Part shown: piece by piece, positions 1 through 64,000 of the stretch
Layout of the letters: the number at the start of each line of letters is the position of its first letter
Numbering within the stretch: position 1 is the first letter of the stretch
From: Salinibacter pepae
GTDB taxonomy: Bacteria; Bacteroidota; Rhodothermia; Rhodothermales; Salinibacteraceae
Direction: 5' to 3'
DNA: 64,000 nucleotides
NCBI RefSeq assembly: GCF_947077775.1
Contig: NZ_CAMTTE010000001.1
Coordinates: forward strand, 1,488,001-1,552,000
Translations under genes and position numbers: made by a program
The notes under the pieces: model-generated
Told to the model about the DNA's origin: nothing
The model's input: only the letters and a program-made list of their open reading frames with translations
Databases searched by the model: none

Positions 1-122
1 TTCACCATGCCCATCAGGTAGCCAAAAATACGGTCCTGGTGCCGTTCGACGAGCCGCCGAAAGGCCTGCTCGTCGCTCTCGTCCAGGTACGCCGATACCA
101 GTTCCTCATCCGTAGGCTGCAT
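1..122 (-). CDS. ECF-type RNA polymerase sigma factor, N-terminus (partial)
   Basis: Reading the minus strand from the ATG at 122 gives 40 residues starting MQPTDEELVSAYLDESDEQ and continuing AFRRLVERHQDRIFGYLMGM before the window edge. This is the opening of sigma-70 region 2 of extracytoplasmic-function sigma factors (acidic lead, then the core-binding helix with RLVERHQDRIF). Such factors direct RNA polymerase to stress or envelope promoters, usually under an anti-sigma factor; the partner and region 4 lie outside the window. It is downstream of and co-directional with radA, 153 bp away. Family call is fairly safe; the regulon cannot be inferred. Confidence 0.75.
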   Translation of the reverse strand, partial: MQPTDEELVSAYLDESDEQAFRRLVERHQDRIFGYLMGMV

Positions 123-275
123 GCGGAAACCCAATCAGTGGCAGGTGCCGGGACGTGGGGACATGGTGCCGATCCAAACGAGTGTCCCAGCGCAATTATT
201 GTGTGTCCCCTTGTGCTCGGCCATCTACGTTTACAAGGACCGTTCCGGAGCGGCGATCCGCCGTCACAAGACGCG

Positions 276-1655
276 CTACAGCACCACGTCCACGACCTCC
301 CTCAGCTGCTGGGCACCGGTCACGTCGATGTCGTAGTCCCCCGCAATGCGATCGAGGTTGTTCTCCGGCACCACCGCCCGGTCGAAGCCCAGCTTGGCGG
401 CCTCCTTGAGGCGCGGCTCCACGCGGCTCACGGTGCGAATCTCGCCGCCGAGCCCCACCTCGCCGATGAGGGCCGAGCCGGTGTCGGCGGGAATGTCGCG
501 GAACGACGACGCCGCCGCGATGGCGACGCCCAGGTCCACGGCCGGCTCCTCCAGTTTGACCCCCCCGGCCACGTTGATGAACACGTCATGGTCGCTGAAG
601 GCCAGTCCGGCGCGCTTCTCCAACACCGCCAGAATCATCTGGAGGCGCTGGGCCGCGAAGCCGGTGACGGTGCGCTGGGGGGTGCTGTAGGAGGTGGGCG
701 TGACGAGCGCCTGAATCTCGACCAGGATGGGCCGGGTGCCCTCCAGGGAGCACACGACCGTGGAGCCGCTCACGCCGTAGCCGCGCTCGGACAGGAAGAT
801 CTCACTCGGGTTGGGCACCTCCCGCAGCCCGTCTTCCCGCATCTCGAACACCCCAATCTCGTTGGCCGCCCCGAACCGGTTTTTCACACTCCGGAGGATG
901 CGGTACGCGTGGTTCTGATCGCCCTCAAAGTACAACACCGTGTCCACCATATGCTCCAGCACCCGGGGCCCCGCGATGGTGCCCTTCTTGGTAACGTGCC
1001 CCACGAGGAAGGTGGAGAACTCCCGCTCCTTCGTCAGCTTCAGCAGCGAGGCGGTGCTCTCCCGCACCTGACTGACCGAACCGGGGGCGCTCGTCAGGTC
1101 GGGCCGGTAGATCGTCTGAATGGAGTCGGCCACCAGCAGGTCGGGCTCCACGTCGTCGACGGCGTTGGCGATCTCCTGCACGTTCGTCTCCGCCAGCAGG
1201 TAGAGGGCGTCGCTGTCGACCCCGAGCCGCTGGGCGCGCAGCTTGACCTGTCGCTTCGACTCCTCCCCGGTCACGTACAGGATCCTGCGGCCCGGCAGGT
1301 AGCCGCCCAGCTCGGTCATGAGCGTGCTTTTGCCGATGCCCGGGTCCCCGGCGATGAGGCTGAACGAGCCCTGCATGATGCCCCCGCCCATGACGCGGTC
1401 GAGCTCGTCGACCCCGGTCTTCAGCCGAGACTCCCCCTCCATCTCCACCTCCGTCAGCTGGGTCGGCTGGTTCTGGGCCGCCGCCGTTCCGTTCTGGCCG
1501 TCCGTACTAAGGTCGGGGACCTGGGCCTCCACGTCGGCACGCTCGGTCTCCTTCACGAGCGTGTTCCAGGCCCCGCACCCGGTGCACTTGCCCATCCACT
1601 TGTGGGCCTCGTGCCCGCATTCCTGACAAACGTATCGCGGTTCGGAGCTGGCCAT
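276..1655 (-). CDS. radA: DNA repair protein RadA (Sms)
   Basis: 459-residue RecA-like ATPase that promotes branch migration of recombination intermediates. Domains in order: N-terminal C4 zinc finger (Cys10, Cys13, Cys24, Cys27), RecA core with Walker A GDPGIGKST at about residues 103-111, the RadA-specific KNRFG motif (seen as VKNRFGAANE), and a C-terminal Lon-protease-like domain ending EVVDVVL. The open frame extends 96 codons upstream, but that stretch is Arg-rich and unlike RadA; the ATG at 1655 places the zinc finger at the usual position and gives the usual family length. It is divergent from the Mla-type operon, with 236 bp between them. Confidence 0.95.
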   Translation of the reverse strand: MASSEPRYVCQECGHEAHKWMGKCTGCGAWNTLVKETERADVEAQVPDLSTDGQNGTAAAQNQPTQLTEVEMEGESRLKTGVDELDRVMGGGIMQGSFSLIAGDPGIGKSTLMTELGGYLPGRRILYVTGEESKRQVKLRAQRLGVDSDALYLLAETNVQEIANAVDDVEPDLLVADSIQTIYRPDLTSAPGSVSQVRESTASLLKLTKEREFSTFLVGHVTKKGTIAGPRVLEHMVDTVLYFEGDQNHAYRILRSVKNRFGAANEIGVFEMREDGLREVPNPSEIFLSERGYGVSGSTVVCSLEGTRPILVEIQALVTPTSYSTPQRTVTGFAAQRLQMILAVLEKRAGLAFSDHDVFINVAGGVKLEEPAVDLGVAIAAASSFRDIPADTGSALIGEVGLGGEIRTVSRVEPRLKEAAKLGFDRAVVPENNLDRIAGDYDIDVTGAQQLREVVDVVL

Positions 1656-1891
1656 GCGACTACCGGCGGGTTCGTGCGTCTGACGACTAAGGGCGGACGC
1701 GGCCCGTGTTCTTCCGAGGGCCGCGCCTGCATAGTGCACTGCCATCCGTCCGCCAGAGATCCCTCCGTGCCCCCGACGTAGAGGAACCTCCGCGTCGGGT
1801 TGGATGTGCATATGCAGGCTCCGGCTCAGAGCCGTCCCGGCTCCGGGCCGCCTCGTTCGCGCCCTGTGCATTCTCTGCTTCTTCTGTCTCG

Positions 1892-2644
1892 TTGCTCGAC
1901 GCTCTGCTCTCTCCGTTTCGGGCCCTCGGCCGGTACGCGACACTCATGGGCCGGGCGTTTGCCTCGATCGACAAGGTGGGCACCTACTGGAATAACCTCT
2001 TCATCCAGATGGTGCGGGTGGGGATCGACTCGATCCCCATCGTCGCCCTCGCGGCGGCATTTACGGGGGCGGTGTTTACCGTGCAGACCGCCTACCAGCT
2101 GGAGACGCCCTTCATCCCGAAGACGATCATCGGGTCGATCGTGGCGCCGTCCATCATGCTGGAGCTGGGGGCCGTGATCGCGGGCTTCATCCTGGCGGGC
2201 CGCGTGGGCGCCCGCATCGCGGCGGAGCTGGGGACGATGCGGGTGTCCGAGCAGATCGACGCCCTGGAGGTGATGGGCCTCAACTCGGTCGGGTTCTTGA
2301 TCCTGCCGCGCGTGCTGGCCGGCGTCCTCATGTTTCCGGTGCTGTACGTCGTCTCCTGCGTCGTCGGGATCGGGACCGGCATCGGGGTGGGGCACTTCGG
2401 GGGCTTCCTGAGCGCCAGCGAGTTTCTGGAGGGCGCGCGCCAGTTTTTCAAGCTGCTCGACCCCACCATCGGGCTCATCAAGTCGTTCGCCTTCGGGTTT
2501 ATCATCACCTCCATCGCCTGCTACAAGGGCTACTACACGGGCGGCGGGGCCGTGGGGGTGGGCGACAGCACAACCCAGGCGGCCGTCCTGAGCTGCGTGT
2601 TCATCCTCGTCGCCGACCTCCTCATCGCCCTGCTGCTGCTGTGA
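1892..2644 (+). CDS. mlaE: MlaE-family ABC transporter permease (lipid transport)
   Basis: Inner-membrane permease of an Mla/Mce-type phospholipid transporter. The frame shows the MlaE hallmarks: about five hydrophobic segments, the LELGAVIAGFILAGRVGARIAAELG block and the GTMRVSEQIDALEVMGL segment. I start it at the TTG at 1892, giving 250 residues beginning with a short amphipathic helix (LLDALLSPFRALGRY) as in other MlaE proteins; the ATG at 1946 (232 residues) would cut into that helix, and the upstream in-frame ATG at 1706 adds an Arg/Pro-rich stretch unlike the family. It is followed by the ATPase and MCE genes in one orientation, the standard MlaE-MlaF-MlaD order. Confidence 0.85.
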   Translation: MLDALLSPFRALGRYATLMGRAFASIDKVGTYWNNLFIQMVRVGIDSIPIVALAAAFTGAVFTVQTAYQLETPFIPKTIIGSIVAPSIMLELGAVIAGFILAGRVGARIAAELGTMRVSEQIDALEVMGLNSVGFLILPRVLAGVLMFPVLYVVSCVVGIGTGIGVGHFGGFLSASEFLEGARQFFKLLDPTIGLIKSFAFGFIITSIACYKGYYTGGGAVGVGDSTTQAAVLSCVFILVADLLIALLLL

Positions 2645-2711
2645 CGGGCCCGACGGGTGCCCGGCTCCGTGCGACGGGTCGTCTCTCCCTCCCCCTGCCT
2701 CCCTCCCCGCC

Positions 2712-3482
2712 ATGATTGAGGTCCAGAACGTATCGAAAGGGTTCGGAACGCTCCAGGTGCTGGAGGGCGTCTCGCTCGACATCCACGACGGCGAGACCCT
2801 CGCCATCATCGGGCGGTCCGGGTCCGGAAAGAGCGTGCTGATGAAGCACGTCGTGGGGCTGCTCACGCCGGACGAAGGGCGTGTGCTCGTGGACGGGACG
2901 GACATCGCCACGATTCCCTACGAGGAGCTTCGCCGGCTCCGGCGCCGGTTCGGCGTGCTGTTCCAGGGCGGCGCGCTCTTCGACTCGATGACGACGTTCG
3001 AAAACGTCGCCTTCCCGCTCCGCTACTTCTCGTCGCTGGACGAGGGGGGCATCCGGGCCCGCGTGCAGGAGTGCCTCGACCTGGTTCGCCTCTCAGGGGT
3101 GGGGACGAAGAACCCGACCGACCTGTCCGGGGGGATGCGGAAGCGGGTGGCCCTCGCCCGCGCCATCGCCATCGAGCCGGAGTACATCCTCTACGACGAG
3201 CCGACGAGCGGGCTCGACCCCGAAACTTCAAACACCATCAACGACCTCATTCGCCACCTCGCCGAGGAGCTTAACGTGACGAGTGTCGTCGTGACCCACG
3301 ACATGCACTCCGTCCTCTCCATTGCCGACCGGGTCGCCTTTCTCCACGAGCGCAACCTCGAGTGGGTGGGGCCCGTCTCCGGGATTCACGACTGCTCGAA
3401 CCCGCACCTCAATTCCTTTGTGAAAGCCAACGAGTACCAGGTGGGCGACACCACTCCCGCCCTGTCCGGGCCGTCGGCCTGA
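2712..3482 (+). CDS. mlaF: MlaF-family ABC transporter ATP-binding protein
   Basis: 256-residue ATPase energising the lipid transporter encoded by its neighbours. Walker A is GRSGSGKS at residues 34-41, the ABC signature is LSGGMRKRVALARA near residue 138, and Walker B/D-loop is ILYDEPTSGLDP with a following H-loop (VVTHDMHS). The GMRKR form of the signature and the FENVAFPLRY segment before it are characteristic of MlaF rather than of sugar or peptide importers. It starts 67 bp after the permease and ends 57 bp before the MCE gene, so the three are probably co-transcribed. No MlaC- or MlaB-like gene follows, as is common outside Proteobacteria. Confidence 0.92.
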   Translation: MIEVQNVSKGFGTLQVLEGVSLDIHDGETLAIIGRSGSGKSVLMKHVVGLLTPDEGRVLVDGTDIATIPYEELRRLRRRFGVLFQGGALFDSMTTFENVAFPLRYFSSLDEGGIRARVQECLDLVRLSGVGTKNPTDLSGGMRKRVALARAIAIEPEYILYDEPTSGLDPETSNTINDLIRHLAEELNVTSVVVTHDMHSVLSIADRVAFLHERNLEWVGPVSGIHDCSNPHLNSFVKANEYQVGDTTPALSGPSA

Positions 3483-3539
3483 CCCCTCGGGCTCGTTTCG
3501 GGTTCTTCGCCGTTCTCGCACGCCCTGCTCTCCTGCTAC

Positions 3540-4472
3540 ATGGAATACAGCAACGAAATCAAGGTTGGGATCGCCATCGTCGTCGCCGTTGTCGCGGCCG
3601 TCTTCGGGGTTCGGTTCCTGCAGGACCTCCCGCTGTTCGGCGACACGTACGCCGTGAAGGCCGAATTTGAGGAGGCCAGCGGCCTCACGGCGGGCAACCC
3701 GGTGCGCATGAAGGGCGTCAATGTGGGCTCCGTGGAGTCGATCCGCCTCAACCAGGAGACCCAGACCGTGCGGGCTCGCCTCCGCATCGAGGAGGGCATT
3801 CGGATTCCGGAGGGCTCCCACGCGAAGGTCGCCGGCTTTAGCGGCATTGGGGGCGTCCGCATCAGCATCCTTCCCGGCCCCCGCGAGAACCCCCCGCTCC
3901 CGCCGGACGCCACGCTCTCGGCGCCCCCCGAGGGCAGCGTCTTCGACCGCCTTACCGACCAGGCCCCCGCGCTGGCAAACAAGGCCGACAGCGTGCTTAC
4001 GAGCACGAACACGACCATGTCGGCCCTGAGCACCCAACTCCAAAATCCGAACAGCGACCTGCGACAGGCCCTCACCTCCGCCAAGAACATCACGGGCGAC
4101 CTCGAATCGGTCACCGAGGCGGAGAAGGAAACCCTCCGCGCCCTGCTCCAGAACCTGCGGTCGGTGTCAAGCGACCTCGACACGTTCATGGGCGAGAACG
4201 GCGAATCGCTGGACGTGGCCGTGCGGCGCCTGAACCAGTCGCTCGACCGCCTCAACCGAGGCCTTGCCTCCCTCGAACAGACCTCCGCCACGCTCGACAC
4301 CGTGGCCACCAAGCTGAACGAGGGCGACGGCACGGCCGGCCGCCTCCTCAACGACCCGAGCCTCTACCTGCGGCTGGACTCGGCCGCGGCCCGCACCAAC
4401 ACCCTCCTCCAGGACTTCCGGCGCGACCCGGGCCGCTACCTGAACGACATGACGCTCGTGAAGGTGTTTTAG
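3540..4472 (+). CDS. mlaD: MCE-domain (MlaD-like) lipid-transport protein
   Basis: 310 residues. One N-terminal membrane helix (about 7-25, VGIAIVVAVVAAVFGV) is followed by a single MCE domain (about 38-118; AEFEEASGLTAGNPVRMKGV is the conserved opening). The C-terminal half is a long polar helical region rich in Leu/Asn/Ser heptads, with a final amphipathic segment (RYLNDMTLVKVF). In this family the MCE ring sits on the periplasmic side of the permease and binds lipid. Bacteroidota and Rhodothermota versions usually have this single MCE domain and extended helical tail. Third gene of the probable mlaEFD-like operon. Confidence 0.88.
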   Translation: MEYSNEIKVGIAIVVAVVAAVFGVRFLQDLPLFGDTYAVKAEFEEASGLTAGNPVRMKGVNVGSVESIRLNQETQTVRARLRIEEGIRIPEGSHAKVAGFSGIGGVRISILPGPRENPPLPPDATLSAPPEGSVFDRLTDQAPALANKADSVLTSTNTTMSALSTQLQNPNSDLRQALTSAKNITGDLESVTEAEKETLRALLQNLRSVSSDLDTFMGENGESLDVAVRRLNQSLDRLNRGLASLEQTSATLDTVATKLNEGDGTAGRLLNDPSLYLRLDSAAARTNTLLQDFRRDPGRYLNDMTLVKVF

Positions 4473-4520
4473 ACACGGAGCACCCCGACGGGCCCCTCAA
4501 TACGCAACCGATCGCTGCGC

Positions 4521-5741
4521 ATGGCGGCTCCTGATTCCGACACCAACGACGGCCAGGAGGACACAGGGGCGGCGGCAGCGGTGCAATCCCGCTCGCACGA
4601 CGGGGCGACCGGACGCGACGCGTCGTGGCCCCGCCTGCAGCGGCACATCTTTCGCACCGCGAGCCGCCACCTGCCCGATCCCGCCGGCACGGCGGAGGCA
4701 GGAGTGGAGCCGCCCCCCAAGCGCACGGGCCGCTACGCCCGCTGGCTGCCGGTGCTGAAGGCCCTGCCCTGGGTGCTGGGCGCGCTCTTCGCCTTGTCGT
4801 TCGTGTGGGACTTTCCGGGCGTCACGCTCAGCGTGGCGGGCTACACGATTGTGCTGGAGGACCTGCTGCGCTTCACCGCCGTCAGCGGCCTCGTCGGCTT
4901 CGGCACGAACTGGCTCGCCATCACGATGCTCTTTCGGCCCCGCGAGGCGCGGCCCCTCGTGGGCCAGGGCCTGGTGCCCGCCCAGCGGGAACGGGTGGCC
5001 TACCGCCTCGCCCAGGCCGTGAGCGACGAGCTCATCAACAAGTCCCTCATCAAGGAGAAAATTCGGGGGAGCGGCCTCGTGGCCCGGTACCGCGACCTGC
5101 TCGTGGCGGCGGCCCGCGACGTGGCGACCGACGAGGCGGTGCGCACGGAGGGGAAGGCGCTGCTCCGCCGCGCGCTTCGGGACGTGCTCTCCACCCCGTC
5201 GGTGCAGGAGCGCATCGTCGCCCTCACCGCCGAGCAGGTGGAGGCGCAGGCCGGCGAGGGCCTCTCGGGCCTGATGCTGCGGGCCTACCGGTACTTCGGG
5301 GAGGACGACTTCCGGGCCCGCCTGCGCGAGACCGTGCGGCGCCTGCCCGATGCGGTCGACCCGCTGGTGGAGGAGCTCGATCCGGTGCTCGACCGCCTCC
5401 CCGCCGAACTCGAGCGCCGCAGCGACGAGATCGAATCGCTACTGACGCGCGTCGTGCTCCGCCTCGTCGACACGCTCGACCTGAAGCGCATGATCTACGA
5501 GAACGTCCGTGCTTACGACGAGCGGCAGCTCGAAATGCTGCTGCGCCGCACGACCAACGAGCAGCTCAACTACATCAAGTACCTCGGGGCCGCCCTCGGC
5601 ATCGTCGGCGGCTTCATCATCTGGGCGCCGGCGGCCGCCCTCGTCGCGGTCACCACGCTCGGCCTCGCCATCTACGGCGTGGACGAGGCGCTCTTTCGCG
5701 CCCGGACAAATGACCGGACAGATGATACGTCGTCCTCGTAA
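4521..5741 (+). CDS. DUF445-family membrane protein
   Basis: 406 residues. An acidic, low-complexity N-terminus (about 1-70) is followed by a hydrophobic stretch at about 82-100 and the DUF445 signature region (GFGTNWLAITMLFRPREARPL). A long charged helical middle and a C-terminal membrane segment (YLGAALGIVGGFIIWAPAAALVAV) follow. Function is unknown; members resemble YheB/YjiN proteins of the bacterial envelope. It starts 48 bp after the MCE gene in the same direction and may belong to the same operon, which suggests an envelope or lipid role, but this is inference from position only. Confidence 0.8.
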   Translation: MAAPDSDTNDGQEDTGAAAAVQSRSHDGATGRDASWPRLQRHIFRTASRHLPDPAGTAEAGVEPPPKRTGRYARWLPVLKALPWVLGALFALSFVWDFPGVTLSVAGYTIVLEDLLRFTAVSGLVGFGTNWLAITMLFRPREARPLVGQGLVPAQRERVAYRLAQAVSDELINKSLIKEKIRGSGLVARYRDLLVAAARDVATDEAVRTEGKALLRRALRDVLSTPSVQERIVALTAEQVEAQAGEGLSGLMLRAYRYFGEDDFRARLRETVRRLPDAVDPLVEELDPVLDRLPAELERRSDEIESLLTRVVLRLVDTLDLKRMIYENVRAYDERQLEMLLRRTTNEQLNYIKYLGAALGIVGGFIIWAPAAALVAVTTLGLAIYGVDEALFRARTNDRTDDTSSS

Positions 5742-5804
5742 AACCGGCTGCGCACACATTGATCGGTCGTCCCTGCTTTTCCTTCACCACCTGCACTGCC
5801 GCCA

Positions 5805-7214
5805 ATGCCCCCCCACGAGCCCCTCTCCGGCGTCGACGCGGCGTGGCTGCGGATGGACGAGCCGACGAACCTGATGACCATTACGGGCGTGCTCGTGCTC
5901 GACGACCCGATGGACGTGGGCACGCTCAAGGCCCTCCTGGAGGAGCGCTTCCTCGGCTTCGACCGGTTTCGGCAGCGGGTGCGCGACCCCGAGGGCTCGC
6001 CGTACTGGGAACTGGACCCGTACTTCGACCTCGACCGGCACGTGCACCGCACGGCCCTGCCGGGCGCGGCCGGTCGCGACGAGCTCAAGGAGCGGGTGAG
6101 CACGCTCATGAGCGTGCCGCTCGACCGCGAGAAGCCGCTCTGGGAGATGGAGCTGGTGGAGGACTACCTCGGCGGCAGTGCCCTCATTATACGGCTGCAC
6201 CACTGCATCGCCGACGGGATGGCCCTGCTGCAGGTGCTGCTGTCGCTCACCGACGAGCACTTCGACCCGGCCCGCTTCCCCACGACGGAGGACCGCGGGC
6301 TGCTCTCCGGCGTGGTGCAGGGCGCCCTCGACACCGTCCGCGGCACCGTCCGGACTGGGCGGCGCCTGCTGAGCGAAGGCGCAAAGTCGCTCCTTCAACC
6401 CTCCCGCGCCCTGCGGCGCGCGAAACAGGGCTTGAGCTTCGGGGCCGCGCTGTCGAAGTTTCTCTCGCTGCCCCACGATGACGACACGCCCCTCAAGGGC
6501 GAGCTGGGCGTGAAGCAGCGGGCCACGTGGTCCGCCCCGCTCGACCTGGCCCGCGTGAAGCGCATCGGGGGCGTCGTGGACGCCAAGGTGAACGACGTGC
6601 TGCTCGGGGCCGTGGCGGGGGCGCTGCGGTACTACCTGGCCGCCCGCACGGAGCCGACCGACACGGAGACGGTGCGCGCCCTCATCCCGGTCAACCTGCG
6701 CCCGCCGGAGCGGGCCTTCGAGCTGGGCAACCGCTTCGGGCTCGTGTTTCTGGACCTGCCCGTCGGCCTCGACGATCCCCTGGAGCGCATGCTGGCGGTG
6801 AAGCAGCGGATGGACGCCCTGAAGGGCTCGGCGGAGGCCGTCGCCGCGCTCACCGTGCTGGAGGGGCTCGGCTACCTGCCGCTGAGCGTGGAGGACCGCG
6901 CCGTGCGCCACTTCAGCAACCGGGCCAGCGCGGTGATGACGAACGTGCCGGGGCCCCAGGAGCCGCTCCACATGAAGGGGCGGCACGTGCAGCACGTGAT
7001 GCCGTGGGTGCCACGGGCGGGGCACGTGGGCCTGGGCGTGAGCATCTTCAGCTACGACGGCACGGTGCGCCTCGGCATCGCCTGCGACGCCGGCCTCATC
7101 CCCGACCCCGACACGATCATCGACGGATTCCAGCAGGAGTTCGACCGGCTCGCGGACACCCTGCTGCCCGCCACGGATGAGGGGCCGTCCCCCGCGTCGT
7201 CCCCTCAAGGGTAA
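5805..7214 (+). CDS. Wax-ester synthase / acyl-CoA:diacylglycerol acyltransferase (WS/DGAT)
   Basis: 469 residues. Makes neutral storage lipids (wax esters or triacylglycerol) by transferring acyl groups from acyl-CoA to long-chain alcohols or diacylglycerol. The catalytic HHxxxDG motif is present as HHCIADG at residues 132-138, preceded by the family PLW motif at 111-113 (REKPLWEMELVEDYL). Other conserved segments include KVNDVLLGAVAGALR, LIPVNLRP, and NVPGPQEPLHMKG near the C-terminus. Length is normal for the family. Its last 10 bp overlap the end of the convergent phasin gene. Together with the phasin and SCP2-like neighbours it suggests neutral-lipid or granule storage; substrate preference cannot be read from sequence. 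Confidence 0.9.
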   Translation: MPPHEPLSGVDAAWLRMDEPTNLMTITGVLVLDDPMDVGTLKALLEERFLGFDRFRQRVRDPEGSPYWELDPYFDLDRHVHRTALPGAAGRDELKERVSTLMSVPLDREKPLWEMELVEDYLGGSALIIRLHHCIADGMALLQVLLSLTDEHFDPARFPTTEDRGLLSGVVQGALDTVRGTVRTGRRLLSEGAKSLLQPSRALRRAKQGLSFGAALSKFLSLPHDDDTPLKGELGVKQRATWSAPLDLARVKRIGGVVDAKVNDVLLGAVAGALRYYLAARTEPTDTETVRALIPVNLRPPERAFELGNRFGLVFLDLPVGLDDPLERMLAVKQRMDALKGSAEAVAALTVLEGLGYLPLSVEDRAVRHFSNRASAVMTNVPGPQEPLHMKGRHVQHVMPWVPRAGHVGLGVSIFSYDGTVRLGIACDAGLIPDPDTIIDGFQQEFDRLADTLLPATDEGPSPASSPQG

Positions 7215-7693
7215 GAATCCGCTTCCTCAATGGACCGGGCGAGCGCCTCGATGCGGGCGCCGAGGGCGTCGACCCGCTCGCGCAGTTCCTCCAGGTCGTC
7301 GCGGGACGGCACGCCCACCCGCCGAAGAATGTCGTTCACGTCCGTCTGGACGCGCTCTTCCGCTGCCCGAATTGGGTCGGTCTCGTCCGTTACCTGTCGC
7401 ACCCGCCGGGCCGTCTGGGCCCGGCGCTCGCGCTCGGCCCGTTCCCACGACCGGCCCTCCTCCACGAGCGCGTCGAACACCTGCGTGCCGGCGTCTTGCA
7501 CCGCCCCGACGACCCCGAGGCCGGCCCACCAAGCCGCACGCGCCCCACGAACCAGGCTCGACACCACCGCGCCGGGCCCTGGCAGCCCCCACTCCGACGA
7601 CCGCGCACGCGCCGACGACGCGGACGGCTTCGGGTCGGCCTGCTCGGGTCGTGAGCCACGCGTGACGGTGATGGTGGGGCCATTGTCGCTCAT
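7205..7693 (-). CDS. Phasin-family granule-associated protein
   Basis: 162 residues. The core (GARAAWWAGLGVVGAVQDAG, then TQVFDALVEEGRSWE) matches PhaF/PhaI-type phasins, which coat polyhydroxyalkanoate or lipid granules. This is followed by a charged helix and the typical VGVPSRDDLEELRERVDALG coiled-coil end. The N-terminal 45 residues are polar and disordered. I start at the ATG at 7693; an in-frame ATG 45 bp upstream adds an unrelated stretch. It converges with and overlaps the WS/DGAT gene by 10 bp and reads in the same direction as the SCP2-like gene 52 bp upstream, so the latter two may be co-transcribed. Confidence 0.8.
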   Translation of the reverse strand: MSDNGPTITVTRGSRPEQADPKPSASSARARSSEWGLPGPGAVVSSLVRGARAAWWAGLGVVGAVQDAGTQVFDALVEEGRSWERAERERRAQTARRVRQVTDETDPIRAAEERVQTDVNDILRRVGVPSRDDLEELRERVDALGARIEALARSIEEADSYP

Positions 7694-7745
7694 ACGTCTC
7701 GTTCTGGCCGTGTGAAACAGATCGTTCTGTTGCTTCAACGCAGCA

Positions 7746-8189
7746 CTAGTACGTTTTCTCCACCCCGGCCGCGACGGACATCATGCCGCGGAAGACGCCC
7801 ATGTTGGACATGATCTGCATCATGGAACCGTCGATCTTGTAATCGGGCGACGCGATGGCCTCGGTGGCCCCCATCTCCCCCTGGTCCATCTGCACCCACA
7901 CGTCGTAGGGCGCCGTGGCCCGGGCCATGACGGTGTCGGTGTCCACCGCCTCCTCGCGCATCTGATCGGAGGGGGCGTCGTCAATCCACAGGTCGACATC
8001 CACCACCTGGCCCTCCTCGAACGTGTAGGTGGCGGTTACGTCCTCGGCGTCGGGCGTGTCGAGGCATCGCAGCTCGATGGTTTCGGAGAAGGCGCCCGCG
8101 GTGTCCTGGAACTCGTCATCACGGTTCAGCGCCTCGACGAAGCGTTCGACGTACGCGGGGGTCCAGTAGCGGGGGGCGTCGTCGCTCAT
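7746..8189 (-). CDS. SCP2 sterol-carrier-like domain protein
   Basis: 147-residue acidic cytoplasmic protein consisting of one SCP2-like lipid-binding fold. The C-terminal signature GATEAIASPDYKIDGSMMQI followed by MSNMGVFRGMM matches the end of the SCP2 domain, where a hydrophobic helix closes the lipid pocket. There is no signal peptide or membrane segment. Position upstream of the phasin and next to the WS/DGAT gene suggests it binds or delivers acyl lipids for storage; that role is inference. Predicted to start at the ATG at 8189. Confidence 0.75.
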   Translation of the reverse strand: MSDDAPRYWTPAYVERFVEALNRDDEFQDTAGAFSETIELRCLDTPDAEDVTATYTFEEGQVVDVDLWIDDAPSDQMREEAVDTDTVMARATAPYDVWVQMDQGEMGATEAIASPDYKIDGSMMQIMSNMGVFRGMMSVAAGVEKTY

Positions 8190-8626
8190 GGGTGGAAAAG
8201 GGATTTGTCAAAAGGCCGCGCCGTAGTGTAGCCGTGCGGGGGGCAGAGTGGCAAGCGGAACGGGGGCGCGCGACGTTGGGGACACGTTGACCGGCGCCCA
8301 GGTCCCGTGCGTCTCAAGGGGTTTCCCTTCCCCCGTCCATCGCCGCGACGACTCACAGACAAGGCCGGTCCCCATTCACCGCTCTGCGGACCGGCACCAC
8401 GCCGACCAGCACCGACCGTCGGGGGTCCACACGGCCCCCTTCTAGCGTGGAGACGATGGTTCAACGCACCGTCCCGCAGAAGACCTGAGCGTCGGCTTTC
8501 AGAAACGGATCTCTTGGCCGGGGGCGGGGGAGGTGCTGTGGTCCCTTCCGGGGACGGTCGCCGCCGTTCCTTTTCCCCACCACCGCGCGTTTCCCTCTGC
8601 CCCTGCGCACGCGATCGCATCCGGCC
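8190..8626. other. Intergenic region, 437 bp
   Basis: Lies upstream of the SCP2-like gene and downstream of the small membrane-protein gene, both on the minus strand. It must contain the SCP2-gene promoter, but no clear -35/-10 pair stands out. No convincing coding frame, RNA gene or long inverted repeat was seen. Confidence 0.5.
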
Positions 8627-8944
8627 TTACGGGTCGATCGGGCCGGGGCTCTCCCCGGAGGAGGACACAAGAAGGGCCACGCCCCGGCTGAACAGTTGCC
8701 CCGCAAGGCCCAGGGCAACCCCGAGCCCCATCCCAAAGATGGCGAGCTCCTTCACGCCCAGGTATTTGCTGACGCTGATGAAGCCCATCCAGGAGAGCGC
8801 GCGCTGAACGATGCCGGTCTGGTCGGAGACCACGAAGAGAACGGCCCCAAACACGAACCCGAAGAAGGCGGATCGAACCAGGTCCTCGACCAGTAGGCCG
8901 CCAACCAATGGGGAAGAAGTCGTCTCGTCTTCGCTCTGGCTCAT
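8627..8944 (-). CDS. Small membrane protein of unknown function
   Basis: 105 residues, not recognised. An acidic N-terminus (MSQSEDETTSSP) precedes two hydrophobic segments, about 25-45 (AFFGFVFGAVLFVVSDQTG) and 70-93 (LAIFGMGLGVALGLAGQLF), with a short amphipathic stretch between them. Codon use and acidity match the neighbours, which supports a real gene. It points toward the SCP2/phasin pair but is 437 bp away, so it is probably transcribed separately. A GC-rich hairpin lies in its leader (8970-8998). Confidence 0.6.
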   Translation of the reverse strand: MSQSEDETTSSPLVGGLLVEDLVRSAFFGFVFGAVLFVVSDQTGIVQRALSWMGFISVSKYLGVKELAIFGMGLGVALGLAGQLFSRGVALLVSSSGESPGPIDP

Positions 8945-9595
8945 AAGGATGAACGCTCAAACACAGAAAGGGCCCGCCCTGAAAAGCGAGGCGGGACCGG
9001 CGCGTGGGGCTGTTTCCGGCCGCTTTGCAGTCGCGTGAGTGCGCAGCCGTTGCTCCGCGGTTCCTCCTCCCTCCCACAGTGGGGACAAAAGGTCCGTCCG
9101 CGGACGAGAACGCCGCACGGGCTTGGTAAAACGTGGCAACTCACTTTTTGGAGAACCAACAGAGAACGTGGGAGGTCCGGAGAGTGGGCCGTGATGCCTC
9201 CCCTGAAGGTCAAAATAAAATCGAAATCCAATGGGTCGTCCCCAGAGGGCCCGAGGGCCGTACGGCGGAGAACCGGGGTCCGTGTCGCCCTGAGTGTCGT
9301 GTGGGATCCGTTCGGGCGGACGAACGGCCTCGCCATTTTTCGGGATTCGGACCGGGCGGACGGCGCCCGGACGTTCTCGGGGGGAATCTCTTCACTGTTA
9401 TGAGAAGGCCGGCCCCGTCCCCCGTCTTCCACCCGTCCGGGAGGTCTTCGCGCGAAGAGGGCCCGCCCCACGACCGCGGAGGGTGTCGCGATCGCGTTAC
9501 AATGCAGAGGAAGCGGGAACGACCCGGGCGGGCGCGTGGAACCAGCACTCGTGGTTCAGCTCAATTCTTACACTTCTTCAAACGCTTTGCCTGCC
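8945..9595. other. Intergenic region, 651 bp, between divergent genes
   Basis: Separates the small membrane-protein gene (minus) from the CBS-protein gene (plus), so it should hold both promoters. It contains a GC-rich hairpin at 8970-8998 (arms GGGCCCGCC and GGCGGGACC) and short perfect palindromes at 9095-9106 (CGTCCGCGGACG) and 9487-9496 (CGCGATCGCG). In DNA this GC-rich such palindromes may be chance. No coding frame or RNA gene is convincing. Confidence 0.45.
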
Positions 9596-10078
9596 ATGGA
9601 CGAACGCGAGCTTGTTGAGACACGGGTCCGGGACGTGCTGCGAACGAAGGGCACCCTCCGGCAGAACGGGGATGTCCTCACGGCCGACCCCACCGACACC
9701 GTTTACGACTGTATCGACGCCATGGTGGACCGCGGCATCGGGTCCATCGTCATCACGGAGGGCGACGAGATGGTCGGCATCTTCACCGAGCGGGACTACA
9801 TGCGCGACATTGCCCTGAAGGGACGCTCCTCCCCGGAAACCGAGGTGCAGGAAGTCATGACGGAAGACGTCGTCACCGCCGAGGCGGAGGACCAGCTCCG
9901 CGATTGCCTGGATCGGATGAACGATCTGCAGTGCCGCCACCTTCCCGTGGTCGACGACGAGGGCAACCTCGCCGACATCATCTCGATGCGGGACTGCGCG
10001 AAGCAAGTCGCCGAGTCGGCGGAGTCGGGCGCGACGCAGCTCGTGAACTACGTGACGGGCCAGTATTCCACCCGGTAG
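9596..10078 (+). CDS. Protein with paired CBS domains
   Basis: 160-residue acidic protein that is essentially one Bateman module. CBS1 is at about residues 20-75 (DVLTADPTDTVYDCIDAMVD to GIFTERDYMRDI) and CBS2 at about 85-140 (VMTEDVVTAEAEDQLRDCLD to ADIISMRDCAKQV). Such stand-alone CBS pairs bind adenine nucleotides such as AMP, ATP or NAD(H) and act as energy sensors or allosteric partners. I start at the ATG at 9596; an in-frame ATG 60 bp upstream adds a non-conserved stretch. It stands alone upstream of the histidine-kinase island. Its target is unknown. Confidence 0.85.
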   Translation: MDERELVETRVRDVLRTKGTLRQNGDVLTADPTDTVYDCIDAMVDRGIGSIVITEGDEMVGIFTERDYMRDIALKGRSSPETEVQEVMTEDVVTAEAEDQLRDCLDRMNDLQCRHLPVVDDEGNLADIISMRDCAKQVAESAESGATQLVNYVTGQYSTR

Positions 10079-10516
10079 GAGAGCGGATGCTCGCCGAGGC
10101 CAGGCGCCGGTTGTAGGACTCGACGGGCCGAAATGCGCCGCGCCGGACGGACCGTACGCTTGAGCTGGGGGCACGGCTTCTGGAGCCGCCCGCGCAGGCG
10201 GCCGTCCCCGAAAGGGCGGAGACGGCGCCTCAATCGTCCGCGCGAGCCAGCGGACCGGCTGGGCCCCCAGACCGATCGGGAAAAACACATCCCGTAGTGC
10301 CCCCTGCTCGCAGCGGGATGGAGTTCGGCCGGTCCATCCCCTCCCCGGCATGGACACGACACGACGTGGGGGCGAGAACCGTCCCGCCCGGGCGTCCTCG
10401 CCTCGGAACCCTCGTCCACCTCCCGTGATGCAATGTGTAACGTTGTAGTCTGAAGACGGCCCCCACACCTCTTTTCAATCTACGGCCGTCGGTTTCTGCC
10501 GCTCTCGGGATCTGCC
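10079..10516. other. Intergenic region, 438 bp, with tandem GC hairpins
   Basis: Lies between the CBS gene and the first histidine kinase. At about 10174-10208 two adjacent GC hairpins can form (CGGCT/AGCCG, then GCCGCC/GGCGGC), possibly ending the CBS transcript, although no T-run follows. The stretch just before 10517 must carry the kinase promoter. No coding frame is convincing. Confidence 0.4.
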
Positions 10517-13396
10517 ATGCCTTCTCCCGCCCGCAACATCACCACCCTTCTCTGGCCGAGCGACGACATGCTCTCCGCCAATGCCAAGTCTCGGCTGCAG
10601 GTGGTTCGTCTGCTCTGTCTCCTCGGGAGCCTCCTGATTCCCCTTTACGGCCTCCTGTACGAGGCTGCGCGCCCCGAGGCAACCGATCCGATGTGGATCC
10701 GGCTCGTCATTGCGGGCGTCTTGGGGGCGTTCGTGGCGGGCACGTACGCTCTGCGAACGCTTCGCACCCACTGCGTCGGCATCGCGTGGGGACTGCTCTA
10801 CCTGTTGATGGCCTGGAGTGTGGGCCTGGCGGCGGTCAATCAGTTCTCGGGGGCGTACGTGGTGGGCATGCTCGTCGTGTACGCTGTCTCCGCTACCCTG
10901 GTGTTGGTCAGCAGTCAATTGCTGCGGTCCGTGCTGTCGTTTTTGTCGGCGGGCCTGCTCCTCACGGGGGCTGCACTGCTGTGGGCCCCTGCCGTTCAGC
11001 TGAGCCCCCTGGTGCTGTGCGGGGGCATGGCCATGGTGGCCTTCGTCGTCGGGGGGGTCGCGCGGGGGGCTCTGCGCGTGCGAAGGCGCCTTGCGGACCA
11101 GGCGCGGGAGCTCCAGAAGCAGCGAGACCGGCTGGAGGGCCATCGGGCGTACACCAACCGCCTCCTCAACGCGACCGACGACCTGTTCTTTGCCCTCGAC
11201 CCGGAAGGCCAGTTTCAGTGGTGGAACGACCGCGTGTTGGAGACGACCGGCCTGTCCAACGAGGACGTCGGAAGCGTGGACGCGCTGGACCATTTTGTGC
11301 CGGCCGAGCGGGAGGAGCAGGCCAAGCAAGCCATCCGCAGGGTGCTTCAAACCGGCAGCGGCCAGGTGGAAGTGCCCCTCGTGGCCGACGACGGAGTGGC
11401 GGTGCCCTACGAGTTCGTGGGCAACCCCGTTGAAAACCTGGAAGGGGAGCGCCAGATCGTGTGCGTCGGCCGGAACGTTGCCGAGCGGAAGCGTCGGGAG
11501 CGGGAGCTGCGGGAGAGCGAGCGGCGCTTCCAGGCGATGCTGAACGACCCGAACATCCTCGCCGGCGTGCTCGCGCCGGACGGGACGTTCCAGAAGGTCA
11601 ACGACACGGCCCTCGGGTACATCGAGGCCACCCGGGCGGACATTCTCGGCCGGCCGTTCTGGGAGACCCCCTGGTGGGACACGGAAAACAGGTTGGCGGT
11701 CCGGGAGAAGGTCAGGCGCGTGGCCGAGGGGGAATACGTGCGCTTCGAAGCCGAGCACGTAACGCCGAGCGGGGAGGCCCGGACCGTGACCGGGATCATG
11801 CGCCCGGTGACCGGCGAGGCGGGGGAGGTCGTCTCGATTTTTGTCACGGCCCGGGACATTACCGAACGGAAGCGACGGGAGGAGGCCCTTCAGGTGGCGG
11901 AGGGGCGGTACCGGGCGCTTATCGAGAACTTTCCCGGGGGCGTTTTTCTCTTCGACGAGGATTTGCAGTATACATTGGCAGGGGGACGCGAACTCCGAGA
12001 CGCGGGCCTCTCCCCGTCGGACGTGGAAGGGGGAGGTCCGCACGACATATTTCCGGCCGCCCTGGCCGAGGAGCTCGAAATGTACTTCCGGCGCGCACTC
12101 AGCGGCGAGAAGAATGCGTTCGAGCAGACGATGGACGAGCGCCGGTACTTCAACCGAACGCTCCCGGTTCGGGACGAGGCCGGAACGGTTATCGCCGGCA
12201 TGGCGGTCGCCCAGGACATCACCGAGGAGCGCCGCCGCAAGGAAAAGCTCGAGCGGAAGAACGATCTCTTCCAACGGGCCCAGGAGATTGCCAATGTTGG
12301 CGGGTGGGAGTACGACCTAGACACGGGTGCCCTCACCCTCACCGACCAGGCCTACCGCATCCACGGCGTTTCTCCGGGCGCGAAGATGACGCTGGAGCGG
12401 AGCCACGGGCTGTACCATCCCAATGACCGATGGGAGGCCGAAGAGGCCTTCCGCCGGGCGGCCGAGGACGGGGTGCCCTACGACGTCGAGGCCCGCCTGA
12501 TTACCGACGCTGGGGAGGAGAAGTGGATCCGCACCCGCGGGGCGCCGCAACAGGACGACGGCCGGACGGTTCGGGTCCGTGGAACGATCCAGGACATCAC
12601 CGACCAGAAGGAGCGAGAGCAGGCCCTCCGTACGGCCAAGGCCGACGCGGAGGCGGCCCGCCAGGAGGCCGAGGAGGCCAGCCGCCTCAAAAGCGCCTTC
12701 CTCGCCAACATCAGCCACGAGATTCGCACGCCGCTGACGTCGATTATTGGCTTTGCCGAGCTGATCGGCTCGGAGGCCGGCGCGTTGGATCTGTCGGACA
12801 GCCCGCTCCCGGGGTACGCCACCATGATCGAGCGAAGCGGGAAGCGCCTGCTCGAAACGCTGGAGGGGGTGCTCAACCTCTCCAAGCTACAGTCCGGGCA
12901 GATGAAGCTGGAAACGGCCCCGGTCGACCTGACCGAGCAGATCCGCTGGGCCGTTCAGGAGCTCCGCCCGAAGGCTGAGGAGAAGGGGGTTCGCCTTCAG
13001 CTCGAGACCGGTTGCGCCGTGGCCGAGGGCGACGAGGGCGGCATCCAGATCGTCATTCGGAATCTGGTCTCCAATGCGATCAAGTACACCGAGCAGGGCG
13101 GCCGCATCTGGGTCCGGTCGTTTCGGGACGAGGACCGGGCCGTGCTTGAAGTTGAGGACACCGGCATTGGGATGGACCCGGCGGTGGCCGAGTCGCTCTT
13201 CGAGCCGTTTCGACAGGCGTCGGAAGGGCTAAATCGCGAGTACGAGGGGACCGGCGTCGGCCTGGCGGTCACGAACAAGGCGGTTGCCCAAATGGACGGA
13301 TCCATCGAGGTAGACACCGAGAAAGACGAGGGCACCCGGTTTACCATCCAGCTTCCGGCCTCAGAGGAGCATCCGACCGGTGGCTCCGCCCCGTGA
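10517..13396 (+). CDS. Membrane PAS-domain sensor histidine kinase (kinase 1)
   Basis: 959 residues. Residues about 30-190 form a six-helix membrane domain (VRLLCLLGSLLIPLYGLLYE onward), paralogous to that of the kinase at 19340. Four PAS domains follow, at about 215-330, 336-455, 460-570 and 580-700, then HisKA with the phospho-acceptor His734 in SHEIRTPLTSIIGFAE and an HATPase domain with NLVSNAIKYTEQGG and a DTGIGMDP G-box. There is no receiver domain. PAS2 (11481-11874) is almost identical in DNA to a PAS of the kinase at 16440-18707. No response regulator gene is adjacent. Ligand and partner are unknown; redox, light or energy sensing is plausible from the PAS array and the rhodopsin neighbours. 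Confidence 0.92.
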   Translation: MPSPARNITTLLWPSDDMLSANAKSRLQVVRLLCLLGSLLIPLYGLLYEAARPEATDPMWIRLVIAGVLGAFVAGTYALRTLRTHCVGIAWGLLYLLMAWSVGLAAVNQFSGAYVVGMLVVYAVSATLVLVSSQLLRSVLSFLSAGLLLTGAALLWAPAVQLSPLVLCGGMAMVAFVVGGVARGALRVRRRLADQARELQKQRDRLEGHRAYTNRLLNATDDLFFALDPEGQFQWWNDRVLETTGLSNEDVGSVDALDHFVPAEREEQAKQAIRRVLQTGSGQVEVPLVADDGVAVPYEFVGNPVENLEGERQIVCVGRNVAERKRRERELRESERRFQAMLNDPNILAGVLAPDGTFQKVNDTALGYIEATRADILGRPFWETPWWDTENRLAVREKVRRVAEGEYVRFEAEHVTPSGEARTVTGIMRPVTGEAGEVVSIFVTARDITERKRREEALQVAEGRYRALIENFPGGVFLFDEDLQYTLAGGRELRDAGLSPSDVEGGGPHDIFPAALAEELEMYFRRALSGEKNAFEQTMDERRYFNRTLPVRDEAGTVIAGMAVAQDITEERRRKEKLERKNDLFQRAQEIANVGGWEYDLDTGALTLTDQAYRIHGVSPGAKMTLERSHGLYHPNDRWEAEEAFRRAAEDGVPYDVEARLITDAGEEKWIRTRGAPQQDDGRTVRVRGTIQDITDQKEREQALRTAKADAEAARQEAEEASRLKSAFLANISHEIRTPLTSIIGFAELIGSEAGALDLSDSPLPGYATMIERSGKRLLETLEGVLNLSKLQSGQMKLETAPVDLTEQIRWAVQELRPKAEEKGVRLQLETGCAVAEGDEGGIQIVIRNLVSNAIKYTEQGGRIWVRSFRDEDRAVLEVEDTGIGMDPAVAESLFEPFRQASEGLNREYEGTGVGLAVTNKAVAQMDGSIEVDTEKDEGTRFTIQLPASEEHPTGGSAP
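11481..11874 (+). repeat. 394-bp repeat, copy 1 (inverted relative to copy 2)
   Basis: Encodes the second PAS domain of kinase 1, from RKRRERELRESERR through VTARDITERKR. Aligned by eye with the reverse complement of 17251-17644, it shows about five mismatches in 394 bp, clustered at about 11749-11771, one of which changes a codon from Ser to Asp. Identity stops abruptly at both ends. This points to recent copying or gene conversion between the two kinases. Confidence 0.9.
13154..13209 (+). repeat. 56-bp repeat, copy 1, in HATPase coding sequence
   Basis: Encodes the G-box segment EDTGIGMDPAVAESLFEPF of kinase 1. By eye it is identical to the reverse complement of 16669-16724 in kinase 2, while the flanking codons differ at many third positions. 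A second patch of shared sequence between the same two genes supports gene conversion. Confidence 0.75.
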
Positions 13397-13768
13397 AGAC
13401 GGATGCGACGAAACGAGGCGGGGCCACACGGAGGCCCGCTGTCTCTTGAGTGTCTCTCGCTCCTCCCTCGCCAGGGGCCGCGCACTGCCGCCCCACGAGG
13501 GTTATGCGTCATCCCCCCCCCCGAAGTCGCCTTTGGTCAGTAGAGGCGTGTACGACCTCCCACGCGGCTTCCGGCGCCTCTTCCCGAATGGGCATCCGAA
13601 CGGACCGCGGGCGTCCAGGTGCATCACAGGCCGGCACCGCAGTTCTGCTCCGACCACCGGTGCCGCCTCCCGCTCTCTTCCTCCGAGAGGCGGCACCGCC
13701 TTGTCTCGGGCATCTTCGGGGCGACAACGTGTCCGGACGGACAAACGCGAGCGGCGTCCTTCTGCGTC
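13397..13768. other. Intergenic region, 372 bp, between convergent genes
   Basis: Lies between the convergent ends of kinase 1 and the transducer gene. Its main feature is the long hairpin at 13658-13698. No coding frame is convincing. Confidence 0.5.
13658..13698. terminator. 12-bp-stem hairpin between convergent genes
   Basis: The arms CGGTGCCGCCTC (13658-13669) and GAGGCGGCACCG (13687-13698) are perfectly complementary with a 17-nt loop. A competing arm CGGCACC lies at 13632-13638. Being symmetrical and placed between convergent genes it could end transcripts from both sides, but there is no T-run, so this is a structural inference. Confidence 0.45.
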
Positions 13769-15325
13769 CTATGCCCCGAGCTCCGGCGCCTCCCGTCGGC
13801 CGGCCGCGCCGTCCCCGGTCGTGCTCTCGAACCCTCCTTCCGTGCCGTTGGCGGGGGCTTTCGGGCCGTCCGCACGGCCACTGGCGTCCCGACTGCCGAC
13901 GCGGAACTCGTCGACCAGCCCGCGGAGGCTGCCCGTCAGCTCCTCCAGCTCCGTGGCCGCCTGCACGACCTCTTCAATGCCCTCCGCTGACTCGTCGGAC
14001 ACCTCGGAAATCGACTGCACGCTTTCGGAAATCTGGTCCCCGGTCGCCGCCTGCTCTTCGGTCGCGGTGGCGATGCTGTCGACCCGGTCGGTAATGCCCC
14101 CGGTGCTGTCCACAATCTCTTCGAAGGCATCGGCCGCCTGCCCGGCCAATTCAATTCCGGCCTCCACCTCGCTTTGTCCCTGCTCAATGGCGCCGACCGC
14201 CTCACTGGTGTCTTCCTGAACGGAGGAGACCATCTGCTCGATCTCGTCGGTGGCCTTCGACGTCCGCTCGGCCAGCTCGCGGACCTCCTCGGCCACGACG
14301 GCAAATCCCTGCCCCGTCTTTCCGGAGCCGTCGCCCCCCGCACGGGCCGCCTCGATGGCCGCGTTTAGGGCGAGAAGGTTCGTCTGGTCGGCAATCTCGT
14401 CGATCGTCGCCACGATCTTGCCAATCTCCTCGCTCGATTCCTTCAGTCCACTAACGGTCCGGGCGGAACGCTTCACGACATCCCCGATCTCCCGCATCTT
14501 GTCGACGGCCTTCAGCACCACGTCTCCATTCTCCTCGGCCAGCTCCCCATTCTTTCGGGCGGCCTTGGCCGTCTCGGTCGCGTTCTCCGCGTTGTCGTCA
14601 ATCGTGCGGGCCATCTGCTCCATGGCGGCGGCAACCTCGTCGGCCTGCTGGGCCTGCTTCTGCACCCCAGCGTTCAGCTGATCGGCCGAGCTTGCGAGCT
14701 GGTTGGCGACCGCGTCGGTCTTCTCGACCGCCCTGGACAGGCGATGAAAGACCTGCTGGATGTTCTGGACGGACTGGTTGAACTTGCTCTGCAGGCGCCC
14801 GATTTCTTCGGCCTGCGAGGCATCCATCTTGGACGCGAGGTCGCGGCCCGCCGTCTCGGCGTCAACTTGGACCGTCAGGTCCCCTCCGGCGAAGCGGTCC
14901 ATGGCCCCGACCATCCGGTCCACTTCTTCGGAGAGGGCCTCCTTCTCTTTCTCCCGCTTGTTGGCGAGGGACTCCGCCTCGCGCTTCGTCTCTTCGGCCT
15001 CGGCCTTTCGCTCTTGGGCCTCCTCAATGCGGGTGCGGAGGGACTGGCGAAGGTCGTCGACGGCCCGGTACACGTCGCCGAATTCGTCGCCGCGGCCGGT
15101 GCGGATGGACTTGTCGAGGTTGCCCTCCGCAAGCTTCGAGGTGACGTAGCGCAGGTCCGTCAGCGTGGTGATCGTGATCGTGCCCGTGATGGACCCGATC
15201 GTGAGGAACCCGACGAACGTCGCCAGCCCGCTGGCGAGAGGGTTCTCTGTGACCAAGACCGTTGCCACGATCATGACGCCAGTCAGCAAATACCAGAAGA
15301 CGTATTTCGTCAGAAAGCGTTTCAT
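13769..15325 (-). CDS. Two-helix methyl-accepting transducer of the rhodopsin (Htr-like)
   Basis: 518 residues. Two membrane helices (about 8-26 and 31-53) are joined by only a few residues (TENPL), so there is no periplasmic ligand domain, as in haloarchaeal rhodopsin transducers. A HAMP domain follows (about 54-110), then a long coiled coil and the MCP signalling hairpin with tip [14 protein letters not shown] at about 355-370. The tip carries a short insertion (GGDGSGKT) before the usual [13 protein letters not shown]. Immediately downstream of the rhodopsin gene (56 bp, same strand), it should relay the photo-signal to CheA/CheW. The frame stays open well upstream of the ATG at 15325, but that part is antisense to the rhodopsin. 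Confidence 0.92.
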
Positions 15326-15381
15326 GGGAGCGTAGGGTGTTGGGAGCCAAACAGTGAGGGGAAACGAAGCAGGGGCGGCGC

Positions 15382-16101
15382 CTAGGCGGCAGACGTGACC
15401 GTCGCTACGTCGCCCTGCCCAGAAGCGGCCTCGGGCTCTCCGCCGGTCACCTTGACAAAGTTCTTGCGCGCCCGATAGATGAAGTAGACAAACGGCACCT
15501 TCGCGGTCACGTCCAGGTAGCTGATGATCACCGCAATGCCCGCCGCGTCGACCCACTGCAGCCCCGGCCCGAAGAGCCACACCAGCGGGTAGGCGAGCCA
15601 GAGCAGCCCGACGTAGTTCAGCAGGAGCCGCGCGAGCCGCCGGTGGGAGGGCGGCTCGCCGAATGCCGAGTTGCGCACCGGCCCGTAGAGGAGCGCGAGG
15701 AGGGTCAGGTGACAGGCCGAGGACAGCCCGAAGAACACCCACTGGGCCGTGGACGAAAACACGACGGCCCCCAGGCCGAACACGATCATCATGAAGTCGG
15801 CCAGGGCGGTGCCCGTGATCATGCCCCGGCTGGCCCCGGCAATGTACGCGGTGTACCCCACGAGAAGGGGCGTGGTGAGGGCCCAGTCAATATACCGGGG
15901 GATGGGTACGTGATACCCCTGAAACTGCACCGACCCGACGTCGAACGTCATGAGCAGGTACATGAACGCGGCAATTCCGGGAATGGCCCAGAGGTAATCG
16001 AAGTCGAGCCCCACTTCGTCGCCAACCAGCGACAGGGCAGGGGGAATCCCGACGAGCATTCCAAGGGTTCCGATGATGTAAACGATCGTAATCGGGTCCA
16101 T
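15382..16101 (-). CDS. Sensory rhodopsin (microbial type I rhodopsin)
   Basis: 239-residue seven-helix retinal protein. Helix C reads [12 protein letters not shown] with Arg69 and Asp72, the position of the Schiff-base counterion (bacteriorhodopsin Arg82/Asp85). The proton-donor position (Asp96 in bacteriorhodopsin) is Tyr83, which argues for a sensor rather than a pump. Helix F has LAYPLVW, and helix G YLDVTAKV has Asp197 and the retinal-binding Lys201. The ATG at 16101 gives the standard length. The transducer gene follows 56 bp downstream, so the pair resembles the SRI/Htr systems, although in haloarchaea the transducer gene comes first. S. ruber is known to carry sensory rhodopsins; colour and signal polarity cannot be read from sequence. 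Confidence 0.94.
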
Positions 16102-16439
16102 GGGGGGGTGTATCTCTGAATCCAGACAGAACGTTTGGGGCTCCCTTCCAAGCGGAAAGCTTCTCTTCGGAGAGCATTTTTCAGCAAGGCATTTCTCCAG
16201 CAGGGTTGAGGAGAGGACCGCACGCCGCTCTTCTCTTCCGTGGGACTGTCGCTGGCCTCCCCAATAAATCACTGCCTCCTTCCTATTTTATCGGTCCTGA
16301 TGTCTGCCCTTTAAATCAGATGTGTTCTATCTTTTTTCTTTGTACTATTTAAAAAAAGAGCCGGGCGGGCCTTGCACAAGACGACGATCAGGAGGATGAT
16401 TCCGAACGACACCACGGGCGGCCCTTCGGAACGCCCCGC
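16102..16439. other. Intergenic region with AT-rich block upstream of the rhodopsin gene
   Basis: 338 bp between the stop of kinase 2 and the start of the rhodopsin gene, both minus strand. The segment 16262-16362 is strikingly AT-rich for this genome, including a run of seven A on the plus strand near 16352 (T-run on the transcribed strand), which could end the kinase 2 transcript. The AT-rich block most likely also carries the rhodopsin promoter, but no clean -35/-10 pair was identified. Confidence 0.5.
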
Positions 16440-18707
16440 TCATCCACCGACTCGGTCGGACCGGCCCATTTTCTTCTCGTTCGGGTCCGTTGCTGAACGC
16501 GTGGCCTTCCGGTCCGCCGCCGGAAGCCGGGCGGTGAACGTGCTTCCCTGCCCCTTTTCCGTTTCCACGCCGATGGATCCCCCCATCTGCTCGGTCGCCT
16601 TCTTCGTCACTGCCAGCCCGATGCCAGTGCCCTCGTACTCACGGGACAGCCCCTCGGACCCCTGCCGGAACGGCTCGAAGAGCGACTCGGCCACCGCCGG
16701 GTCCATCCCAATGCCGGTGTCCTCGATTTGCAGCACCGCCTCCCCGTCCTCTCGGTACGTCCGCACCTGCACCGTCCCTTCCTCCGTGTACTTGATCGCG
16801 TTGGACAGGAGGTTCTGGAGTACGATCTGGAGCCCCCCTTCGTCGGCCCGGGCGCCGGCCTCTTCGGCCTCGACCTCGAGCGCAAGGCCGCTGTCGTCCG
16901 CCTCCGCCGCAAACTCCCGGGCGACCTGCCGGGCCTGATCCGCCAAATCGATGGGGCGGGACTCCAAGGTCATCTGTCCGGCCTCCAGCTTCGAGAGGTT
17001 GAGCACCGCATCCAGGGTGTCCAGCAGCCGCCGGCCACTGTCTTCAATCAGGTCCGCGAAATGAGCGACGCCGCCATCTCCGTCGATCTCGTCCCCGATC
17101 GCCTCGGCAAACCCAATGATTCCGGTCAGCGGCGTGCGAATCTCGTGGCTCATGTTCGCGAGCATGGCGGACTTCATGCGGCTGGCCTCTTCGGCCTCCA
17201 GCTTTGAGAGCTCGGCCTGCTCCTTCGCCTGTTTGAGCCGCCGCGCCTTCCGCTTCCGTTCGGTAATGTCCCGGGCCGTGACAAAAATCGAGACGACCTC
17301 CCCCGCCTCGCCGGTCACCGGGCGCATGATCCCGGTCACGGTCCGGGCCTCCCCGTCCGGGGTCACGTGCTCGGCCTCGAAGCGCACGTATTCCCCCTCG
17401 GCCACGCGCCTGACCTTCTCCCGGACCGCCAACCTGTTTTCCGTGTCCCACCAGGGGGTCTCCCAGAACGGCCGGCCGAGAATGTCCGCCCGGGTGGCCT
17501 CGATGTACCCGAGGGCCGTGTCGTTGACCTTCTGGAACGTCCCGTCCGGCGCGAGCACGCCGGCGAGGATGTTCGGGTCGTTCAGCATCGCCTGGAAGCG
17601 CCGCTCGCTCTCCCGCAGCTCCCGCTCCCGACGCTTCCGCTCGGTGATGTCCGACAGGACGACCGTCTGGGTGTCCATGCCCTGTCCCAGGCTTGTCTGG
17701 ATCACCCGAAAGTACCGACAGTGCTCCTCCGAACGCGCGCTGGCTTCGGACTGCACCGTGTTGGTCGTCGCCTGCCCCCCTCCGCACTCCTGCGCCTCTC
17801 CCTTCTCGAATCCAGCCCGCCACGCCGGCTCCCCACGGCGAATCGTCTCCCCGAGCCCGGGCAATGCCTCCGTCAGCGGCCGCCCCAGGTCCTCCTCGCT
17901 CAGCGAGGGAATGATTTCCTGGATCCCGCCGCCGAGCCCCCGGATCCGCCCCTCCCGCCCGATGGTCAGGTTCGGCTCCTCCACGCTCCCGGTTAGTTGC
18001 ACGACACTAAACTGGGTTTCGTAGGCAAACAGCAGCCCGATTGCAAACACCGCCACCCCCAGCGGCTCGTGGGTGATGTCCAGCAGCGCCGGTTCGACGT
18101 GTCCGATGACATTGAAGGCCGCCGGCAGGGCCGTGAGCCCCGTCAGCACTCCCAGCGGGAGCACCTTCGCCTCCGCCTCGAGAAGAAACTCAAAGATCAT
18201 CAGGTAGCCGGCCGCCGACAGGGCGTAGGCCACGGCCATCACGACCCAGTAGAGCGTCTCATGGGTCACGACCAGGCCAAAAGCGCCCCCCACCGGCTCC
18301 AGCCCGTAGTAGAGGCCGTGCAGCGGGTTGGTCACCTTCAGGGCGGTGACGATCACAAACACGGCGGCCGCGAACTGCTGAACCTTGAGGCTCCGGTGGA
18401 GGCCCCGCCCACTGTAGGCGGAGCAGAACCAGAGCCAGGCGAAGACGGTGCCGAAGCCGACGATCAGGCTCAGCTGGTAGAAAAGGTGCTTCTCGAAGGC
18501 CGACCCGACCAGCAGGAAGCCCACGTAGGCCCCGGCCCAGACAGCACTTCCGGAAAAGAACCACGTCAGGGCCTGCCGGGTCTCCGGCGACGGAATCGAC
18601 CGGGCCCGCAAGGCAGCCCCCAGACAGGCGGCGGTCGCGGCGACGAAAGCAAGAAGATAACCGGTGTAGGTTATAGGCGCGGATGCCTCAATCAGGCTTC
18701 CGATCAT
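16440..18707 (-). CDS. 7TM PAS-domain sensor histidine kinase (kinase 2)
   Basis: 755 residues from the ATG at 18707. An N-terminal seven-helix domain (about 1-225) includes LKVTNPLHGLYYG, a segment typical of the HisKA_7TM sensor domain common in haloarchaeal kinases. A degenerate PAS region (about 235-360), a second PAS (about 372-490), HisKA with His521 in SHEIRTPLTGIIGFAEAI and an HATPase domain (NLLSNAIKYTEEG, DTGIGMDP) follow. There is no receiver domain. The second PAS is almost identical in DNA to PAS2 of kinase 1. In-frame ATGs further upstream (18743, 18845) precede polar sequence and are less likely. Located directly upstream of the rhodopsin-transducer pair on the same strand, separated by 338 bp. 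Confidence 0.9.
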   Translation of the reverse strand: MIGSLIEASAPITYTGYLLAFVAATAACLGAALRARSIPSPETRQALTWFFSGSAVWAGAYVGFLLVGSAFEKHLFYQLSLIVGFGTVFAWLWFCSAYSGRGLHRSLKVQQFAAAVFVIVTALKVTNPLHGLYYGLEPVGGAFGLVVTHETLYWVVMAVAYALSAAGYLMIFEFLLEAEAKVLPLGVLTGLTALPAAFNVIGHVEPALLDITHEPLGVAVFAIGLLFAYETQFSVVQLTGSVEEPNLTIGREGRIRGLGGGIQEIIPSLSEEDLGRPLTEALPGLGETIRRGEPAWRAGFEKGEAQECGGGQATTNTVQSEASARSEEHCRYFRVIQTSLGQGMDTQTVVLSDITERKRRERELRESERRFQAMLNDPNILAGVLAPDGTFQKVNDTALGYIEATRADILGRPFWETPWWDTENRLAVREKVRRVAEGEYVRFEAEHVTPDGEARTVTGIMRPVTGEAGEVVSIFVTARDITERKRKARRLKQAKEQAELSKLEAEEASRMKSAMLANMSHEIRTPLTGIIGFAEAIGDEIDGDGGVAHFADLIEDSGRRLLDTLDAVLNLSKLEAGQMTLESRPIDLADQARQVAREFAAEADDSGLALEVEAEEAGARADEGGLQIVLQNLLSNAIKYTEEGTVQVRTYREDGEAVLQIEDTGIGMDPAVAESLFEPFRQGSEGLSREYEGTGIGLAVTKKATEQMGGSIGVETEKGQGSTFTARLPAADRKATRSATDPNEKKMGRSDRVGG
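16669..16724 (-). repeat. 56-bp repeat, copy 2, in HATPase coding sequence
   Basis: Reverse complement of the segment at 13154-13209 in kinase 1, identical by eye, encoding the G-box region of kinase 2. Confidence 0.75.
17251..17644 (-). repeat. 394-bp repeat, copy 2 (inverted relative to copy 1)
   Basis: Encodes the PAS domain of kinase 2 just before HisKA. About five mismatches by eye to copy 1 at 11481-11874, in opposite orientation. The two copies enclose kinase 1's end, the transducer, the rhodopsin and kinase 2's HisKA/ATPase part, so recombination between them would invert about 5.4 kb. Confidence 0.9.
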
Positions 18708-19339
18708 GGGCGGGTCGTTGTGCAAAAAAGCTCGCTGCAACATAGCGTCCACTCTAGTGGAGCAAGAAAAGGGCCGCGCATGCTCCAGCTCTTGATCCGT
18801 ATCGGACTCGTCAAACTCGACATGGGTCGTCACAGCCCCCGTCAAATTTCCTCCTTCGGTGGTCCTCGTATCGGCCGGCCGGCGCTACGAACGGGCCTTT
18901 CACAGCTACCAGTCCCCGGTAATTTTACGGCGTAGGCGCCGCGACACCGGGCCGCGCCCCCCGCTCCAGCGGGCCTCCAGTGCCCGTTCGGGCCCGGCAT
19001 CGTTTTTTCTGTATTCAACTGCGCCTGCCCAGCACTGCGCGGTGGCCGTTTTCTCGCTCCCGTCGTGCCCCTTCCTCGACGATCGGTGCGGGGGCGCGGC
19101 CGTGGGGTGTCCGCGCGGCACAGCTCCCCCCGGCGGATGTGGGACATAGTGTATTTTTAAAATACACGCCTTTAATGCCTCGCCGGTCGGGCCGATGATT
19201 ATAATCCAACGGATGAGAAGACCCCCTGGGCGTGGCCGTATGGGGCCCATCCCCTCGGCCCCTGCACGGCCGGCACGAGCGACCGCATCATCTGGTGCCG
19301 CACGACGCACCTGACCTCCGACTTTTCTCTCTGCCTTGC
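18708..19339. other. Intergenic region, 632 bp, between divergent kinases
   Basis: Separates kinase 2 (minus) from kinase 3 (plus) and must hold both promoters. Most of it is GC-rich without a convincing coding frame. The exception is the AT-rich stretch 19140-19210 with a perfect palindrome at 19149-19167. Confidence 0.5.
19149..19167. promoter_or_regulatory. Perfect 19-bp palindrome upstream of kinase 3
   Basis: GTGTATTTTTAAAATACAC has 9-bp arms around a single central T and stands out as AT-rich in GC-rich DNA, with TTTAATG and GATTATAAT close by. It lies 172 bp before the kinase 3 start. A dimeric repressor or activator operator is the simplest reading; the regulator is unknown. Confidence 0.5.
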
Positions 19340-21097
19340 ATGGACGGCGAGACGCTTCCTGTCGACGAACACAGCCACGTTCGGGTCGCCCGCCTACTGT
19401 GTCTGCTGGGGGCCATCCTGGCATCCCTGTACGCCCCCCTGTACGGGGCCGGTGCCGACGCCCCAATCTCGGGGACCTGGCTTCACGTCGGCGTAGCGGG
19501 ACTGCTCGTGGCCCTGATCGGCGCCTCGTACATCTCCGACACGGTCCGTCGCCGCCACGTGGCGATCACGTGGGGGCTGCTCTACGCCATCATGGGATGG
19601 GCCGCGGTCCTCGCCGCGCTCAACGAGTTCGCCGGGGGGTACGCGGTGGGTGTCCTTCTGGTCTACGCCGTCTTCGGGGGCGTGGTGGCACTGGGAAGCG
19701 CGTCGATAAGACCCGCCTTGACGTTTCTTCTGGCGGGCCTTTTGGCAGTTGGGGGGGCACTGCTGTGGGCCCCTGCGCTCCAAACGAGTCCCTGGGTGCT
19801 GATTGGGGCCATGGGGGTCGTGGCCCTCGTCGAGGGGGCCACCCTCCGGTGGGTTCTGTCGGTGTGTGCCCGCCTTCGGACCCAGGGGCGAACCCTTCGC
19901 GAGCAGCGCGACCTCCTGGACCGTCTCGTGGAGACGAGTCCCCACGCGGTCGTGCGGGTCGACGGAAGCGGGGCGCCCACCGATGCAAATGGCCGGGCCG
20001 AAGAGATTCTCGGCACCGATGTGGAAGCGGTGTCCGGCGACTCGGACGCCCCCCCCACAGGCGGGTCCGCCGGAGACGAGGAGACAACGGCCCCCGGCAC
20101 CCGCCCCCTTTCGCAGGTTCTGCAGGTGAGGCGCGTCGTGCGCAACCTGAAGTGCTCGGTCGCGCGGCCGAACGGCACCCGGCGCGTGCTTTCGGCCAGC
20201 GGCGCGCCGGTGCGGGGGGCCGACGGGACGATCCGCGAGGCCGTCTTTCACCTCGAAGACGTGACCGAGCAGGAACGTCGGAAGCAGGCCCTCCGACGGG
20301 CCGAAGAGGAGATCGAAGAGGCCGATCGCCTCAAGTCCGCCCTGCTGGCGAACATGAACCACGAAATCCGCACCCCCTTGACCGCGATCATCGGGTTTGC
20401 CGAGGCGATCGGCACGAGCGCCAGTGAGATGGACCTGCCCGAGCACACCCCACTGACCGGCTACGCCGACCTGATTGAGCAGAGCGGGAAGCGCCTGCTC
20501 GACACCTTCGAGGACATACTGGACCTCTCCCAGCTGGAGGCGGGCCAGATGGAGCTCGGCATCGAGACGGTCGACCTCGCCGAGCAGGCCCGCCGGGCCG
20601 TCCAGGAATGCGGGGCCAACGCTCAGGACAAAGAGATCGACGTGCGGCTGGAGGCGACCAGCGTCTCTGCGCGTGCCAATGAGAACGGGGTCCAGGTCGC
20701 GCTGCAGAACCTCCTGGACAACGCGATCAAGTACACGGCGGATGGGGGCACCGTGTGGGTGCGGACCCGTCCGGAGCCGCGGACGGCCGTGCTGGAGGTC
20801 GAAGACGACGGGGCCGGGATGGAGCCGGAGACGGTCGATCAGCTCTTCGAGCCGTTCCGACAGGCCTCCACCGGCATGGCACGCGAGTACGAAGGCGCCG
20901 GGGTCGGCCTCGCGGTCACGAAGGAGGCGACCGAGCAGATGGGCGGGGCGATTGAGGTGGAGACCGAGCCGGGGGCCGGCAGCCGGTTCCTCATCCGATT
21001 TCCGATGGCGGACCACAGCACTCACGACTGCGGGGACGGCCCCGTTGAGCCTTCCGAGGAGGCCGCCGATGCGCATCGGGCCCCCAGACGGCCGTGA
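19340..21097 (+). CDS. Membrane PAS-domain sensor histidine kinase (kinase 3)
   Basis: 585 residues from the ATG at 19340. An N-terminal six-helix membrane domain (about 15-185, VARLLCLLGAILASLYAPLY onward) is a clear paralogue of that of kinase 1. One PAS domain follows (about 200-320), then HisKA with His341 in NHEIRTPLTAIIGFAEAI and HATPase (NLLDNAIKYTADGG, DDGAGMEP). Asn replaces the usual Ser before the phospho-acceptor His. There is no receiver domain and no adjacent response regulator. The HDOD gene starts 63 bp downstream in the same direction and may be co-transcribed. The stimulus is unknown. Confidence 0.9.
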   Translation: MDGETLPVDEHSHVRVARLLCLLGAILASLYAPLYGAGADAPISGTWLHVGVAGLLVALIGASYISDTVRRRHVAITWGLLYAIMGWAAVLAALNEFAGGYAVGVLLVYAVFGGVVALGSASIRPALTFLLAGLLAVGGALLWAPALQTSPWVLIGAMGVVALVEGATLRWVLSVCARLRTQGRTLREQRDLLDRLVETSPHAVVRVDGSGAPTDANGRAEEILGTDVEAVSGDSDAPPTGGSAGDEETTAPGTRPLSQVLQVRRVVRNLKCSVARPNGTRRVLSASGAPVRGADGTIREAVFHLEDVTEQERRKQALRRAEEEIEEADRLKSALLANMNHEIRTPLTAIIGFAEAIGTSASEMDLPEHTPLTGYADLIEQSGKRLLDTFEDILDLSQLEAGQMELGIETVDLAEQARRAVQECGANAQDKEIDVRLEATSVSARANENGVQVALQNLLDNAIKYTADGGTVWVRTRPEPRTAVLEVEDDGAGMEPETVDQLFEPFRQASTGMAREYEGAGVGLAVTKEATEQMGGAIEVETEPGAGSRFLIRFPMADHSTHDCGDGPVEPSEEAADAHRAPRRP

Positions 21098-21160
21098 CGA
21101 ACTGACGCCGAACACGACTGCCCCCCACGCTCCCCCATCCCCTTTTCGTTTCTGCCGACC

Positions 21161-21994
21161 ATGAACACACGCGCCGTGGAGACCGAAGCATTGGAGGCCA
21201 AGTTTCCCACGCTCCCCTCTGCGATCGAGGCGGTAGAGGAGTTGGTCGCGTCCGGACAGACCGATCCCGAGACGCTGATCGCAGTCGTCAAGCAGTGTCC
21301 GTCGGCGTCCCTCAATGTCCTCCGCCGGGCAAACTCCGCGTACTACGGCCTGCGGCACGAGGTCGAGAGTATCGAGCAGGCCGTGCGCCTTCTCGGCTTC
21401 GTCGAGGTGACGTCGATCGTCATTCTCGAGGGCGCCAACGAAATGCGGGACCAACTCACGAACCACACGGGCCTTCTCGACCGCATTATGCACGCCGCCA
21501 TTTTCACCGGCCGGTTCACCCAACAGCTGACCCGCCAGCTCGACCTGGCGGACGAATGGGCGCGCCTGGCCTTCTCGGTGGGGCTCCTCCACGTGATGGG
21601 CCGCCTCGTGCTTCTGTACTCCGCCCCGGCCCAGTATGCCCCGCTGGCCGATGGGCAGGACGACGCTCTTCCCGAGGTGGGGGATGAGCGGCGCCTCTTC
21701 GGGGAGGGCCATCGCACCCTCGCCCGCCGCGCCGGCGAACACTGGAACCTCTCCGACCGCATCTGCTCGGTCCTACACCGCGCCATCGACCTGTCCGGGC
21801 CGCCGACGGGCCGACGGCGGACGCTGGCAGTGGCCGTTCGGGCGGGGAGCGCCCTGGCCCAGCGTGACCTGAGCAACGAGCCGCTCGCGCTCCCGAAGGA
21901 CCTGCCCACCGACGAGATGTCTCTGTCGGAAGAGCCCGTGGCCGTGGCCGCCGAGGACGCGACGGACTACGCCGCAAACCTGGGCGGCTTTTGA
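21161..21994 (+). CDS. HDOD-domain signalling protein
   Basis: 277 residues. The HDOD domain covers about 10-210: FPTLPSAIEAVEELVASGQT, then SASLNVLRRANSAYYGLRHE and VESIEQAVRLLGF are the standard HDOD helices. The metal-binding HD pair of true HD phosphodiesterases is absent, as in HDOD proteins generally. The C-terminal 60 residues are acidic and not conserved. HDOD proteins act as scaffolds in two-component, chemotaxis and cyclic-di-GMP signalling. Being 63 bp downstream of kinase 3, it probably works with it, though the partner is inferred from position. Confidence 0.88.
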   Translation: MNTRAVETEALEAKFPTLPSAIEAVEELVASGQTDPETLIAVVKQCPSASLNVLRRANSAYYGLRHEVESIEQAVRLLGFVEVTSIVILEGANEMRDQLTNHTGLLDRIMHAAIFTGRFTQQLTRQLDLADEWARLAFSVGLLHVMGRLVLLYSAPAQYAPLADGQDDALPEVGDERRLFGEGHRTLARRAGEHWNLSDRICSVLHRAIDLSGPPTGRRRTLAVAVRAGSALAQRDLSNEPLALPKDLPTDEMSLSEEPVAVAAEDATDYAANLGGF

Positions 21995-22256
21995 CGGGTC
22001 CCGGGCCGATGAGGAAGGACGGCCTGGCCTTTTCGATGTCACCGGTCGGCCCGTATTCGACTCGGGCGCGGTGTGCATCGTCAGCACCGGCCGACTGAAC
22101 GCGGTCGGTCCCGTCTGCGTAGATGGCGGGCACTCGGGAGCGGCGCTGACCAGAACGAGGCCCACGCTACTGAGCCCGAACTGCGGGCCATGGCCGTCGG
22201 CCTGGCCTTCAGGGCCCCATCCCTTTTCTTCTCGTGTAGTATGGCTGTGCGATTGT

Positions 22257-22733
22257 ATGTCCGACTCCGTCGACGCCCTCGATCACGAGCGGTTCGTCCG
22301 GGCCGCCATCGACGAAGCCATTTCGGCCCAGGACGCCGGCAATCCGCCTTTTGGCGCCGTGCTGGTGGGCCCGGACGGGACGGTTCTGGACCGCGCCGGC
22401 AATACGGAGGGCCGCACGGGGGACTGCACGGGGCACGCCGAAACCAATCTCGTCCGCGCCGCCTCTCAGGAGTATGACCCGGAGCGGCTCGCGAAGGCCA
22501 CCCTCTACGCAAGCACAGAGCCGTGCGCGATGTGCGCCGGGGCGATCTTCTGGGCCCGCATCCGGCGCGTCGTGTTTGGGCTGCGCGCCGAGCGGCTCTA
22601 CGAGATGAAGGGCGACGCGGGGCGCCAGCTGGCCCTTCCCTGCGAGGAGGTGCTGGCGCGGGGCAATCACGAGGCCGAGGTAATCGGTCCCGTACTGGAA
22701 GACGAGGCCGCGGCGGTGTTCGACCTCCAGTAG
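22257..22733 (+). CDS. Cytidine/deoxycytidylate deaminase-family nucleoside deaminase
   Basis: 158-residue zinc hydrolase of the CDA superfamily. The zinc and catalytic motifs are HAE at residues 60-62 (Glu62 as proton shuttle) and PCxxC at 89-93 (STEPCAMCAGAIFWARIRRV). The NPPFGAVLVGPDG segment and the length resemble GuaD-type guanine deaminases and related nucleoside deaminases more than tRNA adenosine deaminase TadA. Start chosen at the ATG at 22257; the frame extends upstream, but that stretch is Cys/Trp-rich and unlike the family. It stands alone. The exact base or nucleoside is not determinable. Confidence 0.85.
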   Translation: MSDSVDALDHERFVRAAIDEAISAQDAGNPPFGAVLVGPDGTVLDRAGNTEGRTGDCTGHAETNLVRAASQEYDPERLAKATLYASTEPCAMCAGAIFWARIRRVVFGLRAERLYEMKGDAGRQLALPCEEVLARGNHEAEVIGPVLEDEAAAVFDLQ

Positions 22734-22954
22734 CCCTGGCCCCTGCGGCGTGGATGCCCAGGCTGTCTACGGAGACGACGGGCCAGGCGTCCATGTCTGC
22801 CCGGCAGGGAAAACGCCCAGAGCCCTCCGCAACTGAACGGTGATGCCCGGCGCTTTGCCGTGCCTGTCGGTCGGCGGCGGGAAGGATTCTCGGCGTCGAG
22901 GGGAGGACGCCTGATGCAGCGGCGGGCGGGCGTCGCCCCCACGCGATCCACCAC

Positions 22955-24094
22955 CTACGAGGCCATCGACGCCGGCAACTCGGCCTTTTTCGTGCCCACC
23001 TCCTCGGACGCCCCGTCGCCGCCCGGCGACGGCAGGTCGTCCGGCACGTCGGGCTTCTTCGTGTCCACCGCGTCCGGGTCGGCGGTCTCCTCCGGCAGCT
23101 TGGCGGCAGGCACCTGGATGTCCGGCGCGTCGGGCTTGAAGTTGAGCATCACCTCCAGCACCCCCTCTTTTGTCTCCGGCTGCATCAGCTCGTGGCGCAG
23201 CGTGGAGGCGTTGCGGAAGCCCTTAAAGTAGCTGCTGTAGTTCTTGCGCATCTCCATCACGCCGGTGCGCTCGCCCAGCCACTCGCACTTGAGCGACAGG
23301 TGCTCGGCCACCACCTGCACGCGCTCCTCCCAGTCGGGGGGCGGGGGCAGCTCGCCGGTCTCCATGTATTTCTTGGCCCGGTCAAAAATCCACGGGTTGC
23401 CCAGCGCGCCGCGCCCCAGCATGACGCCGTCGACGCCCGTCTCCTCGAACATCGCCTCGATGGCCTCCGGGTCCAGCGCATCCCCGTTCCCGATAAATGG
23501 CATGTCGCGGGTGCCCTCCTCCTTGATCGTGCGGAGCCACTCCCACCGGGCGTCGCCCTTGTACTTCTGCTCGCGGGTGCGGGCGTGCACCGTGAGTGCC
23601 GCCACGCCCATGTCTTCCAGCATGCGGGCCACGTCCACGATGTGGATCGAGTCGTCGTCCCAGCCGAGGCGCGTCTTGACGGTCACCGGCCGGGTGGCCT
23701 CCTCCATCACCGCCGCCGTGATGTTGCGCATCTTGTCAAGGTTGCGCAGCACCCCGGCCCCGCCGTCCTTCTGCACGATCTTGCGGACCGGACAGCCGAA
23801 GTTGATGTCGATCACGTCCGGCCCGGCGGCGTCGACCATGGGCGTCGCGTTGCGGACCTCGTCGATCCCGCCGCCCCACACCTGGATGCCGATGGGGCGC
23901 TCCTCGTCGAAAATCTCCAGCTTCTGGTGCTCGTGTTCCTGCTCGCGGAGGAGCCCCGCGGAGGAGACGAACTCGGTGTACATCATGTCGGCCCCGTACC
24001 GCTTGCAGAGGATGCGGAACGGCGGGTCGCTCACGTCCTCCATGGGCGCGAGGAAAAGGGGCCGGTCGTCAAAGTCGAGGTGGCCGATGCGCAT
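22955..24094 (-). CDS. dusB: tRNA-dihydrouridine synthase (DusB-like)
   Basis: 379-residue FMN enzyme reducing uridine to dihydrouridine in the tRNA D-loop. TIM-barrel signatures: LAPMEDVSDPPFRILCKRYG near the N-terminus, DINFGCPVRKIVQKDGGAGV with the catalytic Cys, TVKTRLGWDDD, TVHARTREQKYKG, and GVMLGRGALGNPWIF for FMN phosphate. The final 50 residues form an acidic, Pro-rich tail (DPDAVDTKKPDVPDDLPSPG) absent from most homologues. The ATG at 24094 gives the usual N-terminus; the upstream extension is not conserved. Confidence 0.92.
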   Translation of the reverse strand: MRIGHLDFDDRPLFLAPMEDVSDPPFRILCKRYGADMMYTEFVSSAGLLREQEHEHQKLEIFDEERPIGIQVWGGGIDEVRNATPMVDAAGPDVIDINFGCPVRKIVQKDGGAGVLRNLDKMRNITAAVMEEATRPVTVKTRLGWDDDSIHIVDVARMLEDMGVAALTVHARTREQKYKGDARWEWLRTIKEEGTRDMPFIGNGDALDPEAIEAMFEETGVDGVMLGRGALGNPWIFDRAKKYMETGELPPPPDWEERVQVVAEHLSLKCEWLGERTGVMEMRKNYSSYFKGFRNASTLRHELMQPETKEGVLEVMLNFKPDAPDIQVPAAKLPEETADPDAVDTKKPDVPDDLPSPGGDGASEEVGTKKAELPASMAS

Positions 24095-24282
24095 CGAGAC
24101 GAGGACGATCCGGGTTGTGGCAATGGACTTTGGACGTTGAAAACGCACCGGGTGTGGACAGTGGTTCCGGGACGACGTTGAAACGTTGAACGTTCGAACG
24201 TTTAACGAGAAGCTGTACCCATTCCGGTCGCTCATTCGTAGGTTGGATGCACGGCCCCTTTCTCCTTGACCTTCTGGCCTTC

Positions 24283-24570
24283 ATGTCCGACGAACCCCGC
24301 TTTTCCCGCCTCCGTCTGCTCTCGCTCGGCCTGCTCGCGCCGCTCGCGGTTCTGCTCACCGGCTGCGGCGGCCCCAACCTCATCGAGCGTCTGTCGATCG
24401 GCAATTGGGGCTTCTGGGGCACCGTCATCATCGTGCTCGACCTCGTGGCGCTGGTCGACCTGCTCGGCGACGGCACCCGGAGCACGACCAGCACGGTCGT
24501 CTGGGCGCTCCTGATCGTCTTCGCGCCGGTGCTCGGGGTGATCCTGTACTTTATCTTTGGTCGCGAGTAG
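24283..24570 (+). CDS. Small lipoprotein with PLDc_N-type transmembrane domain
   Basis: 95 residues. The signal peptide ends in a lipobox (AVLLTGC, Cys about residue 28), so it is probably a lipoprotein. Two membrane segments follow with the pattern of the PLDc_N (cardiolipin synthase N-terminal) domain: WGFWGTVIIVLDLVALVDLL and WALLIVFAPVLGVILYFIFG. No catalytic domain is attached; such stand-alone proteins are common and of unknown function. An in-frame ATG at 24247 is possible but would lengthen the signal peptide. The next gene begins 4 bp after the stop, which argues for translational coupling. Confidence 0.7.
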   Translation: MSDEPRFSRLRLLSLGLLAPLAVLLTGCGGPNLIERLSIGNWGFWGTVIIVLDLVALVDLLGDGTRSTTSTVVWALLIVFAPVLGVILYFIFGRE

Positions 24571-24574
24571 CCCC

Positions 24575-25363
24575 ATGGAGAGCCGCCCGGAAATGCACGC
24601 GTGGACCTCCGGCCGGGCCGCCGGGGGCTGGGGGGCTGTCGCCACAATCGCGGCGGGCCTGCTGATGATGGCCTGCGGCGGGCCCCGTGCCGTGACCGAG
24701 CCGGACCCGGCGGCGCAGTACCGGGCCGCCATCGCGGACGCCCGCACGGCGGAGCCGTCGGAGATTGCGACCACCCTCACGCCCCTCGCCCCGTACAACG
24801 ACTCGCTCGTCTGGCGCGCCCCGGCCGACTCGACGCGGCAGGTGCTCGTGGTGACCTGGAGCGGGGCCGCCCCCCTCCCCGCCGCCACGGGGGGCGACAC
24901 GGTGACGGCCGACCGGGACGTATGGGTGACCGCCGCTCCCGCCCTCAAACGGTTCTGCCGCGCCTCCGACCGCACCGGGGATCGGCTCCAGCTCCGCCTT
25001 GCCCAGCGCCTCGGCCTCCCACCTGACGCGGACCACGACCGCTTCGTGGAGCTCTGGGTCCGCCCCCAGGACCTCGTGCGCCCCTGTCCCGACCCCGAAG
25101 TGACGGACCGTGAGTGCGAACTGCGTCCGCCCAAGCCCCAGACGCACGTGCCGGTCAGCGACGCGCACCAGGACTGGTTTCGGGAATTGAAAGCGACCTC
25201 CTACGGCCCGGACGGCTACCCCTTCACCGGGCTCGGCTACACCTACGACTGGCACCCCTCGACCGACGAGGTGGGGCCCAGCGAGTTCGTGCTGCGCCCC
25301 GGGAAGCCCGGCATCGTCCGGGCCACGTACTCGACGGCCGCGTACTGCGAGGGCTCAGAATGA
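24575..25363 (+). CDS. Lipoprotein of unknown function
   Basis: 262 residues, not recognised. A signal peptide with a lipobox-like LLMMAC (Cys about residue 35) precedes a soluble domain containing conserved-looking blocks: ALKRFCRASDRTGDRLQLRL, a Cys pair in DLVRPCPDPEVTDRECELRP, and YPFTGLGYTYDWHPSTDEVG near the C-terminus. These look like a folded periplasmic or outer-membrane-anchored domain. It is coupled to the preceding small lipoprotein gene and followed after 87 bp by a phosphodiesterase-like lipoprotein, so the three probably form one envelope operon. Confidence 0.65.
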   Translation: MESRPEMHAWTSGRAAGGWGAVATIAAGLLMMACGGPRAVTEPDPAAQYRAAIADARTAEPSEIATTLTPLAPYNDSLVWRAPADSTRQVLVVTWSGAAPLPAATGGDTVTADRDVWVTAAPALKRFCRASDRTGDRLQLRLAQRLGLPPDADHDRFVELWVRPQDLVRPCPDPEVTDRECELRPPKPQTHVPVSDAHQDWFRELKATSYGPDGYPFTGLGYTYDWHPSTDEVGPSEFVLRPGKPGIVRATYSTAAYCEGSE

Positions 25364-25450
25364 CCCCCATTCCGTCACGGCGATGCGCGCGAACCGTGCC
25401 GACGGGGCCCGCCTGGACGATGTGACTGTCTGTTTCCCACTCCCCACACA

Positions 25451-26734
25451 ATGCCGATCCGACGCTCACTGACGATCGTCCTTCTCCTGGTCCTTCCGGC
25501 CCTTGGCCCCGGATGCCAGTCGACGGCGCCGTCTCCCTCGTCGCCCCCCGCGGCGGAGGACGCCCCGGCGCCCCTGATCGTGATCTCCATCGACGGCCTG
25601 CGCTGGGACTACCTCGACCTGCACGGGGCGCCGGCCCTGTCGCGGATCGCCGAGGACGGGGCCCACGTCGATCACCTCACGCCGGTCTTTCCCACCAAGA
25701 CCTTTCCCAACCACTACAGCGCAGTCACGGGCCTCCACCCGTCCCGCCACGGCATCATCGCGAACACGATGTACGACCCGGCGATGGACGCCTCGTTCAG
25801 CCTCAGCGACCGGGAGGCCGTGATGAACCCGGACTGGTGGGGCGGCGAGCCGATCTGGGTCACGGCCGAGCAGCAGGGGCGCACCGCGGCCACGTACTTC
25901 TGGCCCGGCTCCGAGGCGCCCGTCCAGGACACGCGGCCCACCGAGTGGTTCGAGTACGACGGCAGCGTGCCCGGCCCCGCCCGGGTCGACCAGGCCCTGC
26001 AGTGGCTCGATCGCCCGGCGGACACCCGCCCCGACCTCATCACGCTCTACTTCAGCCGCGTCGACACGAAGGGGCACAGGCACGGCCCGCGCTCCGACTC
26101 GGTCGCCACGGCCCTGCGGGAGGTCGACGGCTTCATCCAGCGCCTCCTCGACGGCCTCGCTGCGCGGGGCCTCACGGACGCGGTCAACGTGATGGTGACC
26201 GGCGACCACGGCATGAGCCCCACGGCCCGCGACCGCACCATCGTGCTCGACGACTACATCGACCCCGACGACGTCCGGCTCACCGCCCGGAACCCGGTGG
26301 CCATGATGGAGCCCCGGCCCGGCATACCGGCCGACTCGGTGGTGACGGCGCTCGACCACGCCCCCCACCTCTCGGCGTACCGGCGCGGCACGCTGCCGGA
26401 CACGCTCCACTTCGAGGGCCACCGCCGCATTCCCTCCGTGATCGCCGTGGCCGACGACCGGTGGAGCATTCGCACCCGGCGCTGGCTGCGGGCGAATCCG
26501 GGGTGGACCGGCGGCGGCACGCACGGCTACGACCCTCGATCCGAGAACATGCACACGCTGCTCGCCGCTCAAGGGCCCGGGTTTCGGCGCGATACGACAG
26601 TCGATCAACTGTCCCTGCTCCACCTCTACGAACTGATGTGCACCCTTCTCGATGTGGAGCCCGCCCCCAACGACGGGCGCCTGGAGGCGGCCCGGCCGCT
26701 CCTGTCCCCGGCGTCCGCCCGGACGGCGGAGTAG
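25451..26734 (+). CDS. Nucleotide pyrophosphatase/phosphodiesterase-family lipoprotein
   Basis: 427 residues of the alkaline-phosphatase superfamily (NPP/autotaxin branch). A lipoprotein signal (LPALGPGC, Cys22) is followed by the first metal-binding Asp in VISIDGLRWDYL (Asp48), the nucleophile motif FPTKTFPNHYS (Thr84), TGLHPSRHGI, and a later GDHGMSP metal site, with a HGYDP motif near the end. Such enzymes split phosphodiester or pyrophosphate bonds of extracellular nucleotides or lipids. Third gene of a probable envelope operon. Substrate is not predictable. Confidence 0.88.
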   Translation: MPIRRSLTIVLLLVLPALGPGCQSTAPSPSSPPAAEDAPAPLIVISIDGLRWDYLDLHGAPALSRIAEDGAHVDHLTPVFPTKTFPNHYSAVTGLHPSRHGIIANTMYDPAMDASFSLSDREAVMNPDWWGGEPIWVTAEQQGRTAATYFWPGSEAPVQDTRPTEWFEYDGSVPGPARVDQALQWLDRPADTRPDLITLYFSRVDTKGHRHGPRSDSVATALREVDGFIQRLLDGLAARGLTDAVNVMVTGDHGMSPTARDRTIVLDDYIDPDDVRLTARNPVAMMEPRPGIPADSVVTALDHAPHLSAYRRGTLPDTLHFEGHRRIPSVIAVADDRWSIRTRRWLRANPGWTGGGTHGYDPRSENMHTLLAAQGPGFRRDTTVDQLSLLHLYELMCTLLDVEPAPNDGRLEAARPLLSPASARTAE

Positions 26735-26760
26735 CTCGGCGGCCGCCTCGGGGACACGTC

Positions 26761-27417
26761 CTAGGCGGACACGGGCGATTCCTCGCCGAGGCGCACCACC
26801 GCGTCGGCGAGCGGGCGGAGCGCGTCCGTGAGGTGGCTGGCCACGATGGCGAGCCCGCCGTCCGCCACAAACTCGTCTATGAGGTCGACGGTGGCCTCGG
26901 TGGTGGCGGTATCGAGGCTGCGGAGGGGCTCGTCCATGAGCACGACCGCCGGCTCGGCCACGAACGCGGCGGCCACCTGCGCCTTCTGCGTCATGCCGCT
27001 GGAGTAGGTGCCGATCAGGTTCTCGCGGCGCTCGTCGAGCCGGAGGCGGCCGAGCACCGTCGCGATCCGGGCCGGGCCCTCGTCGTCCGTCCAGTGCCCC
27101 CGGCTGCGCAGGATCCACTCCAGCAGCTCCACCGCCGTGAGGTGCTCCGGCAGCTCGGGCCCCGCGTGGACGAGGCCCACTTGCTGGAGGTACCGGTACG
27201 GCGCGTCGTGCACGTTAATCTCGCCGTAGCGCACCGCCCCGTCCGTGGGGTAGGCCTGCACGGCCAGCAGGCGCAGGAGCGTGGTCTTCCCCGCGCCATT
27301 GGGCCCCACGAGGAGCGTCAGCGTCCCCGGATCAAACGACCGCGAGAGGTCCGACAGGACGGGCGGCCCGTCGCCGTACCGTTTGGACAGGGCGTCGAGG
27401 GTAAGGGTGTCGGCCAT
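26761..27417 (-). CDS. ABC transporter ATP-binding protein
   Basis: 218-residue ABC ATPase. Walker A is GPNGAGKTT at 38-46, the signature motif is the atypical YSSGMTQKAQVAAAF, Walker B is AVVLMDEPLRSLDT, and the H-loop His is in IVASHLTD. The signature and short length resemble ATPases of ABC-2-type or CcmA-like exporters. It follows the membrane-protein gene at 27471 by 53 bp on the same strand, presumably its permease partner. The next gene is convergent 26 bp away. The cargo is unknown. Confidence 0.88.
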   Translation of the reverse strand: MADTLTLDALSKRYGDGPPVLSDLSRSFDPGTLTLLVGPNGAGKTTLLRLLAVQAYPTDGAVRYGEINVHDAPYRYLQQVGLVHAGPELPEHLTAVELLEWILRSRGHWTDDEGPARIATVLGRLRLDERRENLIGTYSSGMTQKAQVAAAFVAEPAVVLMDEPLRSLDTATTEATVDLIDEFVADGGLAIVASHLTDALRPLADAVVRLGEESPVSA

Positions 27418-27470
27418 AGCGCGAGTCGATGTGGAGAAAAAGGGGTGGGCAGTTGGGGCCGCGGTGCCGG

Positions 27471-28733
27471 CTACGCGGCGGAGCGCACCGATCCTTCCGT
27501 CGCGAGGGTGACGGCCGTGGCCGCCGCCACCGAGAGCCCGACATGGACGGCCGCCCAGGTCCCGACCCAGGCCCATCCGTAGGTGTTGCCAAACAGCACC
27601 ACGAGCGCGAGGCTGCCCATGTGCGGCCCAAACCAGCGCAGGTTGACGAACGTGCGGGTGCCGATCCAGTCGCCCACCGACTGCAGGGCACGCTGAAAGG
27701 GGCGAGGCGCCGCCGATGGGGTCCCCAGCACCGCACAGGCGGCGACCTGGCCGGTGAAGACCAGCGTCAGGTACCCGGTGATGAAGGCCGGCGCCCCCCC
27801 GCGGATGCAAAAGAGCCAGAGGCCCAGGTGGGCCACGGCCACGAGGCGGCCGAGGGGCAGGCGGCGGTCGAGCTGCCGGATGCTGGCCCAGGTGGCCGGG
27901 CGCCACCGTGCCGGCACCCAGTAGAGCGCGTCGTACGGCACCGGGTCGCGGTCGGTGGCCGCCACCGTGCCCCCGCCCAGCACCTCCGCGTAGAAGGCCG
28001 TGGTGTGGTAGAAATGTCGATCGTACGCGGCCCGCGACCGCCACAGGCGCACGCCCGCCGAGCCCACGAGGAGGAGGCCGGGCGCCCACGCCAGTCCGTG
28101 CAATCCATTGGCCGCGGCCGCCGCGGTGGCCACCACGACGCCAACCCCCACCGCGAAGCACCGCGTGGTGGCGAAGAGGGCGGGCACCAACCCCCGCGGG
28201 AGACTAATCCCCTGGCCCTGCTCCTCCACGGCCCGGGCGTACCACTGCCCGGCCCGGCCCTCGTGCCAGGCCTGCGACCGGGCCCCAAGGGTGGCAAAGT
28301 GGACGAAGCTGTCCAGCGCGGCGCCCCCAATTAGGAGGAGCCCCTGCCCCAGGGCGACGGTCTTCACGCCGAGGTGCTGGAGGGGGCTGCCGGGGTCCCC
28401 GTACGCCACCAGAACGGCCGGCACCGCCGCCAGCAAGACGAGCGGCCCCAGCCGGCGCGCCTGGTAGCGCAGGAGCCGCGGGGGCGACCAGTTCAGGCGC
28501 TGCAGCATCGAGACGTTCGGGTCCGGGAACAGCACGTTCGGCGGCGCCACGGCAAACACCCCCGCCCCCGCCAGCGCCCACAGCCGAAGCCCAGCGGCCC
28601 GCGCCCCGGGATCGGCCCCGGCAGCGAGCAGCAGGGCCGCCGCACTCAGCACCCCCAGGAGCAGTCCGTAGGCGAGCCGGGACGCCCCCCCGCGGACGTG
28701 ACGAATCGGGGCCGGCAGGGAACGAGAAAGCAC
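27471..28733 (-). CDS. Polytopic membrane protein, probable ABC permease partner
   Basis: About 420 residues with roughly ten hydrophobic segments, not matching a permease family I can name. A polar loop VSMLQRLNWSPPRLLRYQAR near residue 85 resembles the cytoplasmic coupling region of ABC-2-like exporters. No ATG lies at a sensible place; I use the GTG at 28733, just before the Arg-rich lead SRSLPAPIRHVRGGASRLAY and first membrane helix. An ATG at 28865 would add about 44 polar residues. Its ATPase gene follows 53 bp downstream. It is divergent from the gene at 28963. Confidence 0.65.
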   Translation of the reverse strand: MLSRSLPAPIRHVRGGASRLAYGLLLGVLSAAALLLAAGADPGARAAGLRLWALAGAGVFAVAPPNVLFPDPNVSMLQRLNWSPPRLLRYQARRLGPLVLLAAVPAVLVAYGDPGSPLQHLGVKTVALGQGLLLIGGAALDSFVHFATLGARSQAWHEGRAGQWYARAVEEQGQGISLPRGLVPALFATTRCFAVGVGVVVATAAAAANGLHGLAWAPGLLLVGSAGVRLWRSRAAYDRHFYHTTAFYAEVLGGGTVAATDRDPVPYDALYWVPARWRPATWASIRQLDRRLPLGRLVAVAHLGLWLFCIRGGAPAFITGYLTLVFTGQVAACAVLGTPSAAPRPFQRALQSVGDWIGTRTFVNLRWFGPHMGSLALVVLFGNTYGWAWVGTWAAVHVGLSVAAATAVTLATEGSVRSAA

Positions 28734-28851
28734 GAGGGGCAGGGCGATTTCGGCGGTTGGCGGTGAAAGCAACGTATTGCCGAGCGGGCCTTCATGTCCA
28801 TCCGCCCCCGGGAAAATCAGACCAAATGTTGCGTCTCGCGCCTCGGGGACG

Positions 28852-28870
28852 CCATGTTCCAAGAACATGG
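28852..28870. promoter_or_regulatory. Inverted repeat between divergent genes
   Basis: CCATGTTC and GAACATGG (8-bp arms, 3-nt spacer CAA) form a perfect inverted repeat in the 229-bp gap between the ABC permease gene and the divergent hypothetical gene. This is the size and form of a dimer operator; the regulator is unknown. Confidence 0.4.
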
Positions 28871-28962
28871 GACAGGTTCTTCCTTCTCGAAAACCTCTCC
28901 TCCGGCACGCGTGTACACGCCACGATACATCACATTTTCCCGCACTGCCCGCTGCGCCCCTC

Positions 28963-30096
28963 ATGTCCACGCGTTCGCTCGCCGACGCCCTTTCGGAGCG
29001 CCTGCTCGACACGTTTCCGGCCGACCAGGCCTACACGAAGGCCGACTGGGCGACGGACGCGATGCCAGGGCCCCTCCGTCACTACCTGACCCACCTCCTG
29101 CGGCACCACCATCGGCGCGAGGCGCGCCAGCTGCGCCGGGCGCGGACCGACTGGGTGGACTACGACCACCCGGAGATGGAGCAGGCCACCCATGCGTTTC
29201 TCAACGCGACGGAGCAGCACCTACAGGTGCCACGCGACCAGTGGACCGACACGCTCCGCACCGCCGCCCGCCGCACGACGAACTACCTCGTGCGTCCCGT
29301 CCCGACGCTGCGCGCCTTTGTCTTCGAGGACGCCGCCGGGGCGGTGCCGGTGCCCCAGGTGCAGTGGCGCATGCGCTTCTTTGGGCCGTACGCCCACCTT
29401 CGAAACGCCGTGCAGGCCTTCGCCGACAAGCAAGACCGGGACGCCTTCACCCCGGATGCCTTTGAGCGTGTCCTCCGGCGCGTCGACGAGCGCATGACGG
29501 CGGACTTCGACGCGGACCGCTGGCTCGACCTGCTCGATCCCCTCTTCGACACGGCCCGCTGTGCCACCGACCTCCACAGGCCGACCGACGAGGCCTCCGC
29601 CCCGCAGTCAAACTCCTCGTCGGAGGCCGCCCCCGAAGCCACACCGATGTGGAAGCAGTTCGAGCAGGACGCCCGCCCGCGCCGCACCGAGACCGACGCG
29701 TCCAACGATGACGCCCAGCCCCTCTGGGCCCAGTTCCAGCAGCGTCCCTCAGACGGATCCAGGCAGACGAGCGCGTCCTCTCCCCCTCCGGGTGCGGACT
29801 CGTCCTCGTCGTCGGACGGGCGGTCGACCGCCTCCGACCCCGACGATGCCCTGTCGGCCCTGGAACGGGAGGTGTTTGGGCCGTCGCACACGCCGAAGCG
29901 CGAGGTGTACGTAGACGCCCTCTTCGACGGCGACCGGGACGCCTACCGCCGCGTGCTGAAGCGCCTGCGTACGGTGGACAGTTGGAGCGACGCCTCCCAG
30001 ATCATTTCGGACGACGTATTTCGGCCCTACCAGGTCAACATCTACAGCGACGCGGCGGTCCACTTCACCAATGCCATCGAGGCGACCTTTCGCTGA
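28963..30096 (+). CDS. Hypothetical protein with disordered linker
   Basis: 377 residues, not recognised. An N-terminal helical, Arg/His-rich domain (about 1-210) has HYLTHLLRHHHRREARQLRR early on. A disordered Ser/Pro/Asp-rich linker (about 210-295) carries two copies of a short motif, TPMWKQFEQ and QPLWAQFQQ. A conserved-looking C-terminal domain follows (ALEREVFG, then DALFDGDRDAYRRVLKRLRT and DDVFRPYQVNIYSDAAVHFT). There is no signal peptide or membrane segment. The start at 28963 is the ATG nearest the first confident helix. The role is unknown. Confidence 0.65.
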   Translation: MSTRSLADALSERLLDTFPADQAYTKADWATDAMPGPLRHYLTHLLRHHHRREARQLRRARTDWVDYDHPEMEQATHAFLNATEQHLQVPRDQWTDTLRTAARRTTNYLVRPVPTLRAFVFEDAAGAVPVPQVQWRMRFFGPYAHLRNAVQAFADKQDRDAFTPDAFERVLRRVDERMTADFDADRWLDLLDPLFDTARCATDLHRPTDEASAPQSNSSSEAAPEATPMWKQFEQDARPRRTETDASNDDAQPLWAQFQQRPSDGSRQTSASSPPPGADSSSSSDGRSTASDPDDALSALEREVFGPSHTPKREVYVDALFDGDRDAYRRVLKRLRTVDSWSDASQIISDDVFRPYQVNIYSDAAVHFTNAIEATFR

Positions 30097-30125
30097 GCCC
30101 CACAGGCGTGCCCGCAATCCTTCGG

Positions 30126-30230
30126 TGCGGCCCCCTGTGATGCGGCCCCCTGTGATGCGGCCCCCTGTGATGCGGCCCCCTGTGATGCGGCCCCCTGTGG
30201 TGCGGCCCCCTGTGATGCGGCCCCCTGTCT
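30126..30230. repeat. Seven tandem copies of a 15-bp unit
   Basis: The unit TGCGGCCCCCTGTGA is repeated head to tail seven times; copy 5 ends GTGG and copy 7 ends GTCT, the others are identical. It lies between the convergent stops of the hypothetical gene (30096) and the small dehydrogenase subunit (30295). The unit length is a multiple of three but no gene reads through it. Confidence 0.9.
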
Positions 30231-30294
30231 TCTTCGCTCCCTTCGCACGCTGGGGGCGGCCCCTGGGCCGCCGGTGGGCCCTGGCCCCCGGCGC

Positions 30295-30921
30295 TCACGC
30301 CGTCTCCAGCCCGATGTGCCGAAGCACCTCGTCGGGACAGCCGGTCCACTCGGCCACAAACTGGTTGCCCCGATACTGCAGGTCTTCCATTCCCATCTTC
30401 GAGCTGAAAAACCCCGAGGCGGTCAGGTCGCGGAGGCTGTTGAAGAACTCGACGCCCGGCTGCATCTCCGGCGCGGCGGCCTCCGGCCACGCGATGTCGT
30501 CGAGCAGCCCCTGCTGTTGGGCCTCGGTGCACTCGACGAACGGGGTGCCGTGGCGGTCGAGGCACGTGTAGTCGACCCACGCCAGCCCCCCGCGAAAGGC
30601 CGCCTGCTGCTCGTCCCGGTCCGGCAGCTGCTCGTCGGTCAGGATGAAGTCGATGAACGCCGGCACGCCCGCATCCGTGGCGCTGCCGGAGCGGTCGTCC
30701 GCCGGGATGATCCAGTCGGTCAGCACGCGGACGGTCTCAAACTCGTGGTCGGTAAGGAGCTGACGGTCGTAGTCCTGCGGCGCCGGCCGGGTGGGGGCCT
30801 GTTCGGCCTGCTGCTCACGGGCCCGCTGCACGTCTTCGGGGGAGCAGGCCACGCTGAAGGTGGGTGCGGCCGCCATCAGGCCCAGCATCTTGAGGGCGTC
30901 TCGGCGGTTGAGGTCGTTCAT
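30295..30921 (-). CDS. Gluconate 2-dehydrogenase subunit 3-family protein (small subunit of GMC dehydrogenase)
   Basis: 208 residues. A twin-arginine signal (NRRDALKMLGLMAAAP) is followed by a Cys at a lipobox-like site (TFSVAC) and the subunit-3 fold (HEFETVRVLTDWIIPADDRS, then GVPAFIDFILTDEQLPD). These small subunits are needed to fold and export the catalytic GMC dehydrogenase, which has no signal of its own. The GMC gene lies 101 bp upstream on the same strand, so the two form an operon. No cytochrome c subunit gene is adjacent. Confidence 0.88.
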   Translation of the reverse strand: MNDLNRRDALKMLGLMAAAPTFSVACSPEDVQRAREQQAEQAPTRPAPQDYDRQLLTDHEFETVRVLTDWIIPADDRSGSATDAGVPAFIDFILTDEQLPDRDEQQAAFRGGLAWVDYTCLDRHGTPFVECTEAQQQGLLDDIAWPEAAAPEMQPGVEFFNSLRDLTASGFFSSKMGMEDLQYRGNQFVAEWTGCPDEVLRHIGLETA

Positions 30922-31022
30922 GGAAGTCGGGGGGGAGGGGTGAGGAAACGACGTGCGGACGAGAATGCTCAGGGTGAAGGGCGCGCGGCGGGGGCGCCCT
31001 CCGTCTCGGGGACGCAGGCGGC

Positions 31023-32756
31023 TCAGATGTTGCCCTTGTTGCGCTGGTCGATGATGTACTCGGAGGTGCGCATCGAGAGGGCAAGGATCGTCCAGGTCGG
31101 ATTCTTGTGCGGCATCGACGTGAACGGCCCGGCGTCGGCCACGAACAGGTTGTCCACGTCGTGGGCCTGGCACTGCGCGTTGAGCACCGAGGTGTCCGGG
31201 TCCGTTCCCATTCGGGTCACGCCTGCCTCGTGGATGATCTCGCCCGGCATGGTGATGCCGTAGCCGTCGTCCTTGCTCGGCACCGAGCCGAGCGGCTCGG
31301 CCCCGGCCGATCGCAGAATCTCTCGCCCCTTCTCCTGCATGTGCTTGACCTGCAGGTACTCCTCCTCCCCCCAGGAGTGGTGGAAGCGCAGGACCGGAAT
31401 GCCGTACTCGTCGCGCGTGTCCGGGTCAATCTCGCAGTAGTTGTCCCGGCGGGCAATCGACTCGCCCCGCCCGGACATCCCGACCGTCGCCCCGTAGAAG
31501 CGCCGGTAGTCGTTCTTGAGCTGCTGGCCATAGCCGCCCCCGCCCTTTTTCTTGGTTTCCTCGTCGCCGGGAAACATGGCGTTGAGGTTTTGGATGCCGC
31601 TGCCGAAGCCGTAGCCCGGCATCCCGCGCCCGCCCCACAGCTCGAAGTGGTAGCCCCGCGGAAAGTCGAGGTCCTGGTCGTGGGCCCACCACGGAATGTA
31701 GGAATGCATGCCCCCGACCCCGTCGCAGTTGTGGGCCGGCTGGTTCATCAGCTGCGGGGCCACCCCCATGATGGTCGACCCCGTCGAGTCCATCAGGTAG
31801 CGCCCCACCGCGCCGCTGGAGTTGGCCAGGCCGTTGGGGTGCTGGCGGGAGGTGGAGTTGAGCAGGAGGCGGGCCGACTCGCACGCGCTGGCGGCGAGGA
31901 CCACCACGTCGGCCTTCACCTTCTGCTCCCGGCGGCTCTGGGTGTCGACGTAGGAGACGCCGGTGGCCTGCCCTTCCTGGTCGGTCGTCACCTCCCGCGC
32001 CATCGCGTGGGTGATCAGGGTCACGTTGCCGGTCTGGAGGGCCGGGTCCAGCAGCACCGGCGGCGCCGAGAAGTTCGAGTGCGTCGTGCAGCCCCGATTG
32101 CACTGGGCGCAGTAGTGACAGGGCGCCCGGCCGTTGTGCTGCTCGGTCAGGATCGAGAGGCGGGACGGGATGACCGGAATGCCAACGTCCTCGGCCCCGC
32201 TCTTGATAAACTTCTCGTAGCAGCGGGGCTCGGGGGGCTCCATAAAGATGCCGTCGGGGGCGTTGTAAACCCCCTCCTCCGACCCGAAGAGGCCAATCAG
32301 CCGGTCGACCCGGTCGTAATAGGGCTTCAGGTCCTGGTAGTCGATGGGCCAGTTCTGTCCGTGGCCGTCGACGCTCCGCCCGTTGAAGTCGTCCGGCCCG
32401 AAACGGAGGGAGATGCGGCCCCAGTGGTGGGTGCGCCCGCCCAGCATCCGGGCCCGGAACCAGTTCCAGTTGGTGTCCTCGGCGGTCGTGTACGGCTCCC
32501 CCTCAATGTCCCATCCCCCAAGGCACGCGTCCATCTCCCCGAAGGGACGCGCCGTCGTCGAGGCCCCCCGGCGGGGCGAGGCGTAGTTCCAGTCGAACAT
32601 CGCCCCGTCCTCCTCGACGCTCCACTCCGGGCCGGCCTCCAGGACCACAACGTTGGCCCCGGCCTCCGCCAGGACCTTCGCGGCCATGCTGCCCCCCGCG
32701 CCGGAGCCAACAATGCAGACATCGTAGGTGTCGGGGGGTTCCTGAACAAACGGCAT
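31023..32756 (-). CDS. GMC-family FAD dehydrogenase (catalytic subunit)
   Basis: 577 residues. The FAD-binding Rossmann motif GSGAGGSMAAKVLAEAG lies near residue 17, and the C-terminal GMC block is VTRMGTDPDTSVLNAQCQAH with MPHKNPTWT carrying the catalytic His region. A Cys-rich segment PCHYCAQCNRGC (Cys213, 216, 219, 223) sits where related FAD dehydrogenases bind a 3Fe-4S cluster. No signal peptide is present; export would be piggy-back with the Tat small subunit. The family oxidises sugar hydroxyls, including C3 of glycosides, in the periplasm. It is divergent from the carbohydrate operon across a 266-bp gap. Confidence 0.9.
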   Translation of the reverse strand: MPFVQEPPDTYDVCIVGSGAGGSMAAKVLAEAGANVVVLEAGPEWSVEEDGAMFDWNYASPRRGASTTARPFGEMDACLGGWDIEGEPYTTAEDTNWNWFRARMLGGRTHHWGRISLRFGPDDFNGRSVDGHGQNWPIDYQDLKPYYDRVDRLIGLFGSEEGVYNAPDGIFMEPPEPRCYEKFIKSGAEDVGIPVIPSRLSILTEQHNGRAPCHYCAQCNRGCTTHSNFSAPPVLLDPALQTGNVTLITHAMAREVTTDQEGQATGVSYVDTQSRREQKVKADVVVLAASACESARLLLNSTSRQHPNGLANSSGAVGRYLMDSTGSTIMGVAPQLMNQPAHNCDGVGGMHSYIPWWAHDQDLDFPRGYHFELWGGRGMPGYGFGSGIQNLNAMFPGDEETKKKGGGGYGQQLKNDYRRFYGATVGMSGRGESIARRDNYCEIDPDTRDEYGIPVLRFHHSWGEEEYLQVKHMQEKGREILRSAGAEPLGSVPSKDDGYGITMPGEIIHEAGVTRMGTDPDTSVLNAQCQAHDVDNLFVADAGPFTSMPHKNPTWTILALSMRTSEYIIDQRNKGNI

Positions 32757-32872
32757 GCAGGCAAAAAGACGTAGGAAAAGACGTAGGAAGGGCAACGCGC
32801 CTTGCAGAAGGTAATCACGGGGTGGATTCAGACGCAACCAAATATCCCGGCCCAGGGCAGTGCCCCAACATT

Positions 32873-32886
32873 TGGAACCGGTTCCA
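32873..32886. promoter_or_regulatory. LacI-type operator candidate (14-bp palindrome)
   Basis: TGGAACCGGTTCCA is a perfect palindrome with the central CG typical of LacI/GalR-family operators. It sits in the 266-bp gap between the divergent GMC dehydrogenase (start 32756) and the NagB/PIG-L gene (start 33023), well placed to control both arms of the carbohydrate cluster. No LacI-type gene lies in the window. Confidence 0.55.
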
Positions 32887-33022
32887 GGCGTTGTGCAATC
32901 TGGAAGCGGTCCCGAACTTCTCTCCATATTGTTACGGCGGGTCTCGTCTTCTATCATACACGGTCCGAGCACTGCGTCTCACCGCGCGTTCCTCCGTCCC
33001 CGAACCACCGCCGCCCCGAGCC

Positions 33023-34990
33023 ATGGACTCGTACGCCCCTCCGGCCAACGCCTCCGAACAGGCCACCCGGCCCGACACACAACACGAACGGGTCGAGACC
33101 CTCATCTTCGACGATCCGGCCGAGATGGCCCATCGTGTGGCCCGGCGCATCGCCACCCTCATTGAGGAACGGCAGGCCGTCGACCAGCGGGCGGTTCTCG
33201 GCCTGCCGACCGGGTCCACCCCCATCGGCGTGTACCAGGAGCTCATCCGCATGCACCGGGAGGACGGGCTCGACTTCTCGAACGTGGTGACGTTCAACCT
33301 CGACGAGTACTACCCCATGGACCCGAGCAGCCTGCAGAGCTACCACCGGTTCATGGACGAGAACTTCTTCAACCACGTCAATATCCCCGAAGACCAGATC
33401 CACATTCCCCGCGGCGACATTCCGCCGGACGCCGTGGAGCGCCACTGCGTGGAGTACGAGCACGAGATCGAAAAGGCCGGCGGCATCGACCTCATGCTGC
33501 TCGGCATCGGGCGCTCCGGCCACGTGGGCTTCAACGAGCCGGGCTCCGGGCGGCAGACGCGCACCCGCCAGGTGATTCTCGACGAGATCACGCGCAAGGA
33601 CGCCGCGAGCGACTTCTTTGGGGAGGCCAACGTGCCCCAGGAGGCGATCACGATGGGCGTGGGCACCATCCTCGACTGCGACGAGATTGTGCTCATGGCC
33701 ACGGGGGAGCACAAGGCCCCCATCGTGAAGCGGGCGGTGGAGAAGCCCCCTTCCCGCGAAGTGACGGCCAGCTACCTGCAGGACCACCCCAACGCGACCT
33801 TCTATCTCGACCGGGCGGCCGCGGGCGAACTCACGCGGGAGAAGATGCCGTGGCGCGTCCGCGAGGTCGACTGGACCGACCAGAAGGCCAAGCGCGCCGT
33901 CATCTGGCTGTCCGAGACGCTCGACACCCCGATCCCCCGCCTCGAGGCGTCCGACTACTACCAGAACCAGCTCCACAGCCTGGTTCACCGCTACGACGAC
34001 GTCGACGACCTGGCCCGGGAGGTCTTCGAGGACCTGCGCCAGCGCATCACGTACCGCGAAAACCTGCTCTCCGACGAGCGCGTCCTCATCTTCAGCCCGC
34101 ACCCGGACGACGACGTCATCTCGATGGGGGGCATGTTCGACAAGCTCGTGTCCAACGGCAACGACATCACCGTCTCGTACATGACGAATGGGTCGGTGGC
34201 CGTCTTCGACGCCGACGTGCGCCGCTACCTCCGCTTTGTCGGCCTCAGCAGCGACGCGCTCAACATGCGCCCCGAGGACCTGTCGGGCTTCCGCGACCGG
34301 CGCGAGGAGATCGAAACCTTTTTTGCCACGAAGGACCCGGCGGAGGTGGACCCGTCGGCGGTGCAGACCCTCAAGGCCCACATCCGGTACGGCGAGGCCA
34401 TCGCGGCGATCGAGGTCATGGGCCTAGACGCCGACCACGCCGAGTTCCTGGACATGCCCTTCTACAAGACGGGGCGCGTCCGCAAGGATCCGATTACGGA
34501 GGCCGACGTGGACGTGGTGCACGACCTGCTCACGGAGGTCGAGCCCACCCACATTTTCGTGGCCGGCGACCTCTCGGACCCCCACGGCACGCACCGAATG
34601 TGCTACAAGGCCATCAAGGAGGCCCTCCGCCAGTACAACGACGACGCCACCGTGCCGGCGGGCGCCAACGCCGAGGCCCCCACGGCGAACGAGACCACCC
34701 GTCCTCAGCCCCTCGTGTGGCTCTACCGTGGGGCCTGGCAGGAGTGGCCGCTCCACGAGGCCGATGTGTTCGTGCCGCTCTCTAAGGCGGACCTCGACCG
34801 CAAGGTCGAGGCCATCTTCAAGCACGAGAGCCAGAAGGACCGGGCGATGTTTCCGGGCGCCTACGACGACCGCGAATTTTGGGAACGGGCCCGCGACCGG
34901 AACCGCGACACCGCCGACGCCCTGAACGGCCTCGGGCTCCCGGAATTCTACGCCGCCGAGGCGTTCGTGACGACCTACGACATGCCCTGA
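33023..34990 (+). CDS. nagB: Glucosamine-6-phosphate deaminase-like / PIG-L deacetylase fusion
   Basis: 655 residues. The N-terminal part (about 25-290) is a NagB-like isomerase/deaminase: LGLPTGSTPIGVYQELIRMH, FNLDEYYPMD (Asp94, matching E. coli Asp72) and GIGRSGHVGFNEPGSG with His167 and Glu172. The Asp expected at the catalytic base (E. coli Asp141) is Ser165. The C-terminal part (about 375-640) is a PIG-L/LmbE N-deacetylase-like domain with the metal motif SPHPDDDVISMGG and a second DPHGTHR motif. This fusion is common in Bacteroidota. Whether it acts on amino-sugar phosphates or a related substrate is open. It is the first gene of the plus-strand carbohydrate arm. Confidence 0.88.
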   Translation: MDSYAPPANASEQATRPDTQHERVETLIFDDPAEMAHRVARRIATLIEERQAVDQRAVLGLPTGSTPIGVYQELIRMHREDGLDFSNVVTFNLDEYYPMDPSSLQSYHRFMDENFFNHVNIPEDQIHIPRGDIPPDAVERHCVEYEHEIEKAGGIDLMLLGIGRSGHVGFNEPGSGRQTRTRQVILDEITRKDAASDFFGEANVPQEAITMGVGTILDCDEIVLMATGEHKAPIVKRAVEKPPSREVTASYLQDHPNATFYLDRAAAGELTREKMPWRVREVDWTDQKAKRAVIWLSETLDTPIPRLEASDYYQNQLHSLVHRYDDVDDLAREVFEDLRQRITYRENLLSDERVLIFSPHPDDDVISMGGMFDKLVSNGNDITVSYMTNGSVAVFDADVRRYLRFVGLSSDALNMRPEDLSGFRDRREEIETFFATKDPAEVDPSAVQTLKAHIRYGEAIAAIEVMGLDADHAEFLDMPFYKTGRVRKDPITEADVDVVHDLLTEVEPTHIFVAGDLSDPHGTHRMCYKAIKEALRQYNDDATVPAGANAEAPTANETTRPQPLVWLYRGAWQEWPLHEADVFVPLSKADLDRKVEAIFKHESQKDRAMFPGAYDDREFWERARDRNRDTADALNGLGLPEFYAAEAFVTTYDMP

Positions 34991-35099
34991 TGGGCCCCGC
35001 GTCCCTGCCGCCCCGCCCCGAGGCAAACACGCACGACTCGGCCGTCGCCCCGACGCGGCGTAGCCGCCCCGGTGCTCCCTCGATCAGAATTGCGTCCCC

Positions 35100-36068
35100 A
35101 TGCCTGCTTCGAGCCGACGCGCGTTCCTGAAAGCCTCCGCCGCCCTGGCCCTCGGCACCGCCCTCCCTGTGAGCGGGCCGGCCTCTGCCCGCGCCCCCGA
35201 CACGGCCCGAAGCGGGAGGGCTGCCGCGGGGAGCGGGCCTCTCTACCGGATCTCCCTTGCGCAGTGGTCCCTCCACCGGGCTCTCTTCGACGGCGACCTC
35301 GACCCGCTCGACTTCGCCCGCACGGCCCGTGAGGCGTTCGACATCGGGGCGGTCGAGTACGTCAACCAGTTCTTTATGGACCGGGCGACCGACGCACAGT
35401 ACCTGCAGACAATGAAGGCGCGCGCCGAAGACGCGGGCGTGCAGGGCCTGCTCATCATGTGCGACGGGGAGGGCGCCCTCGGACACCCGGACCCCGCGGA
35501 GCGCACGACCGCCGTCGAAAACCACCACAAGTGGGTCGAGGCCGCCGCCACGCTCGGGTGCCACTCGATTCGCGTAAACGCAGAGACGATGGGCGAGGGG
35601 GCGCCCGCCGAGCAGCAAAAGCGGGCGGCGGACGGGCTCCGTCGCCTCACCGAGTTTGCCGCCGAGCGGGACGTCAACGTGCTCGTCGAGAACCACGGCG
35701 GCCTCTCGTCCGACGGCGAGTGGCTCGCCGGCGTGATGAACGAGGTCGGCCACGAGCGCTGCGGCACGCTCCCGGACTTCGGCAACTGGCAGATCCGCAA
35801 GGGAACGTCGTACGACCCGTACGAGGGCGTCCGCGCCCTCATGCCCCACGCACAGGCCATCAGCGCGAAGGCCTACGGCTTCGATGACCGGGGACGGGAG
35901 GCAACCCTCGACTACACGAAGCTAATGAGCATCGTGCTCGACGCGGGGTATCGGGGCCACGTGGGCATCGAGTACGAGGGCGACGGGCGGAGCGAGCGGG
36001 CGGGCATTCGGGCAACGAAGCAGCTTCTCGTGGACGTGCGCGACCAGCTTGAAAGTGAATATACCTGA
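35100..36068 (+). CDS. Tat-exported sugar isomerase/epimerase-like TIM barrel
   Basis: 322 residues of the AP-endonuclease 2/xylose-isomerase-like superfamily. A twin-arginine signal ([20 protein letters not shown]) indicates export of the folded protein. The barrel carries the usual metal-ligand segments [13 protein letters not shown] (Glu/His), LPDFGNW (Asp), AISAKAYGF and the C-terminal VGIEYEGDG (Glu). Related periplasmic members act as keto-sugar epimerases, isomerases or dehydratases. It starts 109 bp after the NagB fusion. Confidence 0.85.
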
Positions 36069-36442
36069 ACAGCCGAGAAAGGAGCGAACGGACCGCCGGC
36101 GGGGCCTTCGAACCCGGGGCCCATCTCGCGCCGGCCGCCCGCCAGACACGTGCCCCCCTATGCGAAGATATGATCGGCGTTTGAGATTGAAGGGATGACG
36201 TGCGACTTTTGACCGGGCGATGCATGGCCGTCCGGGCGTCGGTGCCCGCCGTCTCGGGGACGCCACCCCATTTCGCTGCGCGCGGCTCCCTCCGCGCTGG
36301 TTTCTCGCTCCCTCTGTCTCGTCACCTCCCACGAAGACGCCGGGTGGCGAAGCAGCACTGCAGGACGTCGGGCAGGGCGGGACGCTTCCCCCTTTTTCCT
36401 CCCCTCTCGACGACACCCGCTTCACTCACCTCCCTTCCCCTC
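36069..36442. other. Intergenic region, 374 bp
   Basis: Gap inside the plus-strand carbohydrate cluster, between the Tat-exported TIM barrel and the cytoplasmic Gfo/Idh/MocA gene. It is long enough for an internal promoter; none was clear. No coding frame or structured element was identified. Confidence 0.45.
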
Positions 36443-37618
36443 ATGGCCCTCAATCGCACGATTCGCTACGGCATGGTGGGGGGCGGGCCCGGGGCCTTCA
36501 TCGGCGCCGTGCACCGCTCCGCCGCCGCCCTCGACGGCGAGATGGACCTCGTCGCCGGGGCCTTCTCCGCCGCCCCCGAGAAGTCCCAACGCCAGGGCGA
36601 CAACCTGCACCTCGACCCCGACCGGGTCTACGACACCTACGAGGAGATGGCCGACGCGGAGGCCGAGCGGCCCGACGGCATCGACGTCGTCTCCATCGTC
36701 ACGCCCAACTTCCTGCACCACGACGTGGCCCGCACCTTTATCGACCGGGGCTTCCACGTCATCTGCGACAAGCCGATGACCACCACCCTCGAGGACGCCG
36801 AGGACCTGTGTCGGCGCGTCGACGAGCAGGGCGTGGTGTTCTGCCTGACCCACAACTACGCCGGCTACCCGCTGGTGAAGCAGGCCCGGGCGCTCGTAGA
36901 ACAGGGCCGCCTCGGCGACCTGCGCAAGATCGTAGTGGAGTACCCGCAGGGCTGGCTGAACCGGCGGCTTGAGGCGGAGGGCAACAAGCAGGCCTCGTGG
37001 CGCACCGACCCGGACAAGGCCGGCGCCGGCGCGCTGGGCGACATCGGGACCCACGCCGAGCACCTGGCCCGGTACGTCACGGGCCTGTCGCTGGAGCGCA
37101 TGTGTGCCGACGTGGGGACGGTCGTGGAGGGGCGCCCCGTGGACGACGACGCCAGCATCCTGGCCCGCTACGAAGGGGGCGTGCGCGGCCTCATTCACGT
37201 CTCGCAGATCTCGGCCGGGGAGGAAAACAACCTTCGCCTGCGCGTCTACGGGACCGAGGCCGGGCTCGACTGGCGCCAGGAGGACCCGCATCGGCTCACC
37301 CTCCTCACCGACATCAACGGCGAGGCCCCGCAACAAATCTACAGCCACGGCCGCGCCTCCCTCGCCGATTCGGTGCAGCCGTTCGTCCGCACCCCGCAGG
37401 GCCACCCCGAGGGCTTCATCGAGGCCTTCGCCAACCTCTACCGGAGCGCGGCCCGCGCCATCGCGGCCCACGAGGCCGGCGTGGAGCCCGAACCGTGGGC
37501 CCGAGACTTCCCGACGGTGCAGGATGGGGCCGCCGGCGTCCACTTCATCCACACCGCACTCGAAAGCAGCGAGCAGGCGGCCTGGGTCGACGCCAGCTAC
37601 ACGCCCCCACGCAGATGA
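36443..37618 (+). CDS. Gfo/Idh/MocA-family oxidoreductase (cytoplasmic)
   Basis: 391 residues. An N-terminal NAD(P) Rossmann fold (IRYGMVGGGPGAFIGAVHRS) is followed by VTPNFLHHDVARTFIDRGFH and the dinucleotide-side motif CDKPMTTTLEDAEDL, with Lys in the expected catalytic position of the EKP-like motif (here DKP). The C-terminal half carries GALGDIGTHAEHLARYVTG. There is no export signal, unlike the Gfo/Idh/MocA protein at 38575. Members oxidise or reduce sugar hydroxyls, including 3-keto-sugar reduction. Start at the ATG 36443; the long upstream extension is unlike the family. Confidence 0.9.
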   Translation: MALNRTIRYGMVGGGPGAFIGAVHRSAAALDGEMDLVAGAFSAAPEKSQRQGDNLHLDPDRVYDTYEEMADAEAERPDGIDVVSIVTPNFLHHDVARTFIDRGFHVICDKPMTTTLEDAEDLCRRVDEQGVVFCLTHNYAGYPLVKQARALVEQGRLGDLRKIVVEYPQGWLNRRLEAEGNKQASWRTDPDKAGAGALGDIGTHAEHLARYVTGLSLERMCADVGTVVEGRPVDDDASILARYEGGVRGLIHVSQISAGEENNLRLRVYGTEAGLDWRQEDPHRLTLLTDINGEAPQQIYSHGRASLADSVQPFVRTPQGHPEGFIEAFANLYRSAARAIAAHEAGVEPEPWARDFPTVQDGAAGVHFIHTALESSEQAAWVDASYTPPRR

Positions 37619-37725
37619 GTCCTCATATTTCGCTTCGCATTCTCCTCCGGCCGTCGACCGGCCGGGTCGGATCGACGCCCGAACGCATACACGGTTTTCG
37701 TCTCACGACCCTTGTACTGCCCACC

Positions 37726-38490
37726 ATGACCAGACGCACGATGCGCGCAGCCACGATCCTTATCGCACTCTCGTCCGCCCTCCTTCTAACCGCCCCCGCG
37801 GGCGCTCAGGAGATGCAGGAGATGGACGCCCCCAACACACTAACGCCGGCGGAACGGGCCGACGGCTGGACGCTGCTGTTCGACGGGAAGACGGCCGCGG
37901 GATGGCGCGGATACAACGATGACGCCTTCCCCGATACCGGGTGGAAAATCGAGGATGGCGTCCTCACTATCGAGGGCGCCGATGGGGGCGTGAGCGGATC
38001 GGGGGGTGACATCATCACGACCGAGACGTACGAGGACTTCGTCCTCAAGCTGGAGTGGAAGATCTCCGAGGGCGGCAATAGCGGCATCTTTTACCGCGCC
38101 ATCGAGCAGCCGGACCAGCCCATCTACTGGTCGGCCCCGGAGATGCAGATCCTGGACAACGCCAATCACCCGGACGCAGGCCGGGGCGAAAACGGCAACC
38201 GAAAGGCCGGATCGCTCTACGACCTGATCCCGGCCGATCCCCAGACGTTCTCCGGCCACGGCGAGTGGCAGGACGTCATGATCGTCGCCGAGGGCGGCCA
38301 CGTTGAGCACTGGCTCAACGGCCAGAAGGTGCTGGAGTACGAGACGTGGACCCCCGGCTGGTACCGGATGATTCGCGACAGCAAGTTTCGGACCCACCCG
38401 GAGTTCGGAGACGCGCGGGAGGGACACATTGGCCTTCAGGACCACGGAACGACGGCCCACTTCCGCAACATCAAGATCAAGGAGCTCTAG
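37726..38490 (+). CDS. DUF1080 (3-keto-disaccharide hydrolase-type) exported protein
   Basis: 254 residues. A Sec signal peptide (about 1-27, ending APAGAQ) precedes a concanavalin-like beta-sandwich: DGWTLLFDGKTAAGWRGYND, EDFVLKLEWKISEGGNSGIF and HVEHWLNGQKVLEYE are standard DUF1080 landmarks. Members of this family cleave 3-keto-glycosides by beta-elimination, releasing the aglycone or sugar after a dehydrogenase has oxidised C3. The presence of a GMC dehydrogenase and sugar isomerases nearby makes that role likely here. A second in-frame ATG at 37741 is an alternative start. Confidence 0.88.
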   Translation: MTRRTMRAATILIALSSALLLTAPAGAQEMQEMDAPNTLTPAERADGWTLLFDGKTAAGWRGYNDDAFPDTGWKIEDGVLTIEGADGGVSGSGGDIITTETYEDFVLKLEWKISEGGNSGIFYRAIEQPDQPIYWSAPEMQILDNANHPDAGRGENGNRKAGSLYDLIPADPQTFSGHGEWQDVMIVAEGGHVEHWLNGQKVLEYETWTPGWYRMIRDSKFRTHPEFGDAREGHIGLQDHGTTAHFRNIKIKEL

Positions 38491-38574
38491 CGCCGGTCCT
38501 GTTCTGGGAACGCGCCCCTCTTGCCACGACGACCGTTCCGCCACAGCCACCGATACAGTAAAAACGCCGACACG

Positions 38575-39987
38575 ATGGACCGACGTACGTTTTTGAAAGG
38601 ATCGGCCCTGACCGCCGCGGGCCTCAGTGTGGTGCCCCGCCCCGTTTTGGGCGGCGCCGGCCACCAGCCCCCGAGCGACACCCTCAATATCGCGGGCATC
38701 GGCGTCGGGGGACGGGGCACCAGCAACATGAACGCGATGACGAGCGAGAACATCGTCGCCATCTGCGACATCGACTTCGACCACGTCGACCAGTCACTGC
38801 GCGACGGCAACGGCACCATTGCGGACGGGCTCGGGGCCCTGCACGAGGCGTACGAGCAGGCCGAGCGCTACACCGACTACCGCCGCATGTTCGACGACCT
38901 GGAAGACGAAATCGACGGGGTCGTCATCTCGACCCCGGACCACCTCCACGCCGTCGCCGCGCAGGAGGCGATGAAGCGCGGACTGCACGTCTACGTCGAG
39001 AAGCCGCTGACCCGAACCGTCCGGGAGGCACGGACGCTGATGGAAACGGCCGACGCGATGGACGTCGTGACCCAGATGGGCAATCAGGGGCACACCCATC
39101 CGGACGGGCGTCGCGCGATTGAGTGGGTGTGGGACGGGGCCATCGGCGCAGTGCAGGAGATTCACGCCTGGACCGACCGCCCGGCCCGCTGGTGGCCGCA
39201 GGGCGTCTCTCGCCCAGAAGGATCGATGCCCATCCCCGATGCGGTCAACTGGGACCTCTTCTTGGGCCCGGCCCCGGAGGTGCCCTACCACGAGGCCTAC
39301 CATCCGTTCGACTGGCGCGGATGGGTCGACTACGGCACCGGCGCGCTCGGCGACATGGGGGCGCACCTCATCGACCACGCGATGTGGGCGCTCGACCTGG
39401 GGGCCCCGACGGAGGTGTGGGGCTCCTCGAACGCCTTCGGCCGGGACGGCGACGAGCGGGTCTCTTGGCCCACCGCCGAGACGGTCCACTACACGTTCGG
39501 GCGGGGCGGGCGGGATCCGGTCCGTCTGACCTGGTACGACGGCGGCCTCCTGCCGCCTCGCCCGCAGGCCCTCCCGAACGACGTGCCGCTGGTGCGGGAG
39601 CTCGGCGCGGACGAGGACGGGCCCCCGCCGTCCTGGGGCGGCGCAATCTGGATCGGGGACGAGGGCATTCTGATGCACGACACCTACGGCCGGAACCCGC
39701 GCCTCTACCCCAGGCGCCTGGAGGGCCAGCACAGCGATGCCCCTCGGCAGCTGCCCCGCGTCGGCACGAGCCATCAGATGAACTGGGTGGAGGCCTGCAA
39801 AGGGCGGGCCGAGGCGACCTGTCCCTTCGACTACGCGGCCCCGCTGACGGAGACGCTCCTTCTGGGGGGGGTGTCCCTCCAGGCCGGCACCCCGGTGCGG
39901 TACGACCCGCGCTCGATGGAAATTCCCAACGCGCCGGCGGCGGAGCAGTACCTGCGCCGGGACTACCGCGGGGAGTGGTCGCTGTAG
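38575..39987 (+). CDS. Tat-exported Gfo/Idh/MocA-family oxidoreductase
   Basis: 470 residues. A twin-arginine signal (MDRRTFLKGSALTAAGLSVV) is followed by a Rossmann fold (LNIAGIGVGGRGTSNMNAM), the EKPLTR catalytic-Lys motif in VYVEKPLTRTVREARTLM and a C-terminal domain with GALGDMGAHLIDHAMWAL. The secreted form implies a tightly bound cofactor, as in glucose-fructose oxidoreductase-type enzymes, since free NAD(P) is absent outside the membrane. It starts 84 bp after the DUF1080 gene. Probably acts on sugars within the same pathway; reaction direction unknown. Confidence 0.9.
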   Translation: MDRRTFLKGSALTAAGLSVVPRPVLGGAGHQPPSDTLNIAGIGVGGRGTSNMNAMTSENIVAICDIDFDHVDQSLRDGNGTIADGLGALHEAYEQAERYTDYRRMFDDLEDEIDGVVISTPDHLHAVAAQEAMKRGLHVYVEKPLTRTVREARTLMETADAMDVVTQMGNQGHTHPDGRRAIEWVWDGAIGAVQEIHAWTDRPARWWPQGVSRPEGSMPIPDAVNWDLFLGPAPEVPYHEAYHPFDWRGWVDYGTGALGDMGAHLIDHAMWALDLGAPTEVWGSSNAFGRDGDERVSWPTAETVHYTFGRGGRDPVRLTWYDGGLLPPRPQALPNDVPLVRELGADEDGPPPSWGGAIWIGDEGILMHDTYGRNPRLYPRRLEGQHSDAPRQLPRVGTSHQMNWVEACKGRAEATCPFDYAAPLTETLLLGGVSLQAGTPVRYDPRSMEIPNAPAAEQYLRRDYRGEWSL

Positions 39988-40038
39988 CGCCCCGGCGCCC
40001 CCATCGTCCTCCTTCTTCGATCAGGCCCCATCGTCCCG

Positions 40039-41043
40039 ATGTCCTACCGCCCCGTCACCCTCTTCACCGGACAGTGGGCCGACATGCCCCTCAGCACCCT
40101 CGCCGAAAAGGCCGCGGGCTGGGGCTACGACGGCCTGGAACTGGCCTGTGCGGGCGATCACTTCGATCCCATACGGGCCGCTAACGAAGACGGCTACGTC
40201 CGCAAAAAGCGCGACCAACTGACGGCGCACGACCTGGACGTCTGGGCCCTCAGCCAGCACCTGGTGGGCCAGGCCGTGAGCGACCGCGTCGACGAGCGCC
40301 ACGAGGACGTGCTGCCGGAGCGCGTGTGGGGCGACGGCGACCCCGACGGCGTAACGCGGCGCGCCACCAAGGAGCTGAAGCGCACCGCCGCGGCGGCGAG
40401 CGCGCTCGGGGTCGACGTGGTGACCGGCTTCACCGGCTCCCCCGTCTGGCACCTGCTGTACGCCTTCCCGCCCACCCCGCAGTCGACGATCGACGAGGGG
40501 TACGAGGCGTTTGCCGAGCAGTGGACGCCCATCCTCGACGCCTTCGCGGACGCGGGCGTACAGTTCGCCCTAGAGGTGCACCCCACCGAAATTGCGTTTG
40601 ACCTCAGCACCGCCCGGCGCACCCTCGACGCTTTGGGCGGCCACTCGGCGTTCGGCTTCAACTACGACCCCAGCCACTTTGGCTACCAGGGCGCCGACTA
40701 CCTCGCCTTTCTGGACCGGTATGCCGACCGCATCGACCACGTCCACATGAAAGACGTCTGGTGGGCCGACGGGCGGCGGGACGCGGGCGTCTTCGGCGGC
40801 CACCTGCCGTTCGGCCACGAGGAGCGCTACTGGGACTTCCGCTCCATCGGCCGCGGCAAGATTGACTTCGAGGCGATCATTCGTCGCCTCAACCGAATCG
40901 GCTACGACGGCCCCCTCTCCATCGAGTGGGAGGACAGTGGCATGGAGCGGGAGCACGGGGCCGCAGAGGCCCTCGGGCGGGTCCGCGCCGTCGACTTCCC
41001 GCCCGCCGACGCCGGGTTCGAGGAGGCGTTCGGGGAGGCATAG
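40039..41043 (+). CDS. Sugar phosphate isomerase/epimerase-like TIM barrel (cytoplasmic)
   Basis: 334 residues, no signal peptide. Metal-ligand motifs of the xylose-isomerase-like superfamily: [13 protein letters not shown] (Glu/His), [13 protein letters not shown] (Asp/His), [12 protein letters not shown] (His) and [11 protein letters not shown] (Glu). The long insertion between [20 protein letters not shown] and the last strand is typical of members acting on keto-sugars or inositol-like substrates. It begins 51 bp after the secreted oxidoreductase and closes the six-gene plus-strand arm. The substrate is unassigned. Confidence 0.87.
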
Positions 41044-41078
41044 TTCCCGCCTGCCCCCCACGCAGCGGCCACGCCGCG

Positions 41079-41390
41079 CTACTGCCCGTCCTCCTCGCGC
41101 AGGCGGCGGGACACGAGCATGCAGAGGGCCCCCAGCGTGGGGTCGTCGAGCGCGTAGTAGACGTGCACGCCGTCGCGCCGCCGCGCCAGCAGCCCCTCCT
41201 CCGCCATCAGGCTCAGGTGCTTGCTGACGTTGGACTGCCGGATGCCGGTCGCCTCCACCAGTTCGCCGACCGTCTGCTCCCCCGTTGCGTGCAGTGCGCT
41301 GAGCAGCCGGAGCCGTGCCGGTGCGCCGAGCACGTCGAACCGGCGCGCCACGGGCTCAATGTCGTCGGGCGGAAGCAGGGGACGATCCAT
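41079..41390 (-). CDS. ArsR-family transcriptional regulator
   Basis: 103-residue winged-helix repressor. The recognition region is VGELVEATGIRQSNVSKHLS followed by LMAEEGLLARRRDGVHVYYA, the standard ArsR arrangement. The Cys ligands of classic arsenic or metal sensors (CVC in the recognition helix) are missing, so it may sense another signal; one Cys (in LGALCMLVSRR) remains near the C-terminus. Start set at the ATG at 41390. It lies 44 bp downstream of the TonB-receptor gene on the same strand and may be its co-transcribed regulator. Confidence 0.88.
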   Translation of the reverse strand: MDRPLLPPDDIEPVARRFDVLGAPARLRLLSALHATGEQTVGELVEATGIRQSNVSKHLSLMAEEGLLARRRDGVHVYYALDDPTLGALCMLVSRRLREEDGQ

Positions 41391-41434
41391 GAGCGGGGAG
41401 CGAAAACAAAACGGACGCGCTTCGGGAAACGGGA

Positions 41435-43945
41435 CTAAAAGGTGAGATGGAGGCGTGCGTTCAGGGTGCGGGGCGTGAGGCGCTTGGGCACGCGCTGGAA
41501 GTTGTTCGTCCAACTGTAGTCGACGGTGTTGTCCATGTCGAAGAGGTTGAGCACTTCGAGCGTGAGCTCCAGGTGAACGGGCCCGCCGATCCCGTTTTGG
41601 ACCAGCTCGATGCGCTTGGTCGCCCCCACGTCCACGCGCCGGTAGGCCGGGAGCCGTCCGCTCATCCGGTCGCCCGGAACGCGGGTCTCGGCCCCGCCCG
41701 GGGTTTTCGGGCCTGGACTGGTGGGGGTGTACGGCAGCCCACTGCCGTAGAGCAGGCGCATGTGCACCTTCCAGGACTTGTCTCCCGGCACGTAGTCCTG
41801 CACAAACGCCGAAAAGGTGTGGCGCTGATCGGCGGGGCGGGGCAGGAGGCCCGTTCGGTTTTTCCGAAACTCGTCGGAGCCCCCTGTTGGCGCCTGGGCC
41901 GCGTACCGCTCCAGCGCCGCGTCCGTGAACCGCTCGCGGGACACCAGGTAGCTGTAGTTGAACCAGCTCTCCAGGCCCGGCACGAGTTCGCCCCGAAGCT
42001 GAAAGTCCACCCCGTAGGTGTACCCGTAGGTGTCGTTCTCGCCGGAATAGTTCACCCGCACGTCCTCGATGGTGTAGGAAATCAGGTCATCGAGGTCTTT
42101 GTAGTACGCCTCGGCCCGCAGGTACAGCCGCCGATCGGGAAAAAAGTACTCCCCGCCGAATACGTACTGCACCGACCGTTGCGACCGGATGTCCCGGTTT
42201 TGGTCCAGCGTGCCCCGGATCGACGCGGTGTCCGTCGGGGTGCCCCGGAGCTCCCGGTAGGTCGGCTTCTGGTGATAAATGCCCCAGGCCCCCGTGAGGG
42301 TAAGCCGGTCGGTGGCCACGAAGCGGCCCGACAGGCGAGGGGAGACCGTCCACTCGTCGTTGAACGAGAAGTAGTCGGCCCGCACCCCGCCCGTGATGGT
42401 AAGGCGGCCGTCGGTGGGGAGCACATCCACGGCGTCTTGGAGGTGGGCGCCAAACTGGTGCTCGTCGAATGTCGCGCTGTCGTCGAGCCGGTCGACCAGC
42501 GTAGAGTCTCGGTTGCCCGCCCGCCCGTCGATCGTGGTCCGCTCATTGAGGTTGTCGTCGAAGTGGAGGCCGCGCAGGTGCCAGCCGCCCTTCAGCGTCT
42601 GTCGGTCGAGGTCCCATTCGTAGCGCCCCCGCCCGGTCCGACGCCGCACCTCCACGGAGTTATCGGCAAACCGGGTCACCGTGGACTCCCCCTGGAGCAC
42701 GCTGGTGCAGTTTGACGGATTGTCCCCCCCCGTGGGGTTGACCTGACACACCCGTCGGTTGCTCTGGATGTCGAAGCTCTCGGTCTCCCGCGTGCCGAAG
42801 TAGGCAAAATCGTGCGCCAGCGTAAGCCGGTCGGAGAGGTCCGTGTGGAGCCGCACGCCCCCAAACGTGGTGGTGTACCCGTCCGTGCGGGCCCCGTTTA
42901 GGCTGGCCCGGAGCGCCTTGAAGTCGGAGGGCCGCTCCGGATCGAGGCTGATGACCCCGAAGTAGGTGGTTCGTTCCTCCGGCTCCAGGTCGAAGGCATT
43001 GTCGGCCCAGATGCCGAGGGCCTCTACCGAGACGCGATCGGAGAACCGGTAGGACACCGTGCCCTGCAGGTCGGTGAAGCGGGGGCTGTAGTCGCCCTTC
43101 AGGTCCTGCGTTCCAAAAAACCGGCCGGGCTGCGCCCGCCGCATCCCGACCCCCCACCCGAGATCGCCCCCCAGGGCCGACGACTGAAGGTGCGCACTAG
43201 CATCGAGCGTGGAGAGGTCGACCGACCCGCTCAGGGGTTCACTCTCGGGGCGGACATACTGCACGTCGAGCGCGGAGGAGAGCTTGCCCCCGTACTTGGG
43301 GGGAAAGCCGCCCGTGTAGAACGTGATGTCCGAGGCGAGGGCCGGGTTCAACAGGCCCATCCCCTCCTGCTCCCCCTGCCGGGGCCGGAAGGGGAAGAAA
43401 ATTTCAAAGCCATTGATGAAGACGAGGTTCTCGTTGTACCCCCCGCCGCGCACCGAATACTGCTGGGTCAGCTCGTTGTTGGTCGCCACCCCCGGCGTGG
43501 TCTTGAGGGCGCGGAACCCGTCTTTGAAGGGCGTGGGCATGTTCTGCACGTCGGCCGGGTCGACCTTGTAGACGCCGGGCCGGTTGGGGACGGCCCCGTC
43601 CGTCACCGTCAGCTCGTCCATCTTTAGGACGGTGGAGGCCAGGGTTGCGTCGAGCCGGGTCGTTCCCTCCGCCACCGTGACCGAGTCGGCGCGCGTCGCA
43701 AAGCCAACCGCCGAGAACCGGAGCGTGTAGCGGCCTGTGGGAAGCTCCAGGCGGTAGCGGCCGTCGGCACTGGTGGCCGTGCCGAAGTCGGTGCCCTCCA
43801 CCAGGACCGTTACGCCCGGCAGGGGCGCCCCTTGCGCCGAGTCCGTAACGGTGCCCGTAACGGTGCCCCAGGTCTGGGCGTGAGCAGACGCGGCCCCCAG
43901 GAGCCAACAACAGGCCGCAAGGGCGAAAACACGGTACAGACGCAT
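41435..43945 (-). CDS. TonB-dependent receptor with carboxypeptidase-like N-domain
   Basis: 836-residue outer-membrane receptor. A signal peptide (about 1-23) precedes a carboxypeptidase-regulatory-like domain (GTVTGTVTDSAQGAPLPGVT, about 26-110), then a plug (about 115-235, SVRGGGYNENLVFINGFEIF) and a 22-strand-type barrel ending in an aromatic residue (LNARLHLTF). Takes up large substrates using TonB energy. The plug text resembles Bacteroidota receptors of unassigned substrate; no SusD-like partner gene is adjacent, so it is not a standard SusC. An ArsR gene follows 44 bp downstream. Confidence 0.9.
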   Translation of the reverse strand: MRLYRVFALAACCWLLGAASAHAQTWGTVTGTVTDSAQGAPLPGVTVLVEGTDFGTATSADGRYRLELPTGRYTLRFSAVGFATRADSVTVAEGTTRLDATLASTVLKMDELTVTDGAVPNRPGVYKVDPADVQNMPTPFKDGFRALKTTPGVATNNELTQQYSVRGGGYNENLVFINGFEIFFPFRPRQGEQEGMGLLNPALASDITFYTGGFPPKYGGKLSSALDVQYVRPESEPLSGSVDLSTLDASAHLQSSALGGDLGWGVGMRRAQPGRFFGTQDLKGDYSPRFTDLQGTVSYRFSDRVSVEALGIWADNAFDLEPEERTTYFGVISLDPERPSDFKALRASLNGARTDGYTTTFGGVRLHTDLSDRLTLAHDFAYFGTRETESFDIQSNRRVCQVNPTGGDNPSNCTSVLQGESTVTRFADNSVEVRRRTGRGRYEWDLDRQTLKGGWHLRGLHFDDNLNERTTIDGRAGNRDSTLVDRLDDSATFDEHQFGAHLQDAVDVLPTDGRLTITGGVRADYFSFNDEWTVSPRLSGRFVATDRLTLTGAWGIYHQKPTYRELRGTPTDTASIRGTLDQNRDIRSQRSVQYVFGGEYFFPDRRLYLRAEAYYKDLDDLISYTIEDVRVNYSGENDTYGYTYGVDFQLRGELVPGLESWFNYSYLVSRERFTDAALERYAAQAPTGGSDEFRKNRTGLLPRPADQRHTFSAFVQDYVPGDKSWKVHMRLLYGSGLPYTPTSPGPKTPGGAETRVPGDRMSGRLPAYRRVDVGATKRIELVQNGIGGPVHLELTLEVLNLFDMDNTVDYSWTNNFQRVPKRLTPRTLNARLHLTF

Positions 43946-44096
43946 GGGCGAGAGTGCGGTCGGTGAGCCAGGGCGTGCCGTATCGGTCCGTCAGAGGGCG
44001 TAGGAAAACGATGATACGAAACAGCGAGGGGGCCAGCGGGCACGTTTGTTAAGAAACGAAACAATACGGTGTGATCCAACTCCCGCGCGTCGCCGC

Positions 44097-44798
44097 TCAC
44101 CCCCCGATCGCGCCCGACAAGGCGACCAGCTCCAGGTAGGGCGCCACGAGCCCCAGTCCCGTTCCCGCCGCGGCTTGGGCGGGGGTGTGGGCCCGGCTCC
44201 GCACACGCGCCCAGAACACGAGCCCCGCCAGGCCCGCCCCGCCGGCCAGCACGGCGGCTTCTGTAGGGCCCGCATCGAGGACCCGCCCGGGCACATGCCC
44301 CTGTACAAACGCGAGGGTCGACACCGCCCCGGCCACCGACGCGCAGTGCACCGAAATTTTCCAGCGGGTGGTAATGAGAACGAGAAGGGACGTGTTGAGG
44401 GCGTGGCACGCCACCAGCGCCGCCAGCAGCCCCCGCCCCGCGACGTCGATCCCGAGCACCACGGCCAGCGCCGCCCCGTTGGCCCCCAGCGCCACGAGAA
44501 GCGGCTCGGTGCGCTTCGTCCGGTCCCGGATCTCCAGCGACGCAACCCGCCCCTGCAGCCGCATCCCGCCCACGTACACGAGCGGCACCATGGACAAAAA
44601 CACGAGCCCAATCCCCGCCCCCCACGCGACATCGGCCCACGACGCCCCCACGTGGGCCAGCACCAGTCCGTATACCAGCGGGGGCAGAGCGAGGGGGCTC
44701 ACCACGTAGCTCACGGCTCTCGCCGCCCACAGGCCAACCCCGCCGGGCGCATCGGTTGGGGAGGCAGTGAGATTGAGAAGCGGGTTGGGGGGCGACAT
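44097..44798 (-). CDS. PAP2-like membrane phosphatase (divergent)
   Basis: 233 residues with about six membrane helices. Segments resembling the PAP2 active site are present: RDRTKRTEPL (motif 1-like, with Arg-Thr-Glu-Pro), KISVHCASVAG (motif 2-like, His) and RVRSRAHTPAQAAAG (motif 3-like, Arg and His). The motifs deviate from the canonical KxxxxxxRP, PSGH and SRxxxxxHxxxD, so activity is uncertain. Such proteins remove phosphate from lipid phosphates, including undecaprenyl pyrophosphate. It follows the DUF3667 gene by 36 bp and is likely co-transcribed. Confidence 0.65.
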   Translation of the reverse strand: MSPPNPLLNLTASPTDAPGGVGLWAARAVSYVVSPLALPPLVYGLVLAHVGASWADVAWGAGIGLVFLSMVPLVYVGGMRLQGRVASLEIRDRTKRTEPLLVALGANGAALAVVLGIDVAGRGLLAALVACHALNTSLLVLITTRWKISVHCASVAGAVSTLAFVQGHVPGRVLDAGPTEAAVLAGGAGLAGLVFWARVRSRAHTPAQAAAGTGLGLVAPYLELVALSGAIGG

Positions 44799-44834
44799 GG
44801 GCCGGCATTGGCGGGATTCCGGACGGCCGGGGCG

Positions 44835-46064
44835 CTACATTAACACCACGGCCGCGAGGGCGAGCAGAATGAACCCAATCAGCAGCATAATCGAATACAC
44901 GAGCAGCAGGAGGAACGCCTTGATCGTCGACTTGATGAGTCCTTGCTCGTAGACGTGCCCCATCGCGACGACGAGGTACAGAAGGGGCGCTAGCTCCACC
45001 CAGGTCGCGGCGGTCTGGCCCCACGGGGCCTCCACCGCGCCAAGAAGGATGCCGACGGTGAAGGCGAAAAAGGCGAACGCGTGCAGGTGGAGACTGAAGA
45101 TGAGGTGCTCCACGTAAAGACGCCCCCGCCGGATGTAGAGCAGCTTGAGGAGAAAGGCGAAGACGGGCAGCATCAGGAACATGACGTAGGGCCCCCGATC
45201 AATCATGCCCCCGATCAGGTCTCGGGGGGTCCGGATGGCCTCGGCCACCTTTGCTCGGAGGAGCGGCTCAAGACGCGCCTGGGTCTCCGCCCCCCCAAAC
45301 AGCACATCCACCGTGCCCGGATTTTGCCGAAACGACCGCGCCCACCGCTCGCGCTGCTCGGGACTGCCAAAGAACCAGGGCGCCGAGGCCACTGCGGTCG
45401 TGTCCATCTCGGCCCTCCCCATTCCCGTCTGGACCGTCGTGTCCGTCGGGGCGGGCGACATCTGCGGATTGAAGGGCACCTGCAGCCCGCCCCCGGCGGT
45501 GAAGGCGAGCACGGTAAACAGGACGAACGTGGTAAATAGGTACAGCCGGAAGGGGCGGATGTAGCGCTTGCGCCGCCCGTTGATGTACTCCTTCGTGAGC
45601 CGGCCGGGCAGGAACAGGAATTTGGGCAGGGTCCAGAGCACCCGCATGTCGAGCTCAATGACGGCCTCCAGCGCCTCATTGAGCATGTGCCAGAGGGGCA
45701 CGACCCGCTCGGCGGCCTTCTGCCCACACTGCGAACAGTACGGCCCGTCCAGGAGTGCACCGCAGTTCTCACACTGGTCCTCAGGGGCCCCGGACGAGGG
45801 AGATGTGCCCGAGTCGGTCGGGGGGGACGCCGACTCGGAGGACGGGGGCTCCTGGGAATCTTCCGCCTCCACGACCGGCTCCTCGTCGAGGTCGGCCATC
45901 GCCTCGATCTGCGCCAAGGCGTCTTCGGCCGCGGCCCGGGCCTCGTCCGGATCCGGCGCGGCCTGCCCGGATGCGCCCTGCCCGGACGGGCCCTCGTCGC
46001 CGGGACCTCCCAGGGGATCGTCCTCGGGGCGGCCGGACTCAGAGCCGAGTGGTGGAGCGCTCAT
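44835..46064 (-). CDS. DUF3667-family membrane protein with zinc ribbon
   Basis: 409 residues. A long acidic disordered N-terminus (about 1-95) is followed by a two-CxxC zinc ribbon (CENCGALLDGPYCSQCGQK, about 98-116), then the DUF3667 core (LPKFLFLPGRLTKEYINGRR, then KRYIRPFRLYLFTTFVLFTV), and about four further membrane helices. The family is common in Bacteroidota and of unknown function. Its acidic N-terminus is longer than usual, in keeping with a halophile. Upstream of and co-directional with the PAP2-like gene. Confidence 0.85.
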   Translation of the reverse strand: MSAPPLGSESGRPEDDPLGGPGDEGPSGQGASGQAAPDPDEARAAAEDALAQIEAMADLDEEPVVEAEDSQEPPSSESASPPTDSGTSPSSGAPEDQCENCGALLDGPYCSQCGQKAAERVVPLWHMLNEALEAVIELDMRVLWTLPKFLFLPGRLTKEYINGRRKRYIRPFRLYLFTTFVLFTVLAFTAGGGLQVPFNPQMSPAPTDTTVQTGMGRAEMDTTAVASAPWFFGSPEQRERWARSFRQNPGTVDVLFGGAETQARLEPLLRAKVAEAIRTPRDLIGGMIDRGPYVMFLMLPVFAFLLKLLYIRRGRLYVEHLIFSLHLHAFAFFAFTVGILLGAVEAPWGQTAATWVELAPLLYLVVAMGHVYEQGLIKSTIKAFLLLLVYSIMLLIGFILLALAAVVLM

Positions 46065-46217
46065 GGGAGTCGAGCGGGACGCATGCGTGAACCTAGGGGA
46101 CTGTTTTCATTCACGCGTGACGCCTGCGAGTGTTACAGCTGGGTCCCACGCGCTTCGTGTTGTGCGTCTCGTCTCGGTGCCTCCCATCACACGATGCGCG
46201 TTCCGCGCAGTGCGCGG

Positions 46218-47690
46218 TCAGTACGCCTGCGCGAAAAGCACGCGGCCCTCGGACGGCTTGCCCGTCAGCATGTCTTCTCCCTCCTCGTGGTCCTCACGGT
46301 CGAAGGGGATGAGGCGGATGGTCGCGGAGGTCTCCTCCTGAATCCGTGCTTCGGTCTCCGGCGTGCCGTCCCAGTGGGCCCAGGCGAAGCCGCCCCGCCC
46401 GATGACCTCGCGGAACGCGTCGTAGTCCTCGACGACGCGGGTGTTGTCCTGCTGCCGCTCCTGCGCCCGGTCGTAGAGGGACTGTTGGATGTCGTCGAGC
46501 GTGTCGGCCACCCGCTCCGCGATGCCGTCCTGTGGCACCACCTCCTTCTCCTGCGTGTCGCGGCGGGCCATCTCCACGTTGTCGTTCTCCAGGTCGCGCG
46601 GCCCGATGGCGAGGCGGAGCGGCACGCCGCGCAGCTCGTGCTCGCTGAAGCGCCAGCCCGGGCTCTGCGTGTGGTTCTGATCCATCTTCACGCGGAGGCC
46701 CTGACCCTCCAGCCGTTCCTGCAGCTGCTCGCACGTCTCCATCACCGGCCCCTCCTGGTCGTCGTCGAAGAAGAGGGGCACGATCACGACCTGGTGCGGC
46801 GCCAGCTTGGGGGGCAAGACCAGGCCCTGGTCGTCGGAGTGGGTCATGATGAGGCCGCCGATCAGGCGGGTCGACACGCCCCACGAGGTGGCCCACACGT
46901 GCTCCTCCTCGTTGTTCTCGTTGGTGAAGGTGCAGTCGAACGCCTTGGCGAAGTTCTGGCCCAGAAAGTGGCTCGTGCCGGCCTGCAGCGCCTTCCCGTC
47001 CTGCATCATCGCCTCGATGCAGTAGGTGTCCACCGCCCCCGGAAAGCGCTCGCTCTCCGTCTTCCGCCCCTGGAGCACCGGCATCGCCATATGCTCCTCG
47101 GCGAACGTGGTGTACACGTCGAGCATCCGCTCGGCCTCCTCGATCGCCCCTGTCTCCGTGGCGTGGGCGGTGTGCCCCTCCTGCCACAGAAACTCGGCGG
47201 TGCGCAGGAAGAGGCGCGGCCGCATCTCCCACCGGACGACGTTGGCCCACTGGTTGTAGAGCAGCGGCAGGTCGCGGTACGACTGGATCCACTTCGCGTA
47301 CGTGTCCCAGATGATCGTCTCGGAGGTGGGGCGCACGATGTAGTTCTCGCCCAGCTCCGACTCCGGGTCGGGAATCAGGTCGCCTTCCTCGTCCTGCGTG
47401 AGGCGGGAGTGGGTCACCACGGCGCACTCCTTCGCGAAGCCCTCCACGTGCTCCGCCTCCCGCTCCATGTAGCGCTCCGGGATGAAGAGCGGGAAGTAGT
47501 AGTTCTGGTGGCCCGTGTCCTTAAACATCTGGTCGAGCTCATCGCGCATGTTCTCCCAGAGGGCCATGCCGTTGGGCTTGATGATCATGCACCCGCGGGC
47601 GGGGGAGTTTTCGGCCAGCTGGCCGTTGCGCACGACGTCCTGGTACCACTGCGAGTAGTCTTCATCACGGGGCGTGACTGCGTCTGCCAT
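46218..47690 (-). CDS. proS: Prolyl-tRNA synthetase (archaeal/eukaryal type)
   Basis: 490 residues. Class II synthetase motifs are present: [20 protein letters not shown] (motif 2 region start), [20 protein letters not shown] and the [20 protein letters not shown] motif 3 region, then an anticodon-binding domain and a C-terminal domain ending LFAQAY. It lacks the INS editing insertion of standard bacterial ProRS and matches the shorter type found in archaea, eukaryotes and many Bacteroidota. Charges tRNA-Pro. Transcribed away from the SR-rich lipoprotein gene. Confidence 0.95.
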
Positions 47691-48103
47691 GTCGTCGGGG
47701 CGTTGAGGACCGGTGAAAAACGAGCGGCGGACACTTGAGGCGACGCACGTCGGCCGCCGCTTTGAGTGTCGGGATTATGGATTTGAATATAGGAATGCCG
47801 CTCCGCAGATATCAACGGGCCGGGGCGGTGTTCACGGCGATCGCATTTTGGGCCGGGGGTCGGGGCAACGCTCGTAGAACCCGCTCTCCCTCGCGGTCAC
47901 GGCCCCTCCCGACCGGTTGTGTTACTTTCGAGTCGGTCTCTACGACTATACAGGGCGAAGCCCCCAACCAAAAGTTCTGGGATCTCGTGCCTCCGCGTGA
48001 CGAGACAAGCAATCCGGCGTCCCCGCTGCAACTTTTGGCGTTCTGCGACGTGTTATCGTTCCCAAACGTTTTAACAACCACCTGCGGCTGAAGGTGTCCC
48101 ACT
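47691..48103. other. Intergenic region, 413 bp, between divergent genes
   Basis: Separates proS (minus) and the Arg/Ser-rich lipoprotein gene (plus). Two AT-richer pockets, about 47770-47800 and 48050-48080, are the likely promoter sites for the two directions; no consensus pair was assigned. No coding frame or RNA element was recognised. Confidence 0.4.
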
Positions 48104-49534
48104 ATGGCATACGTTGATTGGTCTCGCCCCCCCACACCGCGCTACGCCTCCACACCGCGCCACGTAGGCGTTCTTCTCATCCTCGGCGTTCTGGGCGTTG
48201 GCCTCACGGGCTGTTACACCCAACTGAAGACGGTGGACGCGCCGGATCGGCAGCCGCGCGCCGAGCAGACACAGACGCGCACGCAGCAGTACGCCGACGA
48301 GTACCGGCGCGAAGACCGCCAGGGGGCCCGTCGGCAGACTGAGGCGCAAAGGACCAAGCGGTACGAATACAACTACCATTTTTATGACCGGGGCGTGACG
48401 TACAGCCGCCTGCACTATGATCCCTTCCTTCACGACCCCTTCTTTCACGACCCCTTTTTCCACCATCCGTACGGCTCCTCGTTTTCGTTCTCCTTCCGTT
48501 TTGGATCGCCGTACGGTTCCATCCGGCCGCGGTACTACCGGTCCTTTTATCTCGACCCGTTCGGGCGCCCTCTGTACGGGTACCGATACGGCGCCTTCTC
48601 CTCTTTCGGGCCCGCCTACGGGCTGAGCTACGGCAGCCTGTATCCCGCAGAAACGTCGGAGGAGGCAACCGGGGGCCGAGCCTACCGCCCGCGGGGAGGA
48701 ACCATCGGACGAAGCGCCTCGGGCGCCGACCAGCGCGGCACACGGTCTCGGAACAACGACCGGGCGGTCGCCGCCCGCCAGGCTCGGTCCGACGGCCGCA
48801 TTGGTCGCCGCCCGTCGGACCGGCGTGAGGCACGTCGCGCACGGTCGAGCCGCACCGAACGAGGACGGCGCGCGCGGCCGGCACGAGCACGAAGCGACCG
48901 GGCCCGGTCGTCGAGCGGACGCATTGGCCGCCGCACCATAGACCGGGGCCGTACGGTTCGGGGGCGGTCTTCTCGAAGCCGCTCGCGTGACGCTCGGCGA
49001 AGCCGGCGGGCCGACGACGCGGGGGCACGGCGATCCAGCCGTTCCTCGAACCGAGACGCCCGCCGGCAGGCACGGCGGCGGTCCTCAGACTCAGGCAACA
49101 GGCGCGCCCGGTCGGGCCGGCAGGCGGACCGCGACGGCTCCCGATCGAGCCGCGGCTCCCGCTCCGGCGAGGACGGAGAAAGACGACTGCTCCTGGACCG
49201 CTACACCCCAGATCGCCTTGACACCGACCGCTACGAGCAAAAGCGGAGACGCCTCCGGCGGGAGCGACGGCGGCCCCATCGCACGCTGAACTGGGGTCCC
49301 CCTGAGTCCGAGACCGTCGGCTTCTCCGACCGGGCCGATCCGTTCTCGTTTGAGCGCTCCCAGTCCGTGAACCGCTCCCGGTCGCGGTCAACCTCTCGGT
49401 CGCCACAGTCGTCCTCTCGCGCCGAATCGTCGCGCTCGGATCGCTCGTCTTCGGCCTCTCGGGAGCCGCGGTCATCACGCTCGGATCGTGAGGGATCAAG
49501 CCGGAGCAGCCGGAGTGACGAGGACGACCGGTAG
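48104..49534 (+). CDS. Lipoprotein with arginine/serine-rich low-complexity domain
   Basis: 476 residues. A membrane-targeting segment ends in a lipobox (LGVGLTGC, Cys37), so the protein is probably anchored as a lipoprotein. After a charged region comes an aromatic/His tract with three HDPF-type repeats (about 105-122), and Tyr/Gly/Phe-rich sequence to about 180. Residues about 195-400 and 425-476 are dominated by Arg and Ser (RS, SR and RR pairs). The protein is strongly basic, in sharp contrast to its acidic neighbours. No known fold or function is recognised; binding of nucleic acid or other anions, or cell-surface adhesion, are possibilities only. An OmpP1/FadL-type gene follows after 81 bp. 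Confidence 0.75.
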   Translation: MAYVDWSRPPTPRYASTPRHVGVLLILGVLGVGLTGCYTQLKTVDAPDRQPRAEQTQTRTQQYADEYRREDRQGARRQTEAQRTKRYEYNYHFYDRGVTYSRLHYDPFLHDPFFHDPFFHHPYGSSFSFSFRFGSPYGSIRPRYYRSFYLDPFGRPLYGYRYGAFSSFGPAYGLSYGSLYPAETSEEATGGRAYRPRGGTIGRSASGADQRGTRSRNNDRAVAARQARSDGRIGRRPSDRREARRARSSRTERGRRARPARARSDRARSSSGRIGRRTIDRGRTVRGRSSRSRSRDARRSRRADDAGARRSSRSSNRDARRQARRRSSDSGNRRARSGRQADRDGSRSSRGSRSGEDGERRLLLDRYTPDRLDTDRYEQKRRRLRRERRRPHRTLNWGPPESETVGFSDRADPFSFERSQSVNRSRSRSTSRSPQSSSRAESSRSDRSSSASREPRSSRSDREGSSRSSRSDEDDR

Positions 49535-49615
49535 TCCACCCCGCAGCCGGGACGGCGGTCCCGTCCCGGCTGCTCGGCCCTCAGACCCGCTCTGTCATAC
49601 AGCAACACCCGATCT

Positions 49616-51220
49616 ATGTCGACGCGGTCGTTTTGCTTTCTGCTCCTCCTGGTTGGCCTCATCGGGGTTTTTCCCGCCATCGCTGCCGCACAGACAGCGG
49701 ATGATGCGTACCGCTTTTCCAATCGGTTTCCGGCGGTCGGGACACGTGCGACCGGGATGAGCGGCGCCGGCGGCGTGGGGGGATGGGCCGACCCGAGTGC
49801 CCTCTACACCAACCCGGCGGGCCTCGGGTACTACCAGGCGTCGGAGATCAGCGGGAGCCTCAGTGGACTGCTTAGTCGAGATGAATCCACCTACCAGATC
49901 TTCGTCGACGGGCCTGCCTCCCAGAATACCGGCGACAACGCGACCGCCCGGCTCGGCCACCTCACGGGCATCTACAACGTGGATACGGAACGAGGATCGC
50001 TCGTCTTTGCGCTCGGCTTCAACCGGACGTCTGCGTTCGACCGCGAGTTGACATACAGCGGTAAAAATTCCTCCAGCTCGATTACGGACACATTTTTGCC
50101 GTTCGGGGAGGAGTTCGACGTCTCGGAGGACAACGGCACCGTCAACATCGATGTCGTTCCCATCGTCCCCTTCGTCGCCTTTCAGGCAGGAGCCGTTGAA
50201 TTTTTCAATTCTCGATTTCAGAACGACCAGTATCCATTCCTTCAGGCCGTCGCCCCGGGCCAAAGCATCCAACAAGACGGTGCAGTAACGCGGGGGGGCT
50301 CCATGAACGAATTCAGCTTCGCCGGCGCCATCGAGGTCGCGCCGGACGTAATGATTGGAGGAGCCGCCAATATTTCGTACGGTACGTACGTTTTCGAGAA
50401 CGAGTTGACGGAAACGGCGACCCGCCCTGGCTCTAACGACGGGTACTCCGTCGTCGTGGGCGACCGGCTACTTGAGGGCTTCCGGAGCATGTTCTTCCGG
50501 GAGCGATTCACCTCCGACCTGACGGGCTTCAACCTTCGCCTCGGCCTCTCGGCCCGTACGGTCGAGAACGTCCGGATCGGATTCACGGTGGAGACGCCCA
50601 CCTGGTACTCCATTGACGAGACGTTCACGGACGCGTTGATCCGCACCGAGTTTGGGAACGGATCGCTGGCCTACGGTGACGACCCCGACGAAGACGCCGC
50701 CCGCGGGGAATTTCAGTACCAGTTGCAAACCCCGTGGCGCCTCAGCACCGGCGTGAGCTACACGCGCGACCCGTTCCTCATTTCGGCCGACGTGGAGTTC
50801 GTGGACTGGTCCCAGACACGTCTCGATGCCGACGAGACGGAGTTCGACGTGACCAACGAGACTCTCGAGGAGTACGACTATGTGGTGAACTGGCGGGGCG
50901 GCATCGAATACCGTTCGGAAAACGGCCTCTCTCTACGGACCGGGATCGCGTACCGCCCGGGGGCTCGTGGGTTTGACTTCACCCTGGCCGGTGGCGAAGA
51001 GACCGATCGCTCGCGCTTGTTTCTGTCGGCAGGGGGTGGCGTCCAGTTGAGCGAGCGCCTTTCCCTGAATGCCGCCTGGATGCAGGAGCGCTCGACGGAT
51101 CAGTTTCTCCCCTACGCAAGCGTGACGCCCCCCAGCGAGTCCGAACCGATTGACGTTCCGGTCATCGACGAGGATGTCGTCCGGAACCAGATTCGGGTGG
51201 GCCTTCGCTACTCGTTCTGA
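49616..51220 (+). CDS. OmpP1/FadL/TodX-family outer-membrane transport protein
   Basis: 534 residues. A signal peptide (about 1-26, ending AIAAAQ) precedes an N-terminal hatch (GTRATGMSGAGGVGGWADPS, then ALYTNPAGLGYYQ) typical of the family, then an antiparallel beta-barrel ending in a terminal Phe (IRVGLRYSF). Members take up hydrophobic molecules, such as long-chain fatty acids or aromatics, across the outer membrane. Located 81 bp after the SR-rich lipoprotein gene on the same strand; a link with the lipid-storage genes is conceivable but they are 40 kb away. Confidence 0.88.
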   Translation: MSTRSFCFLLLLVGLIGVFPAIAAAQTADDAYRFSNRFPAVGTRATGMSGAGGVGGWADPSALYTNPAGLGYYQASEISGSLSGLLSRDESTYQIFVDGPASQNTGDNATARLGHLTGIYNVDTERGSLVFALGFNRTSAFDRELTYSGKNSSSSITDTFLPFGEEFDVSEDNGTVNIDVVPIVPFVAFQAGAVEFFNSRFQNDQYPFLQAVAPGQSIQQDGAVTRGGSMNEFSFAGAIEVAPDVMIGGAANISYGTYVFENELTETATRPGSNDGYSVVVGDRLLEGFRSMFFRERFTSDLTGFNLRLGLSARTVENVRIGFTVETPTWYSIDETFTDALIRTEFGNGSLAYGDDPDEDAARGEFQYQLQTPWRLSTGVSYTRDPFLISADVEFVDWSQTRLDADETEFDVTNETLEEYDYVVNWRGGIEYRSENGLSLRTGIAYRPGARGFDFTLAGGEETDRSRLFLSAGGGVQLSERLSLNAAWMQERSTDQFLPYASVTPPSESEPIDVPVIDEDVVRNQIRVGLRYSF

Positions 51221-51251
51221 GCGGACCCGTCCACTGGTAGCACATACCGCC

Positions 51252-52292
51252 CTAGGGCCTGCCATCTGAGCGACGCTCGTCGAGCATCTGCTGGTACTTC
51301 TCTGCCGCGCGGTTGTGCTCCCGGAGCGTGCGGCTGAAGGTGTGCCCGCCGGTCCCGTCGGCCGCGAAGTAAAGGTACTCGTGCCGCTCAGGACGAGCCG
51401 CGGCCCGCAGGCTGGAGGGGGACGGGTTCGTGATGGGCCCGGGCGGCAGGCCCTGATTCTGGTAGGTGTTGTACGGGTGGTCGATCTCGAGGTGCTCGTA
51501 GAGGACCCGGGTTACGCGGGTCCCCTTCGTGTCGAGCAGGACGTACTGGATGGTCGGGTCCGCCTGGAGGGGCCACCCGCGAGTGAGGCGATTTAGGTAC
51601 ACCCCGGCAATCGCCGGCTTTTCGGCGTCGACGAGGGCCTCCCACTCCACAATCGAGGCAAGCGTGACGACCTCCCGCTTCGTGAGCCCGAGGCTGTCGG
51701 CCCCGGCGGCAAGCTCGCGTTCGTAGAAGCGATCGAATCCCTGTTTGAGGCGCCGAACGACGGCCTCGGGGGGCGTCTGCCAGTAGAACTCGTACGTCTC
51801 GGGGAGCATGTACCCGAACAACCGCGCGGGGGTGCTGTCGAGCGCCTCGGCAAGGCTCGTGTCGCGAAGGGCCGCGCGGAATGCGTCGGCGTCCCGTTCG
51901 AGCCGCCGGCCCAGGACCGACGTGAGGGCGCCGGGCTGCACGCCCGGCGGGAGTGTAAGGCGCACCGGGTCCTGCAGGCCCCGCCGCAGCTTGTCGAGCA
52001 GGGCGTAGTTGGAACGGCGGGAAGCAATGCGGTAGTGCCCCGACTTGATCTGCTGCCCCCACCCAGTCGCCCGCGCCACGAGCCGGAACGCGGCCGGCAC
52101 GACGAGCACGTCGGCCTGCGCCAACGAATCGATGGCCGTGTCGAGCGTCGCCCCGCGCGCGATGTACACGCTGCGGGGCGCATCGTACCCGCCCGTGTTG
52201 GGCCCGAAGACCAACGCGCCCCCCACACCGGCGACGAGCCCCCCAACAAAAAGGATTGCAACGACGACCCCGAGGCGGCTTCGAGCGTACAC
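51252..52292 (-). CDS. mltG: Endolytic murein transglycosylase MltG
   Basis: 346 residues. An N-terminal membrane anchor (about 8-30) is followed by a LysM-like region (about 40-110) and the YceG catalytic domain. The catalytic Glu is Glu216 in LASIVEWEALVDAEKPAIAG; the later segments VYLNRLTRGWPLQADPTIQY and GLPPGPITNPSPSSLRAAAR are standard. It cuts nascent peptidoglycan strands near the membrane to set glycan chain length. Trp follows the Glu where Lys is common. Downstream of tsaD by 120 bp on the same strand. Confidence 0.93.
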   Translation of the reverse strand: MYARSRLGVVVAILFVGGLVAGVGGALVFGPNTGGYDAPRSVYIARGATLDTAIDSLAQADVLVVPAAFRLVARATGWGQQIKSGHYRIASRRSNYALLDKLRRGLQDPVRLTLPPGVQPGALTSVLGRRLERDADAFRAALRDTSLAEALDSTPARLFGYMLPETYEFYWQTPPEAVVRRLKQGFDRFYERELAAGADSLGLTKREVVTLASIVEWEALVDAEKPAIAGVYLNRLTRGWPLQADPTIQYVLLDTKGTRVTRVLYEHLEIDHPYNTYQNQGLPPGPITNPSPSSLRAAARPERHEYLYFAADGTGGHTFSRTLREHNRAAEKYQQMLDERRSDGRP

Positions 52293-52412
52293 GGACCGAA
52301 AACAGTGGGGAGAGGACAGACCAAGTGAGGATCCGCCGTCCGGGACAGGAACGGCAGGCCAGAGATACTCTCCCCTCCGTCGCCTCGTTTCGGGCCCAAC
52401 GAGCCCCCCATG

Positions 52413-53417
52413 CTACAGCTGGAGGCTCGGGTGCACGTCCAGCGTCGGCGGGCTCGCATGGCCGGCCGCGAGGCGCCGAGCCCCGGCCTGCGCGATCATG
52501 GCGGCGTTGTCCATGCAGTACGCCAGGTCGGGCACCGATACGTCAACGCCCTCGTCGCGCCCGAGGGCCTTCATTCGCCGCCGCAGCGCGGAGTTGGCCG
52601 CCACGCCCCCCACCACGGCCACGTGCCCAACCCCCGTCGCCTCGACGGCCCGCCGCACCGCATCCACGAGCACGTCCACCACCGCCGCCCGCACCGACGC
52701 GCACAGGTCATCGAGGTGCTCGTCGAGCAGGCGCTCGCGCTCGGCGTCGGACCGGTCGCGGAGGTAGTAGAGGACCGAGGTCTTCAGGCCGCTGAACGAG
52801 AAGTCGAAGTCGTCGAGCCGGCTCCGGGGAAAGTCGTGGAAGGTTGGGGCTCCGGACTCGGCGTGACGATCAATGTCGGGGCCCCCAGGGTACCCCAGCC
52901 CGAACAGCTGCGCTATTTTGTCGAATGCCTCGCCCGCCGCGTCGTCGCGGGTGCGCCCGAGCACGCCATGCTGAAAATCATCGCCGATGTGCACGAGTTC
53001 GGTGTGGCCGCCGGACACGATCAGACACAGGAACGGGCGGGCCGGCCGCGCCGGCCCCAGGTCGACGGAGTAGACGTGTCCCTCCAGGTGGTTCACCCCG
53101 ATCAGGTGCACGTCGAGCCCCTGCGCGAGCGCCTTCGCGAAGCTGAGCCCCACGAGCAGGGAGCCCGGCAGTCCCGGCCCGTAGGTGCCCGCAATGGCAT
53201 CGAGTGCACGGGCGTCCACATCCGCCTCGGCAAGGGCCCGTTGCACGACGGGCACGATGAGCCGCTGGTGGTTGCGGGAGGCCAGCTCCGGCACCACACC
53301 GCCGTACTCCTCGTGGAGGTCCGCCTGCGAGGACACGACGTTCGACCGCACCGTGCCGTCGTCCCATACGGCCGCGGCGGTGTCGTCACACGACGATTCA
53401 ATGCCGAGCACGAGCAT
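52413..53417 (-). CDS. tsaD: tRNA N6-adenosine threonylcarbamoyltransferase TsaD
   Basis: 334 residues of the Kae1/YgjD family. An ASKHA fold with the N-terminal LVLGIESSCDDTAAAVWDDG, the metal-binding HxxxH in VNHLEGHVYS (His110, His114), and the ATP-binding GGHTELVHIGD region. The C-terminal AVVGGVAANSALRRRMK is also conserved. With TsaB and TsaE it transfers threonylcarbamoyl to A37 of ANN-decoding tRNAs; the partners are not in the window. mltG follows downstream. Confidence 0.96.
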   Translation of the reverse strand: MLVLGIESSCDDTAAAVWDDGTVRSNVVSSQADLHEEYGGVVPELASRNHQRLIVPVVQRALAEADVDARALDAIAGTYGPGLPGSLLVGLSFAKALAQGLDVHLIGVNHLEGHVYSVDLGPARPARPFLCLIVSGGHTELVHIGDDFQHGVLGRTRDDAAGEAFDKIAQLFGLGYPGGPDIDRHAESGAPTFHDFPRSRLDDFDFSFSGLKTSVLYYLRDRSDAERERLLDEHLDDLCASVRAAVVDVLVDAVRRAVEATGVGHVAVVGGVAANSALRRRMKALGRDEGVDVSVPDLAYCMDNAAMIAQAGARRLAAGHASPPTLDVHPSLQL

Positions 53418-53606
53418 GGTGCCGTTTGGGAATCGGGTTCGATGCCGGATGGACCAGGGCTTGGAACTGCCTCTTTCGCACGAACCGTTCTGGGCCTGGA
53501 TCCCCTCCCGGAATGAAGCGCGAACAAACCGGCTGCCCTAAGGTACTACACACGGGTATTGATAAACTTCACTCCGCCCCCCTCCACACCGACGGACGAG
53601 GTTCTC

Positions 53607-54116
53607 ATGCGCACGGTTCTGCCCCTCTTGTGTCTCGTGTTCGTACTGAGCGCCACCGCCCCGGCGCACGCTCAGCTCCGGGAAACGGCTCAGCAAAACT
53701 CTTCGGTCGTCACCCAGCTGTACGATACCGGCTCGGACGCGACCGATGCCCTCGGCAATCTGTTCGGGGCCGAGGACTTTCGGATGAGCCACAGCTACCA
53801 GATGTCGTTCTCCTCGTTCGGGGGCAGTACGTCCTCGGTGGGCATGTACACCAACTCCATGATGTGGCAGTTCAACTCCGACCTGGCCGCCCGGGTCGAC
53901 GTGGGCGTATCCCACCCGCTCGCCAGCAACAACGCGTTTGGGAATCAGGAGGCGCGGGTGGTTCTCCGCAACGCGGAGGTGGCCTACACCCCGACCGACA
54001 ACATGAAAATTCATTTCCAGGTGCGGCAGAGCCCTCGTGGGCGGTACGCGAGCCCGTACGGGTATCGGCATCGTCGGGGCACCTTCGCCTCCACCGCCCC
54101 CTTGCTGCCGAACTGA
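53607..54116 (+). CDS. Exported hypothetical protein
   Basis: 169 residues, not recognised. A clear Sec signal peptide (about 1-23, MRTVLPLLCLVFVLSATAPA then HAQ) precedes a Ser/Gln/Asn-rich mature part with alternating hydrophobic residues (FRMSHSYQMSFSSFGGSTSS, VGMYTNSMMWQFNSDLAARV), the look of outer-membrane beta-strands. The C-terminal 20 residues are basic. The upstream in-frame ATG at 53559 would put a Pro-rich stretch before the signal. A related gene organisation with the LytR_C gene at 54204 suggests the envelope. Confidence 0.65.
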   Translation: MRTVLPLLCLVFVLSATAPAHAQLRETAQQNSSVVTQLYDTGSDATDALGNLFGAEDFRMSHSYQMSFSSFGGSTSSVGMYTNSMMWQFNSDLAARVDVGVSHPLASNNAFGNQEARVVLRNAEVAYTPTDNMKIHFQVRQSPRGRYASPYGYRHRRGTFASTAPLLPN

Positions 54117-54203
54117 GTTGTCCTTTCTTCTCGGTGCCGATCGGGAAGCACGGCGGCCTGCACGTAGGCCCCCTGCCGGATCGGCCTGGTTGCCCCGGCG
54201 CCC

Positions 54204-54671
54204 ATGGCCCAATGGTCCTCCCGCTTCACCAATGGACTGCTAAACGCTGCGCTCGTAGCGGCTGGACTGGGCGCGGCCGTTCTGTTGTACGCCTTCGCGA
54301 GTCGGACCGTCTTCACGGGCCCGAGCCCGAAGCGCCCCCCCTCCGATACCTCGCAGCTGGTGAGCCGGATCATCCAGGTGGAGGTGCGCAACGGCGCCGG
54401 GGTCGATCGCCTCGCCGAGCGCACCACACAGTACCTCCGCGACCGCGGCTTTGACGTGGTCGACGTGGGCAACCACTCGTCGTTCGACCAGGCCCACTCG
54501 GTCGTGATCGACCGGGCCGGCAACCCCGAGGCCGCACGAAACGTGGCGGAGGCGCTTGGGATTCCGTTCTCCCGGGTGCGTCAGAACATCAAACCAGAGT
54601 ACTATCTCGACGCCTCCGTGATTCTCGGCCGCGACTACGCACGGCTCCGCCCGTTTCAGGAGGCTCCCTAG
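54204..54671 (+). CDS. LytR_C-domain membrane protein
   Basis: 155 residues. A single N-terminal membrane helix (about 12-33, LLNAALVAAGLGAAVLLYAF) is followed by a Pro-rich linker and a LytR C-terminal domain (about 52-150; VEVRNGAGVDRLAERTTQYL, then RDRGFDVVDVGN and DASVILGRDYARLRPF). The domain occurs alone or attached to LytR-CpsA-Psr wall enzymes; here the catalytic part is missing. It lies 60 bp upstream of rsfS, an arrangement common in this phylum, so the genes are probably co-transcribed. Confidence 0.85.
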   Translation: MAQWSSRFTNGLLNAALVAAGLGAAVLLYAFASRTVFTGPSPKRPPSDTSQLVSRIIQVEVRNGAGVDRLAERTTQYLRDRGFDVVDVGNHSSFDQAHSVVIDRAGNPEAARNVAEALGIPFSRVRQNIKPEYYLDASVILGRDYARLRPFQEAP

Positions 54672-54731
54672 CCTGCATTCGGCGCGCCTTCGTATTCCCT
54701 CACGACCCCCCGCACCAATGTCTTAGCCCAT

Positions 54732-55199
54732 ATGGCTTCCCCCGACCAGACCTCCTCCACAGAGCCTTCCCTCCGCCGAACCCCCGAGAACCCCAGTCCG
54801 GTGCTTGCCGCGCGGGTCGCAGATGCCATGGCCGACAAGCGGGCCATGAACATCAGTGTCATCGATCTGCGGGAGGTGAGTAGCATGGCTGATTTCTTCG
54901 TTCTCGGCACCGGCGAGTCGGACCTCCAGGTGAAGGCCATCGCCAACGGCATCGCGGATCATGTGCAGGAGACCTGCGGGGAGGAACCCTGGAAGCGGGA
55001 AGGCACGGATCACCTCCAGTGGGTCGTGCTCGACTACGTAGATGTCGTCGCGCACGTCTTCCTGCCCGACAAGCGGGAGCACTACCGCATCGACCGCCTC
55101 TGGGGGGAGGCCGATTCGGAGATCGTGCCCGAGGACGGCGACGCCTCGGACCTTGACCTCCTGCAGGACCGCCTGCAGCAGTCTTCAGACCCGGCGTAA
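54732..55199 (+). CDS. rsfS: Ribosomal silencing factor RsfS
   Basis: 155 residues. The conserved Oligomerization/RsfS core is visible: MNISVIDLREVSSMADFFVL, TGESDLQVKAIANGIADHVQ and HLQWVVLDYVDVVAHVFLPD, then KREHYRIDRLWGEAD. It binds ribosomal protein L14 and blocks subunit joining when nutrients are scarce. The N-terminal 40 residues are an extra polar extension. Second gene of the LytR_C-rsfS-DUF423 run; DUF423 starts 29 bp after its stop. Confidence 0.93.
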   Translation: MASPDQTSSTEPSLRRTPENPSPVLAARVADAMADKRAMNISVIDLREVSSMADFFVLGTGESDLQVKAIANGIADHVQETCGEEPWKREGTDHLQWVVLDYVDVVAHVFLPDKREHYRIDRLWGEADSEIVPEDGDASDLDLLQDRLQQSSDPA

Positions 55200-55228
55200 C
55201 CTGTTTCCCTGTGACTCCCCGCTCGACA

Positions 55229-55600
55229 ATGCCCCGCCTGTTTGTTGGACTCGGTGCGATTGCGGCGCTTCTCGGAGTGGCCCTCGGCGCGTTCGGGGCG
55301 CACGGGCTGGAGGGGCGCGTCTCGCCGGGGCGGGTGGAGACGTTTCGCACCGGGGTGGCGTATCAGATGTACCACGCGCTGGCGCTGCTCGTCGTGGGCT
55401 GGGCCGCCGCGCAGGGCTGGGGGCCGTCCCTGCACTGGGCCGGCTACTGCTTCGTCGCCGGCATCGTGATCTTTTCGGGCAGCCTGTACGTGCTCGTCCT
55501 GAGCGACACGGGCTGGCTCGGCGCGATCACCCCACTCGGGGGCGTGGCCTTCATCGCGGGCTGGGCCCTACTGGCATGGGCGGCGTTCACTGGGGGATAG
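55229..55600 (+). CDS. DUF423-family small membrane protein
   Basis: 123 residues with four membrane helices. The DUF423 signature GALLGVALGAFGAHGLEGR-type N-terminus is present (AALLGVALGAFGAHGLEGRV), with TGVAYQMYHALALLVVGW in the second helix and GSLYVLVLSDTGWLGAITPL GG in the third. Function unknown; widespread in bacteria. Starts 29 bp after rsfS, so probably in the same operon. The ATG at 55229 places the first helix correctly; the ATG at 55211 is an alternative. Confidence 0.88.
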   Translation: MPRLFVGLGAIAALLGVALGAFGAHGLEGRVSPGRVETFRTGVAYQMYHALALLVVGWAAAQGWGPSLHWAGYCFVAGIVIFSGSLYVLVLSDTGWLGAITPLGGVAFIAGWALLAWAAFTGG

Positions 55601-55634
55601 CGGCCGGCGCCCCGCCCCCGGCGCCCGCTTGTTG

Positions 55635-55994
55635 TCACAGCGCCTCGTCCTCAAACAGTACGGTGACGCTCGGCAGGAGGTCGTGCCCGCGGGCCAGCTC
55701 CAGAAGCGACTGCGCCGCGGCCTCCGGGACCTCGTAGCGCCCGTGCACGTCGCTGTCCACGGCGAGGGCGTAGGCCACGTCCGTGTCCTCGTCCAGTGTT
55801 GGCTCGTCCTCCCACGCCGTCGCCGCCTCCACGAGGTACGTCCCGTCGTCCGGCATGAAGGAGGCAAGGTAGAGCTCTCGCTCCGCCTCGGCGTCGATGA
55901 GGCTTACGCTTCCCACGAGGCCGTACTCAATGTCGTAGAACAGCGACTCGGCGAGAAGGCGGGTGGTGAAGTTGTCGGGGTCGAAGTCGGGCAT
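55635..55994 (-). CDS. Hypothetical acidic protein
   Basis: 119 residues, not recognised. Very acidic (Asp/Glu-rich) with alternating blocks TRLLAESLFYDIEYGLVG, SVSLIDAEAERELYLASFMP and DVHGRYEVPEAAAQSLLELA. The pattern suggests a small alpha/beta domain, possibly a DUF of Bacteroidota. No signal peptide or membrane segment. It is convergent with the DUF423 gene, 34 bp away. Codon and amino-acid use match halophilic neighbours, which supports it being real. Confidence 0.6.
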   Translation of the reverse strand: MPDFDPDNFTTRLLAESLFYDIEYGLVGSVSLIDAEAERELYLASFMPDDGTYLVEAATAWEDEPTLDEDTDVAYALAVDSDVHGRYEVPEAAAQSLLELARGHDLLPSVTVLFEDEAL

Positions 55995-56077
55995 AGAAAA
56001 TCAGGACGAATACAGAGACAAGTGCAAGACGGCAGGACTGCCGTCTGCGTGTAGGGTATCCTCCCCAGGCGAGCATG

Positions 56078-56400
56078 TCAATCAGGCAACGTTCTCATGC
56101 CCGACGCACGTCCACACCCCGCTGGATCGGCCCGGAACGCCTCGTACGGGACCTCGCGGTACGCACGCGTCGAGAGGTAGGCGAGCAGGACCCGGATCGG
56201 CGCCGGCTCGTCGTAGCCCGAGAGGTGCAACAGGCATTCGACCTGCAGTGATAAAACTACTGTCGTCGGCGCCCCGTCCGCACGAAAACGTGGAGGTCAA
56301 TTCGCGGGGTTATGCGACGTCCCCGATACCGGGAGGTGATCTCGATGTCGTCTCGATTGAGGCGTGTGAGCAGGAAGTCGTCCGCCAGGCATGAGCGCAC
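56078..56400 (-). pseudogene. Decayed gene, two out-of-phase fragments
   Basis: Two minus-strand reading frames have strong third-position GC bias but are not in one frame. The first (56257-56400, from a GTG) reads LADDFLLTRLNRDDIEITSR then YRGRRITPRIDLHVFV, ending at TAG. The second (56078-56248) reads VECLLHLSGYDEPAPIRVLL then AYLSTRAYREVPYEAFRADP, ending at TGA. Their order and shared orientation suggest one gene broken by a frameshift and stop near 56250. The family is not recognised. Confidence 0.35.
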
Positions 56401-56484
56401 CGCCTGTGTTGTTTTCGCCGCTCATCTCGTTTTCTTTCTGGTGGGTGAAATCCAGTAGCTTCATTCCAAAGCATGACATGCATC

Positions 56485-56509
56485 GTAGCGCGATCTTTGA
56501 TTGCGCTAC
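56485..56509. repeat. Inverted repeat forming an 11-bp stem
   Basis: Arms GTAGCGC (56485-56491) and GCGCTAC (56503-56509) are perfect; the inner bases extend the stem by a G-T pair and ATC/GAT, leaving a TTT loop. No T-run follows, so it is not a standard terminator. It could be a mobile-element end or a transcript-stabilising structure. Confidence 0.6.
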
Positions 56510-56623
56510 TGGATTGCACTACCCTGAACTGTGCATCCGGACTGGGCATGAGGAGTGGAGTCTTTTCAGAATCTAACGCAGTGGGGACTCGTCCTTTCGG
56601 GGGAGAGGACCGCCCACCTGCCG

Positions 56624-57151
56624 CTACCGCCCGCCGCTGCGTTGCTTGCGGAACGCTTCATAGGACTGCCGCCGGTAGGCACCACTGCCGACGTACTCGA
56701 CGGCGGGCCGCAGCTCCCTCTCTTTGAGAAAACCGGCGGTGCGGAACAGCTTCTGCCCATTCGGCGCGAGGAAGACGACTGCCGGCACGCCCGCCACGCC
56801 CAGCTTCTGCGCCAACCGCAGCGGCGTGAACTGCTCGCCGCGATAGCGCACGTGATCGTCGTTGTCGTCGCGGTTGAGCCGCGTCAGCACGAGGCGTCCG
56901 CCCAGCTCTTCTCGGAACGCCGGGTAGATCTCGTTTTTCATGCGGTGGCACCACCCACACCACGGCGCCCACACGTCCACCAGTACCGGCTTTTCCTGCT
57001 TTTGGGCCGTCGCCAGCGCCTCCTCGAAGGGGCGCCAGTCGAGGTCCTCGGCGCTATCCTGCGCCCACGTCGCCGGTGCCACAACCATCAGGAACACCAG
57101 CGCGAGAAGCGCGGCCCGCCCCGCGAGTTGCCGAGGGCTGTTCTCATTCAT
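56624..57151 (-). CDS. Exported thioredoxin-family protein
   Basis: 175 residues. A signal peptide (about 1-30, ALLALVFLMVVAPATWA) precedes a thioredoxin fold with the active site WAPWCGWCHRMKNE (Cys65, Cys68). The later cis-Pro segment is GVAGVPAVVFLAPNGQKLFR. The WCxWCH form with a following Lys/Met resembles periplasmic thioredoxins of the DsbD-gamma/SoxW-like or thioredoxin_7 group. It lies 53 bp downstream of a TonB-receptor gene on the same strand, so the two are probably one operon; it may keep Cys residues of the receptor or of metal ligands reduced. Confidence 0.88.
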   Translation of the reverse strand: MNENSPRQLAGRAALLALVFLMVVAPATWAQDSAEDLDWRPFEEALATAQKQEKPVLVDVWAPWCGWCHRMKNEIYPAFREELGGRLVLTRLNRDDNDDHVRYRGEQFTPLRLAQKLGVAGVPAVVFLAPNGQKLFRTAGFLKERELRPAVEYVGSGAYRRQSYEAFRKQRSGGR

Positions 57152-57204
57152 AGCGCATTGCTCGTTTGCTGACAGAACGCTCTCACACCCATGCTCCCAC
57201 GCGC

Positions 57205-59445
57205 TCAACGAAGGTTCATGCGCACGCCGAGCGAGAACGTGCGGCCCACGATCGGGCCCCACGTGTAGATCGTCTCGAAGCCCTCCTCCGCATCGTAGGG
57301 ATCGCCCACCAGCGGGGTCGGCTGCGTGGTGTCGAAGACGTTCTCCACGGAGAGGTAGGCGTCGACGCCCACGCCGCTCGGGCTGTTCACGTCCAAGAAC
57401 GACTTGGTGAGCTTGAGGTCGTGCGTGGAGAAGGTCGGCGACTCGCGGTCACGCCCGTAGCCCTCAACGTAGAGGTCGGGCATCCGCTTCGGGCCGACGA
57501 GGTTGGCCGAGTAGTCGAGCTCAAGCCCGAGGTCGCGCAGCTGGTAGGTCGCCCCGAGATTGCCGAGGAAATCCGGCGAGTAGTCGAGGGCGCGCGTCCC
57601 TTCGTCGTCTTCGATGAAGGCGTCGATGAACGTGAAGCTCGCGTCGTAGCTCAGCGGAATCGCCGTGAAGTTCTGCTCCAAACCCGCCGTGAAGCCGCGC
57701 GTGGTGGCCTCGCTGTCGTTGTTGGCGTAGATGACCCGGTTCGGTGCGTTGTTGTTAATCTCGTACGCCGGCTCGATCTTGTTGGCGAAGCGCGTATAGA
57801 AGCCGTCGAGCGAGAGCGTCATCGGGTTGCCGCCCAGCGGCAGGATGTGCTCGAGGTTGGCGGTGAGGCTGCGGGAGCGCTCCGGGTCGAGGTCGTCGGC
57901 GAAGACGACCTCGCTCGTTCCGGTGAGCGACTGGTGGTCCTCGGTGAAGACGTTCACGAAGCGAAAGCCTGTGCCAACGCTCGCACGAAGGGTCGTGCGA
58001 TCGCTCGCGTCGTATTTCGCCGCGAGGCGCGGGGCCGAGACGAAGCCGGACTCGTCGTGGTAGTCCACGCGTAGCCCGCCCAGCAGCGTCAGGGCACCGG
58101 GCAACCACTTCGCCTGCGCGAAGACGCCGGGGATAAAGCGCTTTTTGGCTCCACCGCTGGTGACCGGCGAGTCGTCGTCGTAGGTCTGGTAGCGCAGCGT
58201 GCCGCCACCGAGGAGCCGCACCGCGTCGGTAAGTTGCTGGTTCCACGTGCTCTGCAAGAAGGAATTGGTCTGGGTCGCCTTGTAGCCGGTGCCCCCATAG
58301 AAGCTGTCTTGGTCGTGGTACGTCGTCGCGCCCTTGAAGCGAAGCTGCTCGACCCCCGGCGGGCGAAATTCCGCCAAAAGCTCTCCGCGCGTCGTGTAGA
58401 TCGACTCCCCGTAGATCTCGTCGGAGCCGCGGATGTCGTCACTGAATCCGGGCAGGCCGCCGGTGCGGTCTTCGTAGTAGCCCTTCCCAGCCACGCTGAG
58501 GATCTTTCCGCCGTCAGCGTTTTCGACCGTGCCCTTCCCGAAGAGCGCGGCGCGAGAGCGCATCACCTGGTCGGCGAAGTTGTCGCCGTTTTCGTCGAAG
58601 AAGTTCTCCATGCGCAGCACGTTGCCGCTGACGAAGCCCTTCACGCGATCCCCCTTCGCCGAGGCGGCCACGTCGGCGTTGAATTCCTGCGTGGAGCGCC
58701 CGTACACGTCCGCCGAGAGGGTCGGTGTGTTCGCCGGGTCTTTGGTGATGATGTTGACCACGCCGCCGAGCGCATCCGTGCCGTAGAGCGTGGACTGCGG
58801 CCCCTTGATGACCTCCACGCGGTCGATGATCGACGGGCTGATGCCGTTGAGGCCGTAGACCGAGGCGAGCGCGCCCTGAATGGGCATCCCGTCGATGAGG
58901 ACGGCGGTGTCCGGTCCCTCCACGCCGTTGATGCGAATGGCGTTGGTGCCGCAGACGCCGCAGTTGAGCTGCGTCGAAAGTCCACTGACGTTCCCGATCA
59001 CGTCCATGATGTTGGAGGTGACCGACCCGCGTTGTAGGCGCTCCGAAGAGACGGACTGCACCTTCACCGGCGAGTCCTTCACGTACGTCTCGCGCATCGT
59101 GCCGGTCACGACGACCTCCTCGCCCCGGAGCACCGTCGGCTCGAGCGACACGTCCCATTCCCGCTCCTCGCCTGCTTCCAGGTTCACCTGCTCCTCCACC
59201 GCCTGAAAGCCGACGGCGGAGACCACAATCGTGTGCGTGCCCGCCGAGAGGGACGAGAGCCGGTAGGTGCCGTCGTCCTGGGTGGCGATGCCCTGCTCTG
59301 TCTCCTCTACGTAGAGGTTTGCGCTGGGAATTGGCTCGCCGGCGTTGTCGGTCACGCGCCCGTACAGAACGGCCTGGGCATGCGCGGCCCCCGACACCCC
59401 CGCGAGAAGGAGACTCAAAAGGACGATCCGTCGAACGAACTGCAT
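57205..59445 (-). CDS. TonB-dependent receptor with Cys motif in the plug
   Basis: 746 residues. Signal peptide (1-23), carboxypeptidase-like domain (about 26-105, YGRVTDNAGEPIPSANLYVE), plug (about 110-230) and barrel, with a final Arg-rich/aromatic strand (FSLGVRMNLR). The plug contains QLNCGVCGTNAIRINGVEGP with Cys162 and Cys165, a CxxC pair absent from most TonB receptors but seen in a subgroup in this lineage. Otherwise BtuB/FepA-like (VDRVEVIKGPQSTLYGTDAL-type motif, here IDRVEVIKGPQSTLYG). Probably imports a metal complex. The downstream gene is an exported thioredoxin. A promoter is visible at 59484-59512. Confidence 0.9.
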   Translation of the reverse strand: MQFVRRIVLLSLLLAGVSGAAHAQAVLYGRVTDNAGEPIPSANLYVEETEQGIATQDDGTYRLSSLSAGTHTIVVSAVGFQAVEEQVNLEAGEEREWDVSLEPTVLRGEEVVVTGTMRETYVKDSPVKVQSVSSERLQRGSVTSNIMDVIGNVSGLSTQLNCGVCGTNAIRINGVEGPDTAVLIDGMPIQGALASVYGLNGISPSIIDRVEVIKGPQSTLYGTDALGGVVNIITKDPANTPTLSADVYGRSTQEFNADVAASAKGDRVKGFVSGNVLRMENFFDENGDNFADQVMRSRAALFGKGTVENADGGKILSVAGKGYYEDRTGGLPGFSDDIRGSDEIYGESIYTTRGELLAEFRPPGVEQLRFKGATTYHDQDSFYGGTGYKATQTNSFLQSTWNQQLTDAVRLLGGGTLRYQTYDDDSPVTSGGAKKRFIPGVFAQAKWLPGALTLLGGLRVDYHDESGFVSAPRLAAKYDASDRTTLRASVGTGFRFVNVFTEDHQSLTGTSEVVFADDLDPERSRSLTANLEHILPLGGNPMTLSLDGFYTRFANKIEPAYEINNNAPNRVIYANNDSEATTRGFTAGLEQNFTAIPLSYDASFTFIDAFIEDDEGTRALDYSPDFLGNLGATYQLRDLGLELDYSANLVGPKRMPDLYVEGYGRDRESPTFSTHDLKLTKSFLDVNSPSGVGVDAYLSVENVFDTTQPTPLVGDPYDAEEGFETIYTWGPIVGRTFSLGVRMNLR

Positions 59446-59483
59446 TGCACTGGCAATGATTTACAACTGACTAGCGCACATAA

Positions 59484-59512
59484 TTGATATTGCTAATTAT
59501 TTTGTTAGTCAA
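59484..59512 (-). promoter_or_regulatory. Sigma-70-type promoter of the TonB receptor operon
   Basis: On the minus strand, TTGACT (59512-59507) and TATCAA (59489-59484) are separated by 17 bp, in an AT-rich pocket 39 bp before the ATG at 59445. The -35 box lies inside the palindrome at 59505-59518. Confidence 0.5.
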
Positions 59513-59518
59513 GGCTAA
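59505..59518. promoter_or_regulatory. Possible DtxR/MntR-type operator
   Basis: TTAGTCAAGGCTAA is a near-palindrome (TTAG/CTAA arms, one mismatch inside). It resembles half of the TTAGG-type boxes bound by DtxR-family iron or manganese repressors and overlaps the -35 element of the receptor promoter. Only form and position support it. Confidence 0.35.
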
Positions 59519-59616
59519 AAACGATTCGAGGGATTAACCTTCCGTGAACAGCACTCGACAGGGATCTGTAGGAGGTGTAGCCTACGCGTTTTCGGTGTCC
59601 AAGATCTCGTTTTCGT

Positions 59617-59862
59617 ATGGAAATCTACTGCCCCAAATGCGAGTGGGAGCCCCCCTCCGGCGCCCGGTGGACCTGTGAGTGCGGACACTCCTGGCACACG
59701 TTCGACACGCAGGGCCAGTGCCCGGAGTGCGGCACGGTGTGGCGCGAGACGCAGTGCCACGAGTGCCACGCCTGGTCGCCCCACCACGACTGGTACCACG
59801 ATCTGCCGCCCGTAGACGTGGACGCCATAGCTGAGCGCCAAGAGGCGTCCCCGCCAGAATGA
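59617..59862 (+). CDS. Small zinc-ribbon protein
   Basis: 81 residues with four Cys pairs: Cys5/Cys8 (CPKC), Cys20/Cys22 (CEC), Cys35/Cys38 (CPEC) and Cys47/Cys50 (CHEC), plus many Trp and His, ending in a short acidic tail. This is the pattern of a double zinc ribbon. Similar stand-alone proteins occur in several phyla, without an assigned function; protein or nucleic-acid binding is likely. No signal peptide. It stands alone between the TonB receptor and lipB. Confidence 0.7.
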   Translation: MEIYCPKCEWEPPSGARWTCECGHSWHTFDTQGQCPECGTVWRETQCHECHAWSPHHDWYHDLPPVDVDAIAERQEASPPE

Positions 59863-59944
59863 GGGCCGCTTCGGTCGCAGTTGCGGGAATGGGACCGGCC
59901 ACGCGAACAGGGGGCGTCGGACAGGTTCCCTGCAGTGACGACCG

Positions 59945-60715
59945 CTACCGCCCGGGCGCCTCGACGCGTCCTCCCGTGACCCCCCTCAGAAACGAGCGGG
60001 CATCGTCGCCGTGGCGCGTCGTCACCTCCGCCTCGAACAGGTCGGCCACGTGCTCCGTGACCGGCCCGCACACGTCGTCCACGGTCCCCGGCGCGTCGGT
60101 CTCCTCCGCCAGCGACGTAACGCCACGGTCGTCAATGCCACAGGGCACGATGTGGTCGAAGTAGTCGAGGTCGGTGGTCACGTTGAGCGCGAAGCCGTGC
60201 ATGGTAACCCACCGGCTGCAGCGCACGCCCATCGCGCAGATTTTGCGTTCCAGGCCCCGCTCGTCGGGCCCGACCCACACCCCAGTGCGCCCGTCCACCC
60301 GCGTGCCGGTCACGCCGTAGTCGGCACAGGTGCGGATGATCACCTCCTCGAGCGTGCGCAGGTACCGGCCCAGGTCGGTAAAGAACCGGTCAAGGTCAAA
60401 CAGCGGATAGCCCACCAGCTGGCCGGGGCCGTGGAAGGTGACGTCGCCCCCCCGTCCGATGCGGTGAAAGGCGGCCCCAACCTCTTCCAGCCGTTCCTCC
60501 GACACGAGCAGGTTCGCCGCGTCGCCGCTCTTGCCGAGGGTGTAGACGGGGGGATGCTCCAGCAGAAGCAGCACGTGGGGAACGGTCTCCGGCGGCTCGG
60601 CCCGCTTCGCCGCAATGAGGTGCTCCTGCACCCGCTCCTGCAGGGCCCGCGCCCGCCCGTACGACACGCGGCCGAGGTGGCACGCGACGATCTCGTTTTG
60701 AGCGGACGAGGACAT
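59945..60715 (-). CDS. lipB: Octanoyltransferase LipB
   Basis: 256 residues. Transfers octanoyl from acyl carrier protein to lipoyl domains in lipoate synthesis. The LipB landmarks are present: [60 protein letters not shown] with the catalytic Lys, and [13 protein letters not shown] with the catalytic Cys. The start is the ATG at 60715, giving [20 protein letters not shown]; an ATG 30 bp upstream is possible. lipA is not in the window. Confidence 0.94.
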
Positions 60716-60777
60716 CTCTGCGGACGGGGGGAGACGGGAGGACACTACGGATCTAACCTGTACTCGAAACGCCCGAC

Positions 60778-63700
60778 CTAGTTTTGTGAGATGCTTACGC
60801 TAACGTTGAAGCCCCCGTTGACCCGCGTGTAGGAGGGCTGCCGGTTGTCGCCGTTGAACCGCTCGTACTCGACCAGCAGCTCCCCCGTCACCCGGTCGCT
60901 GAGCCGGTAGGTCAGCTCGGGAGTCACCTGAATGCGGGTCGTCTGCTTCCGGACCTGGACGTAGTCGTTGGTCGGATCGGTCACCTGCGCCGGATCCACC
61001 GATCCCCCCGCGTCCTGAACGTCCGCGAGCGCCCCGCGCAGGTTGTAGCTCCGCTCGTCGTTCACCGAGCGGGAGACCGTGAGCGAAAACCGGATCTGGT
61101 TTTCGAGGCGCCCGAGGCCGAGCACGGGAATGCGCATTCCCTGCTTCCGGTAGGAGACGGTTCCGGACAACTGATTCGTCTGCACTTCCTCCACCTTCAG
61201 GTTGGCCGTGCGCAGGTACGTCTCCGTCTGGCGGCTCCACTCCACACTCGTCTCCAGGTTGCCGGGCCAGGTGACGCTAACGCCGAGGAGCGGCCGGAAC
61301 TGCTCACTGACGCGGGCCGACCCCACCTTGAACTCCGGGTTCAAAAACGTCTGTCCGTTCGGGGCCTCCACCTCCTCGCCGGCGCGCGTGTCGGTGGCGT
61401 AGCTCGACCGGTACTCCGCGTTGTAGCTGTGCCGGAGCGACGCACTTTCCACGATGCGGCCGAGCAGGGGCCAGTCGGCCACCCCCGAGTAGCGGATGTT
61501 CCACCCGGGCAGGGGGAACGGCGCGAACCCGTGGGCCCCCACGCTGCCGCCGCCGGTCAGGTAGGCCGATTTGAAGTCGTCCGCGACGGAGGCGTTGGTG
61601 AGGGGCACCTCGGCGGCGGGGAGCACCCCCCCCGCCCCACTGCCGCCCGCCGGCAGTCGACGGGCCTGCTCCTCCACCAGCGCCACCACGGACCCGAAGC
61701 CCCACACCGAGGCGGAGTTGTCCCCGCTTTCGGTCGTGAAGGGCCCGTCTTGTCCTTCGGCTCCGCCGCCGCCATTGCGTGCCTGGAAGGTCCGGTCGGT
61801 CTGGGTGCGCCACTCCACGTTCCAGCTCAGGTCGATCTGGAAGGACGGGCTCGGGCTCAGGGCGGTGCGCCCCTCCAGCCGGTGGGTGTTGCTGAGGGCA
61901 TCCGACACCTGGAACCGGGAGTCCAGCACGCGCCTCTCGGCCCCGATGGAGCGGTCGAGCCCGAGCCGGTAGCCCACGGACGGCCCGTCCCCGCGCACCG
62001 CGTCAAGCAGGCGGTAGTGCACCTCGACGTCCGTCGAGTCCGAATTCAGGCGCCCCACATTGGAGGAACGGGCACTCCAGTCGCCGTTGTAGTTCACGCT
62101 GAAGTCGTTGATGTCGAGCACCATGAGGGCCAGCCCGCGCAGCATGCCCATCGGGCTGGGAAGGGGGACGTCTTCCCACCCGAGTCCATCCCCTTCCGAC
62201 GCCTCACCGTCGTCGTCCCCCCGGTCGTCATCCCCCCGGTCGTCATCCCCCCGGTCGTCTCCGTTGTCCCCGGTGGACCGGCCCCCGGCTTCCGGGTCGT
62301 CCCGGCCCGACTCGCGCTGCGCCTCCTTTAGCCGCTCGAAGAACCCAAACCGCTCCCACACCCGGTTGGGCCGCAGGGTCGCTCCCGTACGCAGGGTGAG
62401 GGAGTTGCGCACGCCGGCCCCCTGCAGGCTTTCCGCCGGCCCGTTCGACCACTGAAACGACGACTGGTAGGAGACGTCCTGCAGGTCGATCCAGTTGAGC
62501 CACGGCCGGTCGGCCCACCCCATGCTCAGAGTGGCCGAAAACCGCTGCTGGTAGTTGTTCGTGCGCGGGCTCACCCGCCCGACCAGCAGGTCCCGAAACA
62601 CGTCGAGCTCCGACCGCCGGAACAGCCGGCTTTCAAAGAACACCGTCTCCCCCTCGTCGGCGGCGGTGAGGCCGCGGTCGGCCAGTCCGTAGTCCCCCAG
62701 ACGATCAAAGAAATTCGCGGTGCTGTCGCGGGGAATGCCGATGTCGGTAAGCACCGTGTCCCGGACGCTTCCGCCGTTGATGATAACGTTCGTCTCGTTC
62801 CGCGAGGCGGCGTCATCAAAGTTTTGGCGCGTGTTGGTGTCGAAGCTGAGGCTCAGAAAGTCGAAGGGGTCGTACTGGAGGCTAAAGTTGCGGCGGTGGT
62901 CGAATTGCTGCTGCTCCCGGAGGGGATAGGCGATTCGATAGGGCTGGCTGCGTGTATTTCGGACGCCCGACGGGCGGCTTCGGGTCGTCTGCGCCTCCCG
63001 CTCCGCACTCATCGAAAACGAGAGCGAGCGGGGCACATAGTTGAACGAGAGGCCCGCCAGCGTGCCGAGCACCGGCGCGTCGGGGAGAAAGCCGAAGGGG
63101 TCCACGGTCCGGGGCTGCCCGAAGCTGAGTTGATACTGCAGGTCGCCCGTCCAGCTCCACCGGTCGTTGAGCTGGCGCTGCGGGTTGCGTCGCGACTGGT
63201 CGAGGTAGGAGAAGCTCAGCGAGAGGCCGTCGACGGTCTTCTGGAGCCACCACGAGTCGGACCCCTGTTTCGAGATGTCGGCCGTCATCGTGCGGCGCAG
63301 GCTGCGCGTCTCGGCCGCCGTGCGCACACTGTCCTTCAACCGACGGCGAATCTCCCCCGCCCCGAGGGCCCCGTACTGGCTGCGGTAGCGGCGCTCCAGC
63401 GTACTGTCCGGGACGGCGTCGAACTGCCGCACCACGCTCTGCACCTCCACGTCGCCGCGGTTGGGGTCGAAGCGAGGGGTCGTCCGGTTGGACTGGACCT
63501 GCATGGTCACCGGGATGCGCCAGCCCTGGTCCTCGGGCAAGAACGAGTCGACGTTGAGGCTTGCGCGGAGGTTCCAGCTCGTGTTGTCGGACTGCTCCCG
63601 CTCGCTCAGGGTGCTGGACAACGCCCCAAACCCGTCCGTCCGGCGCTGGAAACTGCCCTCGACGGACGCAAAATCCGCGAGGTCGAGGCTTGCGCTGGCG

Positions 63701-64000
63701 TTGGCGGCCCAGCCCTTCTGCTCGTCGAACCCGCTCACGCGCAGCTCATTCAGCCAGACCTCGAAATTTTGCAGCACCGGCGGGTTCTCCTCGGGGGGCG
63801 TCGCGTGCCGCACGCCGACGACGATTGTTTTCACGTTCTGCAGGGAGGGGGTGCCCCGCACCCGAAGCACCGTCTCCGGCGGCGCAAAGTCGCCGATGTT
63901 CAAATTCACGTCGGCGCTCGAGAACGACGTGTCCGTCGGGACCCCGCTCTGGTCCCGGAGAAGCTTGAGCCGATTGAGTCGTTCAAGGACGAGGTTCATT
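60778..64000 (-). CDS. sprA: SprA-type cell-surface / secretion protein, C-terminal part (partial)
   Basis: About 1,073 residues of the C-terminus; the N-terminus lies beyond the right edge. [20 protein letters not shown], followed by [20 protein letters not shown] and a long series of beta-strand-like repeats with RNS/RxxL patterns, matches SprA, the large outer-membrane translocon of the type IX secretion system. The open frame does not start at a proper gene start at 63999; the gene continues off the window. An acidic insert at about 62200-62300 carries three 15-bp repeats (GDDDR-type). Whether the rest of a type IX system exists cannot be judged here. Confidence 0.85.
62217..62261. repeat. 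Three tandem 15-bp repeats inside sprA
   Basis: Unit CCCCCCGGTCGTCAT occurs three times, the last ending TCTC. On the coding strand it encodes repeated DDRGD-type acidic residues, in frame with the gene. Probably a slippage-prone, disordered surface insert. Confidence 0.8.

Follow-up and report, generated by a model that had tools for sequence, protein, structure and literature searches.

LIPO, an Arg/Ser-rich lipoprotein, and OMP, a FadL-fold outer-membrane barrel, are encoded side by side in the 64,000-nucleotide stretch of Salinibacter pepae DNA analyzed here (the window; Table 1). They constitute a same-strand gene pair that is kept across the phylum, and the net charges of the two proteins co-vary over evolution. 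On balance, we favor the reading that LIPO is a dedicated partner of the adjacent barrel, tethered beside it, where it would recruit anionic amphiphiles or act as a gate; the evidence for the partnership is considerably stronger than that for the transport step.

Table 1. Features of the window discussed in the text.
Feature	Position	Strand	Remarks
Membrane protein	44835..46064	-	N-terminal CxxC...CxxC zinc-ribbon-like segment (CENCGALLDGPYCSQCGQK)
ProS, presumably prolyl-tRNA synthetase (named from sequence knowledge)	46218..47690	-	divergent neighbor; upstream of the pair in many relatives
LIPO, Arg/Ser-rich lipoprotein (476 aa)	48104..49534	+	based on ORF, homologues and dN/dS
LIPO signal peptide and lipobox GLTGC	48104..48214	+	modified Cys is residue 37 (48212-48214)
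LIPO linker, residues 38-90	48215..48373	+	YADEYRRE motif; predicted helix 53-96, pLDDT about 50-75
LIPO Tyr/Phe-rich region, residues 91-185 (YDPFLHDPFFHDPFF...)	48374..48658	+	low confidence, no predicted fold
LIPO Arg/Ser-rich basic tail, residues 186-476	48659..49531	+	predicted disordered except for a short helix, 374-388
Open frame antisense through LIPO (431 aa)	48204..49499	-	likely a by-product of Arg/Ser codon composition
GC-rich, near-perfect hairpin	49543..49573		between LIPO stop and OMP start; no T run
OMP, FadL-fold outer-membrane barrel (534 aa)	49616..51220	+	81 bases downstream of LIPO

LIPO is encoded by an intact frame with an ATG start and a TAG stop, and its lipobox (residues 33-37), as read from the sequence, is that of a bacterial lipoprotein. 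With a pI of 11.51 and a net charge of +56 (109 Arg, 3 Lys, 35 Asp and 21 Glu; +47 for residues 186-395 alone), it is the strongly basic, Arg/Ser-rich and lipid-anchored polycation that a preliminary description had recognized. We compared it with 344 other ORFs from the window and from a sample of the same genome that covers 400 kb (about 11%) in 20 stretches of 20 kb at even spacing; the script that called the ORFs was simple and admitted some spurious ones. Among the 345, LIPO has the highest Arg fraction (0.229; next, 0.192) and the highest density of RS/SR/RR pairs (0.145; next, 0.098), with 59 such pairs in residues 238-476. Its pI is equaled or exceeded by 18 of the 344 and its net charge density by 7. 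The median pI of the sampled ORFs is 6.15, and a median of 5.92 is reported for S. ruber (PMC3817357). Relative to shuffles of the tail's own composition, RS pairs are in excess (27 vs. 17.2 expected, p = 0.002), SR pairs are as expected (19 vs. 17.2) and RR pairs are depleted (18 vs. 26.4). Since only RS exceeds the shuffles, the pair density mostly reflects composition, and these counts rule out a pure RS-repeat or SR-like domain.

An AlphaFold2 model of LIPO, built with 20 relatives, has a mean pLDDT of 44.8 and no domain; apart from the signal helix and the two helices listed in Table 1, it is essentially disordered. Neither Pfam, NCBIfam or PHROGs families nor solved structures gave a match, and the Pfam search returned 0 families at E up to 1, with no RRM and no peptidoglycan-binding domain. 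Across 20 homologues L34, G36, C37, Y38, T39 and Q40 are invariant, as is R197 in the tail, which begins near a PRGGTIGR motif. The two outcomes named beforehand as speaking against the protein, a lack of homologues and an interrupted frame, were not encountered, as homologues occur across the phylum and the frame is open in relatives. Given these open frames and dN/dS values of 0.20-0.37 (tail) and 0.25-0.33 (residues 37-185), LIPO is a real gene under purifying selection, in its tail and N-terminal part alike.

The LIPO family, predicted to be disordered, is old in the phylum and has no Pfam or NCBIfam model. Of the 27 genomes in the host's family, 20 gave a match to a single-protein search, while a profile of its N-terminal part (20 members) matched in 65 of 114 genomes of the order and 70 of 394 genomes sampled from the phylum. 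A scan of named contigs yielded 23 loci, including Salinibacter, Salinivenus, Longimonas, Roseithermus, Rhodothermales and Balneolaceae. Members share a layout of LTGCYTQL or close variants, an acidic linker, a Tyr/Phe-rich middle, PRGxTxGR and an Arg/Ser tail. Cys-Tyr-Thr stands at the lipobox in all 78 members examined, and the linker (+6 to +45) is net negative in 69 of them. Such a protein had been thought exceptional in a halophile, but all 76 usable tails (L107 and L110 omitted), from genomes of 33-69% GC, are net positive, those of Roseithermus, Balneolaceae and others not named as halophiles included; a halophile-specific oddity is thus rejected, the family being found across order and phylum. 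The tail favors Arg over Lys, with R/(R+K) at 0.91 vs. 0.73 in the neighboring barrel. In genomes below 42% GC the corresponding values are 0.82 and 0.49, and the tail is higher in 24 of 24.

OMP adjoins LIPO in 18 of the 20 loci of the host's family (L039 and L042 have LIPO with no barrel nearby) and in 38 of 40 more distant loci, the remaining two being cut at contig ends (38 of 38 readable). At an E threshold of 1e-20, 266 of 389 genomes of the phylum had a match to OMP itself. When 20 genomes with OMP and no LIPO profile match were checked from the barrel side, a GCYT lipoprotein lay upstream in 18; one locus is at a contig edge and one (L151) has no upstream LIPO. At 21 still more distant OMP loci (18 genomes of other families and three of one genus, that of G131), the upstream ORF invariably has a basic tail (21 of 21); its net charge is positive in 20, and in 11 it lies opposite ProS. 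Only position and composition link these ORFs to LIPO; in several no lipobox is visible, and some look secreted rather than lipidated.

Other elements of the neighborhood vary. The zinc-ribbon-like membrane protein stays beside ProS in several relatives. The intergenic hairpin (-35 kcal/mol for an 86-nt stretch, z = -2.59) is not kept in the three relatives checked, and a promoter scan gave nothing above chance for the pair. Four loci (L122, L137, L156 and L160) carry an extra small GCYT-type lipoprotein between or beside LIPO and OMP, holding a CxxCH motif (CAECH, CLSCH, CAQCH and CSSCH); we take this motif to be the c-type heme-binding pattern. Another small lipoprotein (GCYTVLW...PWW or similar) lies between the two genes in L125, L130, L131, L132 and L158, so that some lineages have two or three GCYT lipoproteins per cluster. 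In G013 (L032, about 5380-5850), a second GCYT lipoprotein, acidic and with no Arg tail, is located between ProS and LIPO, and G014 has a second match to the LIPO profile at the corresponding place.

By its PF03349 (FadL/OmpP1/TodX) score of 39.9 bits (curated cut-off, 29.7) and its predicted fold, OMP is a member of the FadL/OmpP1/TodX family; its homologue at L102 scores 24.9 bits, under the cut-off. The AlphaFold2 model (pLDDT 87.9) is a 14-stranded FadL barrel with an N-terminal hatch. In the VIA comparison the model is closest to TbuX (Z = 35.2, rmsd 2.8 over 336 residues), with Z of 34.7 for FadL, 32.4 or less for BamG and 25.8 for PorV; single-sequence searches found no solved relative. 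N66-P67-A68, invariant or nearly so among homologues, is presumably the FadL hatch motif NPA (the motif is also named in PDB titles). OMP is far under the equivalog cut-off of the BamG model (NCBIfam NF053685, 33.5 of 250 bits) and also under that of the PorV/PorQ model (NF033709, 32 of 90 bits). The best BamG match in the host genome is a separate gene at 2912134, which at 239.2 of 250 bits is slightly under the cut-off. The predicted net charge of OMP is -36, of which the predicted extracellular loops account for -27. These loops are negative in 33 of 33 barrels (mean, -21 of about -30), whereas the periplasmic turns average +1.2.

Across 93 LIPO-OMP pairs, the mean net charge is +27.4 for LIPO, with 92 positive, and -25.5 for OMP, with 91 negative, and the two charges are inversely correlated (Spearman, -0.73). 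Excluded from this set are L107 and L124, which run into contig ends, L110, which has a run of N, L115, whose barrel is partial, and L039 and L042, which have no barrel; LIPO is missing from L151 and L165. Phylogenetic contrasts on an OMP tree leave a modest correlation (r = -0.33 to -0.34, p = 0.001), and the signs are opposite in 61-62 of the 92 contrasts; smaller sets gave r = -0.35 (72 pairs, p = 0.003) and r = -0.30 (33 pairs, p = 0.09). With GC as a covariate, the effect of OMP on LIPO charge is still significant (t = -3.4). BamG served as a control (32 genomes searched, 30 loci, 29 paired, 27 used after removal of lengths 0 and 152). Its mean charge is -1.9, and OMP is far more acidic on average (-30.9) and the more acidic of the two in all 27; in plain correlations, with no contrasts, rho is -0.80 for LIPO with OMP and -0.06 for LIPO with BamG. 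The net charges of LIPO and OMP thus co-vary, while that of BamG does not follow LIPO. Part of the co-variation may belong to a wider trend, as ProS also weakly tracks LIPO (35 loci with ProS: LIPO with OMP, rho = -0.42; LIPO with ProS, rho = -0.29, p = 0.09). Docking on the loops of OMP is not singled out, because LIPO charge correlates equally with the loops (rho = -0.58) and with the rest of the barrel (-0.56). Since the charge of this adjacent, negatively charged barrel evolved in step with that of LIPO, OMP is the likeliest partner.

Which side of the outer membrane LIPO faces bears on the alternatives to this partnership. The known surface-lipoprotein export signals described in PMC5080379 are acidic residues at +2 to +6 after the Cys; that rule comes from Bacteroidetes and may not hold for Rhodothermota. 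LIPO has YTQLK at these positions, and any D/E there is confined to 9 of 78 family members, the canonical signal being absent in the other 69, including the window protein. This speaks against the surface anchoring assumed in the preliminary description and argues for a periplasmic location or another signal in this lineage. LIPO may accordingly point into the periplasm, on the side opposite the acidic loops, and its predicted disordered, cationic tail could hold peptidoglycan or some other polyanion of that compartment and so tether or position the barrel. We consider that arrangement unlikely, given that the excess acidity of OMP is predicted to be mainly extracellular, which favors the surface side, that its periplasmic turns are near neutral and that Pfam searches found no peptidoglycan-binding domain in LIPO. 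At the surface, a long, Arg-rich, predicted disordered tail might instead act as an adhesin or matrix polycation that binds extracellular DNA, acidic polymers, capsule or neighboring cells, with the barrel a mere neighbor or export aid; a precedent is NHBA, a surface lipoprotein in which a disordered region rich in Arg is reported to bind heparin (PMC7857515). A DNA- or cell-binding role nevertheless seems quite unlikely, and a partnership with OMP more probable: LIPO is in a fixed pairing with one FadL-fold barrel, the two charges co-vary, LIPO has no canonical export signal, and by established physics saturated brine would screen any charge-based binding of DNA. The genomes suggest an acidic partner closer at hand, namely OMP, the product of the adjacent gene.

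That barrel could also be a scaffold rather than a channel, with LIPO as its subunit in a BamG-BamH-like module for outer-membrane assembly or lipid homeostasis. FadL-family scaffolds with partners, BamG and PorV, are described in Bacteroidota (PMC12611786, PMC12578637), the fold of BamG (Z = 32) is nearly as close to OMP as those of the transporters, and a likely counterpart of the pair in F. johnsoniae responds to TamL depletion (PMC12045153). Against this stand the scores of OMP, far under the BamG and PorV cut-offs, the separate BamG-like barrel, and the predicted unfolded state of LIPO, which would set it apart from BamH, an elongated two-domain lipoprotein that is folded and bound to BamG, so that we place such a module on the improbable side. 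LIPO as the BamH of a true BamG is rejected, as the best BamG match lies elsewhere in the genome. It is highly improbable that the tail is a drifting, low-complexity sequence, Arg-rich merely through high genome GC. Its Arg fraction does climb with GC (rho = 0.48, 76 tails) and its sequence aligns poorly among relatives, but its net charge is independent of GC (rho = 0.15, p = 0.21) and always positive, AGA/AGG codons maintain Arg in AT-rich genomes, and dN/dS is low (0.20-0.37); the GC explanation is largely refuted.

If LIPO is the partner of OMP, it would be held by its lipid in the outer membrane alongside the barrel, its flexible cationic chain lying on or around the anionic OMP. Such a complex would be loose and tolerant of sequence variation, with LIPO probably serving as an electrostatic cap or recruiter, to judge from the sequences. 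The Arg and Tyr/Phe chemistry of LIPO could bring anionic amphiphiles (e.g., fatty acids) to the FadL-type channel; alternatively, LIPO may gate access to it. Simple electrostatics are screened in 4 M salt, which counts against a charge-based partnership. A broader proposal, which we advance tentatively and with some doubt, is a phylum-wide two-protein outer-membrane system in which a disordered, lipid-tethered, Arg/Tyr-rich polycation would coat an anionic FadL-type barrel with a charge-matched, sequence-tolerant layer, fuzzy and condensate-like, and thereby capture or gate amphiphiles, with its charge balance tuned by lineage and Arg used over Lys even in AT-rich or salt-saturated settings.

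Lipoprotein-barrel complexes are a theme of Bacteroidota outer-membrane biology, and such pairs are already known there (BamG-BamH, Sus systems). The open-access papers covered hold no description of the LIPO-OMP pair beyond PMC12045153, and a conserved, disordered, polycationic lipoprotein partner is new as far as this literature shows. If the partnership is real, LIPO would be a conserved disordered partner, whereas the known Bacteroidota partners are folded. The gene pair probably occurs in model species yet has no family model, and an apparent curiosity of one halophile turns out to be an old protein family. The charge co-variation gives a direct test of the partnership and raises a question of physics, namely by what means a polycation could function under conditions that screen electrostatics.

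Several known systems resemble the pair in part. LIPO shares an Arg/Ser-rich, low-complexity region with the eukaryotic SR proteins to which it had been likened; the likeness holds for composition and goes no further, LIPO being an exported lipoprotein with no RRM or other Pfam domain, with RR depleted and RS only modestly enriched over composition. OMP has its fold (Z = 34-35) and a PF03349 score over the cut-off in common with the hydrophobic-substrate channels FadL, TodX and TbuX; we know of no dedicated polycationic lipoprotein with which FadL proper works. Like LIPO and OMP, BamG and BamH of the BAM complex are described as a phylum-wide FadL-fold barrel with a lipoprotein partner (PMC12611786, PMC12578637), unlike them in that OMP scores far below BamG, a BamG-like barrel is present separately and LIPO is predicted to be disordered and polycationic. 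NHBA of Neisseria is likewise a lipoprotein with a disordered Arg-rich region, but its ligand is known and it has a folded barrel domain at its C terminus (PMC7857515), whereas LIPO has no family match. In genome G595, an Arg/Ser/Asn-rich lipoprotein is encoded directly upstream of a near-neutral barrel (-3) at 5,968,134. We take this genome to be that of F. johnsoniae UW101 and the barrel to lie near where the gene numbered about 4941 should be; if so, the LIPO-OMP pair is probably represented in Flavobacterium by Fjoh_4940, a lipoprotein, and Fjoh_4941, a FadL homologue. These two genes are reported as neighbors that both rise on TamL depletion, with fold changes of 2.6 for Fjoh_4940 and 5.6 for Fjoh_4941, and a functional link between them has been suggested (PMC12045153).
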